DNA from: Ruminiclostridium papyrosolvens DSM 2782
Lineage (GTDB): Bacteria; Bacillota; Clostridia; Acetivibrionales; DSM-1351
Reading direction: 5' to 3'
DNA: 64,000 bases
Assembly (NCBI RefSeq): GCF_029318685.1
Contig: NZ_CP119677.1
Coordinates: forward strand, 2,781,001-2,845,000
The position numbers and the translations under genes were made by a program. The notes beneath the pieces were generated by a model. The model saw only the letters and a list, made by a program, of their open reading frames with translations, searched no databases and was not told the DNA's origin. Shown in pieces: positions 1-64,000 of this stretch; the first letter of the stretch is position 1, and each line of letters begins with the position of its first letter.

Positions 1-193
1 TAAACTGTCCGGGCTTGGCTATTGATGTAATATTCTCAGATGGTGAAAATGCATTAAAGATATTGCAGTAGTCCTCAGGATGACAGGCCCTGTATAACGC
101 ATATTTTGCCATAATTTGTCGTTCCTCGAATGATGGATTATCAGGCTGAGGTGGTCTTGGTTCTTTAGAATATAGAATCGTTGGACAAATCAT
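1..193 (-). CDS. Partial hypothetical protein (C-terminus off the left edge)
   Basis: The reverse strand is open from an ATG at 193 to the window edge, giving 64 codons that begin MICPTILYSKEPRPPQ. An in-frame TAG lies just upstream of the ATG and a GAGAG ribosome-site-like sequence sits about 7 nt before it, so the start is well fixed. The visible part is proline-rich at its N-terminus and has three cysteines (C3, C36, C41 approximately). I do not recognise the family. It is divergent from trxB, with about 125 bp between the two starts. The gene is incomplete here. Confidence 0.5.
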   Translation of the reverse strand, partial: MICPTILYSKEPRPPQPDNPSFEERQIMAKYALYRACHPEDYCNIFNAFSPSENITSIAKPGQF

Positions 194-318
194 ATACTAT
201 CTCTCAATCTACATTACTTCTCTAATTATTTATATGAAAAGTAGTTATTTTTTGTGTTTTATTTTACTTTAATTTGGGAATTCATATAATATTACATTTA
301 TTTTTGGAGGCAATAGTT

Positions 319-1245
319 ATGAATGACGTTATAATAATTGGAGGAGGTCCGGCAGGTTATACAGCTGCTCTCTACAGTTCCAGGGCACAACTTGACACCC
401 TGGTTATTGAAAAAATGTTTTCTGGCGGACAAATGGCTACAACGGACGTAATGGAAAACTACCCCGGATTTGAGGAACCTATCGGAGGCTCCGACCTTGC
501 TTTGAGAATGGAAAAACAGGCAAGAAAATTCGGTACCGTAGTATTAAATGATGAAGTACTCGAGCTTGATTTGAATTCAAATATAAAAAAGGTTAAAACT
601 AAAAATAATACTTTCGAAAGTAAAACAATTATTCTTAGCATGGGTGCATCACCAAAAATGCTGGGACTGCCAAAAGAAGAAAAATTAAGAGGTTCAGGCG
701 TATCCTACTGTGCAGTATGTGACGGCGCATTTTTTCGGGGAAAAACCGTTGCAGTTGTTGGAGGCGGTGATACGGCTGCTGAAGATGCGCTTTATTTGGC
801 AAGGTTTTGTCCCAAAATATATATAATTCACAGAAGAGATGCAATGAGAGCCACAAAGCTCCTTCAAAACGAGCTGTGCTGCAACAAAAAAATTGAGTTT
901 TTATGGGACTCTGTCGTAGAAGATATTGAAGGACAATTTGGTGTTGAAGGCTTGAAAATTAAAAATATAAAAACCGGAGAACAAAGTTCCATAAAAGTAG
1001 AGGGCTTGTTTGTAGCCATTGGCTTGAATCCTAACAACTCCCTTGTAAAAGATAAGGTAGAACTAAGCAAGGATGGTTATGTTAAAACCGATGACAGAAT
1101 GAGTACTAGTATTCCCGGTGTATTTGCAGCCGGAGATTTACGTGAAAAGTACCTCAGGCAAGTAATTACTGCCGCTGCCGACGGAGCTTCCGCAGCCTAT
1201 ACTGCCGAACAGTATATAAATGAAAATATGAAAAATTTTAAATAA
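319..1245 (+). CDS. trxB: Thioredoxin reductase (NADPH)
   Basis: This FAD enzyme passes electrons from NADPH to thioredoxin. I take the start at ATG 319 because GGAGG at 306-310 is correctly spaced; the longer frame from 274 lacks a ribosome site. The 308-residue product has the FAD dinucleotide motif GGGPAGYTAA near residue 8, the redox pair CAVC at Cys131/Cys134, the NADPH motif GGGDTAAED near 148 followed by HRRDAMRAT, and the C-terminal FAD motif FAAGDLR. Length and motif order match bacterial TrxB. A TATAAT box at 285-290 is a plausible -10, but the -35 is weak. A CBS-domain gene follows after 72 bp. Confidence 0.95.
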   Translation: MNDVIIIGGGPAGYTAALYSSRAQLDTLVIEKMFSGGQMATTDVMENYPGFEEPIGGSDLALRMEKQARKFGTVVLNDEVLELDLNSNIKKVKTKNNTFESKTIILSMGASPKMLGLPKEEKLRGSGVSYCAVCDGAFFRGKTVAVVGGGDTAAEDALYLARFCPKIYIIHRRDAMRATKLLQNELCCNKKIEFLWDSVVEDIEGQFGVEGLKIKNIKTGEQSSIKVEGLFVAIGLNPNNSLVKDKVELSKDGYVKTDDRMSTSIPGVFAAGDLREKYLRQVITAAADGASAAYTAEQYINENMKNFK

Positions 1246-1317
1246 AAAATTTCCACGACTTTAATCATTTCTTTCGGAAACAATAATTTTGAATTCATTT
1301 ATGAAAGGATGATTGCA

Positions 1318-1743
1318 ATGAAAGTAAAAGATATAATGACTACAAATGTAACTTACGTTGAACCGAATGCTTCTATTGTGGATACTGCAAAGCTGATGCA
1401 GCAGCATAATGTAGGCTCAATTCCCGTTTGCGACAAAGGAAGCGTAGTAGGTATGGTAACTGACAGAGATATCGTTGTCAGGAACATTGCTATAGGTAAG
1501 AACCCTCAGCAAACACCGGTAAGTGATATTATGACAACAGGCATAACCTCTGTCAGTCCCGACATGGAAATGTCACAAGTAACCAAAATGATGGCTGACA
1601 GCCAGATAAGAAGAGTACCTGTAGTTGACCAGAACAATCTTGTAGGTATAGTTGCACTGGGCGACGTGGCTATTGATGCTAAATTCGACACTGAGGTTGC
1701 CGAAACTCTCACTGGAATATCAAGACCTTCAAAGCCTCAATAA
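1318..1743 (+). CDS. Two-CBS-domain protein
   Basis: The product of about 141 residues consists almost entirely of a CBS pair (roughly residues 4-60 and 70-125): each half contains a DIMTT-type entry and a VVDxxxLVGIV-type strand, and the first half has VGMVTDRDIVVR. CBS pairs bind adenine nucleotides such as AMP, ATP or SAM and act as energy sensors, often as stand-alone proteins in clostridia; the ligand here is unknown. ATG 1318 is preferred over ATG 1309 because AAAGGA at 1304-1309 is well placed for it. A strong hairpin terminator follows directly. Confidence 0.85.
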   Translation: MKVKDIMTTNVTYVEPNASIVDTAKLMQQHNVGSIPVCDKGSVVGMVTDRDIVVRNIAIGKNPQQTPVSDIMTTGITSVSPDMEMSQVTKMMADSQIRRVPVVDQNNLVGIVALGDVAIDAKFDTEVAETLTGISRPSKPQ

Positions 1744-1759
1744 AATTATTGGGGTAGTT

Positions 1760-1803
1760 AAAACAAGGCTTCATCAGATTCTTATCTGATGAAGCCTTGT
1801 TTT
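1760..1803. terminator. Bidirectional intrinsic terminator
   Basis: A perfect 20-bp inverted repeat (1760-1779 with 1784-1803) closes a 4-nt loop. It has A-rich and T-rich flanks, so it can end both the forward CBS transcript and the reverse MerR transcript. Confidence 0.95.
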
Positions 1804-1806
1804 ATT

Positions 1807-2571
1807 TTATCCTTTTTTTCCGGTGTAAACGAGAATGGCATCTCTCAGGAATTCTGCCATACCCGGCTGCTCCCTATCGTAATATGCCCTGAATCTTTCA
1901 TCATCTACATACATTTGGGCAAGCCCTGCATGAGCCTCACCACTGTATCTCGGCCAAGAAAAGCTAAGCCATTGGCGATGGAGGTCAGCTGCTTTCTGTG
2001 CTAGTTCTCCTGCAGGATCTCCGGTTTCAAAAGCCAGATTTAGTGTCTCCCGAACAAGGGCCGTAAGTTCTTCAAATTCCTTGTATTGCTCCTCTGACAT
2101 ACCCTTAAATTTATCGTATGATTTATTCACAAACTCTTCTCCGTACTTTTCACGGATTTCCTCTCCATACTTCCTGTCATTTTCATTAAGTATATTCTGT
2201 TTGAAGCCTTCAAATTTCTCTTTATCAGTCATTTCAGTTCTCCCTTCATTTGCAGCTATTGTTTTATCAATAGTCTTAATCAACTGTTCCAACTGGTTTT
2301 TCTTTTCCAAAAGCTTTCCTCGGTGGTTCTGTAAAGCTGAAATACAGTCGTAAGCCGGATCATTCACAAATTCTCCTATTTTATCGAGTTCCACTCCTAA
2401 TTCACGATAAAACAAAATATTCTGAAGCCTGTCTGTTTCCTTCTGACCATATATTCGGTATCCCGATGAATTTATTCTCGCCGGCTTGAGAATGCCTATT
2501 TCATCATAGTACCTGAGTGTCCTTGTACTAACACCGGCTATTTGAGCCAGCTTTTTTATTGTGTATTCCAT
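1807..2571 (-). CDS. MerR-family regulator with TipAS ligand domain
   Basis: This 254-residue protein has a MerR winged helix at residues 1-70 (TIKKLAQIAGVSTRTLRYYDEIGIL, then SGYRIYG), a coiled-coil linker around 75-110, and a C-terminal TipAS domain (about 120-250, with QWLSFSW and the MYVDDERFRAYYD region). TipA-type regulators bind structurally diverse, often thiopeptide-like, antibiotics and activate efflux or their own synthesis. A strong AGGAGG precedes the ATG. The promoter in front has the 19-bp spacer typical of MerR targets, so autoactivation is likely. No efflux gene lies next to it, so its other targets are elsewhere or absent. Confidence 0.92.
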   Translation of the reverse strand: MEYTIKKLAQIAGVSTRTLRYYDEIGILKPARINSSGYRIYGQKETDRLQNILFYRELGVELDKIGEFVNDPAYDCISALQNHRGKLLEKKNQLEQLIKTIDKTIAANEGRTEMTDKEKFEGFKQNILNENDRKYGEEIREKYGEEFVNKSYDKFKGMSEEQYKEFEELTALVRETLNLAFETGDPAGELAQKAADLHRQWLSFSWPRYSGEAHAGLAQMYVDDERFRAYYDREQPGMAEFLRDAILVYTGKKG

Positions 2572-2596
2572 AGCTTTACACCTCCTGACAAAGACT

Positions 2597-2627
2597 AATA
2601 TACACCTTTACGTAACGTGAATGTCAA
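2597..2627 (-). promoter_or_regulatory. MerR-type promoter with 19-bp spacer and operator
   Basis: On the reverse strand TTGACA (2627-2622) and TATATT (2602-2597) are separated by exactly 19 bp. The spacer contains the palindromic core TTACGTAA with near-symmetric CAC/GTG flanks. The overlong spacer with a dyad between the two boxes is the classic target of MerR activators, so the gene downstream probably regulates itself. Confidence 0.8.
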
Positions 2628-2714
2628 CATTGTTCTTAAAAATAATTCACCATATATTAATTCGGAACATACAATATAAACAGTATTCCCTTTTATATAT
2701 TCAGGGAGGTAATA

Positions 2715-3269
2715 ATGAGCTATACATATCCATCCGGTCAGCCTCAGGGCAATGCGCGTAAAGTTACCAACAAGCTCAGAGAAATAATGATTGCAGAATT
2801 AATGGCTATTAACGGTTACCAAAGCCATATTTCTAATTCCTATATGATAAATGTAAACGAGGTCTGGCATCATATAATGCTGGATGAAGTAAGGCACTAC
2901 GAAACGGTTCTAAACCTTCTTAGAAAATACGACCCTGTTCAGTATAAAGCTTCTTTAGAACAACACGATGATTATCTGAAACCCAAATCACCAATGCAAT
3001 TGTACCATCCATCCTATGACAATCAAATTATACTAAATAATTTAAGAGAAGATATTAAAGGAGAATTGGAAGCCGTAATACTTTACGAGGAAGAAATTGA
3101 GGCATATTCTTCCTATAAGGATATAAAAATTGCAATTCAAGCTATTATTGACGATGAAAAAGAACACGCAGAACACCTGACTCAAGTGCTTAAAAAATAT
3201 GAAAATGAACAATCTATCTATATAAGGGAAAAAGGAAAAAGTTCCTGTCAAAAACGTGGGAAACCGTAA
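2715..3269 (+). CDS. Ferritin-like diiron protein
   Basis: This 184-residue protein is predicted to form a four-helix bundle. It carries two ExxH iron-ligand motifs (E58-H61 in DEVRHYE and E148-H151 in DEKEHAEH), with additional glutamates at E28 and in the GELEAVILYEEEIE helix. This is the rubrerythrin/ferritin-like arrangement, suggesting a dinuclear iron site and a role in peroxide or oxygen handling or iron storage. The C-terminal tail (about 20 residues, basic, one Cys) has no rubredoxin CxxC centre, so it is not a full rubrerythrin. GGGAGG lies about 6 nt before the ATG. The stop codon sits inside the loop of its own terminator. Confidence 0.8.
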   Translation: MSYTYPSGQPQGNARKVTNKLREIMIAELMAINGYQSHISNSYMINVNEVWHHIMLDEVRHYETVLNLLRKYDPVQYKASLEQHDDYLKPKSPMQLYHPSYDNQIILNNLREDIKGELEAVILYEEEIEAYSSYKDIKIAIQAIIDDEKEHAEHLTQVLKKYENEQSIYIREKGKSSCQKRGKP

Positions 3270-3284
3270 ATTTTCCCACCTTTT
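3256..3284 (+). terminator. Intrinsic terminator overlapping the ferritin-like stop codon
   Basis: The 8-bp stem GTGGGAAA / TTTCCCAC (3256-3263 with 3272-3279) is followed by CTTTT. The TAA stop at 3267-3269 lies in the 8-nt loop, so ribosomes finishing the gene should cover the hairpin. Confidence 0.85.
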
Positions 3285-3359
3285 AAATTACATAGAATAA
3301 CGAATAAAACCAATAATAGTTTAATAGATAAATTTTTTATTATTGGGAAGGTAAATACT

Positions 3360-4994
3360 TTGTTCAATAAATTGTCAAACCTTATAAAATTTGTTAATAA
3401 CGTAAGAAGTAAGCAACAAGATAATAACAAACCTTCACCGGATAATGTATCTTATGTAGGCAATGGGCAGAGTTTGCATGAAGCTTTGGATGATAATTAT
3501 CAAGTAATAAAAAAATCCCTGGGTAAAAGTGATGATATCATATTAAGGAAATTTAATTTTGGAGTAAAACATCAATCCAAGGCTTTGATTTGCTTCATCG
3601 ACGGGTTGGGCGATAAGAACCTGATACTTGAATATGTCGTTAAATCTCTTATGGTCAACATTCATATTACAAATCCAAAGGGTAAGCTTGTAGATAAGCG
3701 AAACATGTTTGATGATATAAAAAACAATATTCTAAGCATAGTTGAAGCGTCCGAAGTCAAAAATATGGATGAGGCCATCGACACAATTTTATCAGGAAAT
3801 ACATTACTTCTCATAGACGGATGTACTCAAGGTTTTGCCATAAGTGCCAAGGGTGGAGATCGCAGAAGTATACAACAACCGGAGACGGAAGTCGTTATCC
3901 GTGGTTCACGAGAAGCTTTCGTAGAGACACTCAGGGTTAATACTTCTCTGATACGTAAAACAATCAAAAATCCCAACCTTATTTTTGAAACCCTTGTCGT
4001 AGGAAAGCAAACCCGAACTGATGTTTGTATTGTATATATCCAGGGAATTGCCAACGATAAGATTGTTCAGGAAGTTCGGGACAGAATAAACCGCATAGAT
4101 ACTGATGTCATACTTGAATCGGGTTATATTGAGCAGTTCATAGAAGACAATCCCCTTTCCCCTTTTGCGACAATCGGAAACAGCGAAAGGCCGGACAAGG
4201 TTTCTGCAAAACTTCTTGAAGGAAGAGTGGCAATTATATGTGGCGGAACACCTATTGTATTGACAGTACCCTATACTTTTGTTGAGTCGCTTCAAGTACC
4301 TGAGGATTATTATTCCCGGCCTTTTCTGACTAACTTAGTTAGGATACTGAGGGTTGTTGCATTATTTATAACACTTACCCTGCCAGCTGTATATATTTCC
4401 CTTACCACCTTCCATCAGGAAATGATTCCTACTGTTCTCCTCGTTACTTTTGCGGCTGCAAGAGAAGGAATTCCTTTTCCTGTTCTGATTGAGACTCTCA
4501 TAAGTGAGGTTATATTCCAGCTTCTGCGTGAATCAGGAATAAGGATGCCCAAGGCTGTTGGTACGGCAGTAAGTATTGTTGGTACACTTGTTATAGGCCA
4601 AGCTGCTGTTGAGGCAGGAATAATCGGTGCACCCATGGTAATCATAACAGCCTTGTCAGCAATTACAAGTTTTATTCTCCCCTCCATTTATGACGCTGTT
4701 ATAGTTTTTAAATTTATGCTAATTTTTATAAGCAGCGCTTTCGGATTATTTGGCGTTATTGTCGGTTTGTTCTGCATACTGGCGCATATGTGTTCTCTAA
4801 GAACTTTTGGAACACCCTTTATGTCTCCTTTGGCTCCCGTAAACTGGAGCTCTATGAAAGACAGTATTCTAAGATTTCCACTTTGGCTTATGAAGAACCG
4901 CCCAAAAGCAATTACATGGAAAAACTCCGGCAGGCAAGCATCACAACAAATGCCCAATAAGCCTGACAAGAAAAAAGGAGGGAAAAACTATTGA
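3360..4994 (+). CDS. Spore germination receptor subunit A (GerA family)
   Basis: This is the A subunit of a nutrient germinant receptor in the spore inner membrane. It has 544 residues: a soluble N-terminal half (to about 320, with the family signature SGNTLLLIDG and the PETEVVIRGSREAFVE stretch), then a membrane half with about five or six hydrophobic segments (from LRVVALFITLTLPAVYISL to about residue 490), and a basic tail. The start is TTG, supported by GGGAAGG at 3345-3351. It overlaps the next gene by 4 nt. The receptor B subunit is not next in line but is encoded convergently at 6371-7498. Confidence 0.93.
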   Translation: MFNKLSNLIKFVNNVRSKQQDNNKPSPDNVSYVGNGQSLHEALDDNYQVIKKSLGKSDDIILRKFNFGVKHQSKALICFIDGLGDKNLILEYVVKSLMVNIHITNPKGKLVDKRNMFDDIKNNILSIVEASEVKNMDEAIDTILSGNTLLLIDGCTQGFAISAKGGDRRSIQQPETEVVIRGSREAFVETLRVNTSLIRKTIKNPNLIFETLVVGKQTRTDVCIVYIQGIANDKIVQEVRDRINRIDTDVILESGYIEQFIEDNPLSPFATIGNSERPDKVSAKLLEGRVAIICGGTPIVLTVPYTFVESLQVPEDYYSRPFLTNLVRILRVVALFITLTLPAVYISLTTFHQEMIPTVLLVTFAAAREGIPFPVLIETLISEVIFQLLRESGIRMPKAVGTAVSIVGTLVIGQAAVEAGIIGAPMVIITALSAITSFILPSIYDAVIVFKFMLIFISSAFGLFGVIVGLFCILAHMCSLRTFGTPFMSPLAPVNWSSMKDSILRFPLWLMKNRPKAITWKNSGRQASQQMPNKPDKKKGGKNY

Positions 4995-6199
4995 ATAAAA
5001 AGCTTTTTTTAGTAATACTTATGGCTGCACTTTCTGCAATGCTTCTCACAGGCTGCTGGGACCGCAAAGAACTGAATCAATTGGGAATTGCAATGGCTAT
5101 AGGGTTGGATAAAGGAGATGATGGCAAAATCCAGTTAACAAGTCAGATAGTCCGCCCTTCAGCAATACAAAAAAAAGGTGGTGGAAACGAACCTCCTTAT
5201 GAGCTTGTCATTTCGTCAGGGGACTCTGTATTTGAAGCAATCAGACACACAGTTAAGGAATTTGACAGGAGAAGCTTTTTTTCTCATATTAAAGTAATAG
5301 TTGTTGGTGAAGAGTATGCCCGAGAAGGCCTTGAAGACACAATTGACTTTATAACCCGCAGTCATGAATTAAGAAAAACAACATGGCTTATTGTCGCTTC
5401 AGACTGTAAAGCCTCCGAAGTACTTGGAGTTAAACATGGCCTTGAAAAGGTACAAGCAAACTATATGGAAGGAATTCTAAAATCTCAGGAAATAGAGTCA
5501 AGTTCAGCAATCTCTAAAGTAATAGATTTTATAAAGGCAATGCCCGGTGAAGGGAACAACCCTGTTACCGGTGTTTTTTCGTTAATGGATGTTAAAAGTG
5601 TTCCGTCAGAAGGAACAGAACCGGAACAGCGCAAAGGACTAAAGCTTTCCGGTTCAGCACTATTTAAAAAAGATAAGTTGGCAGGTTTTCTGGATAACAA
5701 AGATACTCTTGGTCTTAATATTTTGAACGGAAAATGCAAAAAGACATCCATCAATGTACAAGCTCTTAATAATAAAGCTGACAGTCAAGTTACAATCGAA
5801 TTGATTAAAATTAAGTGTTCTATAAAACCTTCCATAAACAAAGAAGGCAATATATCTTTTAATGTTGCAATAAAAGCAGAAGGAAATATGACGGAAGTTA
5901 AACAAGACCTTGATGTGACTAATCTACAGCTTTTTGAACAGATTAACAGCAATTTTTCTAACTATATAAAACTTTTAACTGATAAGTCAATAAATAACAT
6001 ACAAAAAAATATGAAAACGGATGTAATAGGCTTTGGAAGAACATTTGAAATTAAGTACCCTAAAATCTGGAGTAAAATAAAAGACAAATGGAATGATGCT
6101 ATATTCCCCAACGTCTCGTATACGGTTAAAGTAGACACTCGTCTCAATAGAACAGGACTGACTTTAAAACCACTCAACGCCAAAAAGCTCGGTAAGTAA
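4991..6199 (+). CDS. Spore germination receptor subunit C (Ger(x)C lipoprotein)
   Basis: This 402-residue C subunit of the germinant receptor is a lipoprotein: a signal peptide ends in the lipobox LLTGC with Cys22, followed by WDRKELNQLG, the usual GerC entry motif. The rest follows the Ger(x)C pattern, including the GDSVFEAIR, RSFFSHIKVIVVGEEYA and FITRSHELRKT segments and the C-terminal LNRTGLTLKPL. The TTG start at 4991 overlaps the gerA-type stop by 4 nt, and AAGGAGGG lies before it, indicating translational coupling. The gene ends only 10 bp from the convergent small membrane gene. Confidence 0.93.
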   Translation: MNKKLFLVILMAALSAMLLTGCWDRKELNQLGIAMAIGLDKGDDGKIQLTSQIVRPSAIQKKGGGNEPPYELVISSGDSVFEAIRHTVKEFDRRSFFSHIKVIVVGEEYAREGLEDTIDFITRSHELRKTTWLIVASDCKASEVLGVKHGLEKVQANYMEGILKSQEIESSSAISKVIDFIKAMPGEGNNPVTGVFSLMDVKSVPSEGTEPEQRKGLKLSGSALFKKDKLAGFLDNKDTLGLNILNGKCKKTSINVQALNNKADSQVTIELIKIKCSIKPSINKEGNISFNVAIKAEGNMTEVKQDLDVTNLQLFEQINSNFSNYIKLLTDKSINNIQKNMKTDVIGFGRTFEIKYPKIWSKIKDKWNDAIFPNVSYTVKVDTRLNRTGLTLKPLNAKKLGK

Positions 6200-6209
6200 T
6201 TTACATGCC

Positions 6210-6374
6210 TTAATTTTTATTGCCTGAAATCAGCTTTATCAGGGATATCACCGCATAGTACAGCACTACGACTACCAGAAAAAAAGAATACCCCCATGCC
6301 GCAAACGCTATTATGCTTTGTCCTATGCCTGTCTCTATTGTGTTATTTATTATTTTAGTAATAAACTTCATCAT
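6210..6374 (-). CDS. Small single-span membrane protein beside the GerB gene (possible D subunit)
   Basis: This is a 54-residue reverse-strand frame, too short for routine ORF calling. It starts at ATG 6374, overlapping the GerB stop in an ATGA junction, which implies translational coupling. The sequence begins MMKFITKIINNTIETGIGQS and continues into one long hydrophobic segment (about residues 21-49, containing FFLVVVVLYYAVISLIKLI), ending in SGNKN. Small D-type membrane subunits encoded within ger operons are known from Bacillus receptors. Position and membrane character fit that role, but those usually have two spans and I cannot show homology. It ends 10 bp from the GerC stop. Confidence 0.7.
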   Translation of the reverse strand: MMKFITKIINNTIETGIGQSIIAFAAWGYSFFLVVVVLYYAVISLIKLISGNKN

Positions 6375-7498
6375 ATACCTTCTCTGCTTCCCTCTTTATT
6401 TTTAATATTTAAATCCTTGTTACAATATTTTTTTAGATAAAATATAATTAAAAGCATAATTGGAACTACATTACTTAACGGTACAAATTGCTGCCAGAAC
6501 TGGGGTAAAAGATATTTTACATGAAAAGGATAATTTGGCTCGTATACTCTTGAATACCACATAATAAAAATAGCTAAAGGAACTAAAACCCACCTGTAAT
6601 CCTTTATATGGAATAATTCTGCAAAGATTATCACTGCGGAATAGTAAAATAATATGGTTAAGTAGAATCCACCCATAAACACAAGAATAACTCCTATTGC
6701 ATCAAGATTAGTAATTATATCTCCTATATTAATGAGTTTGATTACCTCAAGAAACGGTATAGTAGCATTGGAAGTATAATTAATGCCCATTGATGTAACC
6801 ATTATAATTAGAGAAACGGTTAAATTGACTCCGGTCAATGCAAGTGCCCAATAAGTTGTTTTTTTGACTGTCTTTACTGACCCGTTATACTTCCAGAACT
6901 GAAAAAACACATAAACTAAACCAAAGGGAAAATTAATACCTATAGGGTAAAAAGCCTTGAGTATAGGTTTGTACCCATCTTGAAAAACAGGTAGCAGCTC
7001 TTTAAAATCTATCTGTTTTGATGCAATTATCATAATATAGATAGCAATTATCAAAAAAATTACTACAGAAAATATTATTTCCGCAATACGTCCCAGAGTC
7101 TCTATCCCTAAAAAAAGTACATAAATAATAGCTAAATAAAAAATAATTTGTATTACCAGATTTGGTGTATCCTGAAGAAAGGTTACATTTATCAAATCTG
7201 CAAATTCACTTGTGGTTCTGGTGGCATTAAATGCATATAACATAAAATAAATAAATCCCAATGGCCACCCCAGAGTTTTACCCAGAATGGATTGAGTTAT
7301 TCCCACAATATTCTTATCAGGATATTTACTGTATATGGATGTGTACAACCAGACTAAACCCATTCCGGCAATTGTTGAAATTATATCTACAATCCAAGCA
7401 TCTCTTTTGGCCTCAATACCCAAAGCCCATAGATTGGTGCTGCCTATCTGTCCCATCATTATCAGGCAGAACAGTTGGTTTTTACTTATTTTCTCCAT
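6371..7498 (-). CDS. Spore germination permease subunit B (GerAB/endospore germination permease family)
   Basis: This 375-residue integral membrane protein of the APC-like germination permease family has about ten hydrophobic segments. Family-typical features are the N-terminal ISKNQLFCLIMMGQIGS, the ALGIEAKRDAWIVDIIS loop, the SIYSKYPDKNIVGI segment and the FEPNYPF-like YEPNYPFHVKYLLPQF. It would form the germinant-binding B subunit with the A and C subunits encoded convergently next door. The ribosome site (GAGTGG) is weak. Its stop overlaps the start of the 54-codon membrane gene. Confidence 0.92.
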   Translation of the reverse strand: MEKISKNQLFCLIMMGQIGSTNLWALGIEAKRDAWIVDIISTIAGMGLVWLYTSIYSKYPDKNIVGITQSILGKTLGWPLGFIYFMLYAFNATRTTSEFADLINVTFLQDTPNLVIQIIFYLAIIYVLFLGIETLGRIAEIIFSVVIFLIIAIYIMIIASKQIDFKELLPVFQDGYKPILKAFYPIGINFPFGLVYVFFQFWKYNGSVKTVKKTTYWALALTGVNLTVSLIIMVTSMGINYTSNATIPFLEVIKLINIGDIITNLDAIGVILVFMGGFYLTILFYYSAVIIFAELFHIKDYRWVLVPLAIFIMWYSRVYEPNYPFHVKYLLPQFWQQFVPLSNVVPIMLLIIFYLKKYCNKDLNIKNKEGSREGI

Positions 7499-7642
7499 TA
7501 GAAACCACTCATTCGTATTTTTTATTTAAGTATTATGTGCATTTGTATTAATGTGTATGCAATGGTGGTTTTTGCTAATATTTAAGACTGCCATTCTTAC
7601 ATGAGACAATCCCGCATATATTTCATTAGAGGGAGGTTTCGC

Positions 7643-8353
7643 ATGTTTATAATGATAAATAGAAACAGATTATTCTGTATCTTCACAATTTTTATAATGT
7701 CAATTATTCTCTTTTTTGCAGTTAATAATAATGTTATCAAAGGGAGTTTTACAAGGCATGCAGCTAATAAACAACAACAATTTCTGATATTGATACATAT
7801 AGATGAAAAAACTCTTTATTTATTTGAAAACGATAAATGTATTAAGAAATATCCTATTGCTTCGGGTAAACCCGGATGGCCCTCTCCAATAGGAGAATGG
7901 AAAATAGTTGAAAAAAGTCAGTGGGGAAAAGGTTTCGGCGGAAGATGGCTGGGGTTGAATGTCAGGTGGGGTAATTATGGAATTCATGGTACTAAAAATG
8001 AAGCCTCAATTGGAAGGTCGGCAAGTCATGGTTGTATACGTATGTATAATAGGGACATAAAAGAGCTATATGACTTAGTGCCTTTAGGCACAGCAGTTGT
8101 TATACGCAACGGCCCATTCGGGCCATTTGGAATGGGCTTCAGAAATTTGAAACCGGGAGACCGTGGGGCAGATGTTCTGGCCGTTCAGGAAAGACTAAAG
8201 CAATTGGGCTATTTCCATGGATATGAATCAGGTATCTATGAGGATGATTTAAAAAACGCTGTCTTTCAATTTCAAAAAGATCATAATCTTAAAGTAAAAG
8301 TGTCAATATCCACGCCAGATTATAATGCTATGGGTTATTCGGAATTTGAATAG
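7643..8353 (+). CDS. L,D-transpeptidase with C-terminal peptidoglycan-binding domain
   Basis: This is a cell-wall cross-linking enzyme, active outside the membrane. ATG 7643 is chosen because GGGAGG lies 6 nt before it; upstream in-frame codons lack a site. The 236-residue product has an N-terminal membrane anchor (about residues 9-27) and a YkuD domain (about 47-155) with the catalytic set H115 in YGIHGT and S128-H129-G130-C131 in SASHGCIRM, followed by a PG_binding_1 domain (about 160-225, LKPGDRGADVLAVQERL). In spore formers such enzymes often act on spore cortex or the mature cell wall; which applies here is not shown. Confidence 0.9.
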   Translation: MFIMINRNRLFCIFTIFIMSIILFFAVNNNVIKGSFTRHAANKQQQFLILIHIDEKTLYLFENDKCIKKYPIASGKPGWPSPIGEWKIVEKSQWGKGFGGRWLGLNVRWGNYGIHGTKNEASIGRSASHGCIRMYNRDIKELYDLVPLGTAVVIRNGPFGPFGMGFRNLKPGDRGADVLAVQERLKQLGYFHGYESGIYEDDLKNAVFQFQKDHNLKVKVSISTPDYNAMGYSEFE

Positions 8354-8393
8354 GATTATCTCCTATCCCCCCTGTATTAAAACTATACTGTAA

Positions 8394-8582
8394 CCTCCAA
8401 TAAAACTTGGCTCTCAATGGCCCTCCCATTCACTTCTTATAGCCGTTAAGAGAGGTGAACAGGAGCTTATCCCAAAAGGAGATACCTTTATACAATCAGG
8501 GGATAACCTAGTTATGTTAACAAACGAGGATAGAGTTTCTAAAATTAATGATTTAATGTTAGCATTAACCGAAAGCAAATAG
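8394..8582 (+). pseudogene. Remnant of a TrkA-C (RCK_C) domain
   Basis: A 62-codon open stretch with no start encodes SLLIAVKRGEQELIPKGDTF and then a QSGDNLVML segment. That is the typical TrkA-C fold signature (hydrophobic strand, KRG, PxGDT, GD-L-V-L) found at the C-terminus of CLC chloride channels and potassium or cation transporters. An in-frame TAA at 8391 closes it upstream and TAG at 8580 ends it. No transporter body remains on either side, so only the tail of a deleted gene survives. Confidence 0.65.
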
Positions 8583-8594
8583 CCCCCCTCAGCA

Positions 8595-8981
8595 TTAGTC
8601 TACAATCTGACCATGCTTTTCGTAACTGGTCTTGCAAGTAATACGATTACTATCATCTACAAATACTACATTGGGTTTATGGTTCCGGGCTTCTTCTCTG
8701 GTCATCTGTGCATATGCCATGATAATAACTTTATCGCTAATCTGTGCATACCTGGCAGCTGCACCATTGAGACAAATCACTCCAGAACCCTTCTCTCCTG
8801 CAATTGTATATGTTTCCAGCCTTTTGCCGTTGTTAACATTTACTACACAAACTTTTTCATACTCCATAATACCGGCTGCTTCTAAGAGTTCTTCATCTAT
8901 GGTAATACTCCCGACATAGTTTAATTCCGCCTGGGTAACTGTAGCTCTATGAATTTTTCCGCTTAATAATGTAATATTCAT
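8595..8981 (-). CDS. panD: Aspartate 1-decarboxylase
   Basis: PanD is a pyruvoyl enzyme that turns aspartate into beta-alanine for pantothenate. The 128-residue proenzyme has the self-cleavage site Gly24-Ser25 in YVGSITID and the conserved [18 protein letters not shown] region, with normal family length. It is the last gene of the panG-panB-panC-panD operon, 32 bp after panC, with a GAGGTG ribosome site. With PanB and PanC it gives the cell a full route from ketoisovalerate and aspartate. Confidence 0.97.
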
Positions 8982-9013
8982 ACCTGCACCTCATATAAAA
9001 TCAATCAGATTGT

Positions 9014-9859
9014 TTAACCGGGTATAAAAGAAAAATTGTCAATGAGTCTGACTTTTCCTATATAAACCGCCATTGCTATCAGAACAGGTCTGTCTATAGT
9101 ATCAACCTGCTGCATTGTCATTGCGTCTACAGCTTTTAAATAATCTATCCTTGCTAAGGGCTCTTCATTAATAATATCTTTCATTTTCTTTAAAAGTATA
9201 TCTACTTCCCTACATCCTTCTTTAACCATATCTTTACCTGCGAATATTGATTTGCTAAGTGCCAATGCGGCCCTTCTCTCTTCACTGCTCAGGTAAGTAT
9301 TTCGAGAGCTTTTTGCAAGACCGTCTTTTTCTCGGATAATTGGGCAGCCGACAATTTCAACATTCATGCTTAAGTCTTTTACCATTCTCCTTATGATAGC
9401 CAACTGTTGTGCATCCTTTTCTCCAAAATATGCTTTGTCAGGATTTACTATATTTAACAGTTTATTCACAACAGTACATACTCCTTTAAAATGCACCGGA
9501 CGACTAAGCCCACATAATTCCTCGCTCAAGCCCGAAATGTCTACAGAAGTACAGTAGCCCTCAGGATACATCTCTCCCGGTTCGGGGTTGAATATCAAAT
9601 CCACACCTAATTCTTTACAATACTTTGAATCCTTTTCCAAGTCTCTGGGATACTTATCCAAATCTTCTGTAGGCCCAAACTGCATGGGATTTACAAATAT
9701 ACTCACTACTACTTTAGAATTCTCCATGGCTTTCACTACAAGGCTTCCATGACCCTCATGCAAATACCCCATAGTAGGAACAAAACCAATTGTACAACCC
9801 TGTTGTTTCCATTCGTTTACTATATTCTTTACTTCACTTATATTCTTTACTACTTTCAT
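9014..9859 (-). CDS. panC: Pantothenate synthetase
   Basis: PanC ligates pantoate and beta-alanine using ATP. The 281-residue protein shows the nucleotidyl-transferase motif [16 protein letters not shown] (HxGH form), [36 protein letters not shown] and [13 protein letters not shown]. Its start overlaps the panB stop by 4 nt, so the two are translationally coupled. Confidence 0.97.
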
Positions 9860-10719
9860 AATATATCCTCCGAAATCAACTTCTCGATAACCGCTGAATC
9901 TATCTTATAAGAATGCTCTTGCTGCGGAAAAGTTGAGTCTTTTATTTCGCTGATATATCTTCCAAATGCCGATTTCATCTCCGAGCCTATTTCAGCATAC
10001 CTTTTTACAAATTTAGGTGCAATATTCGAATAAATACCCAGCATATCCTGATATACAAGTACCTGCCCATCACAGTATTTTCCTGCACCTATTCCTATTG
10101 TGGGTATGGAAAGCTTATGGGTAATAATTTTTGAAAGCTCTGCCGGAACACATTCCAGTACAACGGCAGTAGCTCCCGCAGCCTCAACAGCTTTGGCATC
10201 AGCTATCAGTTTAATAGCAGCTGCTTCATCTTTACCCTGTACTTTAAACCCACCAAAAGCATTTATGGATTGGGGTGTCATACCCAAATGGGCTACTAAA
10301 GGTATTTTTGCATCTACAATTGCTTTTATCTGAGGACATACTTCCTTGCCGCCTTCTAGCTTTACCGCATGTGCATTTCCTTCCTTTACCAGCCTCCCTG
10401 CATTCACAACAGCATCATAAACAGAGGTATGATACGACATGAAGGGCATATCCGCAACAATAAATGCATACTTGCTTCCTCTTGATACTGCTGCTGTATG
10501 GTGTATCATGTCCTCCATGGTAACTGCTAAAGTATTTTCATAGCCAAGCATAACCATCCCCAGTGAGTCCCCCACCAGAATACAATTAACTCCTGCTTCA
10601 TCCATCAATTTTGCTGTAGAATAATCGTAAGCTGTCAGCATACTGATTTTATCGCCGTTTCTTTTCTGATTTTGAATAGACGCGGCAGTATTTTTTATTG
10701 TATTTTCTTCTACTGTCAT
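9856..10719 (-). CDS. panB: 3-methyl-2-oxobutanoate hydroxymethyltransferase
   Basis: PanB adds a hydroxymethyl group from methylene-THF to ketoisovalerate, giving ketopantoate. The 287-residue TIM-barrel protein has the metal-site segments [37 protein letters not shown] and [18 protein letters not shown]. It lies 26 bp after the panG-like gene and overlaps panC by 4 nt. Confidence 0.97.
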
Positions 10720-10745
10720 TCCATCAACGCCCCTATCGTATTAAC

Positions 10746-11591
10746 TTAATTTTGCCCTAAAAGTTCTTCCAATTCAATGTAATTTTTTTCAGGGTTTTTT
10801 ATTTTAGCTATTTTAATTAGTTTTCTGGATAATGAAATATATATATTTTTTTCTTCTTCTGATAAAGCCTTAAGATGTTTTTTTACAGTTATTATATCAT
10901 TACGCTCAACAGGCCCTGTTAACGCTTCTTCCAAGCCCTGTTTCTCAATATTCTCAATGGCATGACTCATCAGAAAAAGAACAGCTTTTATAGCTTCATC
11001 ACGGGTAAAACCACACTGCTCCAAAATATCTGCTCCCTGCCCGGCAAGTGCAAGTGGCTGATTACTGGCAAAAACCGCCGCAGCATGATATTTAATTTTT
11101 TGAGTAGAATCAATTATTCTGGTACTGTTTCCAATCCTTTTGAACAATTCTTCAACTTCCTGCAGATGCTCCTTGCTTCCCTCAATAGTTATGAGTGCAT
11201 CATACAGTTTTTTATAAGAGGAGGTTTTACTGCTACACGAAAAAAGAGGATGAATTGAATAGCCAAATGCTCCTTTCTCATCAACCTCCTTAAATACCGC
11301 CGAAGACAACGCCCCAGAGCAATGACAAATTATTTTACCTTCTATAGGCAGCTCTTTTATATCTTCCCAAACGTATTGTATAATATTATCAGTGGTTGTA
11401 ATAAAAATGATATCACTGCACTTAACAAGCTCACTTAAAGATGTATATACTGTTGACAGTGTAAAATCTGCTGCTTCCATTGCTGCATTTTTATCAATAT
11501 CAAAATAACCAGTCAGAGCAATGTCATTTTGCTCAAAGTACTTTCCAAGAGTATTTCCGACTTTTCCAGCTCCAATAAATCCTACGTTCAT
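10746..11591 (-). CDS. panG: Rossmann-like / DUF2520 protein, likely ketopantoate reductase PanG
   Basis: This 281-residue protein has an N-terminal Rossmann fold with NVGFIGAGKVGNTLG (GxGxxG, residues 7-12) and a helical C-terminal DUF2520 domain (about 150-275). Members of this two-domain family found beside panBCD have been described as a second type of ketopantoate reductase (PanG), distinct from PanE. The position directly before panB, with no panE in view, supports that role here: NADPH-dependent ketopantoate to pantoate. I use ATG 11591, which has GAGG 9 nt upstream, rather than the ATG six codons earlier. Confidence 0.8.
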   Translation of the reverse strand: MNVGFIGAGKVGNTLGKYFEQNDIALTGYFDIDKNAAMEAADFTLSTVYTSLSELVKCSDIIFITTTDNIIQYVWEDIKELPIEGKIICHCSGALSSAVFKEVDEKGAFGYSIHPLFSCSSKTSSYKKLYDALITIEGSKEHLQEVEELFKRIGNSTRIIDSTQKIKYHAAAVFASNQPLALAGQGADILEQCGFTRDEAIKAVLFLMSHAIENIEKQGLEEALTGPVERNDIITVKKHLKALSEEEKNIYISLSRKLIKIAKIKNPEKNYIELEELLGQN

Positions 11592-11735
11592 TAAAAGTAA
11601 CCTCAACAAGCATATTTGGTCAAATACCCAACTTTATTATATGTATAATATACTTTTGGAAGTGTACTTGTCAACCTTTTACAAATATCGCAAGTTCATA
11701 CCTATTTATGCATTTATTCTACAGATTTTTAACTA

Positions 11736-11765
11736 AAAAGCAGGCATTATAAAATGCCTGCTTTT
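11736..11765 (-). terminator. Intrinsic terminator after glyS
   Basis: A perfect 13-bp stem (11736-11748 with 11753-11765) with loop ATAA is followed on the reverse strand by five Ts. It closes the yicC-remA-gmk-rpoZ-glyS transcript. Confidence 0.9.
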
Positions 11766-11781
11766 ACATACATCGCTGTTA

Positions 11782-13170
11782 TTAGAATTCAAATTTATTT
11801 TCAAAATATGCTGCAAGCTCATCAATTTTGATTCTAACCTGCTGCATTGTATCTCTTTCTCTTATTGTAACACTCTTGTCTTCAAGTGAATCAAAGTCAA
11901 AAGTAATACAATATGGTGTTCCTATTTCATCCTGTCTTCTGTATCTCTTACCTATGCTTCCAGTTTCATCATACTCACAGTAGAATGTCTTAGTTAACAT
12001 ATGGTAAACCTTTTCTGCTTCTTCGCCTAACTTCTTTGAAAGCGGAAGAACAGCTATCTTTACAGGTGCTATTGCAGGATGGAATCTCAATACAGTTCTT
12101 ACGTCACCCTCTGAAACTTCCTCTTCATTATAAGCATCACACAGGAAAGCCAGTGTAACTCTGTCAGCACCCAAAGACGGCTCTATACAATATGGAACAT
12201 ATTTCTCATTTGTAGTAGGGTCAAAGTATGACAAGTCATCTTTTGCATGAGTCATGTGTTGTTTTAAGTCAAAGTCAGTTCTGTCTGCAATTCCCCAAAG
12301 CTCTCCCCAACCAAATGGGAAAAGGAACTCAATATCAGTAGTTGCATTACTGTAATGTGAAAGTTCTTCCTTTTCGTGGTCACGAAGCTTCAGATTTTCC
12401 TTTGTCATATTCAGGCTCAGGAGCCAGTTATAACAAAAGTCCTTCCAATATTTAAACCATTCAAGGTCTTTTCCGGGTTCACAGAAGAATTCAAGCTCCA
12501 TTTGTTCAAATTCTCTGGTTCTGAAGGTAAAATTACCCGGTGTTATTTCATTTCTAAATGACTTACCTATCTGGCCGATACCAAAAGGTATTTTTTTTCT
12601 GGTTGTACGCTGTACATTCTTGAAATTAACAAAGATACCTTGTGCAGTTTCCGGTCTCAAAAATATTTCAGCCTTTGAGTCTTCAGTAACACCTTGGAAA
12701 GTCTTGAACATAAGGTTGAACTTTCTGATTTCTGTGAAGTTTGCAGAACCACATCCAGGACATTTAACACCTTTGTCCTTTATGTATTGCATTAATTCTT
12801 CATTTTTCAGACCATCAACTCTGAATTCAATATTATTCTCTGCATTCCAATCTTCAATAAGCTTATCTGCTCTATGACGTGTTTTACAATCCTTACAGTC
12901 AATCAAAGGATCACTGAAACCGCCCACGTGGCCTGAAGCTACCCACACCTGAGGATTCATAAGTATTGCACAGTCAACTCCTACATTGTAGGGACTTTCC
13001 TGTATAAATTTACGCCACCAGGCTTTTTTAACGTTATTTTTAAGCTCTACGCCAAGAGGACCGTAGTCCCATGCATTTGCCAGTCCACCGTATATATCGG
13101 AACCAGGGTAAACAAACCCTCTGTTTTTAGCTAATGCAACTATTTTTTCCATTGTCTTTTCAGCTGCCAC
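11782..13170 (-). CDS. glyS: Glycyl-tRNA synthetase (single-chain, dimeric class II)
   Basis: This enzyme charges tRNA-Gly. The 462-residue protein has the start segment [18 protein letters not shown], a zinc-type CKDCKTRH / CPGCGSANF insertion, the class II motif 2 region ([15 protein letters not shown]) and the motif 3 region ([14 protein letters not shown]), then an anticodon-binding domain. It is the archaeal/Gram-positive homodimeric type, not the alpha2-beta2 form. The start is GTG with a GGGGG ribosome site. It lies 13 bp after rpoZ, so it belongs to that operon and has no T-box leader of its own. Confidence 0.96.
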
Positions 13171-13183
13171 TTTACAACGCCCC

Positions 13184-13390
13184 CTATTTTATCCCGCTCT
13201 TTGTTCTAACATAAGTTATTTTATCCTCTGCTATCTCGTGAATAGCAATAGTAACTTCTTTATCGGAGTTAAACTTAGTCATTTTGTTTGCCCCGTCTAC
13301 TAATTGTCTTGCTCTTTTTGCAGCTTCAACAGCTAATGTGTACCTGCTGTCTACTTTTTTCATCAATTCATTGATTGAAGGATAAATCAT
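13184..13390 (-). CDS. rpoZ: RNA polymerase omega subunit
   Basis: The small 68-residue omega subunit supports RNA polymerase assembly. The sequence [20 protein letters not shown] and the following AAKRARQL helix match the family. Its start overlaps the last base of the gmk stop region, with GGGAGG inside the end of gmk. The gmk-rpoZ order is standard in Firmicutes. Confidence 0.95.
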
Positions 13391-14013
13391 TATATAATAC
13401 CTCCCGAATTACTTGATAAACTCTCTATCATTTCAGTATTTCTTGACGGCTTTAACCGCTCACTGTCTAAAACCTTTTCTATATTCAGAACTGCTTCATC
13501 AACACTGTCATTCAAAATCAAATAGTCATATTTTGATACATACTTAATTTCGCTGGCAGCCTTTTGTAATCTTTTTTCTATAACATCAGTACACTCTGTA
13601 GCTCTGCACTCTATTCTCCTTCTTAATTCATCAAAGGAGGGTGGCAGAATAAATATAAGTACGGAATCAGGGTACTTTTGCTTTATTTCAAGAGCCCCTT
13701 CAACGGTTATTTCCAATATTATGTCCATACCGTTTTCCATGCAGGAATCCACATATGACTTTGGTGTACCATAGTAATTGTCACAGTACTTATCCCATTC
13801 AATGAGGGCATCATTCTTTATCATATCCAAAAATTTGCTTTCTGAAACAAAGAAATAACTCTGGCCCTCAATTTCGCCTTCTCGTGGCTTTCTGGTAGTG
13901 GCTGAAACAGAATACCTCACATTATCCCTTTGAGACAACAATTTTTTGCATACCGTACCCTTTCCAGTTCCTGAAGGTCCGGACACTACAACTAATAGGC
14001 CTTTTTGTTGCAT
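13390..14013 (-). CDS. gmk: Guanylate kinase
   Basis: Gmk phosphorylates GMP to GDP. The 207-residue protein has the P-loop SGPSGTGKGT (residues 11-20), the GMP-binding SVSATTRKPREGE and YFFVSESKF segments, and the LID-type RRRIECRATE. It sits 9 bp after remA. Confidence 0.97.
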   Translation of the reverse strand: MQQKGLLVVVSGPSGTGKGTVCKKLLSQRDNVRYSVSATTRKPREGEIEGQSYFFVSESKFLDMIKNDALIEWDKYCDNYYGTPKSYVDSCMENGMDIILEITVEGALEIKQKYPDSVLIFILPPSFDELRRRIECRATECTDVIEKRLQKAASEIKYVSKYDYLILNDSVDEAVLNIEKVLDSERLKPSRNTEMIESLSSNSGGII

Positions 14014-14022
14014 GATCTCCTC

Positions 14023-14301
14023 CTACTCAGTAACTGAATCTTCATCAGTTTCATTGTCATCGTTGTCCTTGGTATTCAATCTGTGGGCTACTGTTTCAGG
14101 CTGTACCGCTGATAAAATTATATGGTCGCTGTCAGTAATTATTACTGCCCTTGTTCTTCTTCCGTATGTTGCGTCAATCAGCATACCTCTGTCTCTTGCT
14201 TCCTGTATAATTCTTTTAATAGGTGCCGACTCCGGACTTACAATTGCCACGAGTCTGTTAGCGGAAACAATATTCCCAAAGCCAATATTTATAAGCTTCA
14301 T
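14023..14301 (-). CDS. remA: RemA / DUF370 extracellular matrix regulator
   Basis: The 92-residue product begins [20 protein letters not shown] and includes [12 protein letters not shown] and [14 protein letters not shown], the highly conserved RemA pattern. In Bacillus subtilis RemA is a DNA-binding activator of matrix and osmoprotection genes. The yicC-remA-gmk-rpoZ order is conserved across Firmicutes. The C-terminus is unusually acidic ([11 protein letters not shown]), as in several clostridial members. Confidence 0.93.
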
Positions 14302-14317
14302 ACAATCCTCCTGATAT

Positions 14318-15199
14318 TTATTCCATATTCTGAATTTGTTCTCTTATTTTTTCAGCTTCACTCTTTAATTCCAAAACGTTCTTAGTAATAATTATGTCAT
14401 TTGATTTTGAACCGATTGTATTTATTTCCCTGTTTATTTCCTGAACCAAAAAGTCAAGTTTTCTTCCAATAGGCTGTTTCTTTATATCTAAAATATCTCT
14501 TAACTGTGTTAAGTGACTTCCCAGTCTCACTAATTCTTCATCTATTCCACACCTGTCAGCAAATATTGCTACTTCCATTGCAATCCTGTTTTCATCTACA
14601 GTTTGCTGATTCAGCAATTCTTTTATCCTGTATTCCAGCTTTTGCTTATATTCAGTGACAACCTGAGGACTTCTTTGGGAAATATCCGAAATAATGGTTT
14701 CCATATAGTCAGCTTTCTGAAGCAGGCTGTTTCTTAATTCATTTCCTTCTTTTTCTCTCATTTGGAGAAGCGAAGCTATTGCCGCTTCCAATGCTTTTTT
14801 AAGAACGGACCATAAATGTTCTTCATCATCTTCATTTTTCTCTATTCTTAAAACATCAGGAAAACGGGAAATAAGTGATACACTCAAGTCATCCTTCAAA
14901 CTGTATTTCCCCTTGAGCTTTTCAACTGCCTGTATGTAAGCTCCTGCCAGTGGCTCATCAAGTGTAACACTTCTGGAATTATCTGAGCGGTCTTCGAATG
15001 AAATAAATATATCTACTTTACCTCTGAAAAGGTTCTTAGACGCTACTTCTCTGACTCTTTCCTCAAGATAACCAATCTGTCTCGGTAATTTTATATAAAA
15101 ATCTATATAACGATGGTTTACAGTTTTTATTTCTACAGTAAATTCTTTGCCATTATCACTAAAGGTTCCTCTACCGAAACCTGTCATACTTCTAACCAT
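14318..15199 (-). CDS. YicC family endoribonuclease
   Basis: This 293-residue protein has the family start [11 protein letters not shown] and the C-terminal [22 protein letters not shown] segment. YicC-type proteins are endoribonucleases implicated in small-RNA turnover; the B. subtilis counterpart is YloC. It is first in the yicC-remA-gmk-rpoZ-glyS run, with GGAGG before the ATG. Confidence 0.93.
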
Positions 15200-15405
15200 T
15201 ATATGCCTCCGGTAACTGGGATAAAATTTAACCCAAAATATAACTATTAATCCCGCTTAGTATTATAACACAAATTTGCAGAATTTAAAGGATAAATTAC
15301 TACTTTTCATATATTTTTATCAATTTACTTCAATTTACTAATGTTTTTAATTTATTACAGCATTTCTTATAATAATGTGTTATTACTTAAAAATTATAAA
15401 AAATA

Positions 15406-15430
15406 AAATGGAGGACATTATCCCCCATTT
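15406..15430 (-). terminator. Intrinsic terminator of the heat-shock / cheY operon
   Basis: The stem AAATGG / CCATTT is extended by GG/CC after one mismatch, with a 7-nt loop. On the reverse strand it is followed by TTTTATTTTTT. It lies 18 bp after the cheY-like stop. Confidence 0.75.
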
Positions 15431-15447
15431 ATATAATAGACATATTA

Positions 15448-15819
15448 TCAGAGATTTATAACATTTTCGATTGCTTGTTGAACCCTGGTTTTATCAAAAG
15501 GTTTAACAATAAAATCTTTAGCTCCCATTTTTATTGCATCTATTACCATAGCCTGCTGTCCCATTGCCGAAACCATTATTATCTTGGTAGCAGGGCTTAC
15601 TTCCAATATCTCTTTTATTGCCATAATTCCATCCATTTCCGGCATTGTTATATCAAGAGTCATTATATCAGGTTGACTGCGCTTTGCCTGTTCTATAGCT
15701 TCACGGCCATTGGCACCTTCACCTACTACATGATAGTTTGTATTTTCTTCAATCATTCTTTTAATTAAGGTTCTCATAAATACTGCATCATCAACAACAA
15801 CAAATTTAAGTTCTCCCAT
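15448..15819 (-). CDS. CheY-like single-domain response regulator
   Basis: This 123-residue stand-alone receiver has the acidic pocket D10-D11, phospho-acceptor D56 in TLDITMPEMDG, and the switch residues S/T and K in IMVSAMGQ and DFIVKPF. I choose the start at MGELK (15819), whose AGGAG is 9 nt upstream; the longer frame has AGGAG abutting its ATG. It overlaps the rsmE stop by 14 nt, so it is the tail of the heat-shock/methyltransferase operon and not part of a chemotaxis cluster. The sequence is close to chemotaxis CheY of clostridia, but no partner kinase is in view. Confidence 0.88.
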   Translation of the reverse strand: MGELKFVVVDDAVFMRTLIKRMIEENTNYHVVGEGANGREAIEQAKRSQPDIMTLDITMPEMDGIMAIKEILEVSPATKIIMVSAMGQQAMVIDAIKMGAKDFIVKPFDKTRVQQAIENVINL

Positions 15820-16558
15820 TAGACACATCTCCTAATTCATACATCAAAAGTGATAAAGCTACCATTCCGGCAGTTTCCGTGCGTAGGATTCTTGGCCCCA
15901 GAGATATTTTCTTGACTCCTCTGTCTTCAGCCATTTGAACTTCTTTTTCTTCAAACCCGCCTTCAGGACCAATGATAATACTTCCACTGGTAATCCCTTC
16001 ATACCGGGGTACAATATTTTTAAGCCCAACCGCACTTTCCTTCTCATAAGGTATAATAGCCAGTTCTGCTTGAGACGCCTTTTCAACAGCTTCTTTAAAG
16101 GTTATGGGATAGAGAATATTTGGAATTGTTCCTCTATTACACTGTTTTGCTGCCTCTCTTGCTATCTTTTGCCATCTAGCAAGTTTGTTTTTAGCATCCT
16201 TATCAGTATTTATCCTTGAAACACAACGGTCTGTGATTACAGGAACTATTTCCCAAACTCCAAGTTCAACACATTTCTGTATAATTAACTCCATCTTGTC
16301 CGACTTTGGTAAGCCCTGAAACAATGTAACCTTTAAAGGCGATTCCGTAAAATTTTTATTTACATCTGTTATTATACAAATAATTGAACTATCATTTATT
16401 TCTTCTATTTCAGCAGTGTAGTCAAATCCTCCACAGCACGCTGTGACTTCGTCCTTTAACTGAGCTCTTAGCACTTTTTTTAAATGTTGAAAATCTTCGC
16501 CAACTATGTTAATTCTGCCATTAGCTATCTGAGCTTCTTCTACAAAGTATCTGGACAT
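15806..16558 (-). CDS. rsmE: 16S rRNA (uracil1498-N3)-methyltransferase
   Basis: This SPOUT-class methyltransferase acts on the 30S subunit. The 250-residue protein begins MSRYFVEE and has the C-terminal knot motifs IIGPEGGFEEKE and LGPRILRTETA. It overlaps prmA by 19 nt and is followed by the cheY-like gene. The dnaJ-prmA-rsmE order is common in clostridia. Confidence 0.95.
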   Translation of the reverse strand: MSRYFVEEAQIANGRINIVGEDFQHLKKVLRAQLKDEVTACCGGFDYTAEIEEINDSSIICIITDVNKNFTESPLKVTLFQGLPKSDKMELIIQKCVELGVWEIVPVITDRCVSRINTDKDAKNKLARWQKIAREAAKQCNRGTIPNILYPITFKEAVEKASQAELAIIPYEKESAVGLKNIVPRYEGITSGSIIIGPEGGFEEKEVQMAEDRGVKKISLGPRILRTETAGMVALSLLMYELGDVSNGRT

Positions 16559-17490
16559 TTAAACACCATTGCCACCCATTCTCCCATTTCAAGGGTTTCT
16601 ATCCGTGACATCCCGTTTTTTTCACAAGCATCTATTACTTCCTGTTTTCTTTCTTTGATAATACCTGAAGTAATAAATAACGATTCCTTTTTTAAATGAT
16701 AAGGTATTAGCGAGGACAAGTCAATAATTACATTTGCTATTATATTAGCTACTATTATATCGTACTTTTGTTCTTCCTGCTTCAAATCAGACAATATAGC
16801 CTTATATACCGATACTTTTGAAGTCTCCTCATTCAGCTCGATATTTTCTTTTGCAACTTTTACGGCAACTTCATCTATATCAATAGCTTCAACTGTTTTG
16901 GCTCCAAGTTTTGCCGCTATTATTGAAAGAATACCCGTACCACAGCCAATATCAAGCACCTGCGTGTCGTCTTTCATATACTTGTCGAGGAGTATGGAAC
17001 ACATCTGGGTTGTTTCGTGTGTCCCTGTTCCAAAGGCCATTCCGGGGTCCATTTGTATTATTATTTCATTACCTTTTGTACTATAATCTTCCCATGTCGG
17101 TTTTATTACAATCCTGTCTGTAAGTTGAAGGGGTTTATAGTACTTTTTCCAAGCTGTAGACCAGTCTTCATCATCTACTTCGCCGTATCCCTCAAGACCT
17201 TTTCCAATATCTAAAAATTGGGAAATATTTCCCAAACCATCATTTATTTTCTTTAACAACTCGTCTATATCATTTCCGCTCTGAAAATATGCTTGTATAA
17301 TAACATCCTCACCTAATGAATTAAGGAATTCGTCATCTGCATAATCCAAAGTATTTGGTTTTAATATTTCTTTTTTTATATCAAATGGGTCCTTGATAGC
17401 TACACCTCCGGCACCCATTGTCGTAAGCATTTCTGAAACCGCATCACTTGCTTCGTCAGTAGTATTTACCCGTATTTCATACCATTTCAT
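16540..17490 (-). CDS. prmA: Ribosomal protein L11 methyltransferase
   Basis: PrmA methylates ribosomal protein L11 using SAM. The 316-residue protein has the N-terminal targeting domain (MKWYEIRVNTTDEA) and a class I methyltransferase core with DPGMAFGTGTHETT, VLDIGCGTGILSIIAAKLGA and the NIIANVI motif IV. It lies 39 bp after dnaJ. Confidence 0.96.
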   Translation of the reverse strand: MKWYEIRVNTTDEASDAVSEMLTTMGAGGVAIKDPFDIKKEILKPNTLDYADDEFLNSLGEDVIIQAYFQSGNDIDELLKKINDGLGNISQFLDIGKGLEGYGEVDDEDWSTAWKKYYKPLQLTDRIVIKPTWEDYSTKGNEIIIQMDPGMAFGTGTHETTQMCSILLDKYMKDDTQVLDIGCGTGILSIIAAKLGAKTVEAIDIDEVAVKVAKENIELNEETSKVSVYKAILSDLKQEEQKYDIIVANIIANVIIDLSSLIPYHLKKESLFITSGIIKERKQEVIDACEKNGMSRIETLEMGEWVAMVFKCPDTL

Positions 17491-17529
17491 ATTTATCCGT
17501 TTGCCTCCATGAGCAGTAAAATTCTAAAT

Positions 17530-18669
17530 TTATTTAAATGCGTCCTTCATTTTGTCAAAAAAGCCTTTTCTCTGCTCATGGGATTCATCTCCGCTTATTT
17601 CGGCAAATTCCCTCAGCAATGCTTTTTGCTTGTCATTGAGTTTTTTCGGAACTTCAATGGTTACTTTAACATACTGGTCTCCGCGGCCATTTCCTCTTAA
17701 GTAAGGTATTCCTTTTCCCTTCAATCTGAATACAGAGCCTGTTTGAGTTCCTTCCGGTACAGTATATTTAACTTTTCCGTCAAGAGTAGGAACTTCTAGT
17801 TCAGCACCTAATGCTGCCTGCGTAAATGTAATTGGTACATCGCATACAACATTATTTCCCTGTCTTGAAAATAGAGGATGAGATTTTACACGGATATTAA
17901 CATACAAATCTCCGTTTGGCCCACCTTTTAATCCCGGGTCTCCACCACCTCTCAATGAAATGGTCTGACCGTCATCAATTCCCGCAGGAATATCTATTTT
18001 TATCTTCTTAGTACTCCTCAGTCTGCCTTTTCCGTTACAAGCCGGACAAGGCTCTGTAATAATCTTTCCTTCACCTTTGCATGCATCACATGTTTTAGTG
18101 TTTATAAATTGCCCGAACGGTGTGTTTTGTTTTATCTGAACCTGACCTGTTCCGTTACAATGGCTGCAGGTTGTTACATTACTTCCGGGTTTGGCTCCAG
18201 ACCCGGTACATTTTGAGCATACTTCCATTTTACTTACGTTTATTTCACGCTCAATACCAAAGGCAGCTTCTTCAAAGCTGATTTCCATAGAGTATTTAAT
18301 GTCCGCACCCTTTTGAGGACCTCTTCTTGTTTTGCTTCTTCCTCCAAAACCTGAGCCGCCGAAGAAAGTTTCAAATATATCTCCGATTCCGCCAAAGTCA
18401 AAATCAGAGGAGAAACCACCTGCACCGCCAAATCCGTTAGGGTCAGTTCCGGCATGACCAAACTGGTCGTACCTTCCCCTTTTCTGTGAATCACTAAGAA
18501 CCTCATAGGCTTCATTTGCCTCTTTGAACTTCGCTTCTGCAGCCTTATCTCCCGGATTAACGTCGGGGTGGTACTTTTTTGCAAGATTCCTATATGCTTT
18601 TTTAAGTTCAGCATCGTTAGCGTTTCTATCAACGCCCAATACTTCGTAATAATCTCTTTTTTCTGCCAT
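17530..18669 (-). CDS. dnaJ: Chaperone DnaJ
   Basis: This Hsp40 co-chaperone stimulates the DnaK ATPase. It has 379 residues: a J-domain (1-70, with HPD in [11 protein letters not shown]), a Gly/Phe-rich linker, the four CxxCxGxG zinc repeats ([32 protein letters not shown]) and the C-terminal substrate domains. Full type I DnaJ length. It is separated from dnaK by 143 bp containing two hairpins. Confidence 0.98.
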
Positions 18670-18719
18670 CGAATTTCAACTCCTGTCTCATTACACAGCT
18701 AACCAGCAACCTAAAATAA

Positions 18720-18799
18720 GCCAGAGCTGTATTATGTAAGCTTTGGCGTTTATGAAAACCTTATGCTGTTAATGCTATAGGGGCATTTAAGCCCCTATA
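18720..18799 (-). other. Two hairpins between dnaK and dnaJ
   Basis: A 9-bp stem of GCCAGAGCT with AGCTTTGGC (18723-18749 approximately, one G-T pair) and a perfect 9-bp stem TATAGGGGC / GCCCCTATA (18776-18784 with 18791-18799) lie in the dnaK-dnaJ spacer. Neither has a T-tract, so they look like mRNA processing or stability structures that could adjust DnaK:DnaJ ratios and not like full terminators. Confidence 0.55.
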
Positions 18800-18812
18800 C
18801 ATTATTATATAT

Positions 18813-20690
<1,878 letters not shown>

Positions 20691-20720
20691 TCATCGTTTT
20701 TTTATTTTAAAACTACTGTG

Positions 20721-21317
20721 TTAGTTTACTACCTTTACCATACTATGTCTGATTACTTTGCCCTTCATTGTATAACCCTTCTGAAATTCCTCAACCACAA
20801 TATTTTCGCCAATTTCATCATCCGTTACATGCATTACTGCATTGTGGAGTTCAGGGTCAAATGAATTATTAACTGCCTCTATTGCTTCTACTCCCAACTT
20901 GTCGAGACAATCCTTCAACTGTCTCATAACCATTTCAACGCCTTCCTTCAGTGGATTGTTTTCCATGTTCTCTGCAGCTTTCAAAGCTCTCTCGAGGTTA
21001 TCTACTACCGGCAGGAAGGAATCTACTGTGTCTATTGCTATATCAAGGCTAAGAGCTTCCTTTTCCTTGATTGTTCTTTTTTTATAATTGTCAAACTCGG
21101 CTGCTGTACGTTGAACCATATTTTTGAATTCTTCACATTGTTTAGACTTTTCTTCCAATTTTGCTTTTAAGTCCTCAATTTCCGTATTTACTGCTTCGTC
21201 CTCCTTCACATCAGAAGTCTCTGATATCTCCGGATTTTCTACTCCTTTGTTGATTTCTTCAGAATTCATTTCCTTAGTGTTTTGTTTTTCATCCTTAGGA
21301 TGTTTTTCTTTTTTCAT
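20721..21317 (-). CDS. grpE: Nucleotide exchange factor GrpE
   Basis: GrpE releases ADP from DnaK. The 198-residue protein has a charged coiled-coil N-terminus (KEKHPKDEKQNTKEMNSEE) and the C-terminal beta domain with DPELHNAVMHV and VVEEFQKGYTMKGKVIRHSMV. It lies between hrcA and dnaK, 28 bp after hrcA. Confidence 0.97.
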   Translation of the reverse strand: MKKEKHPKDEKQNTKEMNSEEINKGVENPEISETSDVKEDEAVNTEIEDLKAKLEEKSKQCEEFKNMVQRTAAEFDNYKKRTIKEKEALSLDIAIDTVDSFLPVVDNLERALKAAENMENNPLKEGVEMVMRQLKDCLDKLGVEAIEAVNNSFDPELHNAVMHVTDDEIGENIVVEEFQKGYTMKGKVIRHSMVKVVN

Positions 21318-21344
21318 TGCCTGAATACTACCTCCTTATTTATA

Positions 21345-22391
21345 CTATCCATTATCCAGAAGTTTAAGAATCTCCTGATTGATTTTATTCCTTATATAAT
21401 TCATAGATGACACAACCTTTGAGTACTCCATTCTGGTTGGCCCGATAATTCCTATTGTTCCTATTACATGATTACCTACAGTATAGGATGCAGTAACCAA
21501 ACTGCAATCTTTTATGCCTTCTATAGCATTCTCATTTCCTATGTGAATAATTATCTCATTGTTTTTATTCGAATTATTAGTAAGAAGGTCAGATACAAAC
21601 TTCTTTTCATCCAGTATATTCAAAAACTCCTTTGCCTTATCAACTTCCTTGAACTCCGGAAAATTCAGAATATTTGTTGCCCCATCAAGATATACTTCCG
21701 GCTTATCAATTGTCTTAATCAAATCCTCTATCCCGTCTAGGATTGGTTTAATTAATCCATAAGGCAATGAATTCAGTTTTTCAAACTTTTCATTTAATAT
21801 GTCCGATTTGAGCATTTCCAAAGTAAATCCCTTTAACTGCTCGTTTAGCATATTTGAAATCTGAATTAAGAAATCAGGTGTAACACTCTCAGGAATTCTT
21901 ATCAGATTATTTCTTACAACGTTAGCATCCGTAACAATAATCACCAATGCTTTCCCAGGCTCTATAGGTACTACCTGAACAGCTTTTAATACACTCTGTT
22001 TCATATGAGGTGTTATGGCCATAGATGTATATTTGGTAAATCTTGACATAACCGCGGATGCATTCCTTATGAGCTGACTAAGTTCGTTTATACGAATATT
22101 CATATCACTTCGGATTTTCTCTATCTCACTATCAGTTAATTCATTTATCTTCATCAGCTGGTCAACATAAAGCCTGTACCCTTTATCGGAAGGAACTCTG
22201 CCTGCCGATGTATATGGCTGTTCCAAAAGACCCATTTCTTCAAGATCAGCCATTTCATTTCTAATTGTAGCCGAACTCAAACCAAGTTCATGCTTCTTGG
22301 CAATAGTTCTGGAGCCTACAGGTTCAGCAGAATATATATAATCATCTATAATTGCTTGAAGTATTTTCAATTTTCTATCGTCAAGTAGCAT
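21345..22391 (-). CDS. hrcA: Heat-inducible transcription repressor HrcA
   Basis: HrcA represses class I heat-shock operons by binding CIRCE. It has an N-terminal winged helix (LDDRKLKILQAIIDDYIYSA, then ATIRNEMADLEEMGLL) and a C-terminal domain with the GVIGPTRM-like GIIGPTRMEYSKVV. GAGAGG stands before the ATG at 22391 (start MLLDDRK); the frame can be extended eight codons upstream to 22415, but that would run into the CIRCE area. It heads the operon and a perfect CIRCE lies just upstream, so it represses itself. Confidence 0.96.
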   Translation of the reverse strand: MLLDDRKLKILQAIIDDYIYSAEPVGSRTIAKKHELGLSSATIRNEMADLEEMGLLEQPYTSAGRVPSDKGYRLYVDQLMKINELTDSEIEKIRSDMNIRINELSQLIRNASAVMSRFTKYTSMAITPHMKQSVLKAVQVVPIEPGKALVIIVTDANVVRNNLIRIPESVTPDFLIQISNMLNEQLKGFTLEMLKSDILNEKFEKLNSLPYGLIKPILDGIEDLIKTIDKPEVYLDGATNILNFPEFKEVDKAKEFLNILDEKKFVSDLLTNNSNKNNEIIIHIGNENAIEGIKDCSLVTASYTVGNHVIGTIGIIGPTRMEYSKVVSSMNYIRNKINQEILKLLDNG

Positions 22392-22408
22392 TATAATCAC
22401 CTCTCTTG

Positions 22409-22435
22409 TTAGCACTCTTTAATGTTGAGTGCTAA
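22409..22435 (-). promoter_or_regulatory. CIRCE operator
   Basis: A perfect match to the HrcA operator: TTAGCACTC, 9 nt, GAGTGCTAA (22409-22417 and 22427-22435). It lies between the promoter and hrcA. Confidence 0.98.
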
Positions 22436-22445
22436 TTATATACTA

Positions 22446-22474
22446 AAAATAACATTAGCATATTTGTTTGTCAA
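22446..22474 (-). promoter_or_regulatory. Likely sigma-A promoter of the heat-shock operon
   Basis: On the reverse strand TTGACA (22474-22469) and TATTTT (22451-22446) are spaced 17 bp, placing the start of transcription just before CIRCE, the normal arrangement for HrcA control. Confidence 0.7.
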
Positions 22475-22512
22475 GTATTTTTCTTGTAATATTCGGTATT
22501 ATTTTAAAATTT

Positions 22513-22557
22513 AAAAGACCCTGCACAGAATATCTACATTCCGAAACAAGGTCTTTT
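22513..22557 (-). terminator. Intrinsic terminator after the six-span membrane protein gene
   Basis: An 11-bp outer stem (AAAAGACCTTG with CAGGGTCTTTT, one G-T pair) encloses a smaller GAAT/ATTC hairpin. It lies between the membrane protein stop at 22580 and the heat-shock promoter. Confidence 0.7.
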
Positions 22558-22579
22558 TAGTAATTGAAACAGCTATTCT

Positions 22580-23449
22580 TTAAAATCCGCTGTTCATTTG
22601 CTTGTAGTATTCTTCACAAGCATATTTCCCTGATTTTTCACGATAAATTTCAAAGAAAAATACAATTGATATAAATTCAGCAAGATATGATACTATGGAC
22701 GAAACAGCTCCTCCAATAATAGGAATCCATCCAACTACCATTCCTATTATTGTTCCTGCTATTGTTCCCAATAAAGATATAAGGATGCTCATTCCTAATA
22801 TGGTCCAGAAACTGCCTGCTACATAACGGAATGAATTTTTCAATCCTGTCATTATATCCGTATCTTCTACACAAACTGATGTAAACCACATAGAAGTGTA
22901 TACCGCAAGTGCTATACAAGCAGCAATAAATGCTAATGTAAACAGCACTATCAATATTGCACCTGCAACACTTGAAACTGCTGTTACTATTACAATTGCA
23001 ATTGCAATAAGTATAAGATATACTACTACCATTCCTATCCACATAGCAATTTTTAATAAACCGTAAAGTACAAATCTTCCGATATACTTAGTCATGGAAT
23101 TTGTCATATCACTAAGTGTTGAAATGCCTGTCTCATACTTTTTATTTATCATTCCGTATGTTGCAGGATAAACCAAAATAGATAAAACCAGAGTCAAAAA
23201 CGTTGAAACTATCATACTTATAATCATTGTTGGCCCATATAAGCTGAGGAACATATGGTATGTTGGCATAAACTGTCCGTTATTGTCCAGCATCTGACTA
23301 AATATCTGTTCAAAATTCTTAATATTAAATAGAAATCCTAAGGAACCCACACCCATAACCATACTCGGTATTGCCATAGCTACCAGTAATGGAATGGTAA
23401 TTATAAAGTTCTTAAACGTAAACTTAAACGCATTTTCAAGGTATCTCAT
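22580..23449 (-). CDS. Six-span membrane protein of unknown function (DUF4013-like)
   Basis: This 289-residue protein has about six hydrophobic helices: an N-terminal one after MRYLENAFKFTFKNF, a pair around 80-135, a long Ile/Val-rich one near 140-190, and two near the C-terminus around 220-270. A cytosolic tail EIYREKSGKYACEEYYKQMNSGF follows. The N-terminal pattern and glycine-rich late helices resemble DUF4013-type clostridial proteins, but I cannot name a function. ATG 23449 is preferred; GGGAGG is 6 nt upstream. It stands alone between its own terminator and the aminotransferase gene. Confidence 0.75.
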   Translation of the reverse strand: MRYLENAFKFTFKNFIITIPLLVAMAIPSMVMGVGSLGFLFNIKNFEQIFSQMLDNNGQFMPTYHMFLSLYGPTMIISMIVSTFLTLVLSILVYPATYGMINKKYETGISTLSDMTNSMTKYIGRFVLYGLLKIAMWIGMVVVYLILIAIAIVIVTAVSSVAGAILIVLFTLAFIAACIALAVYTSMWFTSVCVEDTDIMTGLKNSFRYVAGSFWTILGMSILISLLGTIAGTIIGMVVGWIPIIGGAVSSIVSYLAEFISIVFFFEIYREKSGKYACEEYYKQMNSGF

Positions 23450-23477
23450 ACCCAACCTCCCAAATTAATGTAATCTT

Positions 23478-24317
23478 CTATTTCTCATTGCAATTGCCTT
23501 GAATATATGCCGATATAAGACTGTTATAACCTCCCATGACATTTTTGGTTACAACATTCTCAGACGAATTCAATACACACTCGTCTATTGTTTTTAACGG
23601 CATTGCATTAATAGATGTACCGGTTATAAACACAGCATCAAAATTAGTTAACTGGTCAACACCAATCAATGTTTCTATTACTTCATATCCTAGTTTTACA
23701 CAAACATCAATTATATATTGCCTCGTAATACCTTTCAATATATATTCTTCGGGAGATGTATATATTTTGTCACCTTTTACAAAAAAAACATTGGACTTTC
23801 CGCCCTCTGTTATTTTATCGTTGTCATCTACCAAAAGCACTTCAAAAGCATTATTTTCTTCTGAGACCCGCTTAATTTCTGCCTTATATGAAGTATTTAT
23901 CATTTTGATATTTGGATTGTTTCTCTTGAGCTTGACTGTACAACACTTTACACCTCTAGCATATTCCTCTTGTGAAGGATAATAGAACTTATTTATATGC
24001 AGAAGCGTAATCTGCTCTTTTTCATAAAGTAGAACCAGTACTTTTACGTTACAGTTTTCTAAGCCATTCAACTTACATATTTGGGTAATTTGAGCCCTTA
24101 AATCCTTTTTTGATATTTCCAAATCATTTTGGGTCTTGTGTACAGAATTTTTTAGACGTGTAAAGTGATCATCAAAAAATAACGGAATCCCTTTTATTAT
24201 ACGAATAACTTCATAGCAAGCCGTATACTTTTCTTCTGAATAATTATTCAGCGCTTCAGCATACAAGGTTTCTCCGTTTATAATACACTTTGTACCTATG
24301 TTATCTTCAAATGTCAT
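23478..24317 (-). CDS. Class IV aminotransferase (PLP; BcaT/PabC-like)
   Basis: This 279-residue fold-type IV PLP enzyme has the typical DDHFTRLKNSVHKT entry, the catalytic lysine in TSYKAEIKRVSEEN (about K150), the ITEGGKSNVFFVKGD motif and the FDAVFITGTSINAMPLKTID segment. Substrate could be branched-chain amino acids, D-amino acids or aminodeoxychorismate; TGTS-N rather than a clear PabC signature leaves this open. No pathway neighbours help: an HD-domain gene lies upstream and a membrane protein gene downstream. Confidence 0.85.
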   Translation of the reverse strand: MTFEDNIGTKCIINGETLYAEALNNYSEEKYTACYEVIRIIKGIPLFFDDHFTRLKNSVHKTQNDLEISKKDLRAQITQICKLNGLENCNVKVLVLLYEKEQITLLHINKFYYPSQEEYARGVKCCTVKLKRNNPNIKMINTSYKAEIKRVSEENNAFEVLLVDDNDKITEGGKSNVFFVKGDKIYTSPEEYILKGITRQYIIDVCVKLGYEVIETLIGVDQLTNFDAVFITGTSINAMPLKTIDECVLNSSENVVTKNVMGGYNSLISAYIQGNCNEK

Positions 24318-24404
24318 TTTTTTGCCCCTTTTGATATTGAATTAAGAATGTAATACTATTATATTTTTCCAATACAATCTTAATTATATAACAGTCTCAA
24401 TAAA

Positions 24405-24995
24405 TTAATCAATCTCATCAAGGGACAAATTAAAGCTTGGTATGAATTTCTCCATGAAATATCCGACCTCAGGCAAATCTATCTCCAATATTGATTGCAG
24501 AATGGTTTCCCGAGCCTTTTTGAATTCGTTGTTTCCAACTTTTACTTCTTCAACACATTTTATATATGCAGAAATCCTGTCAGCTGCCTTCACTAGTTTC
24601 CAGCATTTCATGTCATCCGGATTTTTAAAGAATAACGAGTAATACTCATCCGCCATTTCTTCGGGCAGCATAGATATGATTTTTTCCTTTGATATGTCTT
24701 CTATATCCTTGTAAATTTTACTTATCTGAGGGTTATAATATTTTATGGGCGTAGGCATATCCCCTGTTATTATTTCATTGCAGTCATGGAACATTGCAAG
24801 TATTGCTACTCTCTCAGGGTTTACTTCTCCGTTAAAATATGTGTTTTTAATCACTGCCAGCCCATGTGCAATTATAGAAACCTGTAAACTGTGTTCCTGT
24901 ATATTTTCGGTATACGTGTTGCGCATAAGTCCCCATCGGTTTATATACTTCATCCTTGATAGAAACGCAAAAAAATGAAAGCTTTTATCATCCAT
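24405..24995 (-). CDS. YfbR-like HD-domain 5'-deoxynucleotidase
   Basis: This 196-residue HD phosphohydrolase carries the family motifs: R18-type WGLMRNTYTENIQEHSLQVS, then MFHDCNEIITGDMPTPIKYY (HD plus E) and KAADRISAYIKC with the distal Asp. E. coli YfbR removes phosphate from deoxynucleoside 5'-monophosphates. It lies 8 bp after a dGTPase gene, so the pair forms a dNTP-catabolism unit. Confidence 0.88.
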   Translation of the reverse strand: MDDKSFHFFAFLSRMKYINRWGLMRNTYTENIQEHSLQVSIIAHGLAVIKNTYFNGEVNPERVAILAMFHDCNEIITGDMPTPIKYYNPQISKIYKDIEDISKEKIISMLPEEMADEYYSLFFKNPDDMKCWKLVKAADRISAYIKCVEEVKVGNNEFKKARETILQSILEIDLPEVGYFMEKFIPSFNLSLDEID

Positions 24996-25003
24996 ATTTC
25001 CAC

Positions 25004-26149
25004 CTACATCCAGTATATTTCTTCAAAGCAGCTTTGTGCAAACTGGTCTGTCATGCCTGCTATAAAGTCTATTACTTTTTGAGCATCACTTTCAGACTTA
25101 TCATATGCTTTGTCTGCTATAAAGTTATAAAACATTCTGTAAACCTTATTTTCATTTGTCTGAAGCCTTTCAAAATCCGAAAGGCTGTTACGAAGGCTGT
25201 CAAACAAGCCTTCAAGAGTATTTTCAGCAATTTTTTCATACCTGGTAATCTTATCAGCCTTGTAAATCAACCTTACATTCTCGTTTATGAGCTTTTCAAG
25301 GGCCTGACCTTTTTCCGTACTAAGCTGAATACAATCTCTTCCATAACTGTTCTCAACCAAATCGCAAACCAGAGTATTTATTATTTCCCCATTTGTGTTT
25401 CCCAACTCATTTCTTATGTCCATGGGTATGTCATGCATATTCATCAGGTTCACACGTACAGCATCCTCAATATCTCTGCCAACATATGCTATTTTGTCCA
25501 CCAGTCTTACTATACAGGCTTCAAGAGTAAAGGGAAGATGTCCCCGGTCCTTCAAACTTAGCAGTGATTGTGGCGTTTTCTCCATATCTCTTCTTAAAGA
25601 GTATTCGTTATATTTTTCTCCGCAATGTGAAACTATTCCGTCTTTTACCTCAAATGTGAGGTTCAGACCGCATCTTTCATGTATTTTTTCTTTTGAGATA
25701 CGTGTAGCAAGCTTTTCTACAACTCTAAGGCTGTGAAGTTCATGTTTAAAGCCACTTTCCTTATTTACTTTCTTCATGCATTTATCTAATACCCGTTCAC
25801 CACTGTGACCGAAGGGTGCATGCCCCAAATCATGTCCTAAAGCAATTGCATAAGTAAGGTCCTGATTCAGATTGAGGGTCCTTGCTATAGTGACAGCAAT
25901 TGAGCCCACGTTCAGTACATGCTCCATCCGTGTACATATATGGTCGTTCTTTGCATTAAAAAATACCTGAGTTTTGTGTCTTAGTCTTCGAAACTCCATA
26001 GAGTATAGAATCCTGTTTCCGTCACGCTCATAATCTGTCCTGATAGGACATTTTTCCTCATTTATTATTCTGCCAAAAGAATTAACACTTCTTGCTGCAT
26101 AAGGACTCAACAAATTCTCTTGCTGTTCTCTTAATTGCCTCCACACCAT
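25004..26149 (-). CDS. dgt: Deoxyguanosinetriphosphate triphosphohydrolase-like protein
   Basis: This 381-residue HD enzyme hydrolyses dNTP to deoxynucleoside and triphosphate. Motifs: RTDYERDGNRILYSMEFRRLRHKTQVF, TRMEHVLNVGSIA, ALGHDLGHAPFGHSGE (HD plus catalytic His) and VRLVDKIAYVGRDIEDA. This is the shorter Firmicute type. GGAGG is 10 nt before the ATG. It is followed by the yfbR-like gene. Confidence 0.92.
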   Translation of the reverse strand: MVWRQLREQQENLLSPYAARSVNSFGRIINEEKCPIRTDYERDGNRILYSMEFRRLRHKTQVFFNAKNDHICTRMEHVLNVGSIAVTIARTLNLNQDLTYAIALGHDLGHAPFGHSGERVLDKCMKKVNKESGFKHELHSLRVVEKLATRISKEKIHERCGLNLTFEVKDGIVSHCGEKYNEYSLRRDMEKTPQSLLSLKDRGHLPFTLEACIVRLVDKIAYVGRDIEDAVRVNLMNMHDIPMDIRNELGNTNGEIINTLVCDLVENSYGRDCIQLSTEKGQALEKLINENVRLIYKADKITRYEKIAENTLEGLFDSLRNSLSDFERLQTNENKVYRMFYNFIADKAYDKSESDAQKVIDFIAGMTDQFAQSCFEEIYWM

Positions 26150-26226
26150 AAAAACACACCTCCGGCCTTTAACTCTAATATACCATATTCTTGCAGGAAA
26201 GTATGTATTTCAATTTATGACTTGGT

Positions 26227-26742
26227 TTACCATTGCCCCTTCGGTTTCCTGCCACTGGCAAATATGGCAATACCTGCTGCTATGAGTGCTACCGGAATAA
26301 ATACACTTGGTTTTATAAATGTCAATATTCTATTAAGGAACATACATGCAAAGAAGAATGCTGAAACTCCAGCAATTATCAAACTTGCTATTAACAAACC
26401 TTTTTCTCTGTTTGAAAACAGATACATCTGAAATAGTCCCACTGCCACAGATAAGATATACACTGGCCATGTATAAGCAGCAAAATACCAATTTGTCGCA
26501 ACCTCAAACATAAACAGTATTCCTATGGTTGTAATAATTCCTCCGGGTATGAGTAATCCGGGCTTTCTTCCTGTTAAGAAATAGCTGAACTCAAAAGACA
26601 ACCCCATCAGTAGTACTATAAACACCCAAAAGTCTCCAGCGTTTAAATCCATAAAATTTATACCAAACAGCACTTTTAAAACCAGTAGCAAAGCGCCCCC
26701 ACCTATGAGTAACGTGCCTACCAAAGAATAACTTTTTTTCAT
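26227..26742 (-). CDS. Small membrane protein with LiaF/DUF5668-like transmembrane repeats
   Basis: This 171-residue protein has five or six short hydrophobic segments separated by one or two charged residues (for example YSLVGTLLIGGGALLLVLKVLF, FWVFIVLLMGLSF and PGLLIPGGIITTIGILFMF). The PGGI-T-GI pattern resembles the membrane half of LiaF-like and DUF5668 proteins, here without the C-terminal soluble domain. No operon partner. A role in envelope-stress sensing is possible but not shown. Confidence 0.7.
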   Translation of the reverse strand: MKKSYSLVGTLLIGGGALLLVLKVLFGINFMDLNAGDFWVFIVLLMGLSFEFSYFLTGRKPGLLIPGGIITTIGILFMFEVATNWYFAAYTWPVYILSVAVGLFQMYLFSNREKGLLIASLIIAGVSAFFFACMFLNRILTFIKPSVFIPVALIAAGIAIFASGRKPKGQW

Positions 26743-26894
26743 AATATACCTCTTTCTTATATCTCCTAGTAAGTATTTTTAATTATATTGATTATACATA
26801 ATTTTGTTATTTTATGTCTGACCCTTGGAATAGGAATTTTATTTTTTTAACTGGAAATAATATCCCTATCATTTAAAATAGGAGTTGAGTACCC

Positions 26895-27731
26895 TTGAGT
26901 ACCCTTAAAAAGAAAGGTAAGTTTTTGTTACTTATTATAAGTATCCTTATTATTTTTTACTGCGTTTTTATCTGGAAAAATGTATATGATGCCAGTTATA
27001 CTCCGCAAGGACCTCAGGCTGATATTTCATGCATTTTAAATAAAAATAAACTAACATGCGAAGATTATTCATTTTTATTTAAACAAACAGGTCTTTCAAA
27101 AACAGCTATTGATGATTTTCGTTTATCCTCTGACGGTAACGAAAAAATTCTTTCTATTCAGAATAACTATTTTAAAAGGAACAAGATATTCAGAGAACAG
27201 CTGAACCCTTTTACAGTTCAGGAATCTATTCTTGTTAACGGCTCATTAAGCAGGTTTATTCAAATGGCGCCGGTAAAAAACGGTGACATACTATTGACTA
27301 AATCCTGTTACACCCTTTATTGGAGGCATGGACACTGTGGCATTGTTATAGATGCTAAAAAGGGAATAACTTTGGAATCTCTTACACCCGGTAGTCACAG
27401 TATAACCCAGGATATATCCAAGTGGCAGTACTTTCCAACCTTTAAGATTTTAAGGCTGAAAAATGCAGATCAGAAAAAGCTGAATGAAATCGTAGCTTTT
27501 GCTGTTAAAAATCTTGCAGGGATAAAATATGGCATTTACTCTCCTAAACTCTACGATGCTGTCAAGCCAAAGGTAGAGAACTGTTCACAAATGATATGGC
27601 AGGCATACTACCACTGTGGATATGATATAGACGGTAACAAAGGTTTACTAGTCACACCTTCCGATTTAGCAAAGAGTGATCTTTTTGAAGTTGTCCAAAC
27701 ATTTGGATTTCCGCCGAATAAACCTTGGTAA
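26895..27731 (+). CDS. YiiX-like permuted papain-fold (NlpC/P60-type) hydrolase
   Basis: This 278-residue protein has an N-terminal membrane anchor (about residues 10-27) and a C-terminal permuted NlpC/P60-like domain. The likely active site is His in YWRHGHCGIVID and Cys in ENCSQMIWQAYYHCGYDIDG, following a NGDILLTKS entry motif, which fits the YaeF/YiiX group that cleaves amide or ester bonds of cell-wall or lipid substrates. The start is TTG with AGGAG about 10 nt upstream. A direct repeat of TTGAGTACCC (26885 and 26895) straddles the start, so the first TTG copy is out of frame. It ends 4 bp from convergent ecfT. Confidence 0.8.
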   Translation: MSTLKKKGKFLLLIISILIIFYCVFIWKNVYDASYTPQGPQADISCILNKNKLTCEDYSFLFKQTGLSKTAIDDFRLSSDGNEKILSIQNNYFKRNKIFREQLNPFTVQESILVNGSLSRFIQMAPVKNGDILLTKSCYTLYWRHGHCGIVIDAKKGITLESLTPGSHSITQDISKWQYFPTFKILRLKNADQKKLNEIVAFAVKNLAGIKYGIYSPKLYDAVKPKVENCSQMIWQAYYHCGYDIDGNKGLLVTPSDLAKSDLFEVVQTFGFPPNKPW

Positions 27732-27734
27732 TTT

Positions 27735-28508
27735 TTATAGTATGATAATACTTGTTAATAATAGCAATATTGAAAACAGCATTGCTATATAATCCATACC
27801 AATGAAGCCATATGTCTTATATCCGCTGTCTCTGCTTCTTAAATTAAAGCCTCTCAATTCGGCAGATATTGCACTGCCCTCAATCCGTTTAACTGAGGAT
27901 ATAAGAAGCGGAACACAAAGTGGAAGTACTAATTTTAGCTTCTTTACAGGGTTTTTTGTATCAAACTCAACTCCTCTTGCAGTCTGGGCTTCAATTATAC
28001 CCTTCATTTCATTTTCAAAAATGGGTATAAACCTAAGAGCGGTTGTAAATGCAAAGGTGTACTTATATGGTATATGAAATTTTTGCACCATAACATTAGT
28101 AAGATCGCTCATTCTGGTAACTGTAAGAATTATAACTAAAGGCATGGTTGCCCCTACAAGTCTCAAAACCAGCAGTATACTGAATTTCAAGCCTATATCA
28201 GTAATGTATAAATTGAAGGGAAGAGTTAAAAGTATATTCCCGGTTCTTATGAAGAAGACCTGCAACAAAAAAAGTACAATGCCTATTTTAAATAGTGTAA
28301 TCAACAAAGACAAGGCTTTGTCAAAAATTTGAGCAAGATAGGCTATGAGAAGGTTTACTGCAATAATTCCAATTGTAAAGTAAATGTTATTGTTGGCAAA
28401 GCTGCTCAAGCAAATCAGAAAAGCGACTATCATTTTTGATAAAGGGTTTAACCTGTGTATTATGGTCTCGCCCTGACTGTATTCCAAAATACCCTTCACA
28501 TTATACAC
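27735..28508 (-). CDS. ecfT: ECF transporter transmembrane subunit
   Basis: This is the T subunit of an energy-coupling-factor importer, 257 residues with about six membrane segments. It has the cytosolic coupling motifs AQTARGVEF (first ARG) and GSAISAELRGFNLRS (second A-RG). Its start overlaps the ATPase gene by 8 nt. It is the last gene of the trpP-ecfA-ecfA-ecfT operon. Confidence 0.93.
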   Translation of the reverse strand: MYNVKGILEYSQGETIIHRLNPLSKMIVAFLICLSSFANNNIYFTIGIIAVNLLIAYLAQIFDKALSLLITLFKIGIVLFLLQVFFIRTGNILLTLPFNLYITDIGLKFSILLVLRLVGATMPLVIILTVTRMSDLTNVMVQKFHIPYKYTFAFTTALRFIPIFENEMKGIIEAQTARGVEFDTKNPVKKLKLVLPLCVPLLISSVKRIEGSAISAELRGFNLRSRDSGYKTYGFIGMDYIAMLFSILLLLTSIIIL

Positions 28509-29310
28509 CCTCTCTCTTGGCTTTTTGTGATATAGTTTCTGTCATTTCATCCACTGTAAATACATCCTCAAAATCTGTCCCAAGCTTTAATGACAACTCC
28601 ACTATCTGCGGTGGTGCAAGGGAGGCCTCCTTTAATACTTCCGGGCGGGACATTACCCTCCGGCAAATATCGTCTGCAAGTATACGACCATCCCCCACAA
28701 CAACTATTCTTTGTGCAAAATCCGCAACCAGCTCCATATCATGGCATACCATAACAACAGTCGTTCCGCTACTGTTCAGCTCATTTATTGTTTCCATTAT
28801 ATGCATACATTCCTTGTAGTCTAATCCGGTTGTAGGTTCATCCAATACAAGTATTTCCGGCGACAAAGCCAATACTGATGCCAGTGCGACTTTCTGTCTC
28901 TCTCCCCTGCTCAGGGAAAATGGGTCCTTGTCAGGAAGCAAGCCAAATTTTTCTATTGTGCTGCTGCATCTTTTTTCAATGTCAGCATTGTCTGTCAGTA
29001 TACATTTCAGTCCAAATTCTATCTCTGCCTTAACAGTATTGCGACAAATCTGTCTGTCGGGGTTTTGAAACAGAAATCCTACATGTTTCGCCAACTCACT
29101 TGTTCTTGTATAAGAGGTATTAAGGCTCGCAATGTTGACTACACCCGATGTGGGTTTCAGCAAGCCGTTTAGGAGTTTCATAAGAGTAGTCTTTCCTGCT
29201 CCATTTCTGCCCACAATAGCAACAAATTCTCCTTTTTTTACAGAAAGGTTTATATTGTTAAGAATGTTATTTTTGTCATATGCGAAGCTTACGTTATCGA
29301 ACTTTATCAC
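28501..29310 (-). CDS. ecfA: ECF transporter ATPase subunit (second)
   Basis: This 269-residue ABC ATPase has Walker A GRNGAGKTT, Q-loop FLFQNPDRQI, signature LSRGERQKVALA, Walker B ILVLDEPTTGLD and the switch His in MVCHDMELV. It pairs with the ATPase encoded just upstream (4-nt overlap) to drive the importer. Confidence 0.95.
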   Translation of the reverse strand: MIKFDNVSFAYDKNNILNNINLSVKKGEFVAIVGRNGAGKTTLMKLLNGLLKPTSGVVNIASLNTSYTRTSELAKHVGFLFQNPDRQICRNTVKAEIEFGLKCILTDNADIEKRCSSTIEKFGLLPDKDPFSLSRGERQKVALASVLALSPEILVLDEPTTGLDYKECMHIMETINELNSSGTTVVMVCHDMELVADFAQRIVVVGDGRILADDICRRVMSRPEVLKEASLAPPQIVELSLKLGTDFEDVFTVDEMTETISQKAKREGV

Positions 29311-30155
29311 CCGAGTACGCTCCTGACCATGGTTTCGGCTTCCGCAACATTTACAGGAACCGGTCCATTGTATATTTTGAGCTGATTAAGATTGTTTGCC
29401 AGAGTTGCTACCCTTGGGCAGTTAACACCAATATCCGTCAATTTGGATGTATCACTCAGCACCTCTTTTGGTGTACCATCCAGATAGATTTTACCTTTGT
29501 CCAATATTATGATTCTCTTTGAAAACTCGCTGAGCAACATTATTTTCTGCTCAACTACTATTATTGTTATGTTCAGTTTTTGGTTCAGCATTTTTAACAT
29601 ATTATATATCTGCTGGCTGCTTTGCGGGTCTAGTTCGGCAGTTGGCTCGTCAAGTACCAATATGTCAGGCATCAATGCAACTACAGCCGCTATGGCAACC
29701 TTTTGCTTCTGACCGCCGCTTAGTGTGTTGATGTTTCTATACCGCAAATCTTCTATACCAACCATTATAAGTATATCTGTTATTCTCTGCTGAATTTCTT
29801 CCTTGGGGACTCCGAAATTTTCCAGACCAAATAATATCTCATCTTCTACAACTGAGGATACCATTTGTCCGTCGATATCCTGAAATACACTTCCTACGCT
29901 CAACGCCAGCTGTGTCAGTGATGAATCAACAGTATCACACCCCTTGACCCTGACCGCACCATAAAAATCTCCGTCATAGTGATGTGGGATAACCCCGTTA
30001 ACTGCATAGGTAAAGGTTGACTTGCCCGCTCCGCTGTTTCCTATGATACCCACGAAATCACCCTTTTGTATAGAAAGGTTTTTTATCACCAAAGCAGGCT
30101 CTTCACCTGCTTTGTATTTAAATGAAAAATCCTTGAACTCAATCATCTCTTCCAC
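29307..30155 (-). CDS. ecfA: ECF transporter ATPase subunit (first)
   Basis: This 282-residue ABC ATPase has Walker A GNSGAGKST, Q-loop SVFQDIDGQM, signature LSGGQKQKVAIA and Walker B ILVLDEPTAELD. The switch-loop His is replaced by Glu-Gln (IVVEQKIML), as is usual for ECF ATPases. It overlaps the substrate-subunit gene by 17 nt. Confidence 0.95.
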   Translation of the reverse strand: MEEMIEFKDFSFKYKAGEEPALVIKNLSIQKGDFVGIIGNSGAGKSTFTYAVNGVIPHHYDGDFYGAVRVKGCDTVDSSLTQLALSVGSVFQDIDGQMVSSVVEDEILFGLENFGVPKEEIQQRITDILIMVGIEDLRYRNINTLSGGQKQKVAIAAVVALMPDILVLDEPTAELDPQSSQQIYNMLKMLNQKLNITIIVVEQKIMLLSEFSKRIIILDKGKIYLDGTPKEVLSDTSKLTDIGVNCPRVATLANNLNQLKIYNGPVPVNVAEAETMVRSVLG

Positions 30156-30699
30156 GTCCTAATGCCAGTTTTACAGGTATATACAGAATCTGAACTATTA
30201 CTGCATTTGCTAAAGCAGTTGCCAGTATTATTATTGAAAACATATTGAACGGTATTGCTTTTACGTCCGCACCTGCATAAAACGCAATATACAATACTCC
30301 AAGGTAAGTAAGTCCGCTTGCAAGAGTACTTAGAAAAGTAGCCAGTACGGGTTTTAATAGTGAATAGGCTCTAAATTTGATAGGTAGGCTAATGAGTAAA
30401 GCCATTACCAATGCACCTAAAGGCTCACTTATTATATTAATATACGGTGTACCCGGGAAAACCTGACAGATTGCTCCTGCTATGATACCTATGATTATAG
30501 CTTCCGATAACCTTGGCTTTATTATGAGAATTGCCAGACAATACATTGCAATGATAAAATTCGGCTTCATACCGGCATTGAACATTGAGCCTACAAAGAA
30601 CTTGAGTACAGCTCCCGTTGCCAGTAACACACCTACGAGAATTACGTCAGAAATTGTAAGTCCTGCTTTTTTGTTTTTTTGAACTAATCTTTTTTCCAT
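30139..30699 (-). CDS. trpP: ECF substrate-binding subunit, TrpP-like (probable tryptophan importer)
   Basis: This 186-residue membrane protein has about six spans. LVGVLLATGAVLKFF, then GMKPNFIIAMYCLAILI and IIGIIAGAICQVFPG match the TrpP tryptophan transporter pattern (AIGAVLH, FGMKPD, GI-G-I-A-FPG). Encoded directly before two ATPases and EcfT, it forms a dedicated transporter. The leader carries a (G/U)AG repeat array of the kind bound by the tryptophan-sensing protein TRAP, which independently supports tryptophan as substrate. GGAGG before the ATG can be sequestered by a leader hairpin. Confidence 0.85.
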   Translation of the reverse strand: MEKRLVQKNKKAGLTISDVILVGVLLATGAVLKFFVGSMFNAGMKPNFIIAMYCLAILIIKPRLSEAIIIGIIAGAICQVFPGTPYINIISEPLGALVMALLISLPIKFRAYSLLKPVLATFLSTLASGLTYLGVLYIAFYAGADVKAIPFNMFSIIILATALANAVIVQILYIPVKLALGRGRDD

Positions 30700-30704
30700 A
30701 TAAA

Positions 30705-30736
30705 AACCTCCATCAATATTTTTTTGAGTAGAGGTT
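30705..30736 (-). promoter_or_regulatory. Hairpin that can hide the trpP ribosome site
   Basis: On the reverse strand AACCUCUA (30736-30729) can pair with UGGAGGUU (30712-30705), which contains the Shine-Dalgarno GGAGG, forming 8 bp with a 16-nt loop. The same upstream arm (CUCUACU, 30733-30727) can instead pair with AGUAGAG (30860-30854) inside the first TRAP repeats. TRAP binding would therefore favour the closed ribosome site, as in the B. subtilis trpE leader. Confidence 0.6.
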
Positions 30737-30785
30737 GTGAATTTGTGTATTTTATTTTAAGCAGCCAAGGCAAATAAAACCTATT

Positions 30786-30818
30786 AAAAAAACAGGTGTA
30801 CTCTTCCCTTTACTGTTT
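30786..30818 (-). terminator. Possible attenuator hairpin in the trpP leader
   Basis: AAACAG and CTGTTT (6 bp, 17-nt loop) are followed on the reverse strand by seven Ts just after the TRAP-type repeats. The stem is weak, so attenuation by termination is only a possibility. Confidence 0.35.
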
Positions 30819-30861
30819 CTAATCTCATCTCATCTAAACTCGTCTCTTCTCATCTCTACTT
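30813..30861 (-). promoter_or_regulatory. TRAP-type (G/U)AG repeat array in the trpP leader
   Basis: Eight NAG triplets (six GAG, two UAG) start every 5 nt without exception on the reverse strand (plus-strand complements at 30854, 30849, 30844, 30839, 30834, 30829, 30824 and 30819). An AAG precedes them at the same spacing (30859-30861) and a CAG follows at 3 nt (30813-30815). TRAP, the tryptophan-activated RNA-binding ring, binds such 2-nt-spaced triplets. They start at the predicted 5' end of the mRNA. Confidence 0.82.
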
Positions 30862-30867
30862 GTAAAG

Positions 30868-30897
30868 AATATAACATCCGTCAGCAATAATTGTCAA
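30868..30897 (-). promoter_or_regulatory. Promoter of the trpP-ECF operon
   Basis: TTGACA (30897-30892) and TATATT (30873-30868) are spaced 18 bp on the reverse strand. The -35 lies in a small inverted repeat, ATTGTC / GACAAT (30890-30895 with 30903-30908), a possible operator. Confidence 0.7.
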
Positions 30898-30953
30898 GAT
30901 GAGACAATAAATAATATTATTTTCTATTTATTTACATTTTTCTCAAATATTCC

Positions 30954-32981
30954 TTATCTCAACACCTTGTTGTAATAATTTGTTTCTAATATTTTTGCAG
31001 ATAATTTAAACATGTCGTTTACACGTTGTGCAGTCTCAGTCCTGTATTGTTTGCTCACAGATTCTTTTGTTTCTCCCTCTGCCAATATAAATTTACCGCT
31101 TTTTGAATTGTATCGTGCTTTATCCGTAAGCCAACTCCAGTTTGAAAACACAACAAGAGGTTGTGCATCCGACAGTATATCTCTTCCCATGAGTAATCTG
31201 GAGTCATATTCCACACCCATTAGATTGGATATTGTAGGCAATATGTCCAGACTGGCACAGGGTTTACTTATCTCTTCAGATTTTATCCCCTTCGACCATA
31301 ATATAAATATCCCCTTGTAAAGTTCAAAATTTGTTTCCACGGGATGTCCTGCCAGTTCACTTATTTCGCTGTTTGTGAGCCCGTAAGGATAGTGGTCGGG
31401 GCTAATGGCAATAAGTGTATCTTCCGCAAGTCCTGATTTTTCAAGTCTGTCTATTAACTCTCCCATCGCCCTGTCAAACTCTATATTACAAGCAAGATAT
31501 GCTTTTACAGCACTTGAGTATGACAAATTCTTTACAAGCTCTCTATTTTTATCAGCCATAGCATTCCCATTAAAGGTGTACATCAAGTGTCCGCTGACAG
31601 TCATATAATATGTGTGAAATGGTGTTTTTCCAATATAGTCATCGGCTGTCTTCTGTATCATTTCAAGGTCTGATTCAGGCCAGGATTTTTTCATTTCGAG
31701 GCCATTACCAACTGCTTTAAAAGTATATCCCATATTGGGGTGGGAGACATCTCTGTGATAATAAGTATAAGAGTGGTCGTGGTATGCACGTGTTCCATAT
31801 CCAAGCTTTTTTAATTGGTTTCCCATACAGAAAGGCATATAGTTTCTTCCCGAAACGTAGAAGCTCCATATTCCAGGCTTTGGTATCAGTGAGTTGCAAG
31901 CTACATATTCTCCGTCAGATGTACTGACACCCCATATAGGAGTATAAAAATTGGTAAATCTGAAACCTTCCTGAGACATTTTGTACAGTGTCGGTGTTAA
32001 CTCCTTGTTTACCGCATATGGCGAGAATCCCTCAGCAGTTATCATAATAAGATTTTTACCCTTGAACATTCCGGTATACTTATTCTTTTTTGTGGGTTGG
32101 ACAGATTTAAAGTACCTGTGCATGGCAGCAATAGTAGTGTCTTTTTCTCCTGCAATCAAATTGTCAAAATCAAGGTTTATTGTATTATATTCTTCCCGTG
32201 AATCCTGATTAGAATTTACTTCGTCTGATGAAGAGTTATAGCTTTGTTCAGGTGTAGGTTTTTTAGCATTTTCTTCACTTTGCTTTGCTGAATGATATAG
32301 AGTCAATTGTTGTTTCTCTCCACCGTCATCGGTACTTGTAAATCCAAAAACCAAATGCTTTACATCCAGACGCGAGGTGGTAAGCATACCAAATCTGTTT
32401 ACTGATAAATCGGGTATAACAGCTTTTGAATAAAGAAAACTTGTACTGAGCTCTCCTGTATTTGACAGAGACACTAGAATGGTAGCTGCTACCTGAAAAC
32501 CTACCATAACTCCTGCCAAAATTCCTTTAAACTTCACCGTGGGCTTTCTTTCCGGAAAAAGGTTCCTGAAAATAAGTAAGAAAATAATAGGTGTCAGTAA
32601 GAAAAGAATAGTAATAGCTTTGTTTTTTGCGGCAATCATTACCTCCTGCCAGAACTGGAGTACCTGTTCTGTGCCGTTTAAGGAGAATAAAGTCAAAAAG
32701 GTACTGAATATTTGATAGTAAACAGCCTGAACTATATATATGAATGTCAGAAATACAGTAAGTACTACGGACAGAATTCTGTTAGCTCTGCTATTGAACA
32801 AGCTGCATACTAAATATAACAATATCCCAACGGGAATTGAAAATAAAATCATATAAATAAAACCGATGTTAAGCAGCTCTTTAAATACAGCTATTTTAAA
32901 AACTGACTCAAGGTAAATAATGGATATAGGAAAATACAATATTGAGCCATAATGTTGTAAGCGGTCTATTTTTTTATCCAC
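30954..32981 (-). CDS. LtaS-like sulfatase-fold membrane enzyme
   Basis: This 675-residue protein has five N-terminal membrane spans (to about residue 200), a low-complexity Ser/Asn/Glu linker (about 225-265), then an extracellular alkaline-phosphatase/sulfatase domain: NLIMITAEGFS with a metal-site Glu, nucleophile Thr in VSTSDGEYVACNSL, YHDHSYTYYHRD, and ISPDHYPYG with the distal metal Asp-His. This is the layout of lipoteichoic acid synthase and related phosphoglycerol transferases; the exact acceptor is unknown. GTG start with AGGAAAG upstream. Transcribed alone, upstream of the trpP operon. Confidence 0.88.
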   Translation of the reverse strand: MDKKIDRLQHYGSILYFPISIIYLESVFKIAVFKELLNIGFIYMILFSIPVGILLYLVCSLFNSRANRILSVVLTVFLTFIYIVQAVYYQIFSTFLTLFSLNGTEQVLQFWQEVMIAAKNKAITILFLLTPIIFLLIFRNLFPERKPTVKFKGILAGVMVGFQVAATILVSLSNTGELSTSFLYSKAVIPDLSVNRFGMLTTSRLDVKHLVFGFTSTDDGGEKQQLTLYHSAKQSEENAKKPTPEQSYNSSSDEVNSNQDSREEYNTINLDFDNLIAGEKDTTIAAMHRYFKSVQPTKKNKYTGMFKGKNLIMITAEGFSPYAVNKELTPTLYKMSQEGFRFTNFYTPIWGVSTSDGEYVACNSLIPKPGIWSFYVSGRNYMPFCMGNQLKKLGYGTRAYHDHSYTYYHRDVSHPNMGYTFKAVGNGLEMKKSWPESDLEMIQKTADDYIGKTPFHTYYMTVSGHLMYTFNGNAMADKNRELVKNLSYSSAVKAYLACNIEFDRAMGELIDRLEKSGLAEDTLIAISPDHYPYGLTNSEISELAGHPVETNFELYKGIFILWSKGIKSEEISKPCASLDILPTISNLMGVEYDSRLLMGRDILSDAQPLVVFSNWSWLTDKARYNSKSGKFILAEGETKESVSKQYRTETAQRVNDMFKLSAKILETNYYNKVLR

Positions 32982-33024
32982 ATACTTTCCTGCTCTCTAA
33001 TAAATTTTTATACCATTGTTAAAT

Positions 33025-33606
33025 TTATTTTCCTTCTATAAAATATGTTGCTTCCATGTCTGCCGTACATAATGCAAATGCCAGCGGAAACTGCTCAAAT
33101 GCATCACCTATACATCTTTTATCTTCACAGCCCGAAAAGCCCATGTGATAACGTATTGCAAAGGCTTCCTCTCTGGTCAGTTTCATGAAGCCTGTTATTA
33201 TGTATACTGATTTTTCACCATGGCCATATGGAAGCCTGTCATCATACTCATAAGTCGGAACTGTCTGCCAAACACCTCGTTCGTCCTTAACATTCCGGGT
33301 TCCCGGCCTGTAACAGTTTATTTTACATATATCATGTAAAAGTGCAGATATCGCAATTGTTTCAGAATCATAATTTAGTCCGTAAATATCCTTTACTCTT
33401 GTCCTTGAAAGATAATCAACCAAACATTCATATACATTTAAGCTATGTTCGACCAAGCCGCCTTCGTAAGAACCGTGAAACCTTGTACTTGCCGGAGCCG
33501 TAAAAAAATCACTTGATTTCGACATCATGTATTCCAGAAGTTTGTCAGCTCCGTCACGTTTTATGTATGTATTATATAATTCAATGTATTTATCTTTTAA
33601 ACTCAT
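33025..33606 (-). CDS. HD-domain phosphohydrolase
   Basis: This 193-residue protein has an HD core: His in GGLVEHSLNVYE, HD in SALLHDICKIN, His in YGHGEKSVYI and RYHMGF, Asp in LCTADMEATY. The length and FTAPASTRFHGSYEGG entry match a group of clostridial and phage HD hydrolases of unknown substrate. It lies 43 bp upstream of the sulfatase-fold gene on the same strand and may share its transcript. Confidence 0.8.
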   Translation of the reverse strand: MSLKDKYIELYNTYIKRDGADKLLEYMMSKSSDFFTAPASTRFHGSYEGGLVEHSLNVYECLVDYLSRTRVKDIYGLNYDSETIAISALLHDICKINCYRPGTRNVKDERGVWQTVPTYEYDDRLPYGHGEKSVYIITGFMKLTREEAFAIRYHMGFSGCEDKRCIGDAFEQFPLAFALCTADMEATYFIEGK

Positions 33607-33928
33607 ATGTAACCCCTTTATTCTGATATTTTCTAATGTAATAAGTTAATAAGCAATTTTATTATAATATTTTTATTAGAAGCAAAACAAGAGTAACTTT
33701 TAAAAAAGCTGTACAGTGCCTCAACTTCAGAAAACTGTACAGCTTCACATATGTAAGTTTTTGATTTATATACTTCATCAAACTATATTTATCTGACATT
33801 CAACCGGAAGGGTATATTTCCGAGTGCCAAAAGATTTATGAAAAAAGTCACAGGCATTAATTACTTAATTTGTAAAATATAGCTTTTATATACATAATAT
33901 TAAACAGGTTTGTAAAAGTCAATTTTCT
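33607..33928. other. Intergenic stretch with terminator and a short unexplained frame
   Basis: The main feature is the 12-bp terminator at 33706-33745. On the reverse strand 33862-33794 holds a 22-codon frame (MPVTFFINLLALGNIPFRLN and two more residues) without a ribosome site; it may be a remnant of a lost gene end. Nothing else is recognisable. Confidence 0.4.
33702..33745 (-). terminator. Intrinsic terminator of the glycan operon
   Basis: A 12-bp perfect stem (33706-33717 with 33734-33745), 16-nt loop, followed on the reverse strand by six Ts. It lies 184 bp after the last glycosyltransferase gene. Confidence 0.9.
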
Positions 33929-34771
33929 TTATACCCTTACAGTTAGTTTTTTAATAACATCATTTATTTTGACTGCTATCCATATAGGCAGTATTGAAGT
34001 AATTATTTTTTGACAAAAGTTAATAATTCCAGCCATAAAAGGCGGACGTATTCCATATTGTTTTTTAGCTCTTTTTCTAACAATCGATATAAATTTAAAG
34101 GTTCTTTTAATATCTGTTGAAATAAGTGAATTTTGCCTTTGACGGTAGAGTATAATTGAATCTTCTATATTGGCGAACTTTCCGTATTTAAATAGTCTGA
34201 AGTATAAATCCAAACCTTCAGCTACTGTAAGGCTCTCATCAAAGTAAAAAACTTCGGGAGGAATTTTTGAGAAGTTATACATACTGGCTGGATCTGCGAT
34301 AGGCTGAAAGGAGAAAAACTTCTTTTTTATTTCTTTGTCACTAAGAGGAAATCTGGTTCCGCCTATTATTTTATCATCTTCATCAATATATGTTTCCTGT
34401 CCCCCAACAACTATACACTCCGGATTATCCATCAGAAAAGCAACCTGCTTTTCAATCCTGTCTATGACCATGATATTGTCTGAATCCATACGTGCAATTA
34501 TTTGACCTGTACTGTGTTTAAGTGCGTGATTTAGTGTATGGCTGACACCCCTGTTTACCTCATTTTGAAATACTTTAATACGACTGTCTTTTTTGCTGTA
34601 TTCATTCAGGATTCTAAAGGAATTATCCTCGGAACCGTCATCTACTGCAATGATTTCTATATTTTTATATGTCTGTTTTATAACACTCTCCAGGCATTTG
34701 GCAAGATATTTTTCCGTATTGTAAACAGGAATAATGACACTAACCTTTGGGTAATCATGGCTTTTATTCAT
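33929..34771 (-). CDS. GT2-family glycosyltransferase
   Basis: This 280-residue GT-A fold enzyme has VSVIIPVYNTEKYLAKCLESV, the nucleotide-binding AVDDGSEDNS, the DxD motif MDSDN, and a WGxxED-like VAEGLDLYFRLFKYG segment. There is no C-terminal membrane domain beyond one hydrophobic patch (FCQKIITSILPIWIAVKI), so it is probably membrane-associated on the cytosolic face. Last gene of the surface-glycan operon. Confidence 0.9.
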   Translation of the reverse strand: MNKSHDYPKVSVIIPVYNTEKYLAKCLESVIKQTYKNIEIIAVDDGSEDNSFRILNEYSKKDSRIKVFQNEVNRGVSHTLNHALKHSTGQIIARMDSDNIMVIDRIEKQVAFLMDNPECIVVGGQETYIDEDDKIIGGTRFPLSDKEIKKKFFSFQPIADPASMYNFSKIPPEVFYFDESLTVAEGLDLYFRLFKYGKFANIEDSIILYRQRQNSLISTDIKRTFKFISIVRKRAKKQYGIRPPFMAGIINFCQKIITSILPIWIAVKINDVIKKLTVRV

Positions 34772-34777
34772 ACTAAA

Positions 34778-35845
34778 TCACCTTTTTAAATACATATTTA
34801 TAGATAATGGATTGTGATCTGATAAACCCTTATGGGGGAGATATTTGTGTGAGCTTATAAGGATATTGTCGTTTTTAGGTACAAAAGCGTAGTCAAATCT
34901 CCACAGCTTCAATCCATCCATCTCAAACGTAAGCGGTAAAATGTATTTTGAATACTTTACTGTATCAATATGATCTTTCAGCAGCCCGTTCATTACTCCC
35001 ATAGATTTTGATGAATTGAAATCTCCTTCTATAAAGTAATCCGTTTTTGTTTTTTTGATGTCCTCGTATAAGTTCTTAAACCCAATTTCTCTGGCCTTGT
35101 ATCTTCTTGATATGGCATTGTAAAAATAAGGCACAAATGGATTTCCGGGTTCTATGTGAAGCAGCATATGCACATTGAAAAAGCGCATTGTTTTACCGTT
35201 AATTTCTACATCTGAAACTGCATACTGCTCAGAATAGTCCGCATGAGACCGGATTATAGGATATTTAGATATAATAACAAACTGGCCGTCTGTTGAGAAA
35301 TAGTATCCCGGAAATTCTTTCTTAATCCTTTCTGTTTCGTCTATTGTAAGATAATTTGGTGGAAAGCCCGGAATAATATTGCAGATTTTAAATGGCTTCT
35401 GACTTTTGTCATTTCTGTCAGTTACACAGTGAAGGTATTCTTGAAGAAGGTAAACATCTGCCTTTTGATTTTTCAGATAATCATAAAAGGCATTTCCGTC
35501 TTTCAGCTGATCCCAGAGGTTTGTGTTCCAACAAAATACCTTCACCGGCATGTAATTATCCTTATTTATATTGTTGTTGCTTTTCGTTGCAATATTTATA
35601 TCAAACTGAGTTATTCCCATTATCAAGGAGACTGACACTATACCTATGAATATGACTTTTTTCTTTTTTTGAACTAAAAAGTATACCAATAGTATAACAG
35701 GAACTATTACGAAAAAGAATGTAGGCGTACTTGCGGGGAAATTCAGAAGAAAGAATTTCCCTACAAATACAATATGTATAATCATATAAACAAACCATAA
35801 TACTGCTAGTGTCTTAATTGTGTTTTGTACATATTTTTTCATCAC
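34778..35845 (-). CDS. Membrane-anchored endonuclease/exonuclease/phosphatase-family protein
   Basis: This 355-residue protein has three N-terminal membrane spans (to about residue 90) followed by an EEP domain: VFCWNTNLWD, LLQEYLH (catalytic Glu), NVHMLLH, EGDFNSS (Asp-Asn) and GLSDHNPLSIN (Asp-His). With the active domain outside the cell, a phosphodiesterase acting on lipid- or glycan-phosphate is more likely than a nuclease. It sits between two GT2 genes in the glycan operon, which supports an envelope role. Confidence 0.85.
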   Translation of the reverse strand: MMKKYVQNTIKTLAVLWFVYMIIHIVFVGKFFLLNFPASTPTFFFVIVPVILLVYFLVQKKKKVIFIGIVSVSLIMGITQFDINIATKSNNNINKDNYMPVKVFCWNTNLWDQLKDGNAFYDYLKNQKADVYLLQEYLHCVTDRNDKSQKPFKICNIIPGFPPNYLTIDETERIKKEFPGYYFSTDGQFVIISKYPIIRSHADYSEQYAVSDVEINGKTMRFFNVHMLLHIEPGNPFVPYFYNAISRRYKAREIGFKNLYEDIKKTKTDYFIEGDFNSSKSMGVMNGLLKDHIDTVKYSKYILPLTFEMDGLKLWRFDYAFVPKNDNILISSHKYLPHKGLSDHNPLSINMYLKR

Positions 35846-35890
35846 AGTTATAAAACCTCCAAATTTATTCAGACTTGGATTCAGAAAGAG

Positions 35891-36700
35891 TTACCGGTAT
35901 ATAAGCTTGTTCAGAAATTTTGCCATCCATATTGAAGCTTTATCACCTTTAATTTTTCTTAAGAAATACTCAAAGTTCTTTTGATTTTCGCTACTTTGTT
36001 GAGATTTATTTACAGGATGAACAAGATGGTAATTTACTATCGAAAAATTTCTTTTTATTTTAACACCCGATTTGCCTAACCTGTATCCCAAATCTGTATC
36101 CTCAAGACCCCAACCTGTAAAATTTTCATCAAACATATTGACAGCTATCAAGTCTTGCCTGCGTGCCGAAGAATTTCCGGTACTGAAAGTTATTCGTTCT
36201 ATAAGCTGACCGAATATAAGGCGTGCAATTTTTTTAGCCGGTTCATAGGGTTCAGGTATTGAATCCCCATCAATCCTACGGTAGTCTGATTCTGTTAAGC
36301 CATTTAAATAAAACTGTTCAAGGACTTCTTCCGGATATTCTACATTATTTCTTTGTCCAACTATAGCAAAACGCCCATTTTTATGGCTCATTACATGTTT
36401 TGATATAAAGTCACTGCAAGGTATCCTGTCATCATCAAGAAAAATAACAATTTCACCGGATGCCTTGAGAATACCGGAGTTTCGTGCCTTTGAACGTCCA
36501 ACGTTTTCAGAGTGAATTATTTGTATTGTTTCAAAACCCAGCTTCAACTTTTTAAAATCACAAAGCACTTTCTCTGAACAACCGTCAAATATTACTATAA
36601 CCTCTACAGTTTCATCAACCTGAGATTCCAGAGCCTTTAGAATCAAGCGGAGCCTTGAAAGCTTATTCATTGTAGGAATTACAATACTAGCTTTTTTCAT
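35891..36700 (-). CDS. GT2-family glycosyltransferase (galactosyltransferase-like C-domain)
   Basis: This 269-residue enzyme begins KASIVIPTMNKLSRLRLIL, has the FLDDDRIPC DxD region, and carries the FTGWGLEDTDLGYRLGKSG motif of the Glyco_transf_7C domain. It probably transfers a hexose or hexosamine in glycan assembly. It is preceded by an aminotransferase gene and followed by the EEP gene. Confidence 0.9.
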   Translation of the reverse strand: MKKASIVIPTMNKLSRLRLILKALESQVDETVEVIVIFDGCSEKVLCDFKKLKLGFETIQIIHSENVGRSKARNSGILKASGEIVIFLDDDRIPCSDFISKHVMSHKNGRFAIVGQRNNVEYPEEVLEQFYLNGLTESDYRRIDGDSIPEPYEPAKKIARLIFGQLIERITFSTGNSSARRQDLIAVNMFDENFTGWGLEDTDLGYRLGKSGVKIKRNFSIVNYHLVHPVNKSQQSSENQKNFEYFLRKIKGDKASIWMAKFLNKLIYR

Positions 36701-36733
36701 ATGCTTACTCCCTCTGTAGTTTTCTTTTTAAGA

Positions 36734-38140
36734 CTAGCTTCTCAGCTTTTTAAGGTAGTCGAAGCCTACTTTCCATAGGTTCTCACTTAAAACCTTCTTG
36801 AGGGATTCAATAAAGTAATCTACTTGTTCTCTGTTAATAATAAGGCTTGGTGTAATAAGTATCTGGCTTGAATCATGTGGAGGTGTGTTAAGCAGAATAC
36901 TGTAGTCCTTGAGCATTGAGGTTATTACAGAACCTGTAACAAACTTTTCTACCAAATCCGTTCCAGTACTTGAGAAAAATTTAACTATCTTTTCTGCCCT
37001 TGAATGGAAAATAATACATGCCAATAGTCCAACTCCACGAACATCAGCTACTATATCAGGAAATTCCTTTTTGACTTCCTGAAGTCTTGATAATAGATAT
37101 TTACCCATTTCTTCTGAATTTTCCAGAAGTTTCTCATCTCTGATAATATTCAGCACTTCAATTGCAGAAACTACCTCTTCCCCAAAACCGTTATATGTAG
37201 TGGAGTGAAGTGTTGCTTCATTCATCTTTGAATATGCCTTATTAAATATCTTTGGTCTTGTAATAAATCCTGCAAAAGTGGCCTTTCCACCACCAAATGC
37301 CTTTGAGAAGGAACAAATGTCAGGACAAATTCCATAATGCTCAAAGCCAAACATTTTTCCCGTCCTTCCGAAGCCTGTAAACACCTCATCCATAATAAGT
37401 ACGATGTCATACTTGTCACAGATCCTGCGAACCTCTTCATAATAGCTTTTATCAGGTATAACGACACCTTCGGAACGAATTGCCTCTATTATAAATGTAC
37501 CTATTTTAGTTGAATTTTTACCGGTTTTATTTTCTTCAATAACTCGTTTGAAATCTTGGATATCCCCATACTTTATCATTATACAGTTTTCTGTCTTATT
37601 GAAATGATCATTTTGATGCTTTTCAGATCCGGATAATGTAAGTGTTGCATGAGTCTTGCCGTGAAAGGATATATCCGTATAAACAACGGTTTTCCTTGAC
37701 ATACCACTATATTTTTCTGCAAGCTTAAGAGCTCCCTCATTAGCCTCGGCACCACTATTGCAAAAGAACATAACTTCAAGGTCTTCAGGAAAAATAAGTG
37801 AAAGATTATTGCAAAGTACTCCTTGATACGGCGATGGGAAAAATTTCCATGATTCCAATCTCTTTTCTTCTGCCCATTTTTTTCTCACTTCTATTATTCT
37901 CGGATGGTTATGTCCCGCAACCAACATTCCCAAGTGTCCCGTCATATCAAGAACTTTACGTCCATCTCTTAAGGTAACATACATTCCGCTTGCTTCTACA
38001 GGTATTGAATCGGCAAAGCCAAGCATTGAAAGTGTTTTTCCCAGTTGGCTTGAAATGTGCTTTTTAAATAATCTCAGGTTTTCTTTCTCTGTCATATTAT
38101 GTGCATCTTCAATTGTTAAAAAATTCTTATCCTCGTACAT
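36734..38140 (-). CDS. Class III PLP aminotransferase
   Basis: This 468-residue fold-type I enzyme of the class III (GSA/ornithine aminotransferase) group has the phosphate-binding FFCNSGAEANEGALKLA, the VLIMDEVFTGFGRTGKMFGFEHYG segment with the PLP-ring Asp, and the Schiff-base lysine in CSFSKAFGGG. Embedded in a glycan operon it may make an amino-sugar or amino-acid decoration, but sequence alone does not give the substrate. Confidence 0.88.
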   Translation of the reverse strand: MYEDKNFLTIEDAHNMTEKENLRLFKKHISSQLGKTLSMLGFADSIPVEASGMYVTLRDGRKVLDMTGHLGMLVAGHNHPRIIEVRKKWAEEKRLESWKFFPSPYQGVLCNNLSLIFPEDLEVMFFCNSGAEANEGALKLAEKYSGMSRKTVVYTDISFHGKTHATLTLSGSEKHQNDHFNKTENCIMIKYGDIQDFKRVIEENKTGKNSTKIGTFIIEAIRSEGVVIPDKSYYEEVRRICDKYDIVLIMDEVFTGFGRTGKMFGFEHYGICPDICSFSKAFGGGKATFAGFITRPKIFNKAYSKMNEATLHSTTYNGFGEEVVSAIEVLNIIRDEKLLENSEEMGKYLLSRLQEVKKEFPDIVADVRGVGLLACIIFHSRAEKIVKFFSSTGTDLVEKFVTGSVITSMLKDYSILLNTPPHDSSQILITPSLIINREQVDYFIESLKKVLSENLWKVGFDYLKKLRS

Positions 38141-38182
38141 TTTCTAACTCCCCCTTGTTATATATTATTAAAATTTTATGAC

Positions 38183-39244
38183 TTAAAAAAATAGTTTGGC
38201 ATATTTTAAAATTCCCTGGTTCCAAACAACATTATTGCTTGCCCCCGGTTTATTCCCAATTTTGTTCCTATTTTCAAGATACCAGCGGTAATTTCTTACC
38301 AGCGAATCCTTATTTGAGTGTTTTGGCTTATAGCCAAGCTTCTTTTCTGCCTTTTCAATAGAAACATAGTAGTTTCTGTTGAGTTTTAGATACAGCCTTT
38401 TATAAAAAGGCGAAAGCTTTAATTTCTCAAGAATATTCAGAATAAAGAACATTGGCTTTGCAGGAAAACATTTTATCTTTTTGTTAAAGCCTGCCGCATC
38501 AAGTACCGACTGGTAATCATCCTTTATGGTAGAAAATTCTTTTGCTCCGATGTTGAAAAGGTCATTTGCGTTGTTAGCATCTACTGATATGGCCAAATAA
38601 ATTGCCTGACACAAATCCTCCACATCCAGTAATTGGTATTTATTTTTCCCCGGACCAAGCATCGGAAAGTTCCTTCCTTCACTTGCCCATTCATAAAGTA
38701 TTCCGAAAGTTCCCAATCTTTCAGGCCCTAAAAAAGATCTCGGACGAAGTACACTGACACAGTGGCCCTTACTTCTCCAATGGTCACAAAGCCTTTCTGT
38801 TTCTATCTTACTCCTGTTGTAGGGGTCATAGGGCTTAACTTCGTCTGTCTCATATATTGGAGCCTTTTCAGGTACACCATACACAGATGTAGATGATATG
38901 TAAACAAACCTTTCGACCTTTCCTGTAGTAAATGCACATTCTAATAAATTTGACGTACCGTTTATAATGATGTCGTATATCTGAGCTTCTTCATATGAAG
39001 GAGATGCTCCGGCACAATGTACTACTATATCAATATCACCTATAACCTTTTCAACATCTTCCTTTTTTCTTATGTCGCCCTTATATACCTGAAAGTTTGA
39101 AAATTCAGAGCTATTCTGATTTATATCAAAAAGAACAAGTTCGTAATTTTCTCTTCCATTTTCATGTAAATACTTAACAAGATTTCTACCCAAAACACCA
39201 TTATTTCCGGTTATAAGAACTTTCTTTTTCATGTGTTCGCTCAC
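38183..39244 (-). CDS. NAD-dependent sugar epimerase/dehydratase
   Basis: This 353-residue extended SDR has KVLITGNNGVLGRNLVKYL (GxxGxxG), DIDIVVHCAGASP, the active-site ISSTSVYG and YNRSK (Tyr-x3-Lys), and RPRSFLGPERLG. It probably acts on a nucleotide or lipid-linked sugar for the glycan. It overlaps the upstream glycosyltransferase gene by 4 nt. Confidence 0.9.
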   Translation of the reverse strand: MSEHMKKKVLITGNNGVLGRNLVKYLHENGRENYELVLFDINQNSSEFSNFQVYKGDIRKKEDVEKVIGDIDIVVHCAGASPSYEEAQIYDIIINGTSNLLECAFTTGKVERFVYISSTSVYGVPEKAPIYETDEVKPYDPYNRSKIETERLCDHWRSKGHCVSVLRPRSFLGPERLGTFGILYEWASEGRNFPMLGPGKNKYQLLDVEDLCQAIYLAISVDANNANDLFNIGAKEFSTIKDDYQSVLDAAGFNKKIKCFPAKPMFFILNILEKLKLSPFYKRLYLKLNRNYYVSIEKAEKKLGYKPKHSNKDSLVRNYRWYLENRNKIGNKPGASNNVVWNQGILKYAKLFF

Positions 39245-40242
39245 CCTTCATAGGAATATTTTTCACGGAACTTACTACTGAATATCATACTGAGAGTACC
39301 TCTGACAAATCCCCAAAAAGCAGCAGCTGTGATTAGCCAGTGAAATGCTATAAATACCAACGTAAAGAAAAAACCCTTCTCCTTAAAGGCAAACCTGTAT
39401 TGTCCAAAGTCAGATAACACAAATGCTATAACACAAAATAAAAACAAAGCTGCAAAATATAGACTTAGTATTGTTGCCGGAATTGACACTGTACTTAGTC
39501 CAACAGCCAACATTCCAAGCCCTCTAAGAGGAGTTTCAAAGCCTTTTGTAAGTTTCTTTCTATGTAAATAAAACGGTATCCTTTGGACAGCTCTGATATG
39601 TATTTTTCTTGCAAGAGTTTTCAGGCTTTCTTCATCATCATGGCAGCCTACCACCTTATCTGTAAGCAGCAGACGGTATTTTTGATTGAGTCGGTTACCG
39701 AATTCAATATCTTCTGTATTACTGAGATTTATATTAAACCCATTCAATTCTTGGAATACTGATTTTTTTACAGCTCCCAATGAGAAGAAGCCTGCCGTTA
39801 CATAACCGACAGAAGTTATTCTCCAATAGTGGCCCTGAAGGGTTCGATACTCTTTTGCCAAGCCTCCCTTAAATAACGGATCTTTTGAATAAATTCCACA
39901 CACACAGCCAAGGGACATATCTTTCTCAAACTCTTTCAAGGTGTTTTCAATTGCATCCTTATATAAAGCAACGTCACTATCAACAAAAAACAGAATATCG
40001 CCTGAGGCGTATTCAACCCCAAGGTTTCTTGCCACCGCTACGCCTCCGTTTTTAGGTGTTTTGATTATTTTGCATGGATACTTTTTAGCTATTTCTATGG
40101 AATTATCTGTGCTGCCGTCATCTACAAAAATAATTTCAAAATTCTTATATGTCTGATTCATCAGTGCTTCAAAACACTTTGGCAGAGTCTTCTCATAATT
40201 ATAGTTTGGTATAATGACTGAAACTAATGTTTTATTATTCAT
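39241..40242 (-). CDS. GT2-family glycosyltransferase with C-terminal membrane spans
   Basis: This 333-residue enzyme has VSVIIPNYNYEKTLPKCFEAL, FVDDGSTDNS, DxD-type FFVDSDVALY, NTEDIEFGNRL, and three hydrophobic segments from about residue 235 to the end. It resembles dolichyl/undecaprenyl-phosphate-linked GT2 enzymes. Coupled to the epimerase gene by a 4-nt overlap. Confidence 0.9.
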   Translation of the reverse strand: MNNKTLVSVIIPNYNYEKTLPKCFEALMNQTYKNFEIIFVDDGSTDNSIEIAKKYPCKIIKTPKNGGVAVARNLGVEYASGDILFFVDSDVALYKDAIENTLKEFEKDMSLGCVCGIYSKDPLFKGGLAKEYRTLQGHYWRITSVGYVTAGFFSLGAVKKSVFQELNGFNINLSNTEDIEFGNRLNQKYRLLLTDKVVGCHDDEESLKTLARKIHIRAVQRIPFYLHRKKLTKGFETPLRGLGMLAVGLSTVSIPATILSLYFAALFLFCVIAFVLSDFGQYRFAFKEKGFFFTLVFIAFHWLITAAAFWGFVRGTLSMIFSSKFREKYSYEG

Positions 40243-40267
40243 CTTGTTCTCCTTTCACTATAGAAAA

Positions 40268-41578
40268 TCATTTCAATGCTTTTATTTGAGTTTGCTCATT
40301 TTTTAAATATTTGAATTTTATTATTAATAAGAACACAACAACTAATGTCAACTGAGTAACGAGTAAAGATGTCAGCTCCCCGGTTATCCCCCATGTCCTT
40401 GTTAAAACAATACTTGTCAATATTAAAACCGGCATGGGTATTCCTAATACACTCATGCAAAGAATGGCACCTTTTTTTCCTTCAACAGTAAATACTGAAT
40501 TAAACACGTAATACATAAAATGGAAACCCAGACTTACCGAAATAAGTAAAACATACATCCAATTTATGGTGTAACTTCTTCCATAAAGCAATATCATGAC
40601 AATACTAAGCCCCATATTGGCAATTATTGCAAGTGGAAGTATGAGAGGTATAAGCGATTTAATCCTTTTATATATCTTTGTGGTATCCATCCGAACAATA
40701 GTCGGCAAAAATACTACTGCAAATATTTCATGAAACATTAGGTTAAAAAAGTTTTTTATATTTACCTGATACAATGAATATATACCCACATCATAATCCG
40801 AACAGAAGTGCTTAACGATATAAAGGTCACTGTTAAACATGATATAGGATAAAACTCCGCTTACCATATTAATTGCTCCATATTTGTATGCTATTTTTGA
40901 AGTTTCCATGGAAAACCTGAACTTCTTTATTTTTATGGTTTTAAGTGACCATATTATTGCAACAATCTGATTTATAATTATTCCATATACAAAGTAATAG
41001 TAATTTTTTAAAACAAGACTGGAAATCAGCATAAATGCAAAAAATATCAAAGAACTCACCATTTTAATAATACCTAAGGACAAAAATCGTTTCCTTGACC
41101 TCAGTATAGCCTCGGTAATCATTGAATAATTTATAGTAACCGCCATAATTACAGTCAATAATAATTGCATTGCAGAGAAACCCAATGCCTTACTAATATA
41201 AACATGAAATAGCCCGTATACAATTATTGTTAACGCAGTCAGTACAAGACTCCAAACACCAATAGACCCTAGAAGCTCTTCAACTTCTTCTTCATTCTTG
41301 CAGTCAGGCAAGAATTTTATAATGGACATATTAATGCTAAAGCACATTGGAATATAAAGAAGATAGGCAGTATTTTGAATTACTGTAATATGCCCTACAG
41401 AAACTGCTCCAAGAAACCTTGCCGCTAAAACTAGTCCAATAACACTTAAAACGGCAGATGTAAATCTGAAAATAAATACAATGCCTAAATTCTCAATAAA
41501 TGCTCTTATTTCTCCATTGCGAATTAATTTACTCGATTTTTGCTTAAAACTTTCTATTATTCCTTGTGTAGATGTCAT
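40268..41578 (-). CDS. Polysaccharide flippase (MOP/Wzx-like)
   Basis: This 436-residue protein has about 12 membrane helices. The N-terminal helix set (FIFRFTSAVLSVIGLVLAARFLGAVSVG) and the mid-protein RSRKRFLSLGIIKM loop match the oligosaccharide flippase family. It would move lipid-linked repeat units across the membrane for this operon. Confidence 0.9.
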   Translation of the reverse strand: MTSTQGIIESFKQKSSKLIRNGEIRAFIENLGIVFIFRFTSAVLSVIGLVLAARFLGAVSVGHITVIQNTAYLLYIPMCFSINMSIIKFLPDCKNEEEVEELLGSIGVWSLVLTALTIIVYGLFHVYISKALGFSAMQLLLTVIMAVTINYSMITEAILRSRKRFLSLGIIKMVSSLIFFAFMLISSLVLKNYYYFVYGIIINQIVAIIWSLKTIKIKKFRFSMETSKIAYKYGAINMVSGVLSYIMFNSDLYIVKHFCSDYDVGIYSLYQVNIKNFFNLMFHEIFAVVFLPTIVRMDTTKIYKRIKSLIPLILPLAIIANMGLSIVMILLYGRSYTINWMYVLLISVSLGFHFMYYVFNSVFTVEGKKGAILCMSVLGIPMPVLILTSIVLTRTWGITGELTSLLVTQLTLVVVFLLIIKFKYLKNEQTQIKALK

Positions 41579-41612
41579 TGTTTAGTCCTTTTCTTTCAAT
41601 TATGTAACTTCG

Positions 41613-42542
41613 CTAAAATAATCCGTATGGCAAAAGTTTGGCAGACATATATATAGCTCCCCATACCAATAAAGCCAAAACTATAGGCCTGTCCTTTAAC
41701 AATACCAATTCAGGACTTTCGCCATAGCCGGCTTTATCTGTAAGATACTGATACCTGAAAATTCCATATACTACAATGGGTATAGTAAAAATAGTATATT
41801 TCACCTTTACTTCGTATAGTGTGTGGAAAGAATAAGATATTACAGTACATGCTGTCAGCATGGGAATTATCTCATTAATTAATCCAATGGAATATTCACC
41901 AAGATTTTTGCGGTGATTTTGTGAATCTTCTTCAAGTGTAAGCAGCTCTTTTTTACGCTTATTCATTCCAAGGTATAATGAAAGAAAGGCTATACTTAAT
42001 AAAAACCAGAATGAGTTTTTCCCATGGACTAATATTATTCCTGAAAGTGTTCTAAGAACAAAACCAAAAGAAATAATTAATAAATCAATAAATACAAAAT
42101 CTTTTAGTTTCAGAGAATAGGATAAATTCATCAATAAATATACGCATATAACTATTCCAAAGTATTTGTTGAGAAAAAAGGATAATAGTATTGTACCCGG
42201 GCAAATAATATAAAAAATTAACAGTGCAAACTTTACTTTTATTTTGCCTGAAGCCAAAGGTCTAAACCTTTTTACCGGATGCAGCATATCCTTTTTCAAG
42301 TCAATTATGTCATTAATAATATATACTGAACTTGAAATCCCGCAAAATAACAGGAATGCAATAATCAATTTAACAACCTGAGAGAACCCGATTATTTGTG
42401 ATGGAAACAGCATTCCTGAGAACACAAAAATATTTTTTGACCATTGCCTTACTCTAATCAGTTTCATAAAGCAAATAAGTGCATCTGCAAAATCTTTTTT
42501 TTCTTTTTTTTCTATAACGTCTAAAGTGGTTTCCTGCTTCAT
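41613..42542 (-). CDS. UbiA-family prenyltransferase, decaprenyl-phosphate phosphoribosyltransferase-like
   Basis: This 309-residue membrane enzyme has RVRQWSKNIFVF and the active-site NDIIDLKKDMLHPVKRFRP with LASGK directly after. That is the DPPR-synthase form of the UbiA motif, in which PRPP donates phosphoribose to a polyprenyl phosphate; a second Asp motif lies near the centre. This suggests a lipid-linked ribose or arabinose-type donor for the glycan. First intact gene of the operon. Confidence 0.88.
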   Translation of the reverse strand: MKQETTLDVIEKKEKKDFADALICFMKLIRVRQWSKNIFVFSGMLFPSQIIGFSQVVKLIIAFLLFCGISSSVYIINDIIDLKKDMLHPVKRFRPLASGKIKVKFALLIFYIICPGTILLSFFLNKYFGIVICVYLLMNLSYSLKLKDFVFIDLLIISFGFVLRTLSGIILVHGKNSFWFLLSIAFLSLYLGMNKRKKELLTLEEDSQNHRKNLGEYSIGLINEIIPMLTACTVISYSFHTLYEVKVKYTIFTIPIVVYGIFRYQYLTDKAGYGESPELVLLKDRPIVLALLVWGAIYMSAKLLPYGLF

Positions 42543-42619
42543 ATTAGTTCCATCTTTCTTTTATGAAATATCTGTATTTTTTCACTTTTCTTACAAATTA
42601 TATCATAATATGCAATTAC

Positions 42620-42684
42620 TACCACTGTATTATGCTCCAGTAATTTTCATGTTAATTTTTCGGCTAGAGTATAATACAGTGGTA
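42620..42684. repeat. Long inverted repeat before the glycan operon
   Basis: 18-bp arms (42620-42637 with 42667-42684, 17 Watson-Crick pairs plus one G-T) with a 29-nt loop lie between the regulator gene and the UbiA gene. On the reverse strand one arm ends near the expected -35 of a TATAAT box at 42594-42599. No reverse-strand T-tract follows, so an operator or leader structure is as likely as a terminator. Confidence 0.75.
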
Positions 42685-42689
42685 TTTTT

Positions 42690-43489
42690 CTATACCTCCA
42701 TATCATCCAAAGATATAATTCCATATTTAAGTGCTTTCATTATAGCCTGCACACTGCTTTCAACATTTAGTTTTCTGAAAATATTGGTTTTATGATATCT
42801 TACAGTTCCAAGGCTTATACCAAGTTCTGCAGAGGCACATTTATCCGTGCAGCCCCAGGCAAGCACTTTCAAAACTCTTATTTGACTATCAGTAAGCCTA
42901 ACATCACATAAGTAATTGTTATTTATTCTTTTGTTTTTTGTGAATTCATTAGAAATTTTATATGACAGGAGCTGTACTATTAGAGCTATTTCTTGATTAA
43001 TGCAATTTTCTCTGGATAGTATGCTTATACACCCAAGATTTTCTTTTTTTGATGCTATTGGTACTGATAACATATACCATTTTCTAAGAAAATCACAATA
43101 GTTGTCTTCAGGCAGCATATATGCACTGTTGTTAAGTTTCATTGCTAAATCCACAGAATTTGTACCACTTATTAACTCATCAAAACTTGTTCCTGCTTGT
43201 ATTAGGGATTCTCTTGCGTAGAATAAGAGTTTTTTGTTTCCTAAAAGTTTAAGTGTTACATTGTGAACATCTGATAATATAAAAAAAGACATTTATCTAT
43301 ATTTTTACTTTCTATTTTATTTAAAGCTTCTTCAAAAACTGATATAAAGATTTTATTTTTGAATAGCAATTTCTTTATGTCTTTTTCTTCAGAATCGCTC
43401 TGTGGTACTCTTTGGTGTGGTAGAAGATTATTTTCTATACACCTCCTCCAGGATAATAGTATTTCGTCTTTTTGCTGATAATTTTTCAC
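42690..43489 (-). pseudogene. LuxR-type transcription regulator split by a frameshift
   Basis: Two overlapping frames make one protein of about 266 residues. The N-terminal part (GTG 43489, GGAGG 7 nt upstream) has EILLSWRRCIENNLL, typical of GAF-type regulators. The C-terminal part (from 43292) starts FFILSDVHNVTLKLLG and ends in a LuxR/GerE helix-turn-helix (LTDSQIRVLKVLAWGCTDKCA, then GTVRYHKTNIFRKLNV). The frames join if the T7 run at 43281-43287 had one more T. The gene heads the glycan operon and so probably regulates it. It could be a decayed gene, a slippage-controlled one, or a sequencing error. Confidence 0.82.
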
Positions 43490-43899
43490 TACATAACCTC
43501 CTCATGGCTAAGTTAAATTTATGTTAAGTCTAAAAAAACATCAGAAGTTTAACATTGTAACCTATATTTCCAAATTATGTAAAATTATTAATGAATTTTC
43601 TTATGGAAATTTTCGAGTTTTATTCGGTTAGGATGAGGATTATTGCCAAGACCTAATTACATTATCTTCTTGCAAAATTCTAGTTTCAGACTTGAGGTTT
43701 GAGTTAATATGGATGGTATCGGAATTTTCGGAATAGTTGAACTATCTCTGCAATGAGACATAAATTTTTTGTCATATGTTTCCAGTCAATAAATCTCAAT
43801 TCAAAAATTAAACTTAACTATTTTTTTATTAATAATTCTAATTCTATACAATATTTACAAATATATCAATGTGCTGATTTTGCATTGATTTTTTATTAA

Positions 43900-43955
43900 A
43901 AATAAAAGGGCTTTAGCGAAACTATTTTAATAAATAGCTGCTCGGGCTTTTATTT
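43900..43955. terminator. Hairpin with AAATAAAAG / CTTTTATTT outer stem
   Basis: A 9-bp outer stem (43900-43908 with 43947-43955) encloses an inner CTATTT/AAATAG hairpin. T-rich on the forward exit and A-rich on the other, so it may end transcripts from either side. Confidence 0.5.
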
Positions 43956-44093
43956 GCCATTCAAAGTTAAAAACTTTACCATTCTTTTCAATCACGGATA
44001 ATATCTCATGGATATGCTTTATTTTAAGTGTCTGGATGTTACCTCTGGTGAGAAATGATTGAAAGTAGATTATGGGAAAGAATCAAAACAAAA

Positions 44094-44136
44094 AAACAGA
44101 GAAGAAAAACATTTATCGTTTTATTCTTCTCTGTTT
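44094..44136. terminator. 13-bp hairpin, terminator-like
   Basis: Perfect stem AAACAGAGAAGAA with TTCTTCTCTGTTT (44094-44106 and 44124-44136), with further A-runs outside on the left, giving a T-rich exit on the reverse strand. Confidence 0.6.
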
Positions 44137-44382
44137 AATATTTATTTTGATATGCTGTTTTTGCTAAGATTTCGGGGAAGTAATTTTCCCCCTTAAACCC
44201 CGGCTGTGTCCCAGTTTACCACAGATAAAAAAAATCTTACAAGGAGGGGTTCAGCATGAACTGAGGGTGTTTTGAAGCTGATTTTGTCAGACTCTAATCG
44301 GCAGCTTTATCTTTATCTTTTGCGATGAGCTGTCTTCTCTGAAAGAGTTGGTTTTTAACCACCGTCTTCAACTGCAAAATGC

Positions 44383-44413
44383 TTACCCCTGTGTCGCAAC
44401 GTGTTACCCCTGT
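44383..44413. repeat. Paired direct repeat TTACCCCTGT
   Basis: Two copies (44383-44392 and 44404-44413), 21 bp apart, sit on one side of a GC-richer block. Paired end repeats like this are typical of transposase-binding sites. Confidence 0.5.
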
Positions 44414-44567
44414 TTCCGATTTTTAATCTACTGTAGGGTACAAATACCTCTGCAATGACTGAAAAGGTATTTGAGGGCAATTTGAGAGCAATTTGACGAC
44501 TGTTCCTCTTGGCACTTTTCCGAACAAATTGTGCTGAAACTACCGATTTATTTTGATGCGGGATAAA

Positions 44568-44622
44568 GGCACGTGGTCGCAAGCGACCCGTGCCAGTCAC
44601 CTTCGCCGGCAATGCCGGCGAA
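44568..44622. repeat. Two adjacent GC-rich hairpins
   Basis: GGCACG-T-GGTCGC pairs with GCGACCCGTGCC (44568-44594, one bulged T), and TTCGCCGGCA pairs with TGCCGGCGAA around a single A (44602-44622). Their GC content contrasts sharply with the surroundings. Confidence 0.7.
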
Positions 44623-44635
44623 ACAGAGATTCTAA

Positions 44636-44677
44636 GTAGGTGGTCGGATTGAGAGAAAGTGTGTCGGGTAGGTGGTC
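44636..44677. repeat. Paired direct repeat GTAGGTGGTC
   Basis: Two copies (44636-44645 and 44668-44677), 32 bp apart, on the other side of the hairpins from the TTACCCCTGT pair. Confidence 0.5.
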
Positions 44678-44778
44678 TGAAAGCTGATAATGCCTGGTTT
44701 CTAAGGATTTGTAAGGTGTACAAATGGAGAAAAGGGCCACATCAGCCGAAACTGTGTGACCTTTCTTTCATGAAATCA

Positions 44779-45174
44779 TTAATAATTTACATCATAGAGC
44801 AACAAGTTATTAGCAGTTAATTTTACATTGCTACCTAAATCAGGTGGCTCTCCTTGTGTTTCGATAGAAATAATGTTATCACCAAGCCTTATTACGGTAT
44901 ACCCATCATCTTCAATTGATTCAAAGACACCAATAAAGCAAAATTTATTATTCTGCATTCCAATTGTGCATTCTTCCTTATCTGAAAAGATTATATCTTT
45001 TTGCCAACACAGCACGTCTGGAATTTCAAACTCAACAAAATATTCCTTGTTTATTTGTGGTTTCTCGCCAATCCACAACGCACATGCATTTCCATACTCT
45101 GTTGAGAAATTAACATGGTACTTCTGTCCTTCCTCAGTGACTTCCTTTATAATAACTTTCACAAGCAAACCCAC
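44779..45174 (-). CDS. Probable immunity protein of the RHS toxin
   Basis: This 131-residue acidic, beta-rich, cytosolic protein (no signal) starts MGLLVKVIIKEVTEEGQKYH; a second in-frame start, ATG- or GTG-like, is possible a few codons later. I do not recognise a named family. It lies 4 bp after the toxin-tip frame on the same strand, the standard place and size for a cognate immunity gene of polymorphic toxins. Function is inferred from position only. Confidence 0.65.
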   Translation of the reverse strand: MGLLVKVIIKEVTEEGQKYHVNFSTEYGNACALWIGEKPQINKEYFVEFEIPDVLCWQKDIIFSDKEECTIGMQNNKFCFIGVFESIEDDGYTVIRLGDNIISIETQGEPPDLGSNVKLTANNLLLYDVNY

Positions 45175-45178
45175 CTTT

Positions 45179-45658
45179 CTATTTAATTCTTTGCAATGTA
45201 TTAGTTACTGTCATTGTATTATTCACAGGGTCAAATGTCCATGTTTCTTCATGATAATGGAATTTCGGTGTCCCCATACTGTTCATTTCATGGTTATCAA
45301 ATCGAACACTCTTAGTTCCATCAGCCGAAAAAATTCTATTAGGGTCTACTTGACCAGTTCTGGGGTTAATATTTGTTGTATTTTCTCCTAAGTAGCTGTT
45401 CCATCTATTTGTAACCTCGCTTGACTTAATAGCATTAGGTGCTTTTACTTCTGCAGCATTTATTACTTTCGTATTAACATTTGGAGTCTTAGGCGCTCCC
45501 TGATTGCTAAAGTTAAATCCCTTAAAGTCATCTTTGGTAATAAAGCTTCTGCTGTTACTTCCCGCACTAGCACCAAGCATAAATCCAATCAAGGCCACTT
45601 GTTCAAAGTTTGGAGTACCAAAACTTGCCATCTCTCTACTTACTGCTCCATTACGCAT
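45179..45658 (-). CDS. RHS toxin C-terminal tip (frameshifted from the main protein)
   Basis: This 159-codon frame has real upstream continuity: the same frame reads KIVDDSIIPVRKQIELAVID directly before its first ATG, so it is the continuation of the 45691-46683 frame after a one-base loss at the A4 run 45718-45721. The tip has a hydrophobic GFMLGASAG segment and ends with a His-rich core, RFDNHEMNSMGTPKFHYHEE, followed by TW. Clustered His and Glu suggest a metal or general-acid nuclease; the class is not identified. Confidence 0.7.
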   Translation of the reverse strand: MRNGAVSREMASFGTPNFEQVALIGFMLGASAGSNSRSFITKDDFKGFNFSNQGAPKTPNVNTKVINAAEVKAPNAIKSSEVTNRWNSYLGENTTNINPRTGQVDPNRIFSADGTKSVRFDNHEMNSMGTPKFHYHEETWTFDPVNNTMTVTNTLQRIK

Positions 45659-45690
45659 GTAATCTATAACTGCTAATTCTATTTGTTTTC

Positions 45691-46683
45691 TTACTGGTAT
45701 GATAGAATCATCAACAATTTTATACCATATAATGCTTCTGCTTTTTGAATATACTTCTCAATATCAACTGCTACATCATAAGCAACCTCGTATTTTCCGT
45801 TTTCCCATTTCTGATTTATTTCTTCCTTCATTTTCTTTAGAACATTTTCACTATTCTCCGCCTCCTTATTTACCTCTTTCTTAGGAGGACTATACGACCA
45901 TCCGTTGTTAGTATAATTTGGTAGAACAGTTGAATTGTTAATCACCTGTTCTGATGTTCCATCTTTATTATATAATGTAATTGTCCTATTCTGTTGAGTA
46001 CTGCTATTATTTGCTTTTGTCTTAGGAGAATTATATGACCATCCATTATTTGTATAATATGTTATCAGTGTTGAATTACTTGGTAATTGAATCACTTCTC
46101 CCGTTTTGTGATATAACATAATTTCATCATTTTGTCTGGAGCTACCTCCATTTCCTTTGGATGATTTTTTAGCATTTCCATTCTCCAAATTTACTCCGAG
46201 ACTTTTTGCTGTGTTTTTACCTACAATTCCATCATATGATAAACCATTATCAATTTGATATCTTACTACTGCAGCTTTTGTATCTACCCCAAAGGTCTTA
46301 TCAATCCCATCATAGTTAGGGCCACTGTTACCTACACTGTATCCGTTATTAACCAATGCTGTCTGGATATCTTCAACCTTCTCCCCTCTTGAACCTATGC
46401 CATAACAGCCATTTGGATTTTGATCCGGCTCTGGAGTACGGTATTTATATGTATCAACATATTTATCACCAAACACTGATGCTCTTATTGCTGCTGCCCT
46501 ATGAGCATCATCCATTGCTTTTATATTACCTTTCTTTTTAGCAGCAGCATAATCCTGCCCCAATTTTTGAACCCTTTCTTGATCTCCTACGCTTAGAAAC
46601 TTATCTATTGATTCACTATGCCCACTAGGATCCACAAACTGTATCGGATCATTATGACAATACGTGTACCTATTCAGCGACAA
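45691..46683 (-). CDS. RHS protein C-terminal segment: core end, peptidoglycan-binding domain, tandem repeats
   Basis: This 330-residue frame opens inside the RHS core signature (SLNRYTYCHNDPIQFVDPSGH) and is in the correct frame with the bases upstream of its TTG (RYYDPYVGRFISEDSYFGED). Then come a linker, a PG_binding_1 domain (about residues 95-170, GSRGEKVEDIQTALVNNGY), and two copies of a roughly 50-residue unit ending in YTNNGWSY-SP-K. It is not a separate gene but part of the broken RHS gene; it ends early by a frameshift near 45718. Confidence 0.75.
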   Translation of the reverse strand: MSLNRYTYCHNDPIQFVDPSGHSESIDKFLSVGDQERVQKLGQDYAAAKKKGNIKAMDDAHRAAAIRASVFGDKYVDTYKYRTPEPDQNPNGCYGIGSRGEKVEDIQTALVNNGYSVGNSGPNYDGIDKTFGVDTKAAVVRYQIDNGLSYDGIVGKNTAKSLGVNLENGNAKKSSKGNGGSSRQNDEIMLYHKTGEVIQLPSNSTLITYYTNNGWSYNSPKTKANNSSTQQNRTITLYNKDGTSEQVINNSTVLPNYTNNGWSYSPPKKEVNKEAENSENVLKKMKEEINQKWENGKYEVAYDVAVDIEKYIQKAEALYGIKLLMILSYQ

Positions 46684-46730
46684 TGGATTCTCATCCTCTC
46701 CGAAGTAGCTGTCCTCGCTGATGAAGCGAC

Positions 46731-48344
46731 CTACATATGGATCATAATACCTTGTTTAAGATAATATAGTCCTGTCTCGGTGTCTATGTATTCCCCTGCG
46801 TAACGTATTGCATTTGCCTTTACCTCTATGGTCAGTGTAGGATTTCCCCATATGTCATAGTCATATCGGTTTTGGACCTCTCCTGCTTCATTTACTGTCT
46901 GGACTGTATCTCCGTGTCCGTTAAACAGGAAATAGGCTTCTTTGTTTTCGGAATCCACGCTGGCTATGTAGTTTATTCCTTTTATGTACCTTGTTTTTAT
47001 ATTTCCTGCTGCATCTGTTTCAAGGATTACATTCTGTCTGTCGTAGAGATAGTTGGTTATTTCCTCCTTGTACGCATTATCGGATTTTTTTACTGTCTTG
47101 TTTACCCTCAGGTCGTCCCCGTCGTATTTATATTCTGCTTCCGTGTGCTTGCCGTCCTTTACGGTTTCCGCTTTCTTAAGCCTGTTGAAGCCGTCAAAGG
47201 TATAGCTTGTCTTTTCCACCAGCTTGTCAATGGTGCCTGACATACTGTCTCCGTAGGCATTACCCTTTGTGGTCGGAAGCAGCTTTGTATCGGCAGGAAG
47301 CGTATAGCTCACGCTTTGCTTTAGCTGATTTCCGTTATCGTCATATGCTGTTTTTGTTGTTTTCCGTGCGATTTCCTTGTTGCTTTCGTCAAACATCCTC
47401 TCTGACAGCTTCAGAAGCTGATTTGACGATGAGTATGTGTATTCACTTTTCTTCAATATATATTGTATTTCTTTTCCCGATACAGAGTCAATATAGCTGC
47501 TTGGCTGAGCTGATGTATAGGTTTCATTCTGTGATACTCTGTCTCCGGCATTATCATAGGTGTACAAGGTTGTTTTCCCCGGTGCTGCTATTTTTATTAC
47601 CCTGCCATCCCTGTCATATTCATAGCTTGTTGTACCATAGCTGTCTGTTTTTGATATTTGTCTTCCTGCAAGGTCATATTTGTAATTGTACTCCGATATA
47701 ATGGTTCCATCAGGCTTTTTATTTTCCAGCAGTATTAAATGATTGTCCCTGTCGTAGGTATACTCCTCACTTACTCCACCCTCATATTCTATTGCCTCCC
47801 TGTTACCGTTCTCGTCGTAGGTGTATGTAGTGGTTTTCCCGTTAGCAGTGACTGTTTCCATTCTGTTGGACTTATCATATGTATAGCTTACAATATTGCC
47901 TTTTTGGTCTGTTACTTTTGCAACATTACCGACTTCGTCGTAGGCATAACCTATATGGGAGGCACCATCCTTCTTTATTTCAAGGAGTCTGTTGTTTCCG
48001 TCATAGGTATAGGTGCTTACACCGCTTTCATCCTCCATAAATTTCCTGTTTCCGGCTTCATCATAGGTATATTTTATGCTGTCTCCTGTTTCTTTTACCT
48101 GCTTTTCCAACACAAGACCCCTGCTGTCATAGATATATAGTGTGTTGTTACCGTTTTTATCGGTTATGCAGACAGCATTTCCTGACAAATCATATTTATA
48201 TGAAACTGTTTTGCCGTCGGGGTTCAATATTGTCTTGGTATTGCCAAAGGCAGTGTATCTGTAGTCTGTCAGCTTTCCTCTTCCGTCTGTCATTGTAAGT
48301 TTGCTGCCTTGCTTGTCATAGCTGTACTTTGTAGATACTCCCAT
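46731..48344 (-). CDS. RHS/YD-repeat segment (middle part of the broken gene)
   Basis: This 537-residue frame consists of consecutive YD repeats (YTYDENGNREAI, YEYDRDGRVIKIA and so on) and reaches GEYIDTETGLYYLK, where the conserved sequence should continue ARYYDPYVGRF. A missing base at 46753-46758 sends it out of frame to a stop at 46731. At its start it overlaps the preceding 2262-residue frame, from which it is separated by a shift at the G5 run 48346-48350. Confidence 0.8.
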   Translation of the reverse strand: MGVSTKYSYDKQGSKLTMTDGRGKLTDYRYTAFGNTKTILNPDGKTVSYKYDLSGNAVCITDKNGNNTLYIYDSRGLVLEKQVKETGDSIKYTYDEAGNRKFMEDESGVSTYTYDGNNRLLEIKKDGASHIGYAYDEVGNVAKVTDQKGNIVSYTYDKSNRMETVTANGKTTTYTYDENGNREAIEYEGGVSEEYTYDRDNHLILLENKKPDGTIISEYNYKYDLAGRQISKTDSYGTTSYEYDRDGRVIKIAAPGKTTLYTYDNAGDRVSQNETYTSAQPSSYIDSVSGKEIQYILKKSEYTYSSSNQLLKLSERMFDESNKEIARKTTKTAYDDNGNQLKQSVSYTLPADTKLLPTTKGNAYGDSMSGTIDKLVEKTSYTFDGFNRLKKAETVKDGKHTEAEYKYDGDDLRVNKTVKKSDNAYKEEITNYLYDRQNVILETDAAGNIKTRYIKGINYIASVDSENKEAYFLFNGHGDTVQTVNEAGEVQNRYDYDIWGNPTLTIEVKANAIRYAGEYIDTETGLYYLKQGIMIHM

Positions 48345-51300
48345 AGGGGGTCCGTTACTTTTGTCAGTTTTCCTCTGTTGTCATATTGGTAAGCTGTGAC
48401 ATTCCCCAGGGCATCCTTCTTACCTGTCACCTCACCGTATTGATTGTAGCTGTACTCTATTGAATACGTATTTTGGGCTGTCGCCTCAGGTGAAGCCGTT
48501 TTTACCAGTCTGTTTCCCATATCATATGTATGAACGGTACCGTATCTGGTTTCATCATCCCCACCTGAAAGATATCCCTTTGCATCAATTTCCTTTATTA
48601 CATTGCTATTTGCATCGTAAACCTTTCTGCCAATGATTTTTCCGTAGGCATCAGTAGTAGTTACAAGCCTGTTTAGCTTGTCATAGCCATATGTCATTGT
48701 ACATCCCTTGGAGTTGGTCTCAGAGAGCTTGTTTCCAACAAGGTCATATGTATATTTCAGAGTGTTATTCTCTGGGTCTGTTATTGTTTGTACTCTATTT
48801 AGGTTATCAAAGGTATATTTAGTTTCAAAACCTCTCTCATTTTTTTCAGATAGTTTGTTTCCGGCCTTATCATAGGTATACTGTAGGGTTACGTCCTTTC
48901 CGTCATAGTTTTGTGTAACCGTTTCAAGCCGGTTTAATATATCGTATGAATAATTGGTAATATAGCTGTCCCTTCGGCTGTCATCTTCTGAAAAGGCAAA
49001 TGCCATCGGACGTATTTCCTTTGTTTTATTCCCAAGAATATCGTACTCGTATTGAGTTATAATTCTGAACTTACCGGGATATTCATCGTCCCGCAGGCTG
49101 TCAGCAGCTTCAAAGTCTGAAGTGTTATATATGTCTTCCTCGTCTATCAGCTTTATATCTCTGATAAGTCTGTTCAGGCTGTCATATTCAAATTTCTCGA
49201 TGTCATATATTCCCTCAGAGCGGAGGATTTCCTTTTTTATTGTATTTCCGTTTTTGTCGTAATAGCTTCTGGAAAAAGCTTCACCACTGTCTATAACTGT
49301 GTTCATCAGACCATTGTCATAGTAGGTGTATGTTTTTGTTCTTGTGGATAGCTTGTCCTTGGTCCCTGTGAGTACAGCCGTAATTATATTTCCCAATTCG
49401 TCATAGGTATAATTTTCTATTGAATATATTATGTTTCCACTTCCATCCGTTTCAATAGGAATTCTCTTTTTAATTACCCTGTTATCAAAATCATATGTAA
49501 TGTATGTGATACTTCCCTTTTTATCCTTTGATGAAATTATGTTTCCTGCCAAATCCGCTTTATACTCCAAGGTATTCCCGTATACATCAATCTCTGTTTT
49601 TATTTTCCCAAAGCTGTTATAGCTGTATTTGGTGATACTTCCAAGCTGGTTCTTCTCAGATATTTTTCTTCCCAGTTTGTCATACGAATACTCTATAGAG
49701 CCACCATCAGCAAAGGTCTGTTTTGCAAGTGTTCCATCACCATTGTAATCATACAGGGTGGAATTCCCATTTTCGTCAGTGGCTTTCACAATGCCCCCAA
49801 GGACATTATATTCATAAGTCTTGAAGTATCCTAAAGGGTTTGTTTCTTTCAGCAGTCTTCCAATTGAATCATATTCATAGCTTAATCCAAATGAGTTTTC
49901 AATGTTGTCCTTGAACCTAAGTCCATCTACCCTTTTTATAATATTTCCCATAGCATCATACTTCAGGTATTCCTGAACACTTCCGTCGGGAAGTATTGTT
50001 GCCAGTCGCCTGTTCATATTGTCATATGTATATGACATCCCCTTCATGGATGAAGCAAGTTGTGGCGTATCCTTTTCTTTGTCATAGTTGTTTGGGTCGA
50101 TCTTCTTTATAAGGTTGCCTTTTATATCATATATATATCTTGTTACTGCCATTCCGTTTCCTGCTGAAGGAGCTTTTTGCCTTAAGAGTCTCCCCATATT
50201 GTCATATTCATAGTAAGTCGATATTCCCTTTGCATTCTTCTTTTCACGCACATTGCCGTTAAGGTCATAGCTGTAGTCGGTAGAATACTTTGCGGTTTCC
50301 TTAACAACTCTTTTATCCAGATCGTATTGGTAGGTTCTTGCATATTCGTTTCCATCCGTTTTTGACTTGACCTGTCCGTTATTAAAATAGGTATACGTGG
50401 TTTTTGATTTTACTTTTGTAGTATATTCATTATCAAATTCAACTTTTCTAATGCTGTTTGCATCCAATTCCGATGTATCTGCAAGGAGAGCCTCCTCTAT
50501 GTATCTGGACTGAACATCATATTTATACCTTGTTGTAAGATAATTATCATTATCTATTTTCTTCTTTTTGGTAATAAGGTTACCCTTTTTGTCATATTCG
50601 TTTAATGTTTCATGTTCAGCAGGGCCTGATTCTTTTACTAATCTCGAGTTTTTATCGTATGTAATGTTTATTTTATCCCCTGAGGCTCTGTCCTCTCCTC
50701 CCGAAACCGTTCCCTTTTGTACTGTATACAAAAACGTCTCTACACTAATCGGTTTTCCCAGTTCGTTATAACTGCTACGGATATGTTTATAGCTATCAAA
50801 GGTACCATCAGTAGTCAGAAACTCTTTTTTGTCAATCAGATTTCCCAACAGGTTGTAGGAGAAATAATCTGCATCTCCTGCTTTATCAATACTTTTAATC
50901 ATTTCACCCTTATTTGAGTATTCCATGATTTCTACAGTTGTATCCGGATACTCAATTCTATAAGGCTTTCCAAAAATGTTTAAGTATACGGTTGTTTTGT
51001 TTCCTTCTTTATCAGTATCCACAGACATAGTCTTCCCTGTAAGGTCAAATTCATGGCTTTCCTTGGACTTATCAGGATATATTTTTTCTTTTAGCAGACC
51101 GTTCATGAAATACAAGCTTTGTGTCACATTTCCCAAAGCATCTGTTTCAGCAAGTTGTCTTCCAGAACCGTCATAGGTATACTTTCTTGTAAAGTTACTT
51201 GTTCCGTTTATGGTATTGTCTTTGTATGTTTGAGCAGAGATGTACTTTGTTATATTATTTAATGCATCATACTCATAAATATTGCCAAAGGAATCAGAAG

Positions 51301-54300
51301 GATTATCCTTGTTGTAACCTTCTCCGTCTGCTTCTTTAGTCACATTCCCACGGCTGTCATACTCCCTGTAACTTGTAACAATGTTTTCACTGTTATTTCT
51401 TACAACTGAGCCTACCTGTCTGTTTAGAGCATCGTACTGATACTCTATTCCGGGTGCATTAGTCACATCTACAGATGAATATCTGGGATCTATTTCTTTG
51501 GTCAGATTCCCATTTTCATCATACAAATATTTTGTTACACCTCCCATAGGATCTATTATTACAGAAGCTTTTCCAAGTCCATTATATTGATATTGTGTAG
51601 TGTAATCCGTACCTGAGCAAGTAACTGTCTCCGTGGTCAAATTACCTCTTCTGTCATAGCTGTAGGACGTTGCTTTTACCTTGCCATCAGAGGTAAAGGG
51701 TTCCTCCTTTTGGACAAGCCTGTTCCGATAGTCATATGCGTATGATGTTTTATCATAGTCCACACCATTGTATTGCTTCTGGCAAATAAGATTTCCTGCA
51801 TAATCAAACCCGAATTTTTTTATGTAATGACCCAGTTGGGCAGGGTTTATTTCTGTGGCCTGCCGAGTCATTATTCCTTCTTCCTTGATAACCCTATCCC
51901 CATAGTCATATTCAAAGCTCTGCTTTAAGTTACTGCTGCCGTCTTCACTGATAAAGTCAACTATGTTGATTTTGTTTCCTTTTTTATCATAAGTAAACTT
52001 AGCATGAGATTTTCTAGTGTCATCTATTTTTGAATACTGGTCAGTAAGCCTGTTCATGTTGTTATAGGAATATTCACTGTATGATGAAACCAAAGCCTTA
52101 TCTGAGTCAAAGCTTCCCTGTTCCAGAGCAGTTACATTCCCGGCCTTGTCGTAGGAATAGTTTTTGTATACATAACTGTCAGGCACTGCTCTATCATATA
52201 TCCTCTCTTGAACCGTTCTACCCATGGTATCGTAAAGGTATGAAGTTGTACGGCCTTCGGGCTCATCAACATACAGTAGCTTGTCAATGCTGTTATAGGT
52301 ATACTTTGTCTCATTATTTAAAGCATCCTTTTTACTAACAAGCCTTCCATTATCGTCGTAGGTATACCTTGTAGAATTGCCTCTGGCATCAGTCTCACTG
52401 ACCTTGTTTCCCACATTATTATACTGGATAGATGAAATATAGTATCTGGACTTGTCAGGCGTAACCTCCGATTTAACCTGCCTGTTCATGACATCAAAAA
52501 ACATCTTTTTAGTATAGCCGTCTTCATCTGTAAGGGAAATTAGAAGGAAGCTTTCCGCATCAGGGCCGTAAGTATACTCCAAAGTGATATCTTCTTTTTT
52601 AATGGAATCCTTTTCAAAGTATTCCTTCTTCAATATCAGGTTTTCACTGTTATATGTAAATCTTGTACTGTTTCCATTTGCATCGATTTCTTTAACCTTG
52701 TTTCCCTGCGAATTATACTCATCCTTTAAAAGAACATGCCACTGCTCATTATCATTTACGTTGTATTCCACCTGATTTCCAAATATATCGTATTTATACA
52801 GGAAGTTTACTCCCGAGGGGTCTGTGTACTGTATCTCCTTGTTACGTGAGACATAGTCATTATATGTATATTGCTTGGTGGTACTGTCAGGGTAGGTTAT
52901 CTTTACAATCCTGCTTAAAGTATCATATGTATAAGAGGTTCTATTGCCGTTTTCATCCAATTCAGCAAGCTTGTTTCCGGTGTTGAAGTCATACGTGTAT
53001 TGACTGGATATTTCCACATTATCATCCGCAATACTAAATTGTTTTGTAAGGTATGCACCCTTATGGTTCACACCGTCCGCATCCGTACCATATTCATATT
53101 TTGTAACATAATTATGACCCTTATCATGAACTGTTTTTTGGAGCATATTCCCCTTACTGTCGTATGAGTAATCCGTTACAATCCAAGAGTTACTGTCGCT
53201 GGTGTGAACCTTTTCTTCTTTAATAACATCTCCGTTGTTATCAACAGTATATATAATTTGGCATTTTGTATTCTTATCAAGATACCAGGTCTTGGAAGTA
53301 AGCATATGATATTTATTATAGTCATAGGTGTAAGTAACCGTATTTTCTTCATTTACGGGGTATCCATTTTCATCCCTTTCTGCCAGTGGTCCGATATAAT
53401 TGGCAAGGTTCCCGTATTCATCATATCTGAAATTTTCTATTTTTTTTACTGTATTGCCTTTTTGTTGACCATTTTCGAGGCTTGTAAATGTAGTTTCTGT
53501 CTTCTTTGGAAACTTTCTCTCGTCATATTCTGTAAAGGATTTTCTTGTATGTCCACTGCCTTTTTCAACTGTATCTACTATCTCGTGGATACCATTGTAC
53601 GTATATTTTGTTACTGTATTATTATATTCTGTCTTCTCTGTGTAATATCTGTAAGTATCTTTAAGATATAAATTATCTTTTTCATTATAGCCGGTGACAT
53701 CATATCCATCAGGCTCATTTGAATATTTATAGCTAATCCTGTCCCTGATATTGAAATTAAAGCTATCCAGAAATTTGCTTTTGGAAGAGTCAAAATCTGT
53801 TTTCTCCAGTTCCTTCTTTTCAAATACTTTTCTATACTGCATACTTCCCATATTTGACAGTGATTTTGTATATGTGTCATAGGAAAAGCGTTCTAACCTG
53901 TTAGTTTTGCAGTAATCTAACTGTGTCAGGGTTTCATACCTGTTGTAGGCAGAATAGCTTTTGCCGTTACCAAAAGTAAACCCGAGTTCAGGCTGATCAT
54001 ACCAGAAATGGTATTTAGGCTTTCCATCCAAATCGAAAACCCTCTGAAGCCTTGTTCTGACAACATGCTTTGAGGTATTTACAAGTACGGCTGATTTATC
54101 ATATATTATCTGCTTATTTCCCGGCAGTGTTATAATTACCTGAAATTTTCCCTTCAAGTCACCGGAATTTGTATTATCTGGATTCTGTGAGGCCTTGTAG
54201 CTGTCCTCAAGACTGTATTTCTCATTCTGTATTGGTCCAACAACGAAGGAGGCATCCTCCTTGTACTCTATATTTATCTCTCTGTCCAATGTATCTGTGA

Positions 54301-55078
54301 TTTTAGAAAGTAGCTTCTTCTTCCTAACTGCACCGTCTATTTTATATTCTTGTTCTATATATTGAAAGGTAATTTTGTTGCTGTATCTATCAACTATCCC
54401 TAATATTCTTCCGTCACTATCAAAAAAGGTTTTCTTACCTTCCTTGGTGGTCATAACATAGAAGGACGTACTTTGTCCATTGGTAAATTCCTTGCTCTCA
54501 CTGATTGTCGCATCCTTTACTGTCTGATTTTCAATAGGATATGTAATAACTTCTTTCTCTTCTTTAGGTTTACCAAGTTCATAAACATCCCCTGCCTCTG
54601 TGTGAAGATATTTACAGCTTGTACTATCTTCATTCTTCTTTATCTCAATAGTGGGAAATGAAAACCTCATTCCTATTCCAAGGTTGTACCTATCCTCGTA
54701 AAAAGAGCTTGTAGTATTATCTGAATACACCTGGTCTACCCAGACTCCATTTATATACTGCGCCTTCATTTCACGAACATTAGCAGACCCGCTGCTGTAA
54801 ATCCTCTTTATCTCAACATCAAGTCCACTAATGCCTGGCAGTACATAATCGGTTTGAGCAAGTGAAATACTTCCGCTTTGAGGACTAACAGAGTCTTCTG
54901 ACGTATTGTTTCTAAGATATGCAGGTGAAAGCATGGTATTGTACTGCTGCCTTGGCCCGGTAAGGTTATTCATCTCTTCCTCAACTGTTGATGCATATAT
55001 GGTCTGCAACGGTATAAATGAAATAAAAAGAATCACTGCCGATATAATTAAGGTTATGGCTATTTTTTTCTTGTTCAA
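48290..55078 (-). CDS. Secreted RHS/YD-repeat protein (main part, 2262 residues)
   Basis: The gene starts at ATG 55078 with GGGAGG 9 nt upstream. The N-terminus is a Sec signal (NKKKIAITLIISAVILFISF, cleavage near ASTVEEE), followed by a non-repeat domain (to about 480) including GSISLAQTDYVLPGISGLDVEI, and then a very long array of YD repeats that should form a hollow RHS shell. It is the delivery body of a polymorphic toxin, exported without a dedicated secretion system, like WapA-type proteins. The frame leaves the repeat pattern after KVTDP near 48350 and ends 20 codons later; the true continuation is 48344-46731. Confidence 0.92.
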   Translation of the reverse strand: MNKKKIAITLIISAVILFISFIPLQTIYASTVEEEMNNLTGPRQQYNTMLSPAYLRNNTSEDSVSPQSGSISLAQTDYVLPGISGLDVEIKRIYSSGSANVREMKAQYINGVWVDQVYSDNTTSSFYEDRYNLGIGMRFSFPTIEIKKNEDSTSCKYLHTEAGDVYELGKPKEEKEVITYPIENQTVKDATISESKEFTNGQSTSFYVMTTKEGKKTFFDSDGRILGIVDRYSNKITFQYIEQEYKIDGAVRKKKLLSKITDTLDREINIEYKEDASFVVGPIQNEKYSLEDSYKASQNPDNTNSGDLKGKFQVIITLPGNKQIIYDKSAVLVNTSKHVVRTRLQRVFDLDGKPKYHFWYDQPELGFTFGNGKSYSAYNRYETLTQLDYCKTNRLERFSYDTYTKSLSNMGSMQYRKVFEKKELEKTDFDSSKSKFLDSFNFNIRDRISYKYSNEPDGYDVTGYNEKDNLYLKDTYRYYTEKTEYNNTVTKYTYNGIHEIVDTVEKGSGHTRKSFTEYDERKFPKKTETTFTSLENGQQKGNTVKKIENFRYDEYGNLANYIGPLAERDENGYPVNEENTVTYTYDYNKYHMLTSKTWYLDKNTKCQIIYTVDNNGDVIKEEKVHTSDSNSWIVTDYSYDSKGNMLQKTVHDKGHNYVTKYEYGTDADGVNHKGAYLTKQFSIADDNVEISSQYTYDFNTGNKLAELDENGNRTSYTYDTLSRIVKITYPDSTTKQYTYNDYVSRNKEIQYTDPSGVNFLYKYDIFGNQVEYNVNDNEQWHVLLKDEYNSQGNKVKEIDANGNSTRFTYNSENLILKKEYFEKDSIKKEDITLEYTYGPDAESFLLISLTDEDGYTKKMFFDVMNRQVKSEVTPDKSRYYISSIQYNNVGNKVSETDARGNSTRYTYDDNGRLVSKKDALNNETKYTYNSIDKLLYVDEPEGRTTSYLYDTMGRTVQERIYDRAVPDSYVYKNYSYDKAGNVTALEQGSFDSDKALVSSYSEYSYNNMNRLTDQYSKIDDTRKSHAKFTYDKKGNKINIVDFISEDGSSNLKQSFEYDYGDRVIKEEGIMTRQATEINPAQLGHYIKKFGFDYAGNLICQKQYNGVDYDKTSYAYDYRNRLVQKEEPFTSDGKVKATSYSYDRRGNLTTETVTCSGTDYTTQYQYNGLGKASVIIDPMGGVTKYLYDENGNLTKEIDPRYSSVDVTNAPGIEYQYDALNRQVGSVVRNNSENIVTSYREYDSRGNVTKEADGEGYNKDNPSDSFGNIYEYDALNNITKYISAQTYKDNTINGTSNFTRKYTYDGSGRQLAETDALGNVTQSLYFMNGLLKEKIYPDKSKESHEFDLTGKTMSVDTDKEGNKTTVYLNIFGKPYRIEYPDTTVEIMEYSNKGEMIKSIDKAGDADYFSYNLLGNLIDKKEFLTTDGTFDSYKHIRSSYNELGKPISVETFLYTVQKGTVSGGEDRASGDKINITYDKNSRLVKESGPAEHETLNEYDKKGNLITKKKKIDNDNYLTTRYKYDVQSRYIEEALLADTSELDANSIRKVEFDNEYTTKVKSKTTYTYFNNGQVKSKTDGNEYARTYQYDLDKRVVKETAKYSTDYSYDLNGNVREKKNAKGISTYYEYDNMGRLLRQKAPSAGNGMAVTRYIYDIKGNLIKKIDPNNYDKEKDTPQLASSMKGMSYTYDNMNRRLATILPDGSVQEYLKYDAMGNIIKRVDGLRFKDNIENSFGLSYEYDSIGRLLKETNPLGYFKTYEYNVLGGIVKATDENGNSTLYDYNGDGTLAKQTFADGGSIEYSYDKLGRKISEKNQLGSITKYSYNSFGKIKTEIDVYGNTLEYKADLAGNIISSKDKKGSITYITYDFDNRVIKKRIPIETDGSGNIIYSIENYTYDELGNIITAVLTGTKDKLSTRTKTYTYYDNGLMNTVIDSGEAFSRSYYDKNGNTIKKEILRSEGIYDIEKFEYDSLNRLIRDIKLIDEEDIYNTSDFEAADSLRDDEYPGKFRIITQYEYDILGNKTKEIRPMAFAFSEDDSRRDSYITNYSYDILNRLETVTQNYDGKDVTLQYTYDKAGNKLSEKNERGFETKYTFDNLNRVQTITDPENNTLKYTYDLVGNKLSETNSKGCTMTYGYDKLNRLVTTTDAYGKIIGRKVYDANSNVIKEIDAKGYLSGGDDETRYGTVHTYDMGNRLVKTASPEATAQNTYSIEYSYNQYGEVTGKKDALGNVTAYQYDNRGKLTKVTDPLWEYLQSTAMTSKAANLQ

Positions 55079-55113
55079 GGTGTAACCTCCCTAAAAAGTT
55101 TGTTTATATATTT

Positions 55114-56040
55114 CTAATTAAATTTCTTTAAATAGGCACCTGCATATATTTCTTCCTTTGAGAGCCCCTGTTTCATTGATTTAAGAACGCTGTCTGCACT
55201 TGAACCAAGCTTTCTGGAAATTGTAAGTGCATCTATTACCTCTTCTTCTGTCAGCTTTGACTGGGTGGCATACCTTTCAAGCTGTTCACCTGTTACATTA
55301 AGGTGAGGTGATTCTTCCAGGCCATTTACAATTTTGTACTGGTCATTAATAGCCCTTAAACTTACACCATTAATCCTTTTATTTATTACATCTGAAAAAT
55401 CAACCTTTGCATTTTGACTCACTCGGTCTGCTATAATTAAATCATCCTGATTGATGTCCTGTGTTTTCAATAGCTTGTCTAAATACATGGAATCAAAGTT
55501 GCTTGGCATGAAAGTGGGATGCTTTTTGTTATATTCTTTAAATATATCAGCCCATTCCATACCCTTTTTTTTCTCTTTTAAAAATGCTTCCAAATAATTC
55601 ATGTTACCGTAGCAGTCATTGAGAAAAGTGTATGACGTTAATATATCAGGTACTTTAAAGCCTTTCTTCATAAGCCTTTCTATTTCATTCTTGTAAATTA
55701 TATGTACATTTAAGTCTTTTAAAAGTTTTCTGTAGTTGTCAACATTTCGATTATAATTATCTGGGTCGGCAGATTTTATTAGCCCAAGTATCTCCTGTGA
55801 TATTTCATTACTTGTTTGATCTTTGATATTATTGTCTTCTTTTACTACCCCAGTTGCTTCTGATTTTCCGTTACTGTCTATTTGATTTCTAACCTCAGTA
55901 TGCGGGCTTACACCAACATTCTTGCTTTTGAATCCCAGAGTAACGTTTCCAATCATGGAATATCCTATAAACCCTGCCTGAAGAATTAATGCTCCTATTA
56001 GGAAGGACACCAATATTTTTTTATATTTTGGATTTTTCAT
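55114..56040 (-). CDS. Membrane-anchored protein of unknown function between CBM3 and RHS genes
   Basis: This 308-residue protein has an N-terminal membrane anchor or signal (KKILVSFLIGALILQAGFIGYSM), a polar linker (about 40-80) and an all-alpha, charged remainder with several short helix repeats ending in (S/G)-x-x-x-E-E-I/V, for example KLTEEEVIDALTISRKLG and KQGLSKEEIYAGAYLKKF. No known family recognised. It is 35 bp upstream of the RHS gene and 20 bp after the CBM3 gene, so the three are one operon. Confidence 0.75.
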   Translation of the reverse strand: MKNPKYKKILVSFLIGALILQAGFIGYSMIGNVTLGFKSKNVGVSPHTEVRNQIDSNGKSEATGVVKEDNNIKDQTSNEISQEILGLIKSADPDNYNRNVDNYRKLLKDLNVHIIYKNEIERLMKKGFKVPDILTSYTFLNDCYGNMNYLEAFLKEKKKGMEWADIFKEYNKKHPTFMPSNFDSMYLDKLLKTQDINQDDLIIADRVSQNAKVDFSDVINKRINGVSLRAINDQYKIVNGLEESPHLNVTGEQLERYATQSKLTEEEVIDALTISRKLGSSADSVLKSMKQGLSKEEIYAGAYLKKFN

Positions 56041-56060
56041 GTATTTTTTCTCCTTGTGAA

Positions 56061-56830
56061 TTATTTATTCATTGGATTTATTTCTTTAATTTCATTCATT
56101 ACTTCGTCTGTAGGATTTTGAGGCTTTATATCTTCTACCTTGACATTAGGTATATCCGGCAGTGGACTTGTTGCATTTTGTACTTCATCCCAGCTTAAGG
56201 CCATACTAATTGCAGAAGGAACTGCAATTACATTTTCCGTTGCAGACACAGGCTCAGGCTCAATTCCCCATACCAATTTATCACCTACATATCCAGTTAC
56301 TCTGTTCCAATCTACGAAGCCTGAATCAGATGAATTAAAGGAATAATCATCAATTTGGCTATATTTTCCCCAGTCACTTTTTAGTACGAAAGCTTGAACC
56401 TCTGCATTTTTTCCCGGAAGAAAAACACCTGCCTCACTTGTAAAACTGATTTCTAAGCAATACTCAGCCCCTTGTGTATTGGATGTCCACTTAAAAAACT
56501 CCCTTTGACACAAGAATCACTTATATCCGGGCTACTGTATTCAAATATCTGGTCTGAATCGCCATTATCAGTATAAAAATACCTTAATTTGATATCCGAT
56601 AAATTAATTTCAACATTCCCTATATTACATATATTAAACACAGGAGTTAATAATCTGTATTCTGGTATTCTGTTTAAATTGAACATTTGAACTTTAATCT
56701 GTCCATCAAGCTCTATAGTTGCTGTGCCGTCAGATAATACTGTTTGAGAATTTGCAATATTACAGAAAATCATTTGAACAATCAATAAAAAAATTAACAT
56801 TATTGAAACATTTTTTCTTATCTTTTTCAT
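56061..56830 (-). pseudogene. Secreted CBM3 cellulose-binding protein with one frameshift
   Basis: Two frames make one product of about 256 residues. The first (56830-56453) has a signal peptide (KKIRKNVSIMLIFLLIVQM, then IFCNIANS) and the start of a family-3 carbohydrate-binding module (IKVQMFNLN, INLSDIKLRYFYTDNGD). The second (56513-56061) continues with FFKWTSNTQGAEYCLEISF, LPGKNAEVQAFVLKSDWGKY, DYSFNSSDSGFVDWNRVTGY and LVWGIEPEP, then a Pro/Glu/Asn-rich tail. They join if the T6 run at 56493-56498 had one more T. No enzymatic domain. GGAGG precedes the start. Confidence 0.85.
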
Positions 56831-57001
56831 ATGGTCCTCCAGTAATATGTTGAAATTATTCCTTAATTATACTTGCAAATAGATTATCATATATTGAGAT
56901 TATATGTAAATTTGTGTTATTAAATATATAATTAGGTATTATTTTAATATTATTCTGGTATTTACATAATATTCTGTATGTAAACTATTCTAAACACATA
57001 A

Positions 57002-57034
57002 AAAACCCTGTAGATACACTATCTACAGGGTTTT
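57002..57034 (-). terminator. Intrinsic terminator after tRNA-Thr
   Basis: Perfect 14-bp stem AAAACCCTGTAGAT with its complement (57002-57015 and 57021-57034), loop ACACT, five bases after the tRNA 3' end on the reverse strand. Confidence 0.92.
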
Positions 57035-57038
57035 CCCT

Positions 57039-57113
57039 TGGAGCTGGTAGTCGGAATCGAACCGACAACCTGCGGTTTACGATACCGCTGCTCTGCCATT
57101 GAGCCACACCAGC
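57039..57113 (-). tRNA. tRNA-Thr (anticodon CGU)
   Basis: A 75-nt cloverleaf with encoded CCA: acceptor GCTGGTG with TACCAGC (one G-U), D-stem GCTC/GAGC, anticodon stem GCGGT/ACCGC with loop ATCGTAA (anticodon CGT, reading ACG), T-arm GTCGG-TTCGATT-CCGAC. It stands alone with its own terminator. Confidence 0.96.
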
Positions 57114-57186
57114 ATACATGCAATTTTATTCTTGCACTATTTATATTAGCACTAAATTCCTGTCAGTTCAATTATTTTTGTAGAAT

Positions 57187-58014
57187 TTACTTATCGGCCA
57201 GAGAGGGTATTATATTATAAATAATATCATGCAAAGCATTTTCGTCATTACTAACAGTCACTATATCAGCAACATCTTTAACGCATTCTCTGGCATTACT
57301 GACTGCAATTCCTACATCGGCTGAGCTAATCATTTCAACATCGTTATCATAGTCGCCTACTGCAATAATTGTTTTATCACGGTACTGATTTAAATTTTTT
57401 AACCTCTCCAAAGCCGCCCCTTTTGAAATGCCTTTCTTAATAAGCTCAAGATAAAATACCTGTGAAAAAAAACTATCTACCTTATCAAGAAAATTATAAT
57501 TTTTCAACATACTCTGGGCTTTTTGAAGGCTTTCCGGGCTGTCATATATAAGTACCTTAATCCAGTCCTTTTTCATGACCTCATCAAGTGTGGTTCTTAC
57601 GTATACCTGTTTCTCCCTCTCAACATATGGGTCTAGTATATGGTCAGGTGTTATTATGTACAACATATCAGGTGTGAATATTTCGACCACCATGTTTTTA
57701 TAATTCTTCATGCAATAAATAATATATTCCTCAACTAAACTCTTATCCATAAGTTCAGTAGCTAAAAATCTTTCCTCTTGAAAATTGTAAATACCTCCTC
57801 CGTTATATAGGATACATGGGCCATTCAGGGTTAAATTTTCTATGTAGGGACGTATATTGTCCTTTGAACGTCCCGTGGCAATAGCAAAGCTCCCACCATT
57901 TTTTATAAAAAAGCTTATTGCATCAAGATTTTCCTGTGATATTAAATGCTGTGAATTTATTAAAGTACCATCTAAATCGCTTATTATAAGATATTTACTA
58001 TAGTTATTAAACAT
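57187..58014 (-). CDS. Cof-type HAD phosphatase
   Basis: This HAD hydrolase of the Cof/YidA type (about 275 residues) has motif I IISDLDGTLINS, motif II FAIATGRS, motif III lysine in ELIKKGISKGAALERL and motif IV VGDYDNDVEMISSADVGIAV, with a type IIB cap between. It probably dephosphorylates sugar phosphates or cofactor intermediates. I use ATG 58014, with GAGG close upstream, rather than the TTG four codons earlier. Confidence 0.92.
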   Translation of the reverse strand: MFNNYSKYLIISDLDGTLINSQHLISQENLDAISFFIKNGGSFAIATGRSKDNIRPYIENLTLNGPCILYNGGGIYNFQEERFLATELMDKSLVEEYIIYCMKNYKNMVVEIFTPDMLYIITPDHILDPYVEREKQVYVRTTLDEVMKKDWIKVLIYDSPESLQKAQSMLKNYNFLDKVDSFFSQVFYLELIKKGISKGAALERLKNLNQYRDKTIIAVGDYDNDVEMISSADVGIAVSNARECVKDVADIVTVSNDENALHDIIYNIIPSLADK

Positions 58015-58114
58015 ATGACCTCGCAAAATAATTTTTATATATTTATTGATAATTAATCAATAAAAAATAGTATGTTTTCCTCTATAAGAAATTAACACTT
58101 TTATAGTATACTAC

Positions 58115-58161
58115 AAAAAACAGCCTCCCACATGAAGAATTCACACAGGAAGCTGTTTTTT
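58115..58161 (-). terminator. Intrinsic terminator after the TraR/DksA-type gene
   Basis: AAAAAACAGC pairs with GCTGTTTTTT (58115-58124 and 58152-58161), extended by TCC/GGA after a small bulge, with a T-rich exit. It abuts the stop codon of the zinc-finger gene. Confidence 0.8.
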
Positions 58162-58793
58162 TAAGGAAGTTGGTTCTTGTACTGTTGATTTGATATTTTA
58201 TCAGTTTCTTCAACGTACCCCTGATTATCAACATCATTTGTATAAAAATCTTCGTAATCTGCATATCCTGACATATCCTGTGGGGTATCCGCACTTCCGT
58301 ACTTTAGCAGGTCATTTAGTTGATCCAAGCCTTCGAATTCATCATCTTCTTGCTTATTCAAGTGCTTTCTTCCAAAGGGACTATCAAAAATTTCGTTATA
58401 CTGCTGATCCGGTGTATTAATCTCTTTAGCTTCTTTATCCTCCTGACATTCCATGCAAAATCTGGCAGCAGGCATCACTTCAAGCCTCTCGGGATTTATT
58501 TCCTTTTTACAGTTTTCACAAACACCATAGGTTCCATTATCTATTTTTTTCAAAGCAAGCTTAATATCATTAAGTTTTGTTTGTTCATGGACTTTCAGTG
58601 CCAGATTCATTTCAACTGTATATAGCTCGCTTCCCAGTTCCGCAGGATGATTATCATAATTTGATAACTCTGAAGGAGTATAATTGCTCATTTCTCCCTC
58701 CTTCAAGTCTCCCATTTGTTCCAACGCAGTGTCAGTCCTTTTTGCTTCCGTTTTAAGCTTATCTTTGTAGTGCAACAGCTGATTCTTGTCCAT
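58161..58793 (-). CDS. TraR/DksA-type C4 zinc-finger protein (YteA-like)
   Basis: This 210-residue protein begins with a helical coiled-coil region (1-85), then a C4 zinc finger with Cys92, Cys95, Cys113 and Cys116 (GVCENCKKEI, RFCMECQ), and an acidic tail with DDEFEGLDQLNDLLKYGSAD, as in the sporulation-associated YteA family of Firmicutes. DksA-type proteins reach the RNA polymerase secondary channel, but the Firmicute YteA role is not well defined. Confidence 0.88.
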   Translation of the reverse strand: MDKNQLLHYKDKLKTEAKRTDTALEQMGDLKEGEMSNYTPSELSNYDNHPAELGSELYTVEMNLALKVHEQTKLNDIKLALKKIDNGTYGVCENCKKEINPERLEVMPAARFCMECQEDKEAKEINTPDQQYNEIFDSPFGRKHLNKQEDDEFEGLDQLNDLLKYGSADTPQDMSGYADYEDFYTNDVDNQGYVEETDKISNQQYKNQLP

Positions 58794-58817
58794 ATGATTC
58801 CTCCTATGTTAATACTG

Positions 58818-59120
58818 TCATCTAACATTTCTACTGCTGCTTTGCACAATCTTCACTATATCACTTATAAATTGTCCGATGTATGGAAGATTTATTTTTA
58901 CTATAATATTAAGGAAGTAAATAGCAATAGCTCCAAGAATAGTAAATCCAATGGCTATCCCAAAACCTCTTGCCAGACCACTTACAAAATTTGCCCATAG
59001 CATTTTTCTAGGATGTTCAAGATAATAAACGTAATCCACGAATTTCATCTTCTCCATTTTAAGAGCCATATTATCAACTTTTTTGGACAGTTCACTAATT
59101 AAATGATTGTTATTGGCCAT
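58818..59120 (-). CDS. DUF5665-type small membrane protein
   Basis: This 100-residue protein has a heptad-like N-terminal helix (HLISELSKKVDNMALKMEK), the conserved VDYVYYLEHPRKMLWANFVSGLARG and a single transmembrane span (FGIAIGFTILGAIAIYFL). It matches the DUF5665 clostridial family of unknown function. It is 24 bp upstream of the zinc-finger gene and probably cotranscribed. Confidence 0.8.
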   Translation of the reverse strand: MANNNHLISELSKKVDNMALKMEKMKFVDYVYYLEHPRKMLWANFVSGLARGFGIAIGFTILGAIAIYFLNIIVKINLPYIGQFISDIVKIVQSSSRNVR

Positions 59121-59229
59121 ATTTTATAAGTACTCCCTCCACATGAAAGCAATTTAAACTTTTCAATATAATTATGGTTGTTCTGTTTAGCTTTATTTAT
59201 TCGTAAGAAATTTTTCTAACTAAATACAA

Positions 59230-59279
59230 AAAAGCACACAAACCGGATTAACAAATGCTAAAACGGTTAATGTGCTTTT
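59230..59279 (-). terminator. Intrinsic terminator after aroB
   Basis: A 9-bp outer stem AAAAGCACA/TGTGCTTTT (59230-59238 with 59271-59279) and inner AACCG/CGGTT, followed on the reverse strand by six Ts. Confidence 0.85.
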
Positions 59280-59293
59280 AATAAAATTTAATT

Positions 59294-60373
59294 TTACTTA
59301 GCCAAATCTGAAAGAACTTTTTTAATCAATCCGCTGTCCTCAATGGTGCATTGGAAAACTTCACCAATTCTACGTGGCAAAACAAATTTCAATTTACTGT
59401 CCTTTACCTTTTTATCATAAAAAATCTGGTTGAATACTCTCTCAGCATCCAGTCCCGGTAAAGAAACAGGAAGGCCAAGTTTTACAAGTATGGCTTTAAC
59501 CTGATTAACAGTTTGCTCACCCAAAACATCCATGTAATGAGCCATTTTGAATGCGCCAACTATTCCGATAGACACACATTCTCCATGCAAAAGTCTGAAA
59601 TTTTCAATTGTTTCAATTGCATGGCCAATTGTATGACCCAAATTAAGAATAGCCCTTAAATCATCCTCTTTTTCGTCCTGCTCAACAACATAACCCTTTA
59701 TTGAACAGTTCTTTTTAGCAAGATACTGTAAAACATTCTCATCAAATTTAAATATCTTATCAGAGTTATAGTTAATATACTCACAGTATTCTTCATCCAA
59801 AATCAAACCGTGTTTGATTACTTCCGCAAGACCTGCAGAAATTTCTCTTTTAGGCAAAGTCTTAATAGTATTTACATTAATAAACACTGCTTTAGGCTGA
59901 TAAAATGCACCCACAATGTTCTTATGCCCATTGAAATCAACTCCGGTTTTACCTCCAACACTGCTGTCTGCCTGTGCCAACAGTGATGTAGGTATCTGTA
60001 CAAAGTTGATACCTCTCATATAGGTGGCAGCTGCAAAGCCGACAATATCACCGACTACCCCGCCTCCAAGAGCCAGCGCAATACTGCTTCTGTCCAGCTT
60101 GCACTCTACCATTTTATTATATATACCATAAACTGCCTCAAGTGTTTTATTATTCTCACCGGGCTTCAGAACGTACTTGTTAACCTCTATTCCGCTGTCT
60201 TGAAGCACTTTCATACACTCATCAGAATAGTAGTTATCAACATTCTCGTCGGTAACCAAAAGGGCTTTGTTACCCTGTCTGAATGACAGTACAACCTTCC
60301 CAAGTTCCTGAAAGTCTGTTGCAATGCAAATAGGATAACTTCTTTCATTTAGATTTATAGTATGTCTAATCAT
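59294..60373 (-). CDS. aroB: 3-dehydroquinate synthase
   Basis: AroB makes dehydroquinate in the shikimate pathway and needs NAD and a divalent metal. The 359-residue protein has ALGGGVVGDIVGFAAATYMRG, PTSLLAQADSSVGGKTGVD, KHGLILDEEY, LNLGHTIGHAIE (metal His) and the metal-site LLHGECVSIG. It lies 29 bp after ileS on the same strand, so readthrough from the T-box operon is likely, linking isoleucine-controlled expression to aromatic synthesis. Confidence 0.97.
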   Translation of the reverse strand: MIRHTINLNERSYPICIATDFQELGKVVLSFRQGNKALLVTDENVDNYYSDECMKVLQDSGIEVNKYVLKPGENNKTLEAVYGIYNKMVECKLDRSSIALALGGGVVGDIVGFAAATYMRGINFVQIPTSLLAQADSSVGGKTGVDFNGHKNIVGAFYQPKAVFINVNTIKTLPKREISAGLAEVIKHGLILDEEYCEYINYNSDKIFKFDENVLQYLAKKNCSIKGYVVEQDEKEDDLRAILNLGHTIGHAIETIENFRLLHGECVSIGIVGAFKMAHYMDVLGEQTVNQVKAILVKLGLPVSLPGLDAERVFNQIFYDKKVKDSKLKFVLPRRIGEVFQCTIEDSGLIKKVLSDLAK

Positions 60374-60402
60374 AATATGTCTCCCAAATCTGATATGCCT
60401 TA

Positions 60403-63192
60403 TTAACCTACTACATCAGCACATCTCTTACAAAGTGTCGGGTGTTTTTCGTCCTCGCCTACAAACTCACTGAACATCCAGCATCTCTCACACTTATCTC
60501 CCGGTGCCTGTTCAACCGAAACTTTTATTTCCGGCATTTCCTCATCATTTTGGGCTGCAGAAGGAGCATCAGCAAGATTTTTAATTTCAACAGCTGAAAC
60601 TATAAACACAGTAACAAGGTCGCTTTCTATGCTCTTAATAAACTCAAGATTTTCTCCGTCAGCATATAAAGTTACTTTAGCATTTAGAGAATGACCAATA
60701 GTTTTGTTAGCTCTTGCTATTTCCAGTGCCTTTGAAACATCTGACCTAAGCTCGAATATTTTTTCCCATTTTTCTGCCAACTGGGTATCTAAATACATTT
60801 CATTTACCTGTGGCCAGCTGTTCAACTGAATACTCTCGATATCGTCTTCTGCTCTGTGAGGCATATACTGCCAAATTTCCTCTGTAGTAAATGCAAGAAC
60901 AGGAGTCAACATTCTTACCAAAGACTGAAGTATTTCATACATTACAGTCTGCGCTGCTCTTCTTTCCTTTGAATCAGGCTTCGAAGTGTAAAGTCTGTCC
61001 TTTATAATATCCAGATAGAAGTTACTCATGTCAACAACACAGAAATTGTGGATTGCATGGAACATCATATGGAATTCATAACCGCTGTATGCTTCATTAA
61101 CCTTCTTAATCAGATTAGTCATCTTGTAAAGAGCCCATCTGTCAAGTTCACTCAATTCACTGTAATCAACACTGTCTGTATCAGGATTGAAGCCATTTAT
61201 ATTTCCAAGGATATATCTTGCTGTATTTCTTATCTTTCTATAAACTTCAGAAAGCTGCTTCAATAAATCCTTTGATATCTTAATATCAGTCGTGTAGTCT
61301 GATGAAGCAACCCAAAGTCTCAGTATATCCGCGCCGTACTCCTTGATAACATCAGCAGGATCAATACCGTTTCCAAGTGATTTTGACATCTTTCTCTTTT
61401 CTTCATCAATAACATACCCGTGAGTCAGAACCTTTTTGTAAGGTGCTCCTTTTCTTGTGGCAACAGAAGTCAAAAGTGATGATTGGAACCATCCTCTGTG
61501 TTGGTCGCTTCCTTCAAGGTACAGATCTGCCGGCCAGGATAATCCTTCTCTGTTTTCCAGAACAGCTACATGACTGGAGCCTGAATCAAACCAAACATCC
61601 ATAATATCTGTTTCTTTTGAAAACTCATCATGTCCGCATCCACATTTCGTACCCTTTGGAAGGATTTCGGAAGCATCCATTGCATACCATGCATTTGATC
61701 CCTTTACTCTGAAAAGCTCAGCCACAGCCTTTATTGATTCATCAGTTATCAATTCCTTACCGCAGTCTTTACAGTAGAATATCGGAATAGGCACACCCCA
61801 GATACGCTGTCTGGAAATACACCAATCTCCCCTGTCTCTAACCATGTTAGTTATTCTTTCCTGACCCCATTCAGGTACCCATTTAACAGTTTTTATAGCT
61901 TCAAGAGCAGCGTCTCTGAAGCTGTCTATTGATGCAAACCATTGCTCGGTAGCACGGAATATAATCGGGTCTTTACATCTCCAACAATGTGGATATTGGT
62001 GAGTAATACTCTCTGAAGCTAAAAGTCTGCCGTCCTGAGTCAATTTCTCAATTATTGCTGGATTTGATTTCTTGTAGAACATACCTGCAAAAGGTCCCGC
62101 TTCTTTAGTCAGGAAGCCCTTGCTGTCAACCGGAACCAATACAGGAATCTTGTATTTCTGGCATACAAGGAAGTCTTCCGCACCATGTCCCGGAGCAGTA
62201 TGAACACAACCGGTACCTGCTTCAAGAGTAACATGGTCTCCAAGAATAACCAGTGAATCCCTGTCCAGGAACGGATGCTTGCAAAGAATTCCTTCAAGCT
62301 CGCTGCCTTTGAATTTTGCAACAGTTTCATATTCTGTTATAGCAGCAGCCTTCATTGTATTTTCAACAAGCTCTGCAGCGAGAACATAGTACTCATCGTT
62401 TGCTTTTACAACAGAGTATTCAAATGACTCATTCAAACAAATTGCAAGGTTTGCAGGCAAAGTCCAAGTAGTTGTTGTCCATATAACAAAGTTAATCTTT
62501 TCCTTTGGTGCGACACCTTCAAAAATTCCCTTGTCATCTCTTACCTGAAACTTAACATATATTGATACGGTAGTATCGTCTGCGTATTCAATTTCAGCTT
62601 CAGCCAGAGCAGTTTCACACTCAGGACACCAGTATACAGGCTTTAAGCCTTTATATATATGCCCCTTCTTAGCCATTTCCCCAAAAACTTCTATCTGCTT
62701 TGCTTCAAACTCCGGTTTAAGAGTTACATACGGATGCTCCCAGTCAGCTCTTACACCCAGTCTTTTAAATGACTCTCTCTGTATATCCAGATACTTCATT
62801 GCAAAGCCTTCACATGCCTCTCTGAAAACAACAGGACCAACTTCATGCCTCTTTAGCCCCAATTCCTTGATGGCTCTCTGTTCAATCGGAAGTCCGTGTG
62901 TGTCCCAGCCCGGAACATATGGAGTATAGTATCCTGACATACTTTTATACTTAACAACGATATCCTTTAAAATCTTATTCAACGAGGTTCCAAGGTGAAT
63001 ACCTCCATTTGCATAAGGCGGTCCGTCATGAAGTATAAAGGAAGGCTTTCCTTCCGCTTTCTTCAATTGCTTATTATAAATATCCATGTCTTCCCATTTT
63101 TTCAGGAATTCCGGTTCCCTTTGAGGCAGGTTTGCCCTCATAGGAAAGTCAGTTTGTGGTAGATTTAAAGATTTTCCATAATCTTCTGCCAT
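60403..63192 (-). CDS. ileS: Isoleucyl-tRNA synthetase
   Basis: This 929-residue class I synthetase has the HIGH signature (PPYANGGIHLGTSLN), the editing domain (TTTWTLPANLAI, then GTGCVHTAPGHG), KMSKS (KRKMSKSLGN) and a C-terminal zinc finger CERCWMFSEF with CKRCADV. It is the bacterial, IleS1-type length. GGAGG is 8 nt before the ATG. Expression is controlled by the T-box leader upstream. Confidence 0.98.
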   Translation of the reverse strand: MAEDYGKSLNLPQTDFPMRANLPQREPEFLKKWEDMDIYNKQLKKAEGKPSFILHDGPPYANGGIHLGTSLNKILKDIVVKYKSMSGYYTPYVPGWDTHGLPIEQRAIKELGLKRHEVGPVVFREACEGFAMKYLDIQRESFKRLGVRADWEHPYVTLKPEFEAKQIEVFGEMAKKGHIYKGLKPVYWCPECETALAEAEIEYADDTTVSIYVKFQVRDDKGIFEGVAPKEKINFVIWTTTTWTLPANLAICLNESFEYSVVKANDEYYVLAAELVENTMKAAAITEYETVAKFKGSELEGILCKHPFLDRDSLVILGDHVTLEAGTGCVHTAPGHGAEDFLVCQKYKIPVLVPVDSKGFLTKEAGPFAGMFYKKSNPAIIEKLTQDGRLLASESITHQYPHCWRCKDPIIFRATEQWFASIDSFRDAALEAIKTVKWVPEWGQERITNMVRDRGDWCISRQRIWGVPIPIFYCKDCGKELITDESIKAVAELFRVKGSNAWYAMDASEILPKGTKCGCGHDEFSKETDIMDVWFDSGSSHVAVLENREGLSWPADLYLEGSDQHRGWFQSSLLTSVATRKGAPYKKVLTHGYVIDEEKRKMSKSLGNGIDPADVIKEYGADILRLWVASSDYTTDIKISKDLLKQLSEVYRKIRNTARYILGNINGFNPDTDSVDYSELSELDRWALYKMTNLIKKVNEAYSGYEFHMMFHAIHNFCVVDMSNFYLDIIKDRLYTSKPDSKERRAAQTVMYEILQSLVRMLTPVLAFTTEEIWQYMPHRAEDDIESIQLNSWPQVNEMYLDTQLAEKWEKIFELRSDVSKALEIARANKTIGHSLNAKVTLYADGENLEFIKSIESDLVTVFIVSAVEIKNLADAPSAAQNDEEMPEIKVSVEQAPGDKCERCWMFSEFVGEDEKHPTLCKRCADVVG

Positions 63193-63239
63193 TTCTATTA
63201 CCTCCGGTTAAATATAGTAAATTAATTATTCTAAAATAT

Positions 63240-63526
63240 AACAAAGCCCCGTTCCATCAAAGGGACGAGGCTATTTTCGCGGTACCACCCAAATTATTTT
63301 GTAGCATGAAAAATAATAACATGACAATAATCACTTCGTTTTATAACGGCTCATCACCGGCACACCCTACTTCAGTATATGTTCCACACATATCATAGAA
63401 TTTCAGGCTGCAACTCATGGATGATTTTCAAAAGCTTGAACCTGCGGAAATTTCACCTCTCTTCCGCTCTCTGTGAAGCCAACTGCTTTCTACTCTTTCC
63501 AATCATCATATTTAGAATATAATATT
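63240..63526 (-). ncRNA. T-box leader of ileS
   Basis: A tRNA-sensing riboswitch on the reverse strand: the Stem I region includes the AGAGAG element (63470-63465 approximately) and an AUC Ile specifier candidate near 63425-63420; the T-box TGGGTGGTACCGCG (63291-63278) is followed by a terminator stem (GCCTCGTCCC with GGAACGGGGC, 63272-63245) and a T-rich tract. Uncharged tRNA-Ile should stabilise the antiterminator and switch on ileS. Confidence 0.93.
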
Positions 63527-63532
63527 AAATTA

Positions 63533-63562
63533 ATAATACATCAATTACCCAACCGCCGTCAA
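63533..63562 (-). promoter_or_regulatory. Promoter of the ileS T-box transcript
   Basis: TTGACG (63562-63557) and TATTAT (63538-63533) with an 18-bp spacer on the reverse strand, just upstream of the T-box. Confidence 0.65.
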
Positions 63563-63674
63563 GGCTACTATTTTAATTTTTACCACTTATCTGCTCACTT
63601 ATAATAAAAAATCACACAATCTACCCATTGGAATAAACTGTAATGTACTTTATTGAAAAGGAGCAAAGCACATA

Positions 63675-64000
63675 ATGAATTTTGACTTCAATGAGCTTAT
63701 TAATAATCTGAAAAAAAATAACTACAAGCTTATCGGTTCAGGTTCATGCCGCATTGTATATGACTTGGGAAATGGTTATGTAGTTAAGGTAGCCAAAGAT
63801 GTCAGAGGCATTTTACAGAACGAAACCGAGCATTCTACTTATCAATCCTGCAAGTCAGACTTTTTTGCCGAAATTCTTGCTGCTTCTGAAAATCACAGAT
63901 ATCTTATAATGGTAAAAGCTAAAAGAATCACTGATATCAGAACCGTTTTAAGGTACTACAAAGTACAAAAAATGAACGACCTTATTAAAAGGCCCTTATT
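63675..64000 (+). CDS. Kinase-fold protein, partial (3' end off the right edge)
   Basis: An open frame from ATG 63675, with AAAAGGAG about 11 nt upstream, runs to the window edge (108 codons). KLIGSGSCRIVYDLGNGYVV followed by KVAKD resembles the glycine-rich loop and ATP-binding lysine of protein-kinase-like or aminoglycoside-phosphotransferase folds; a hinge-like YLIMVKAKRITDI follows. Substrate and full length cannot be judged here. It is divergent from ileS. Confidence 0.75.
   Translation, partial: MNFDFNELINNLKKNNYKLIGSGSCRIVYDLGNGYVVKVAKDVRGILQNETEHSTYQSCKSDFFAEILAASENHRYLIMVKAKRITDIRTVLRYYKVQKMNDLIKRPL

Follow-up and report, generated by a model that had tools for sequence, protein, structure and literature searches.

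A putative TRAP-controlled leader on the tryptophan ECF importer operon of Ruminiclostridium papyrosolvens and its relatives

The trpP operon and its leader

We have analyzed the leader of a four-gene operon, trpP-ecfA-ecfA'-ecfT, lying on the minus strand of a 64,000-nucleotide stretch of the Ruminiclostridium papyrosolvens genome (the window) and headed by a TRAP-type leader. The genes of the operon are as follows.

30139..30699, minus strand: trpP, predicted tryptophan S component (PF17099)
29307..30155, minus strand: ecfA, ECF ATPase, whose frame opens upstream and overlaps the end of trpP
28501..29310, minus strand: ecfA', second ECF ATPase
27735..28508, minus strand: ecfT, CbiQ-like transmembrane (T) component

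The trpP product matched the Pfam family TrpP (PF17099) with 39.3 bits over a cut-off of 27.2, in a search whose B. subtilis control was also positive, and the two ECF ATPases and the CbiQ-like T component follow downstream. An S component, two ATPases and a T component are thus found in one operon, as expected of a dedicated ECF transporter and in agreement with the earlier note, which had read the locus as an ECF-type TrpP transporter operon. The same gene order recurs in nearly all trpP loci of other genomes with enough flanking DNA, which further argues for a dedicated ECF transporter. The role of TrpP as tryptophan transporter is a prediction drawn from the family match and from the Trp-linked leaders (TRAP or Trp T-box). 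Upstream of trpP the leader contains the following features.

30892..30897, minus strand: −35 box TTGACA; the promoter layout is alike directly 5' of the repeats in the compared trpP leaders
30868..30873, minus strand: −10 box TATATT, spacer of 18 nt; +1 at ~30861 by inference, not mapped
30803..30861, minus strand: predicted TRAP-type site of 12 NAG triplets, including eight (G/U)AG with a 5-nt period; conserved in the genus
30854..30860, minus strand: AGUAGAG, first repeat, putative anti-anti-SD, complementary to the anti-SD arm
30779..30797, minus strand: weak terminator-like hairpin ACCUGUU-UUUUU-AAUAGGU, then UUUAUUU; strong terminators occupy the same place in other lineages
30729..30736, minus strand: anti-SD arm AACCUCUA, running on as CUC to 30726
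30707..30711, minus strand: Shine-Dalgarno (SD) sequence GGAGG of trpP, within the hairpin 30736-30705

TRAP is a ring-shaped, textbook RNA-binding tryptophan sensor that has been studied mainly in Bacillus. On the minus strand the leader reads ACAAG TAGAG ATGAG AAGAG ACGAG TTTAG ATGAG ATGAG ATTAG AAACAG TAAAG GGAAG, that is, one AAG, eight (G/U)AG triplets at an exact 5-nt period and then CAG, AAG and AAG with spacers of 3, 2 and 2 nt. Both the unbroken run of eight triplets and its degenerate AAG and CAG flanks had been described in the earlier note and were recovered here; the chain of 12 triplets spans 30861-30803. The arrangement corresponds to the array that was sought (9–11 or more NAG triplets, mostly (G/U)AG, with spacers of 2–3 nt), and its 12 triplets are about what an 11-subunit TRAP ring would be predicted to take. 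Since TTGACA and TATATT separated by 18 nt place the +1 at ~30861, the repeats would begin at the very 5' end of the mRNA. The chain score of the leader was 8.3; the runner-up in the 64-kb window scored 2.9, and 10,000 Markov shuffles reached 4.5 at most. At least six consecutive NAG triplets at a 5-nt period are confined to the trpP leader within the 5.03-Mb genome (reversed-pattern control, 0), and a relaxed 4-triplet genome search returned, outside trpP, background only, below the count of the reversed-pattern control.

Downstream of the repeats, the SD hairpin consists of AACCUCUA/UGGAGGUU (8 bp) plus UCAA/UUGA (4 bp) across a 1-nt bulge, with a folding energy of −11.1 kcal/mol against −3.1 ± 1.9 for shuffles (z −4.2), so the 8-bp hairpin proposed to cover GGAGG is indeed found. 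Likewise, the 7-bp alternative pairing of the anti-SD arm with the first repeat is present as AGUAGAG:CUCUACU. What had been overlooked is the terminator-like hairpin between repeats and SD, which is weak in Ruminiclostridium and followed by an interrupted U tract; 11/11 leaders of the Thermoclostridium group and other families have a strong intrinsic terminator 19–28 nt 3' of the repeats, with a U-rich tail and an energy of −10.7 to −14.4 kcal/mol. No Rfam model matched the trpP leader even at E 1, and a T-box on this leader was rejected accordingly. The window does hold an ordinary T-box at 63258-63515 on the minus strand, which belongs to ileS.

Leader conservation and the distribution of mtrB

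The gene for TRAP, mtrB, is encoded in the R. papyrosolvens genome (E 1.5e-38), downstream of a dnaE-like gene. Its product aligns with solved TRAP chains, and the residues matching K56 and R58 are invariant in eight TRAP homologues; together with K37, these positions form the known RNA-binding KKR motif of TRAP. In the TRAP proteins of L168 and L171 the K37 equivalent is an isoleucine, with the K56 and R58 positions retained. The homologue that the earlier note had asked for is therefore present in the species, and equally in all 11 genus genomes; in the order as a whole mtrB occurs in 53/58 genomes, covering 26 of 30 genera. An anti-TRAP search gave no match above cut-off, and its sub-threshold matches, mostly within long open frames, were read as DnaJ-type zinc domains and discarded.

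Within the genus, trpP is found in ten of the 11 genomes, and all ten leaders keep the repeats, the anti-SD arm and the SD hairpin, with a single interruption of the repeat in two of them (L013 and L018). The (G/U)AG spacing, whose loss among relatives would have told against TRAP, is thus conserved. The remaining genome of the genus, G002, has mtrB but lacks trpP and any recognisable TRAP site, and its TRAP appears as an orphan. Beyond the genus, trpP leaders were scored for TRAP type before the location of mtrB was asked, and 45 of these non-genus trpP genomes were subsequently searched for the gene. It was present in 10/10 TRAP-flagged compared with 3/35 unflagged genomes (Fisher 9e-8, kinship ignored). 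The three unflagged genomes with mtrB (L090, L099 and L136) show, by inspection, a weaker set of NAG repeats close to the start codon, a remark that is largely post hoc. On the whole the leader was kept in relatives with mtrB and missing where mtrB was missing; an exception is G030, where a TRAP-type trpP leader (L177) stands in a 99% complete assembly in which mtrB was not found.

These data bear on whether the repeat could be a fortuitous purine repetition, or serve another factor. TRAP sites are of low complexity and TRAP binding is here a prediction, which leaves such an origin some room; however, the uniqueness of the array in the genome, its conservation throughout the genus, its location at trpP and its co-occurrence with mtrB make this explanation very improbable.

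Alternative pairings of the anti-SD arm

Complementarity between repeats and anti-SD arm was followed in 14 distinct leaders of Ruminiclostridium and the Thermoclostridium group. At the third pair of this helix, six of them have C-G in place of U-A and one shows the U-G intermediate, so that AGUAGAG:CUCUACU becomes AGCAGAG:CUCUGC, and the covariation score reached 0.152 against 0.081 for shuffled alignments (0/500), falling to ~0 when the partners were slid. This compensatory change amounts to a single event at the level of lineages. The substituted G falls outside the core of the SD hairpin in the Thermoclostridium group, hence the SD does not account for its complementarity to the repeat. 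Covariation of both alternative stems had been proposed as a check; it holds for the repeat:arm helix, whereas the SD hairpin is nearly invariant and uninformative in this respect. Other lineages show pairings of their own, such as GUUGAG:CUCAAC in L177, L178 and L181, or the −29.9 kcal/mol pairing of L188 (0/500 arm shuffles), and matching of each repeat with its own arm beat permutation (21/5040) in seven representative leaders across lineages. In the R. papyrosolvens leader alone, shuffled arms did as well in 24% of cases (p 0.24), and part of the complementarity is trivial, since a CU-rich arm of any sequence will pair with purine (GAG) repeats.

Folding was considered for nascent RNA and at equilibrium. 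When the RNA stops just 5' of the SD, its first 30 nt pair with the core of the anti-SD arm in 21/21 leaders (P 0.54–0.80), and blocking the repeats, which mimics TRAP, closed the SD in the same 21/21. At equilibrium without TRAP, however, the SD of the R. papyrosolvens leader is open with a P of 0.01, its hairpin being the more stable structure by 4.5 kcal/mol, although some relatives open clearly (L093 0.57, L095 0.47, L177 0.46 and L191 0.38). Covariation and nascent pairing speak for an alternative that frees the SD without TRAP, while this leader's fold at equilibrium speaks against it; if the switch is real in this genome, it would consequently have to be kinetic and co-transcriptional.

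Taken together, these data make it probable that TRAP controls the translation of the tryptophan ECF importer through a switch in the leader. At low levels of free tryptophan, TRAP would stay unbound and the emerging anti-SD arm CCUCUACU would pair with the first (U/G)AG repeats; held there by the 5' repeats, the arm would leave the SD open once made, and trpP could be translated. At high levels, TRAP loaded with tryptophan would wrap the NAG repeats during their emergence, and the anti-SD arm, deprived of its partner, would close on GGAGG and turn the importer operon off. Here we infer that TRAP binds in dependence on tryptophan, which way the response runs and, in the genus, the kinetic persistence of the unbound state. 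As first sketched, TRAP was to take the repeats, free the anti-SD arm and shut translation; the site, mtrB, the covariation and the hairpin speak for this sequence of events, but the equilibrium fold, closed even without TRAP, would call for an added kinetic step.

TRAP might instead act mainly by transcription attenuation, its binding allowing a terminator to form between the repeats and trpP. TRAP-dependent termination is known from the trp leader of B. subtilis (PMC3913778, PMC4027176), all 11 Thermoclostridium-group and other-family leaders carry strong terminators, and R. papyrosolvens has a weak version with UUUAUUU. Against this, the genus hairpin is weak, its U tract is interrupted, and in most leaders the nascent RNA folds into the terminator irrespective of TRAP, with clear switching only in L012, L092 and L191, which renders attenuation an unlikely main mode. 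A candidate antiterminator pairing, GAGCCUG:CAGGUU, spotted by eye in other families, yielded no general switch in folding. Where a strong terminator does stand between repeats and SD, as in the Thermoclostridium group and other families, attenuation may add to the control. Less probable still is that TRAP binds at the 5' end without any anti-SD switch, for instance affecting mRNA stability, and that the SD hairpin does no more than hold constitutive expression low. In its favour, the leader of this genome folds into the SD hairpin at equilibrium with free and with blocked repeats alike, but the repeat:arm covariation and the independent complementary solutions in other lineages are better accommodated by the translational switch.

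The TRAP regulon and comparison with known systems

The trpE gene of R. papyrosolvens is preceded by a T-box (90.6 bits, just below the Rfam gathering threshold of 93; E 1.6e-20) with a specifier read as UGG, and no TRAP site was found at this gene, so that TRAP seems reserved for the importer in the genus. The simplest reading is that in Ruminiclostridium trpE came under the T-box, with TRAP retained at the importer. Other families of the order carry TRAP-type sites 5' of trpE, with a second overlapping the start of trpD inside the operon (loci including L223-L225, L228 and L239-L241), the names trpE and trpD being here a reading of translated starts, with no family search. Before trpE at L225:2213-2341 lies an array of 26 triplets, far beyond the need of one TRAP ring, and at L234:2086-2135 (reverse-complement coordinates) a TRAP-type site covers the start of the gene just upstream of trpP, which reads like a phenylacetate-CoA ligase.

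At seven trpP loci of other lineages (L090, L091, L094, L096, L098, L099 and L136) a T-box is followed by NAG repeats near or over the SD and start codon. Their T-boxes scored 68–87 bits, below gathering, with E 1e-12 or better, and mtrB is encoded in all seven genomes. We regard these leaders as candidates for dual T-box and TRAP control, as judged from their motifs; we know of no described leader joining the two, our search covering open-access papers. On balance we lean, by a modest margin, towards a picture in which Ruminiclostridium TRAP would be a single-target regulator of the importer, which would respond to free tryptophan through a kinetic repeat:anti-SD switch, with trpE left to a T-box sensing uncharged tRNA, and in which other clostridial lineages would combine a T-box and then TRAP repeats over the SD in one trpP leader.

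With sites at trpE, trpD and trpP, TRAP appears as a general tryptophan regulator of a whole clostridial order, and as TRAP is encoded and the RNA fold conserved in relatives, clostridia would use a Bacillus-type control circuit in a version of their own. The covarying repeat:anti-SD pairs offer a compact model of a protein-gated translation switch that is open to testing; leaders with T-box and TRAP repeats would allow one mRNA to read both free tryptophan and tRNA charging. We found no paper on clostridial TRAP leaders in the open-access literature searched, though clostridial mtrB may have been mentioned before.

The single elements are known from B. subtilis (PMC11255114, PMC4347634), namely TRAP, the (G/U)AG repeats, sequestration of the SD and a TrpP under TRAP control; their combination, together with the covarying anti-anti-SD repeat and the clostridial range, appears undescribed in the open-access papers searched. 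Since the ECF-type TrpP and that of B. subtilis belong to one Pfam family, TRAP control of this transporter family was known already. New are the leader architecture and the lineage; to this degree the claim that TRAP is extended to a clostridial ECF transporter stands, though it understated the generality of TRAP in the order. With respect to the clostridial T-box(Trp) leaders of trpP and trpE, including trpE of this genome, the genes and the response to tryptophan are the same, but T-boxes sense uncharged tRNA and the R. papyrosolvens trpP leader has none. B. subtilis trpP (yhaG) likewise encodes a tryptophan transporter, belongs to the same Pfam family and is under TRAP control; there TRAP sits on the translation initiation region as a direct block to ribosomes (PMC11255114), whereas here the site ends ~90 nt upstream of the SD and would need an RNA switch. 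Also among the closest systems is the B. subtilis trpE leader, in which, according to the part of PMC11255114 citing Du and Babitzke 1998, TRAP binds 5' (G/U)AG repeats and a downstream hairpin hides the SD when it is bound. Both elements are predicted here as well; the R. papyrosolvens leader differs in serving a transporter, in repeats that start at the predicted +1, in a first repeat that would itself compete for the anti-SD arm, and in the weak terminator of the genus.
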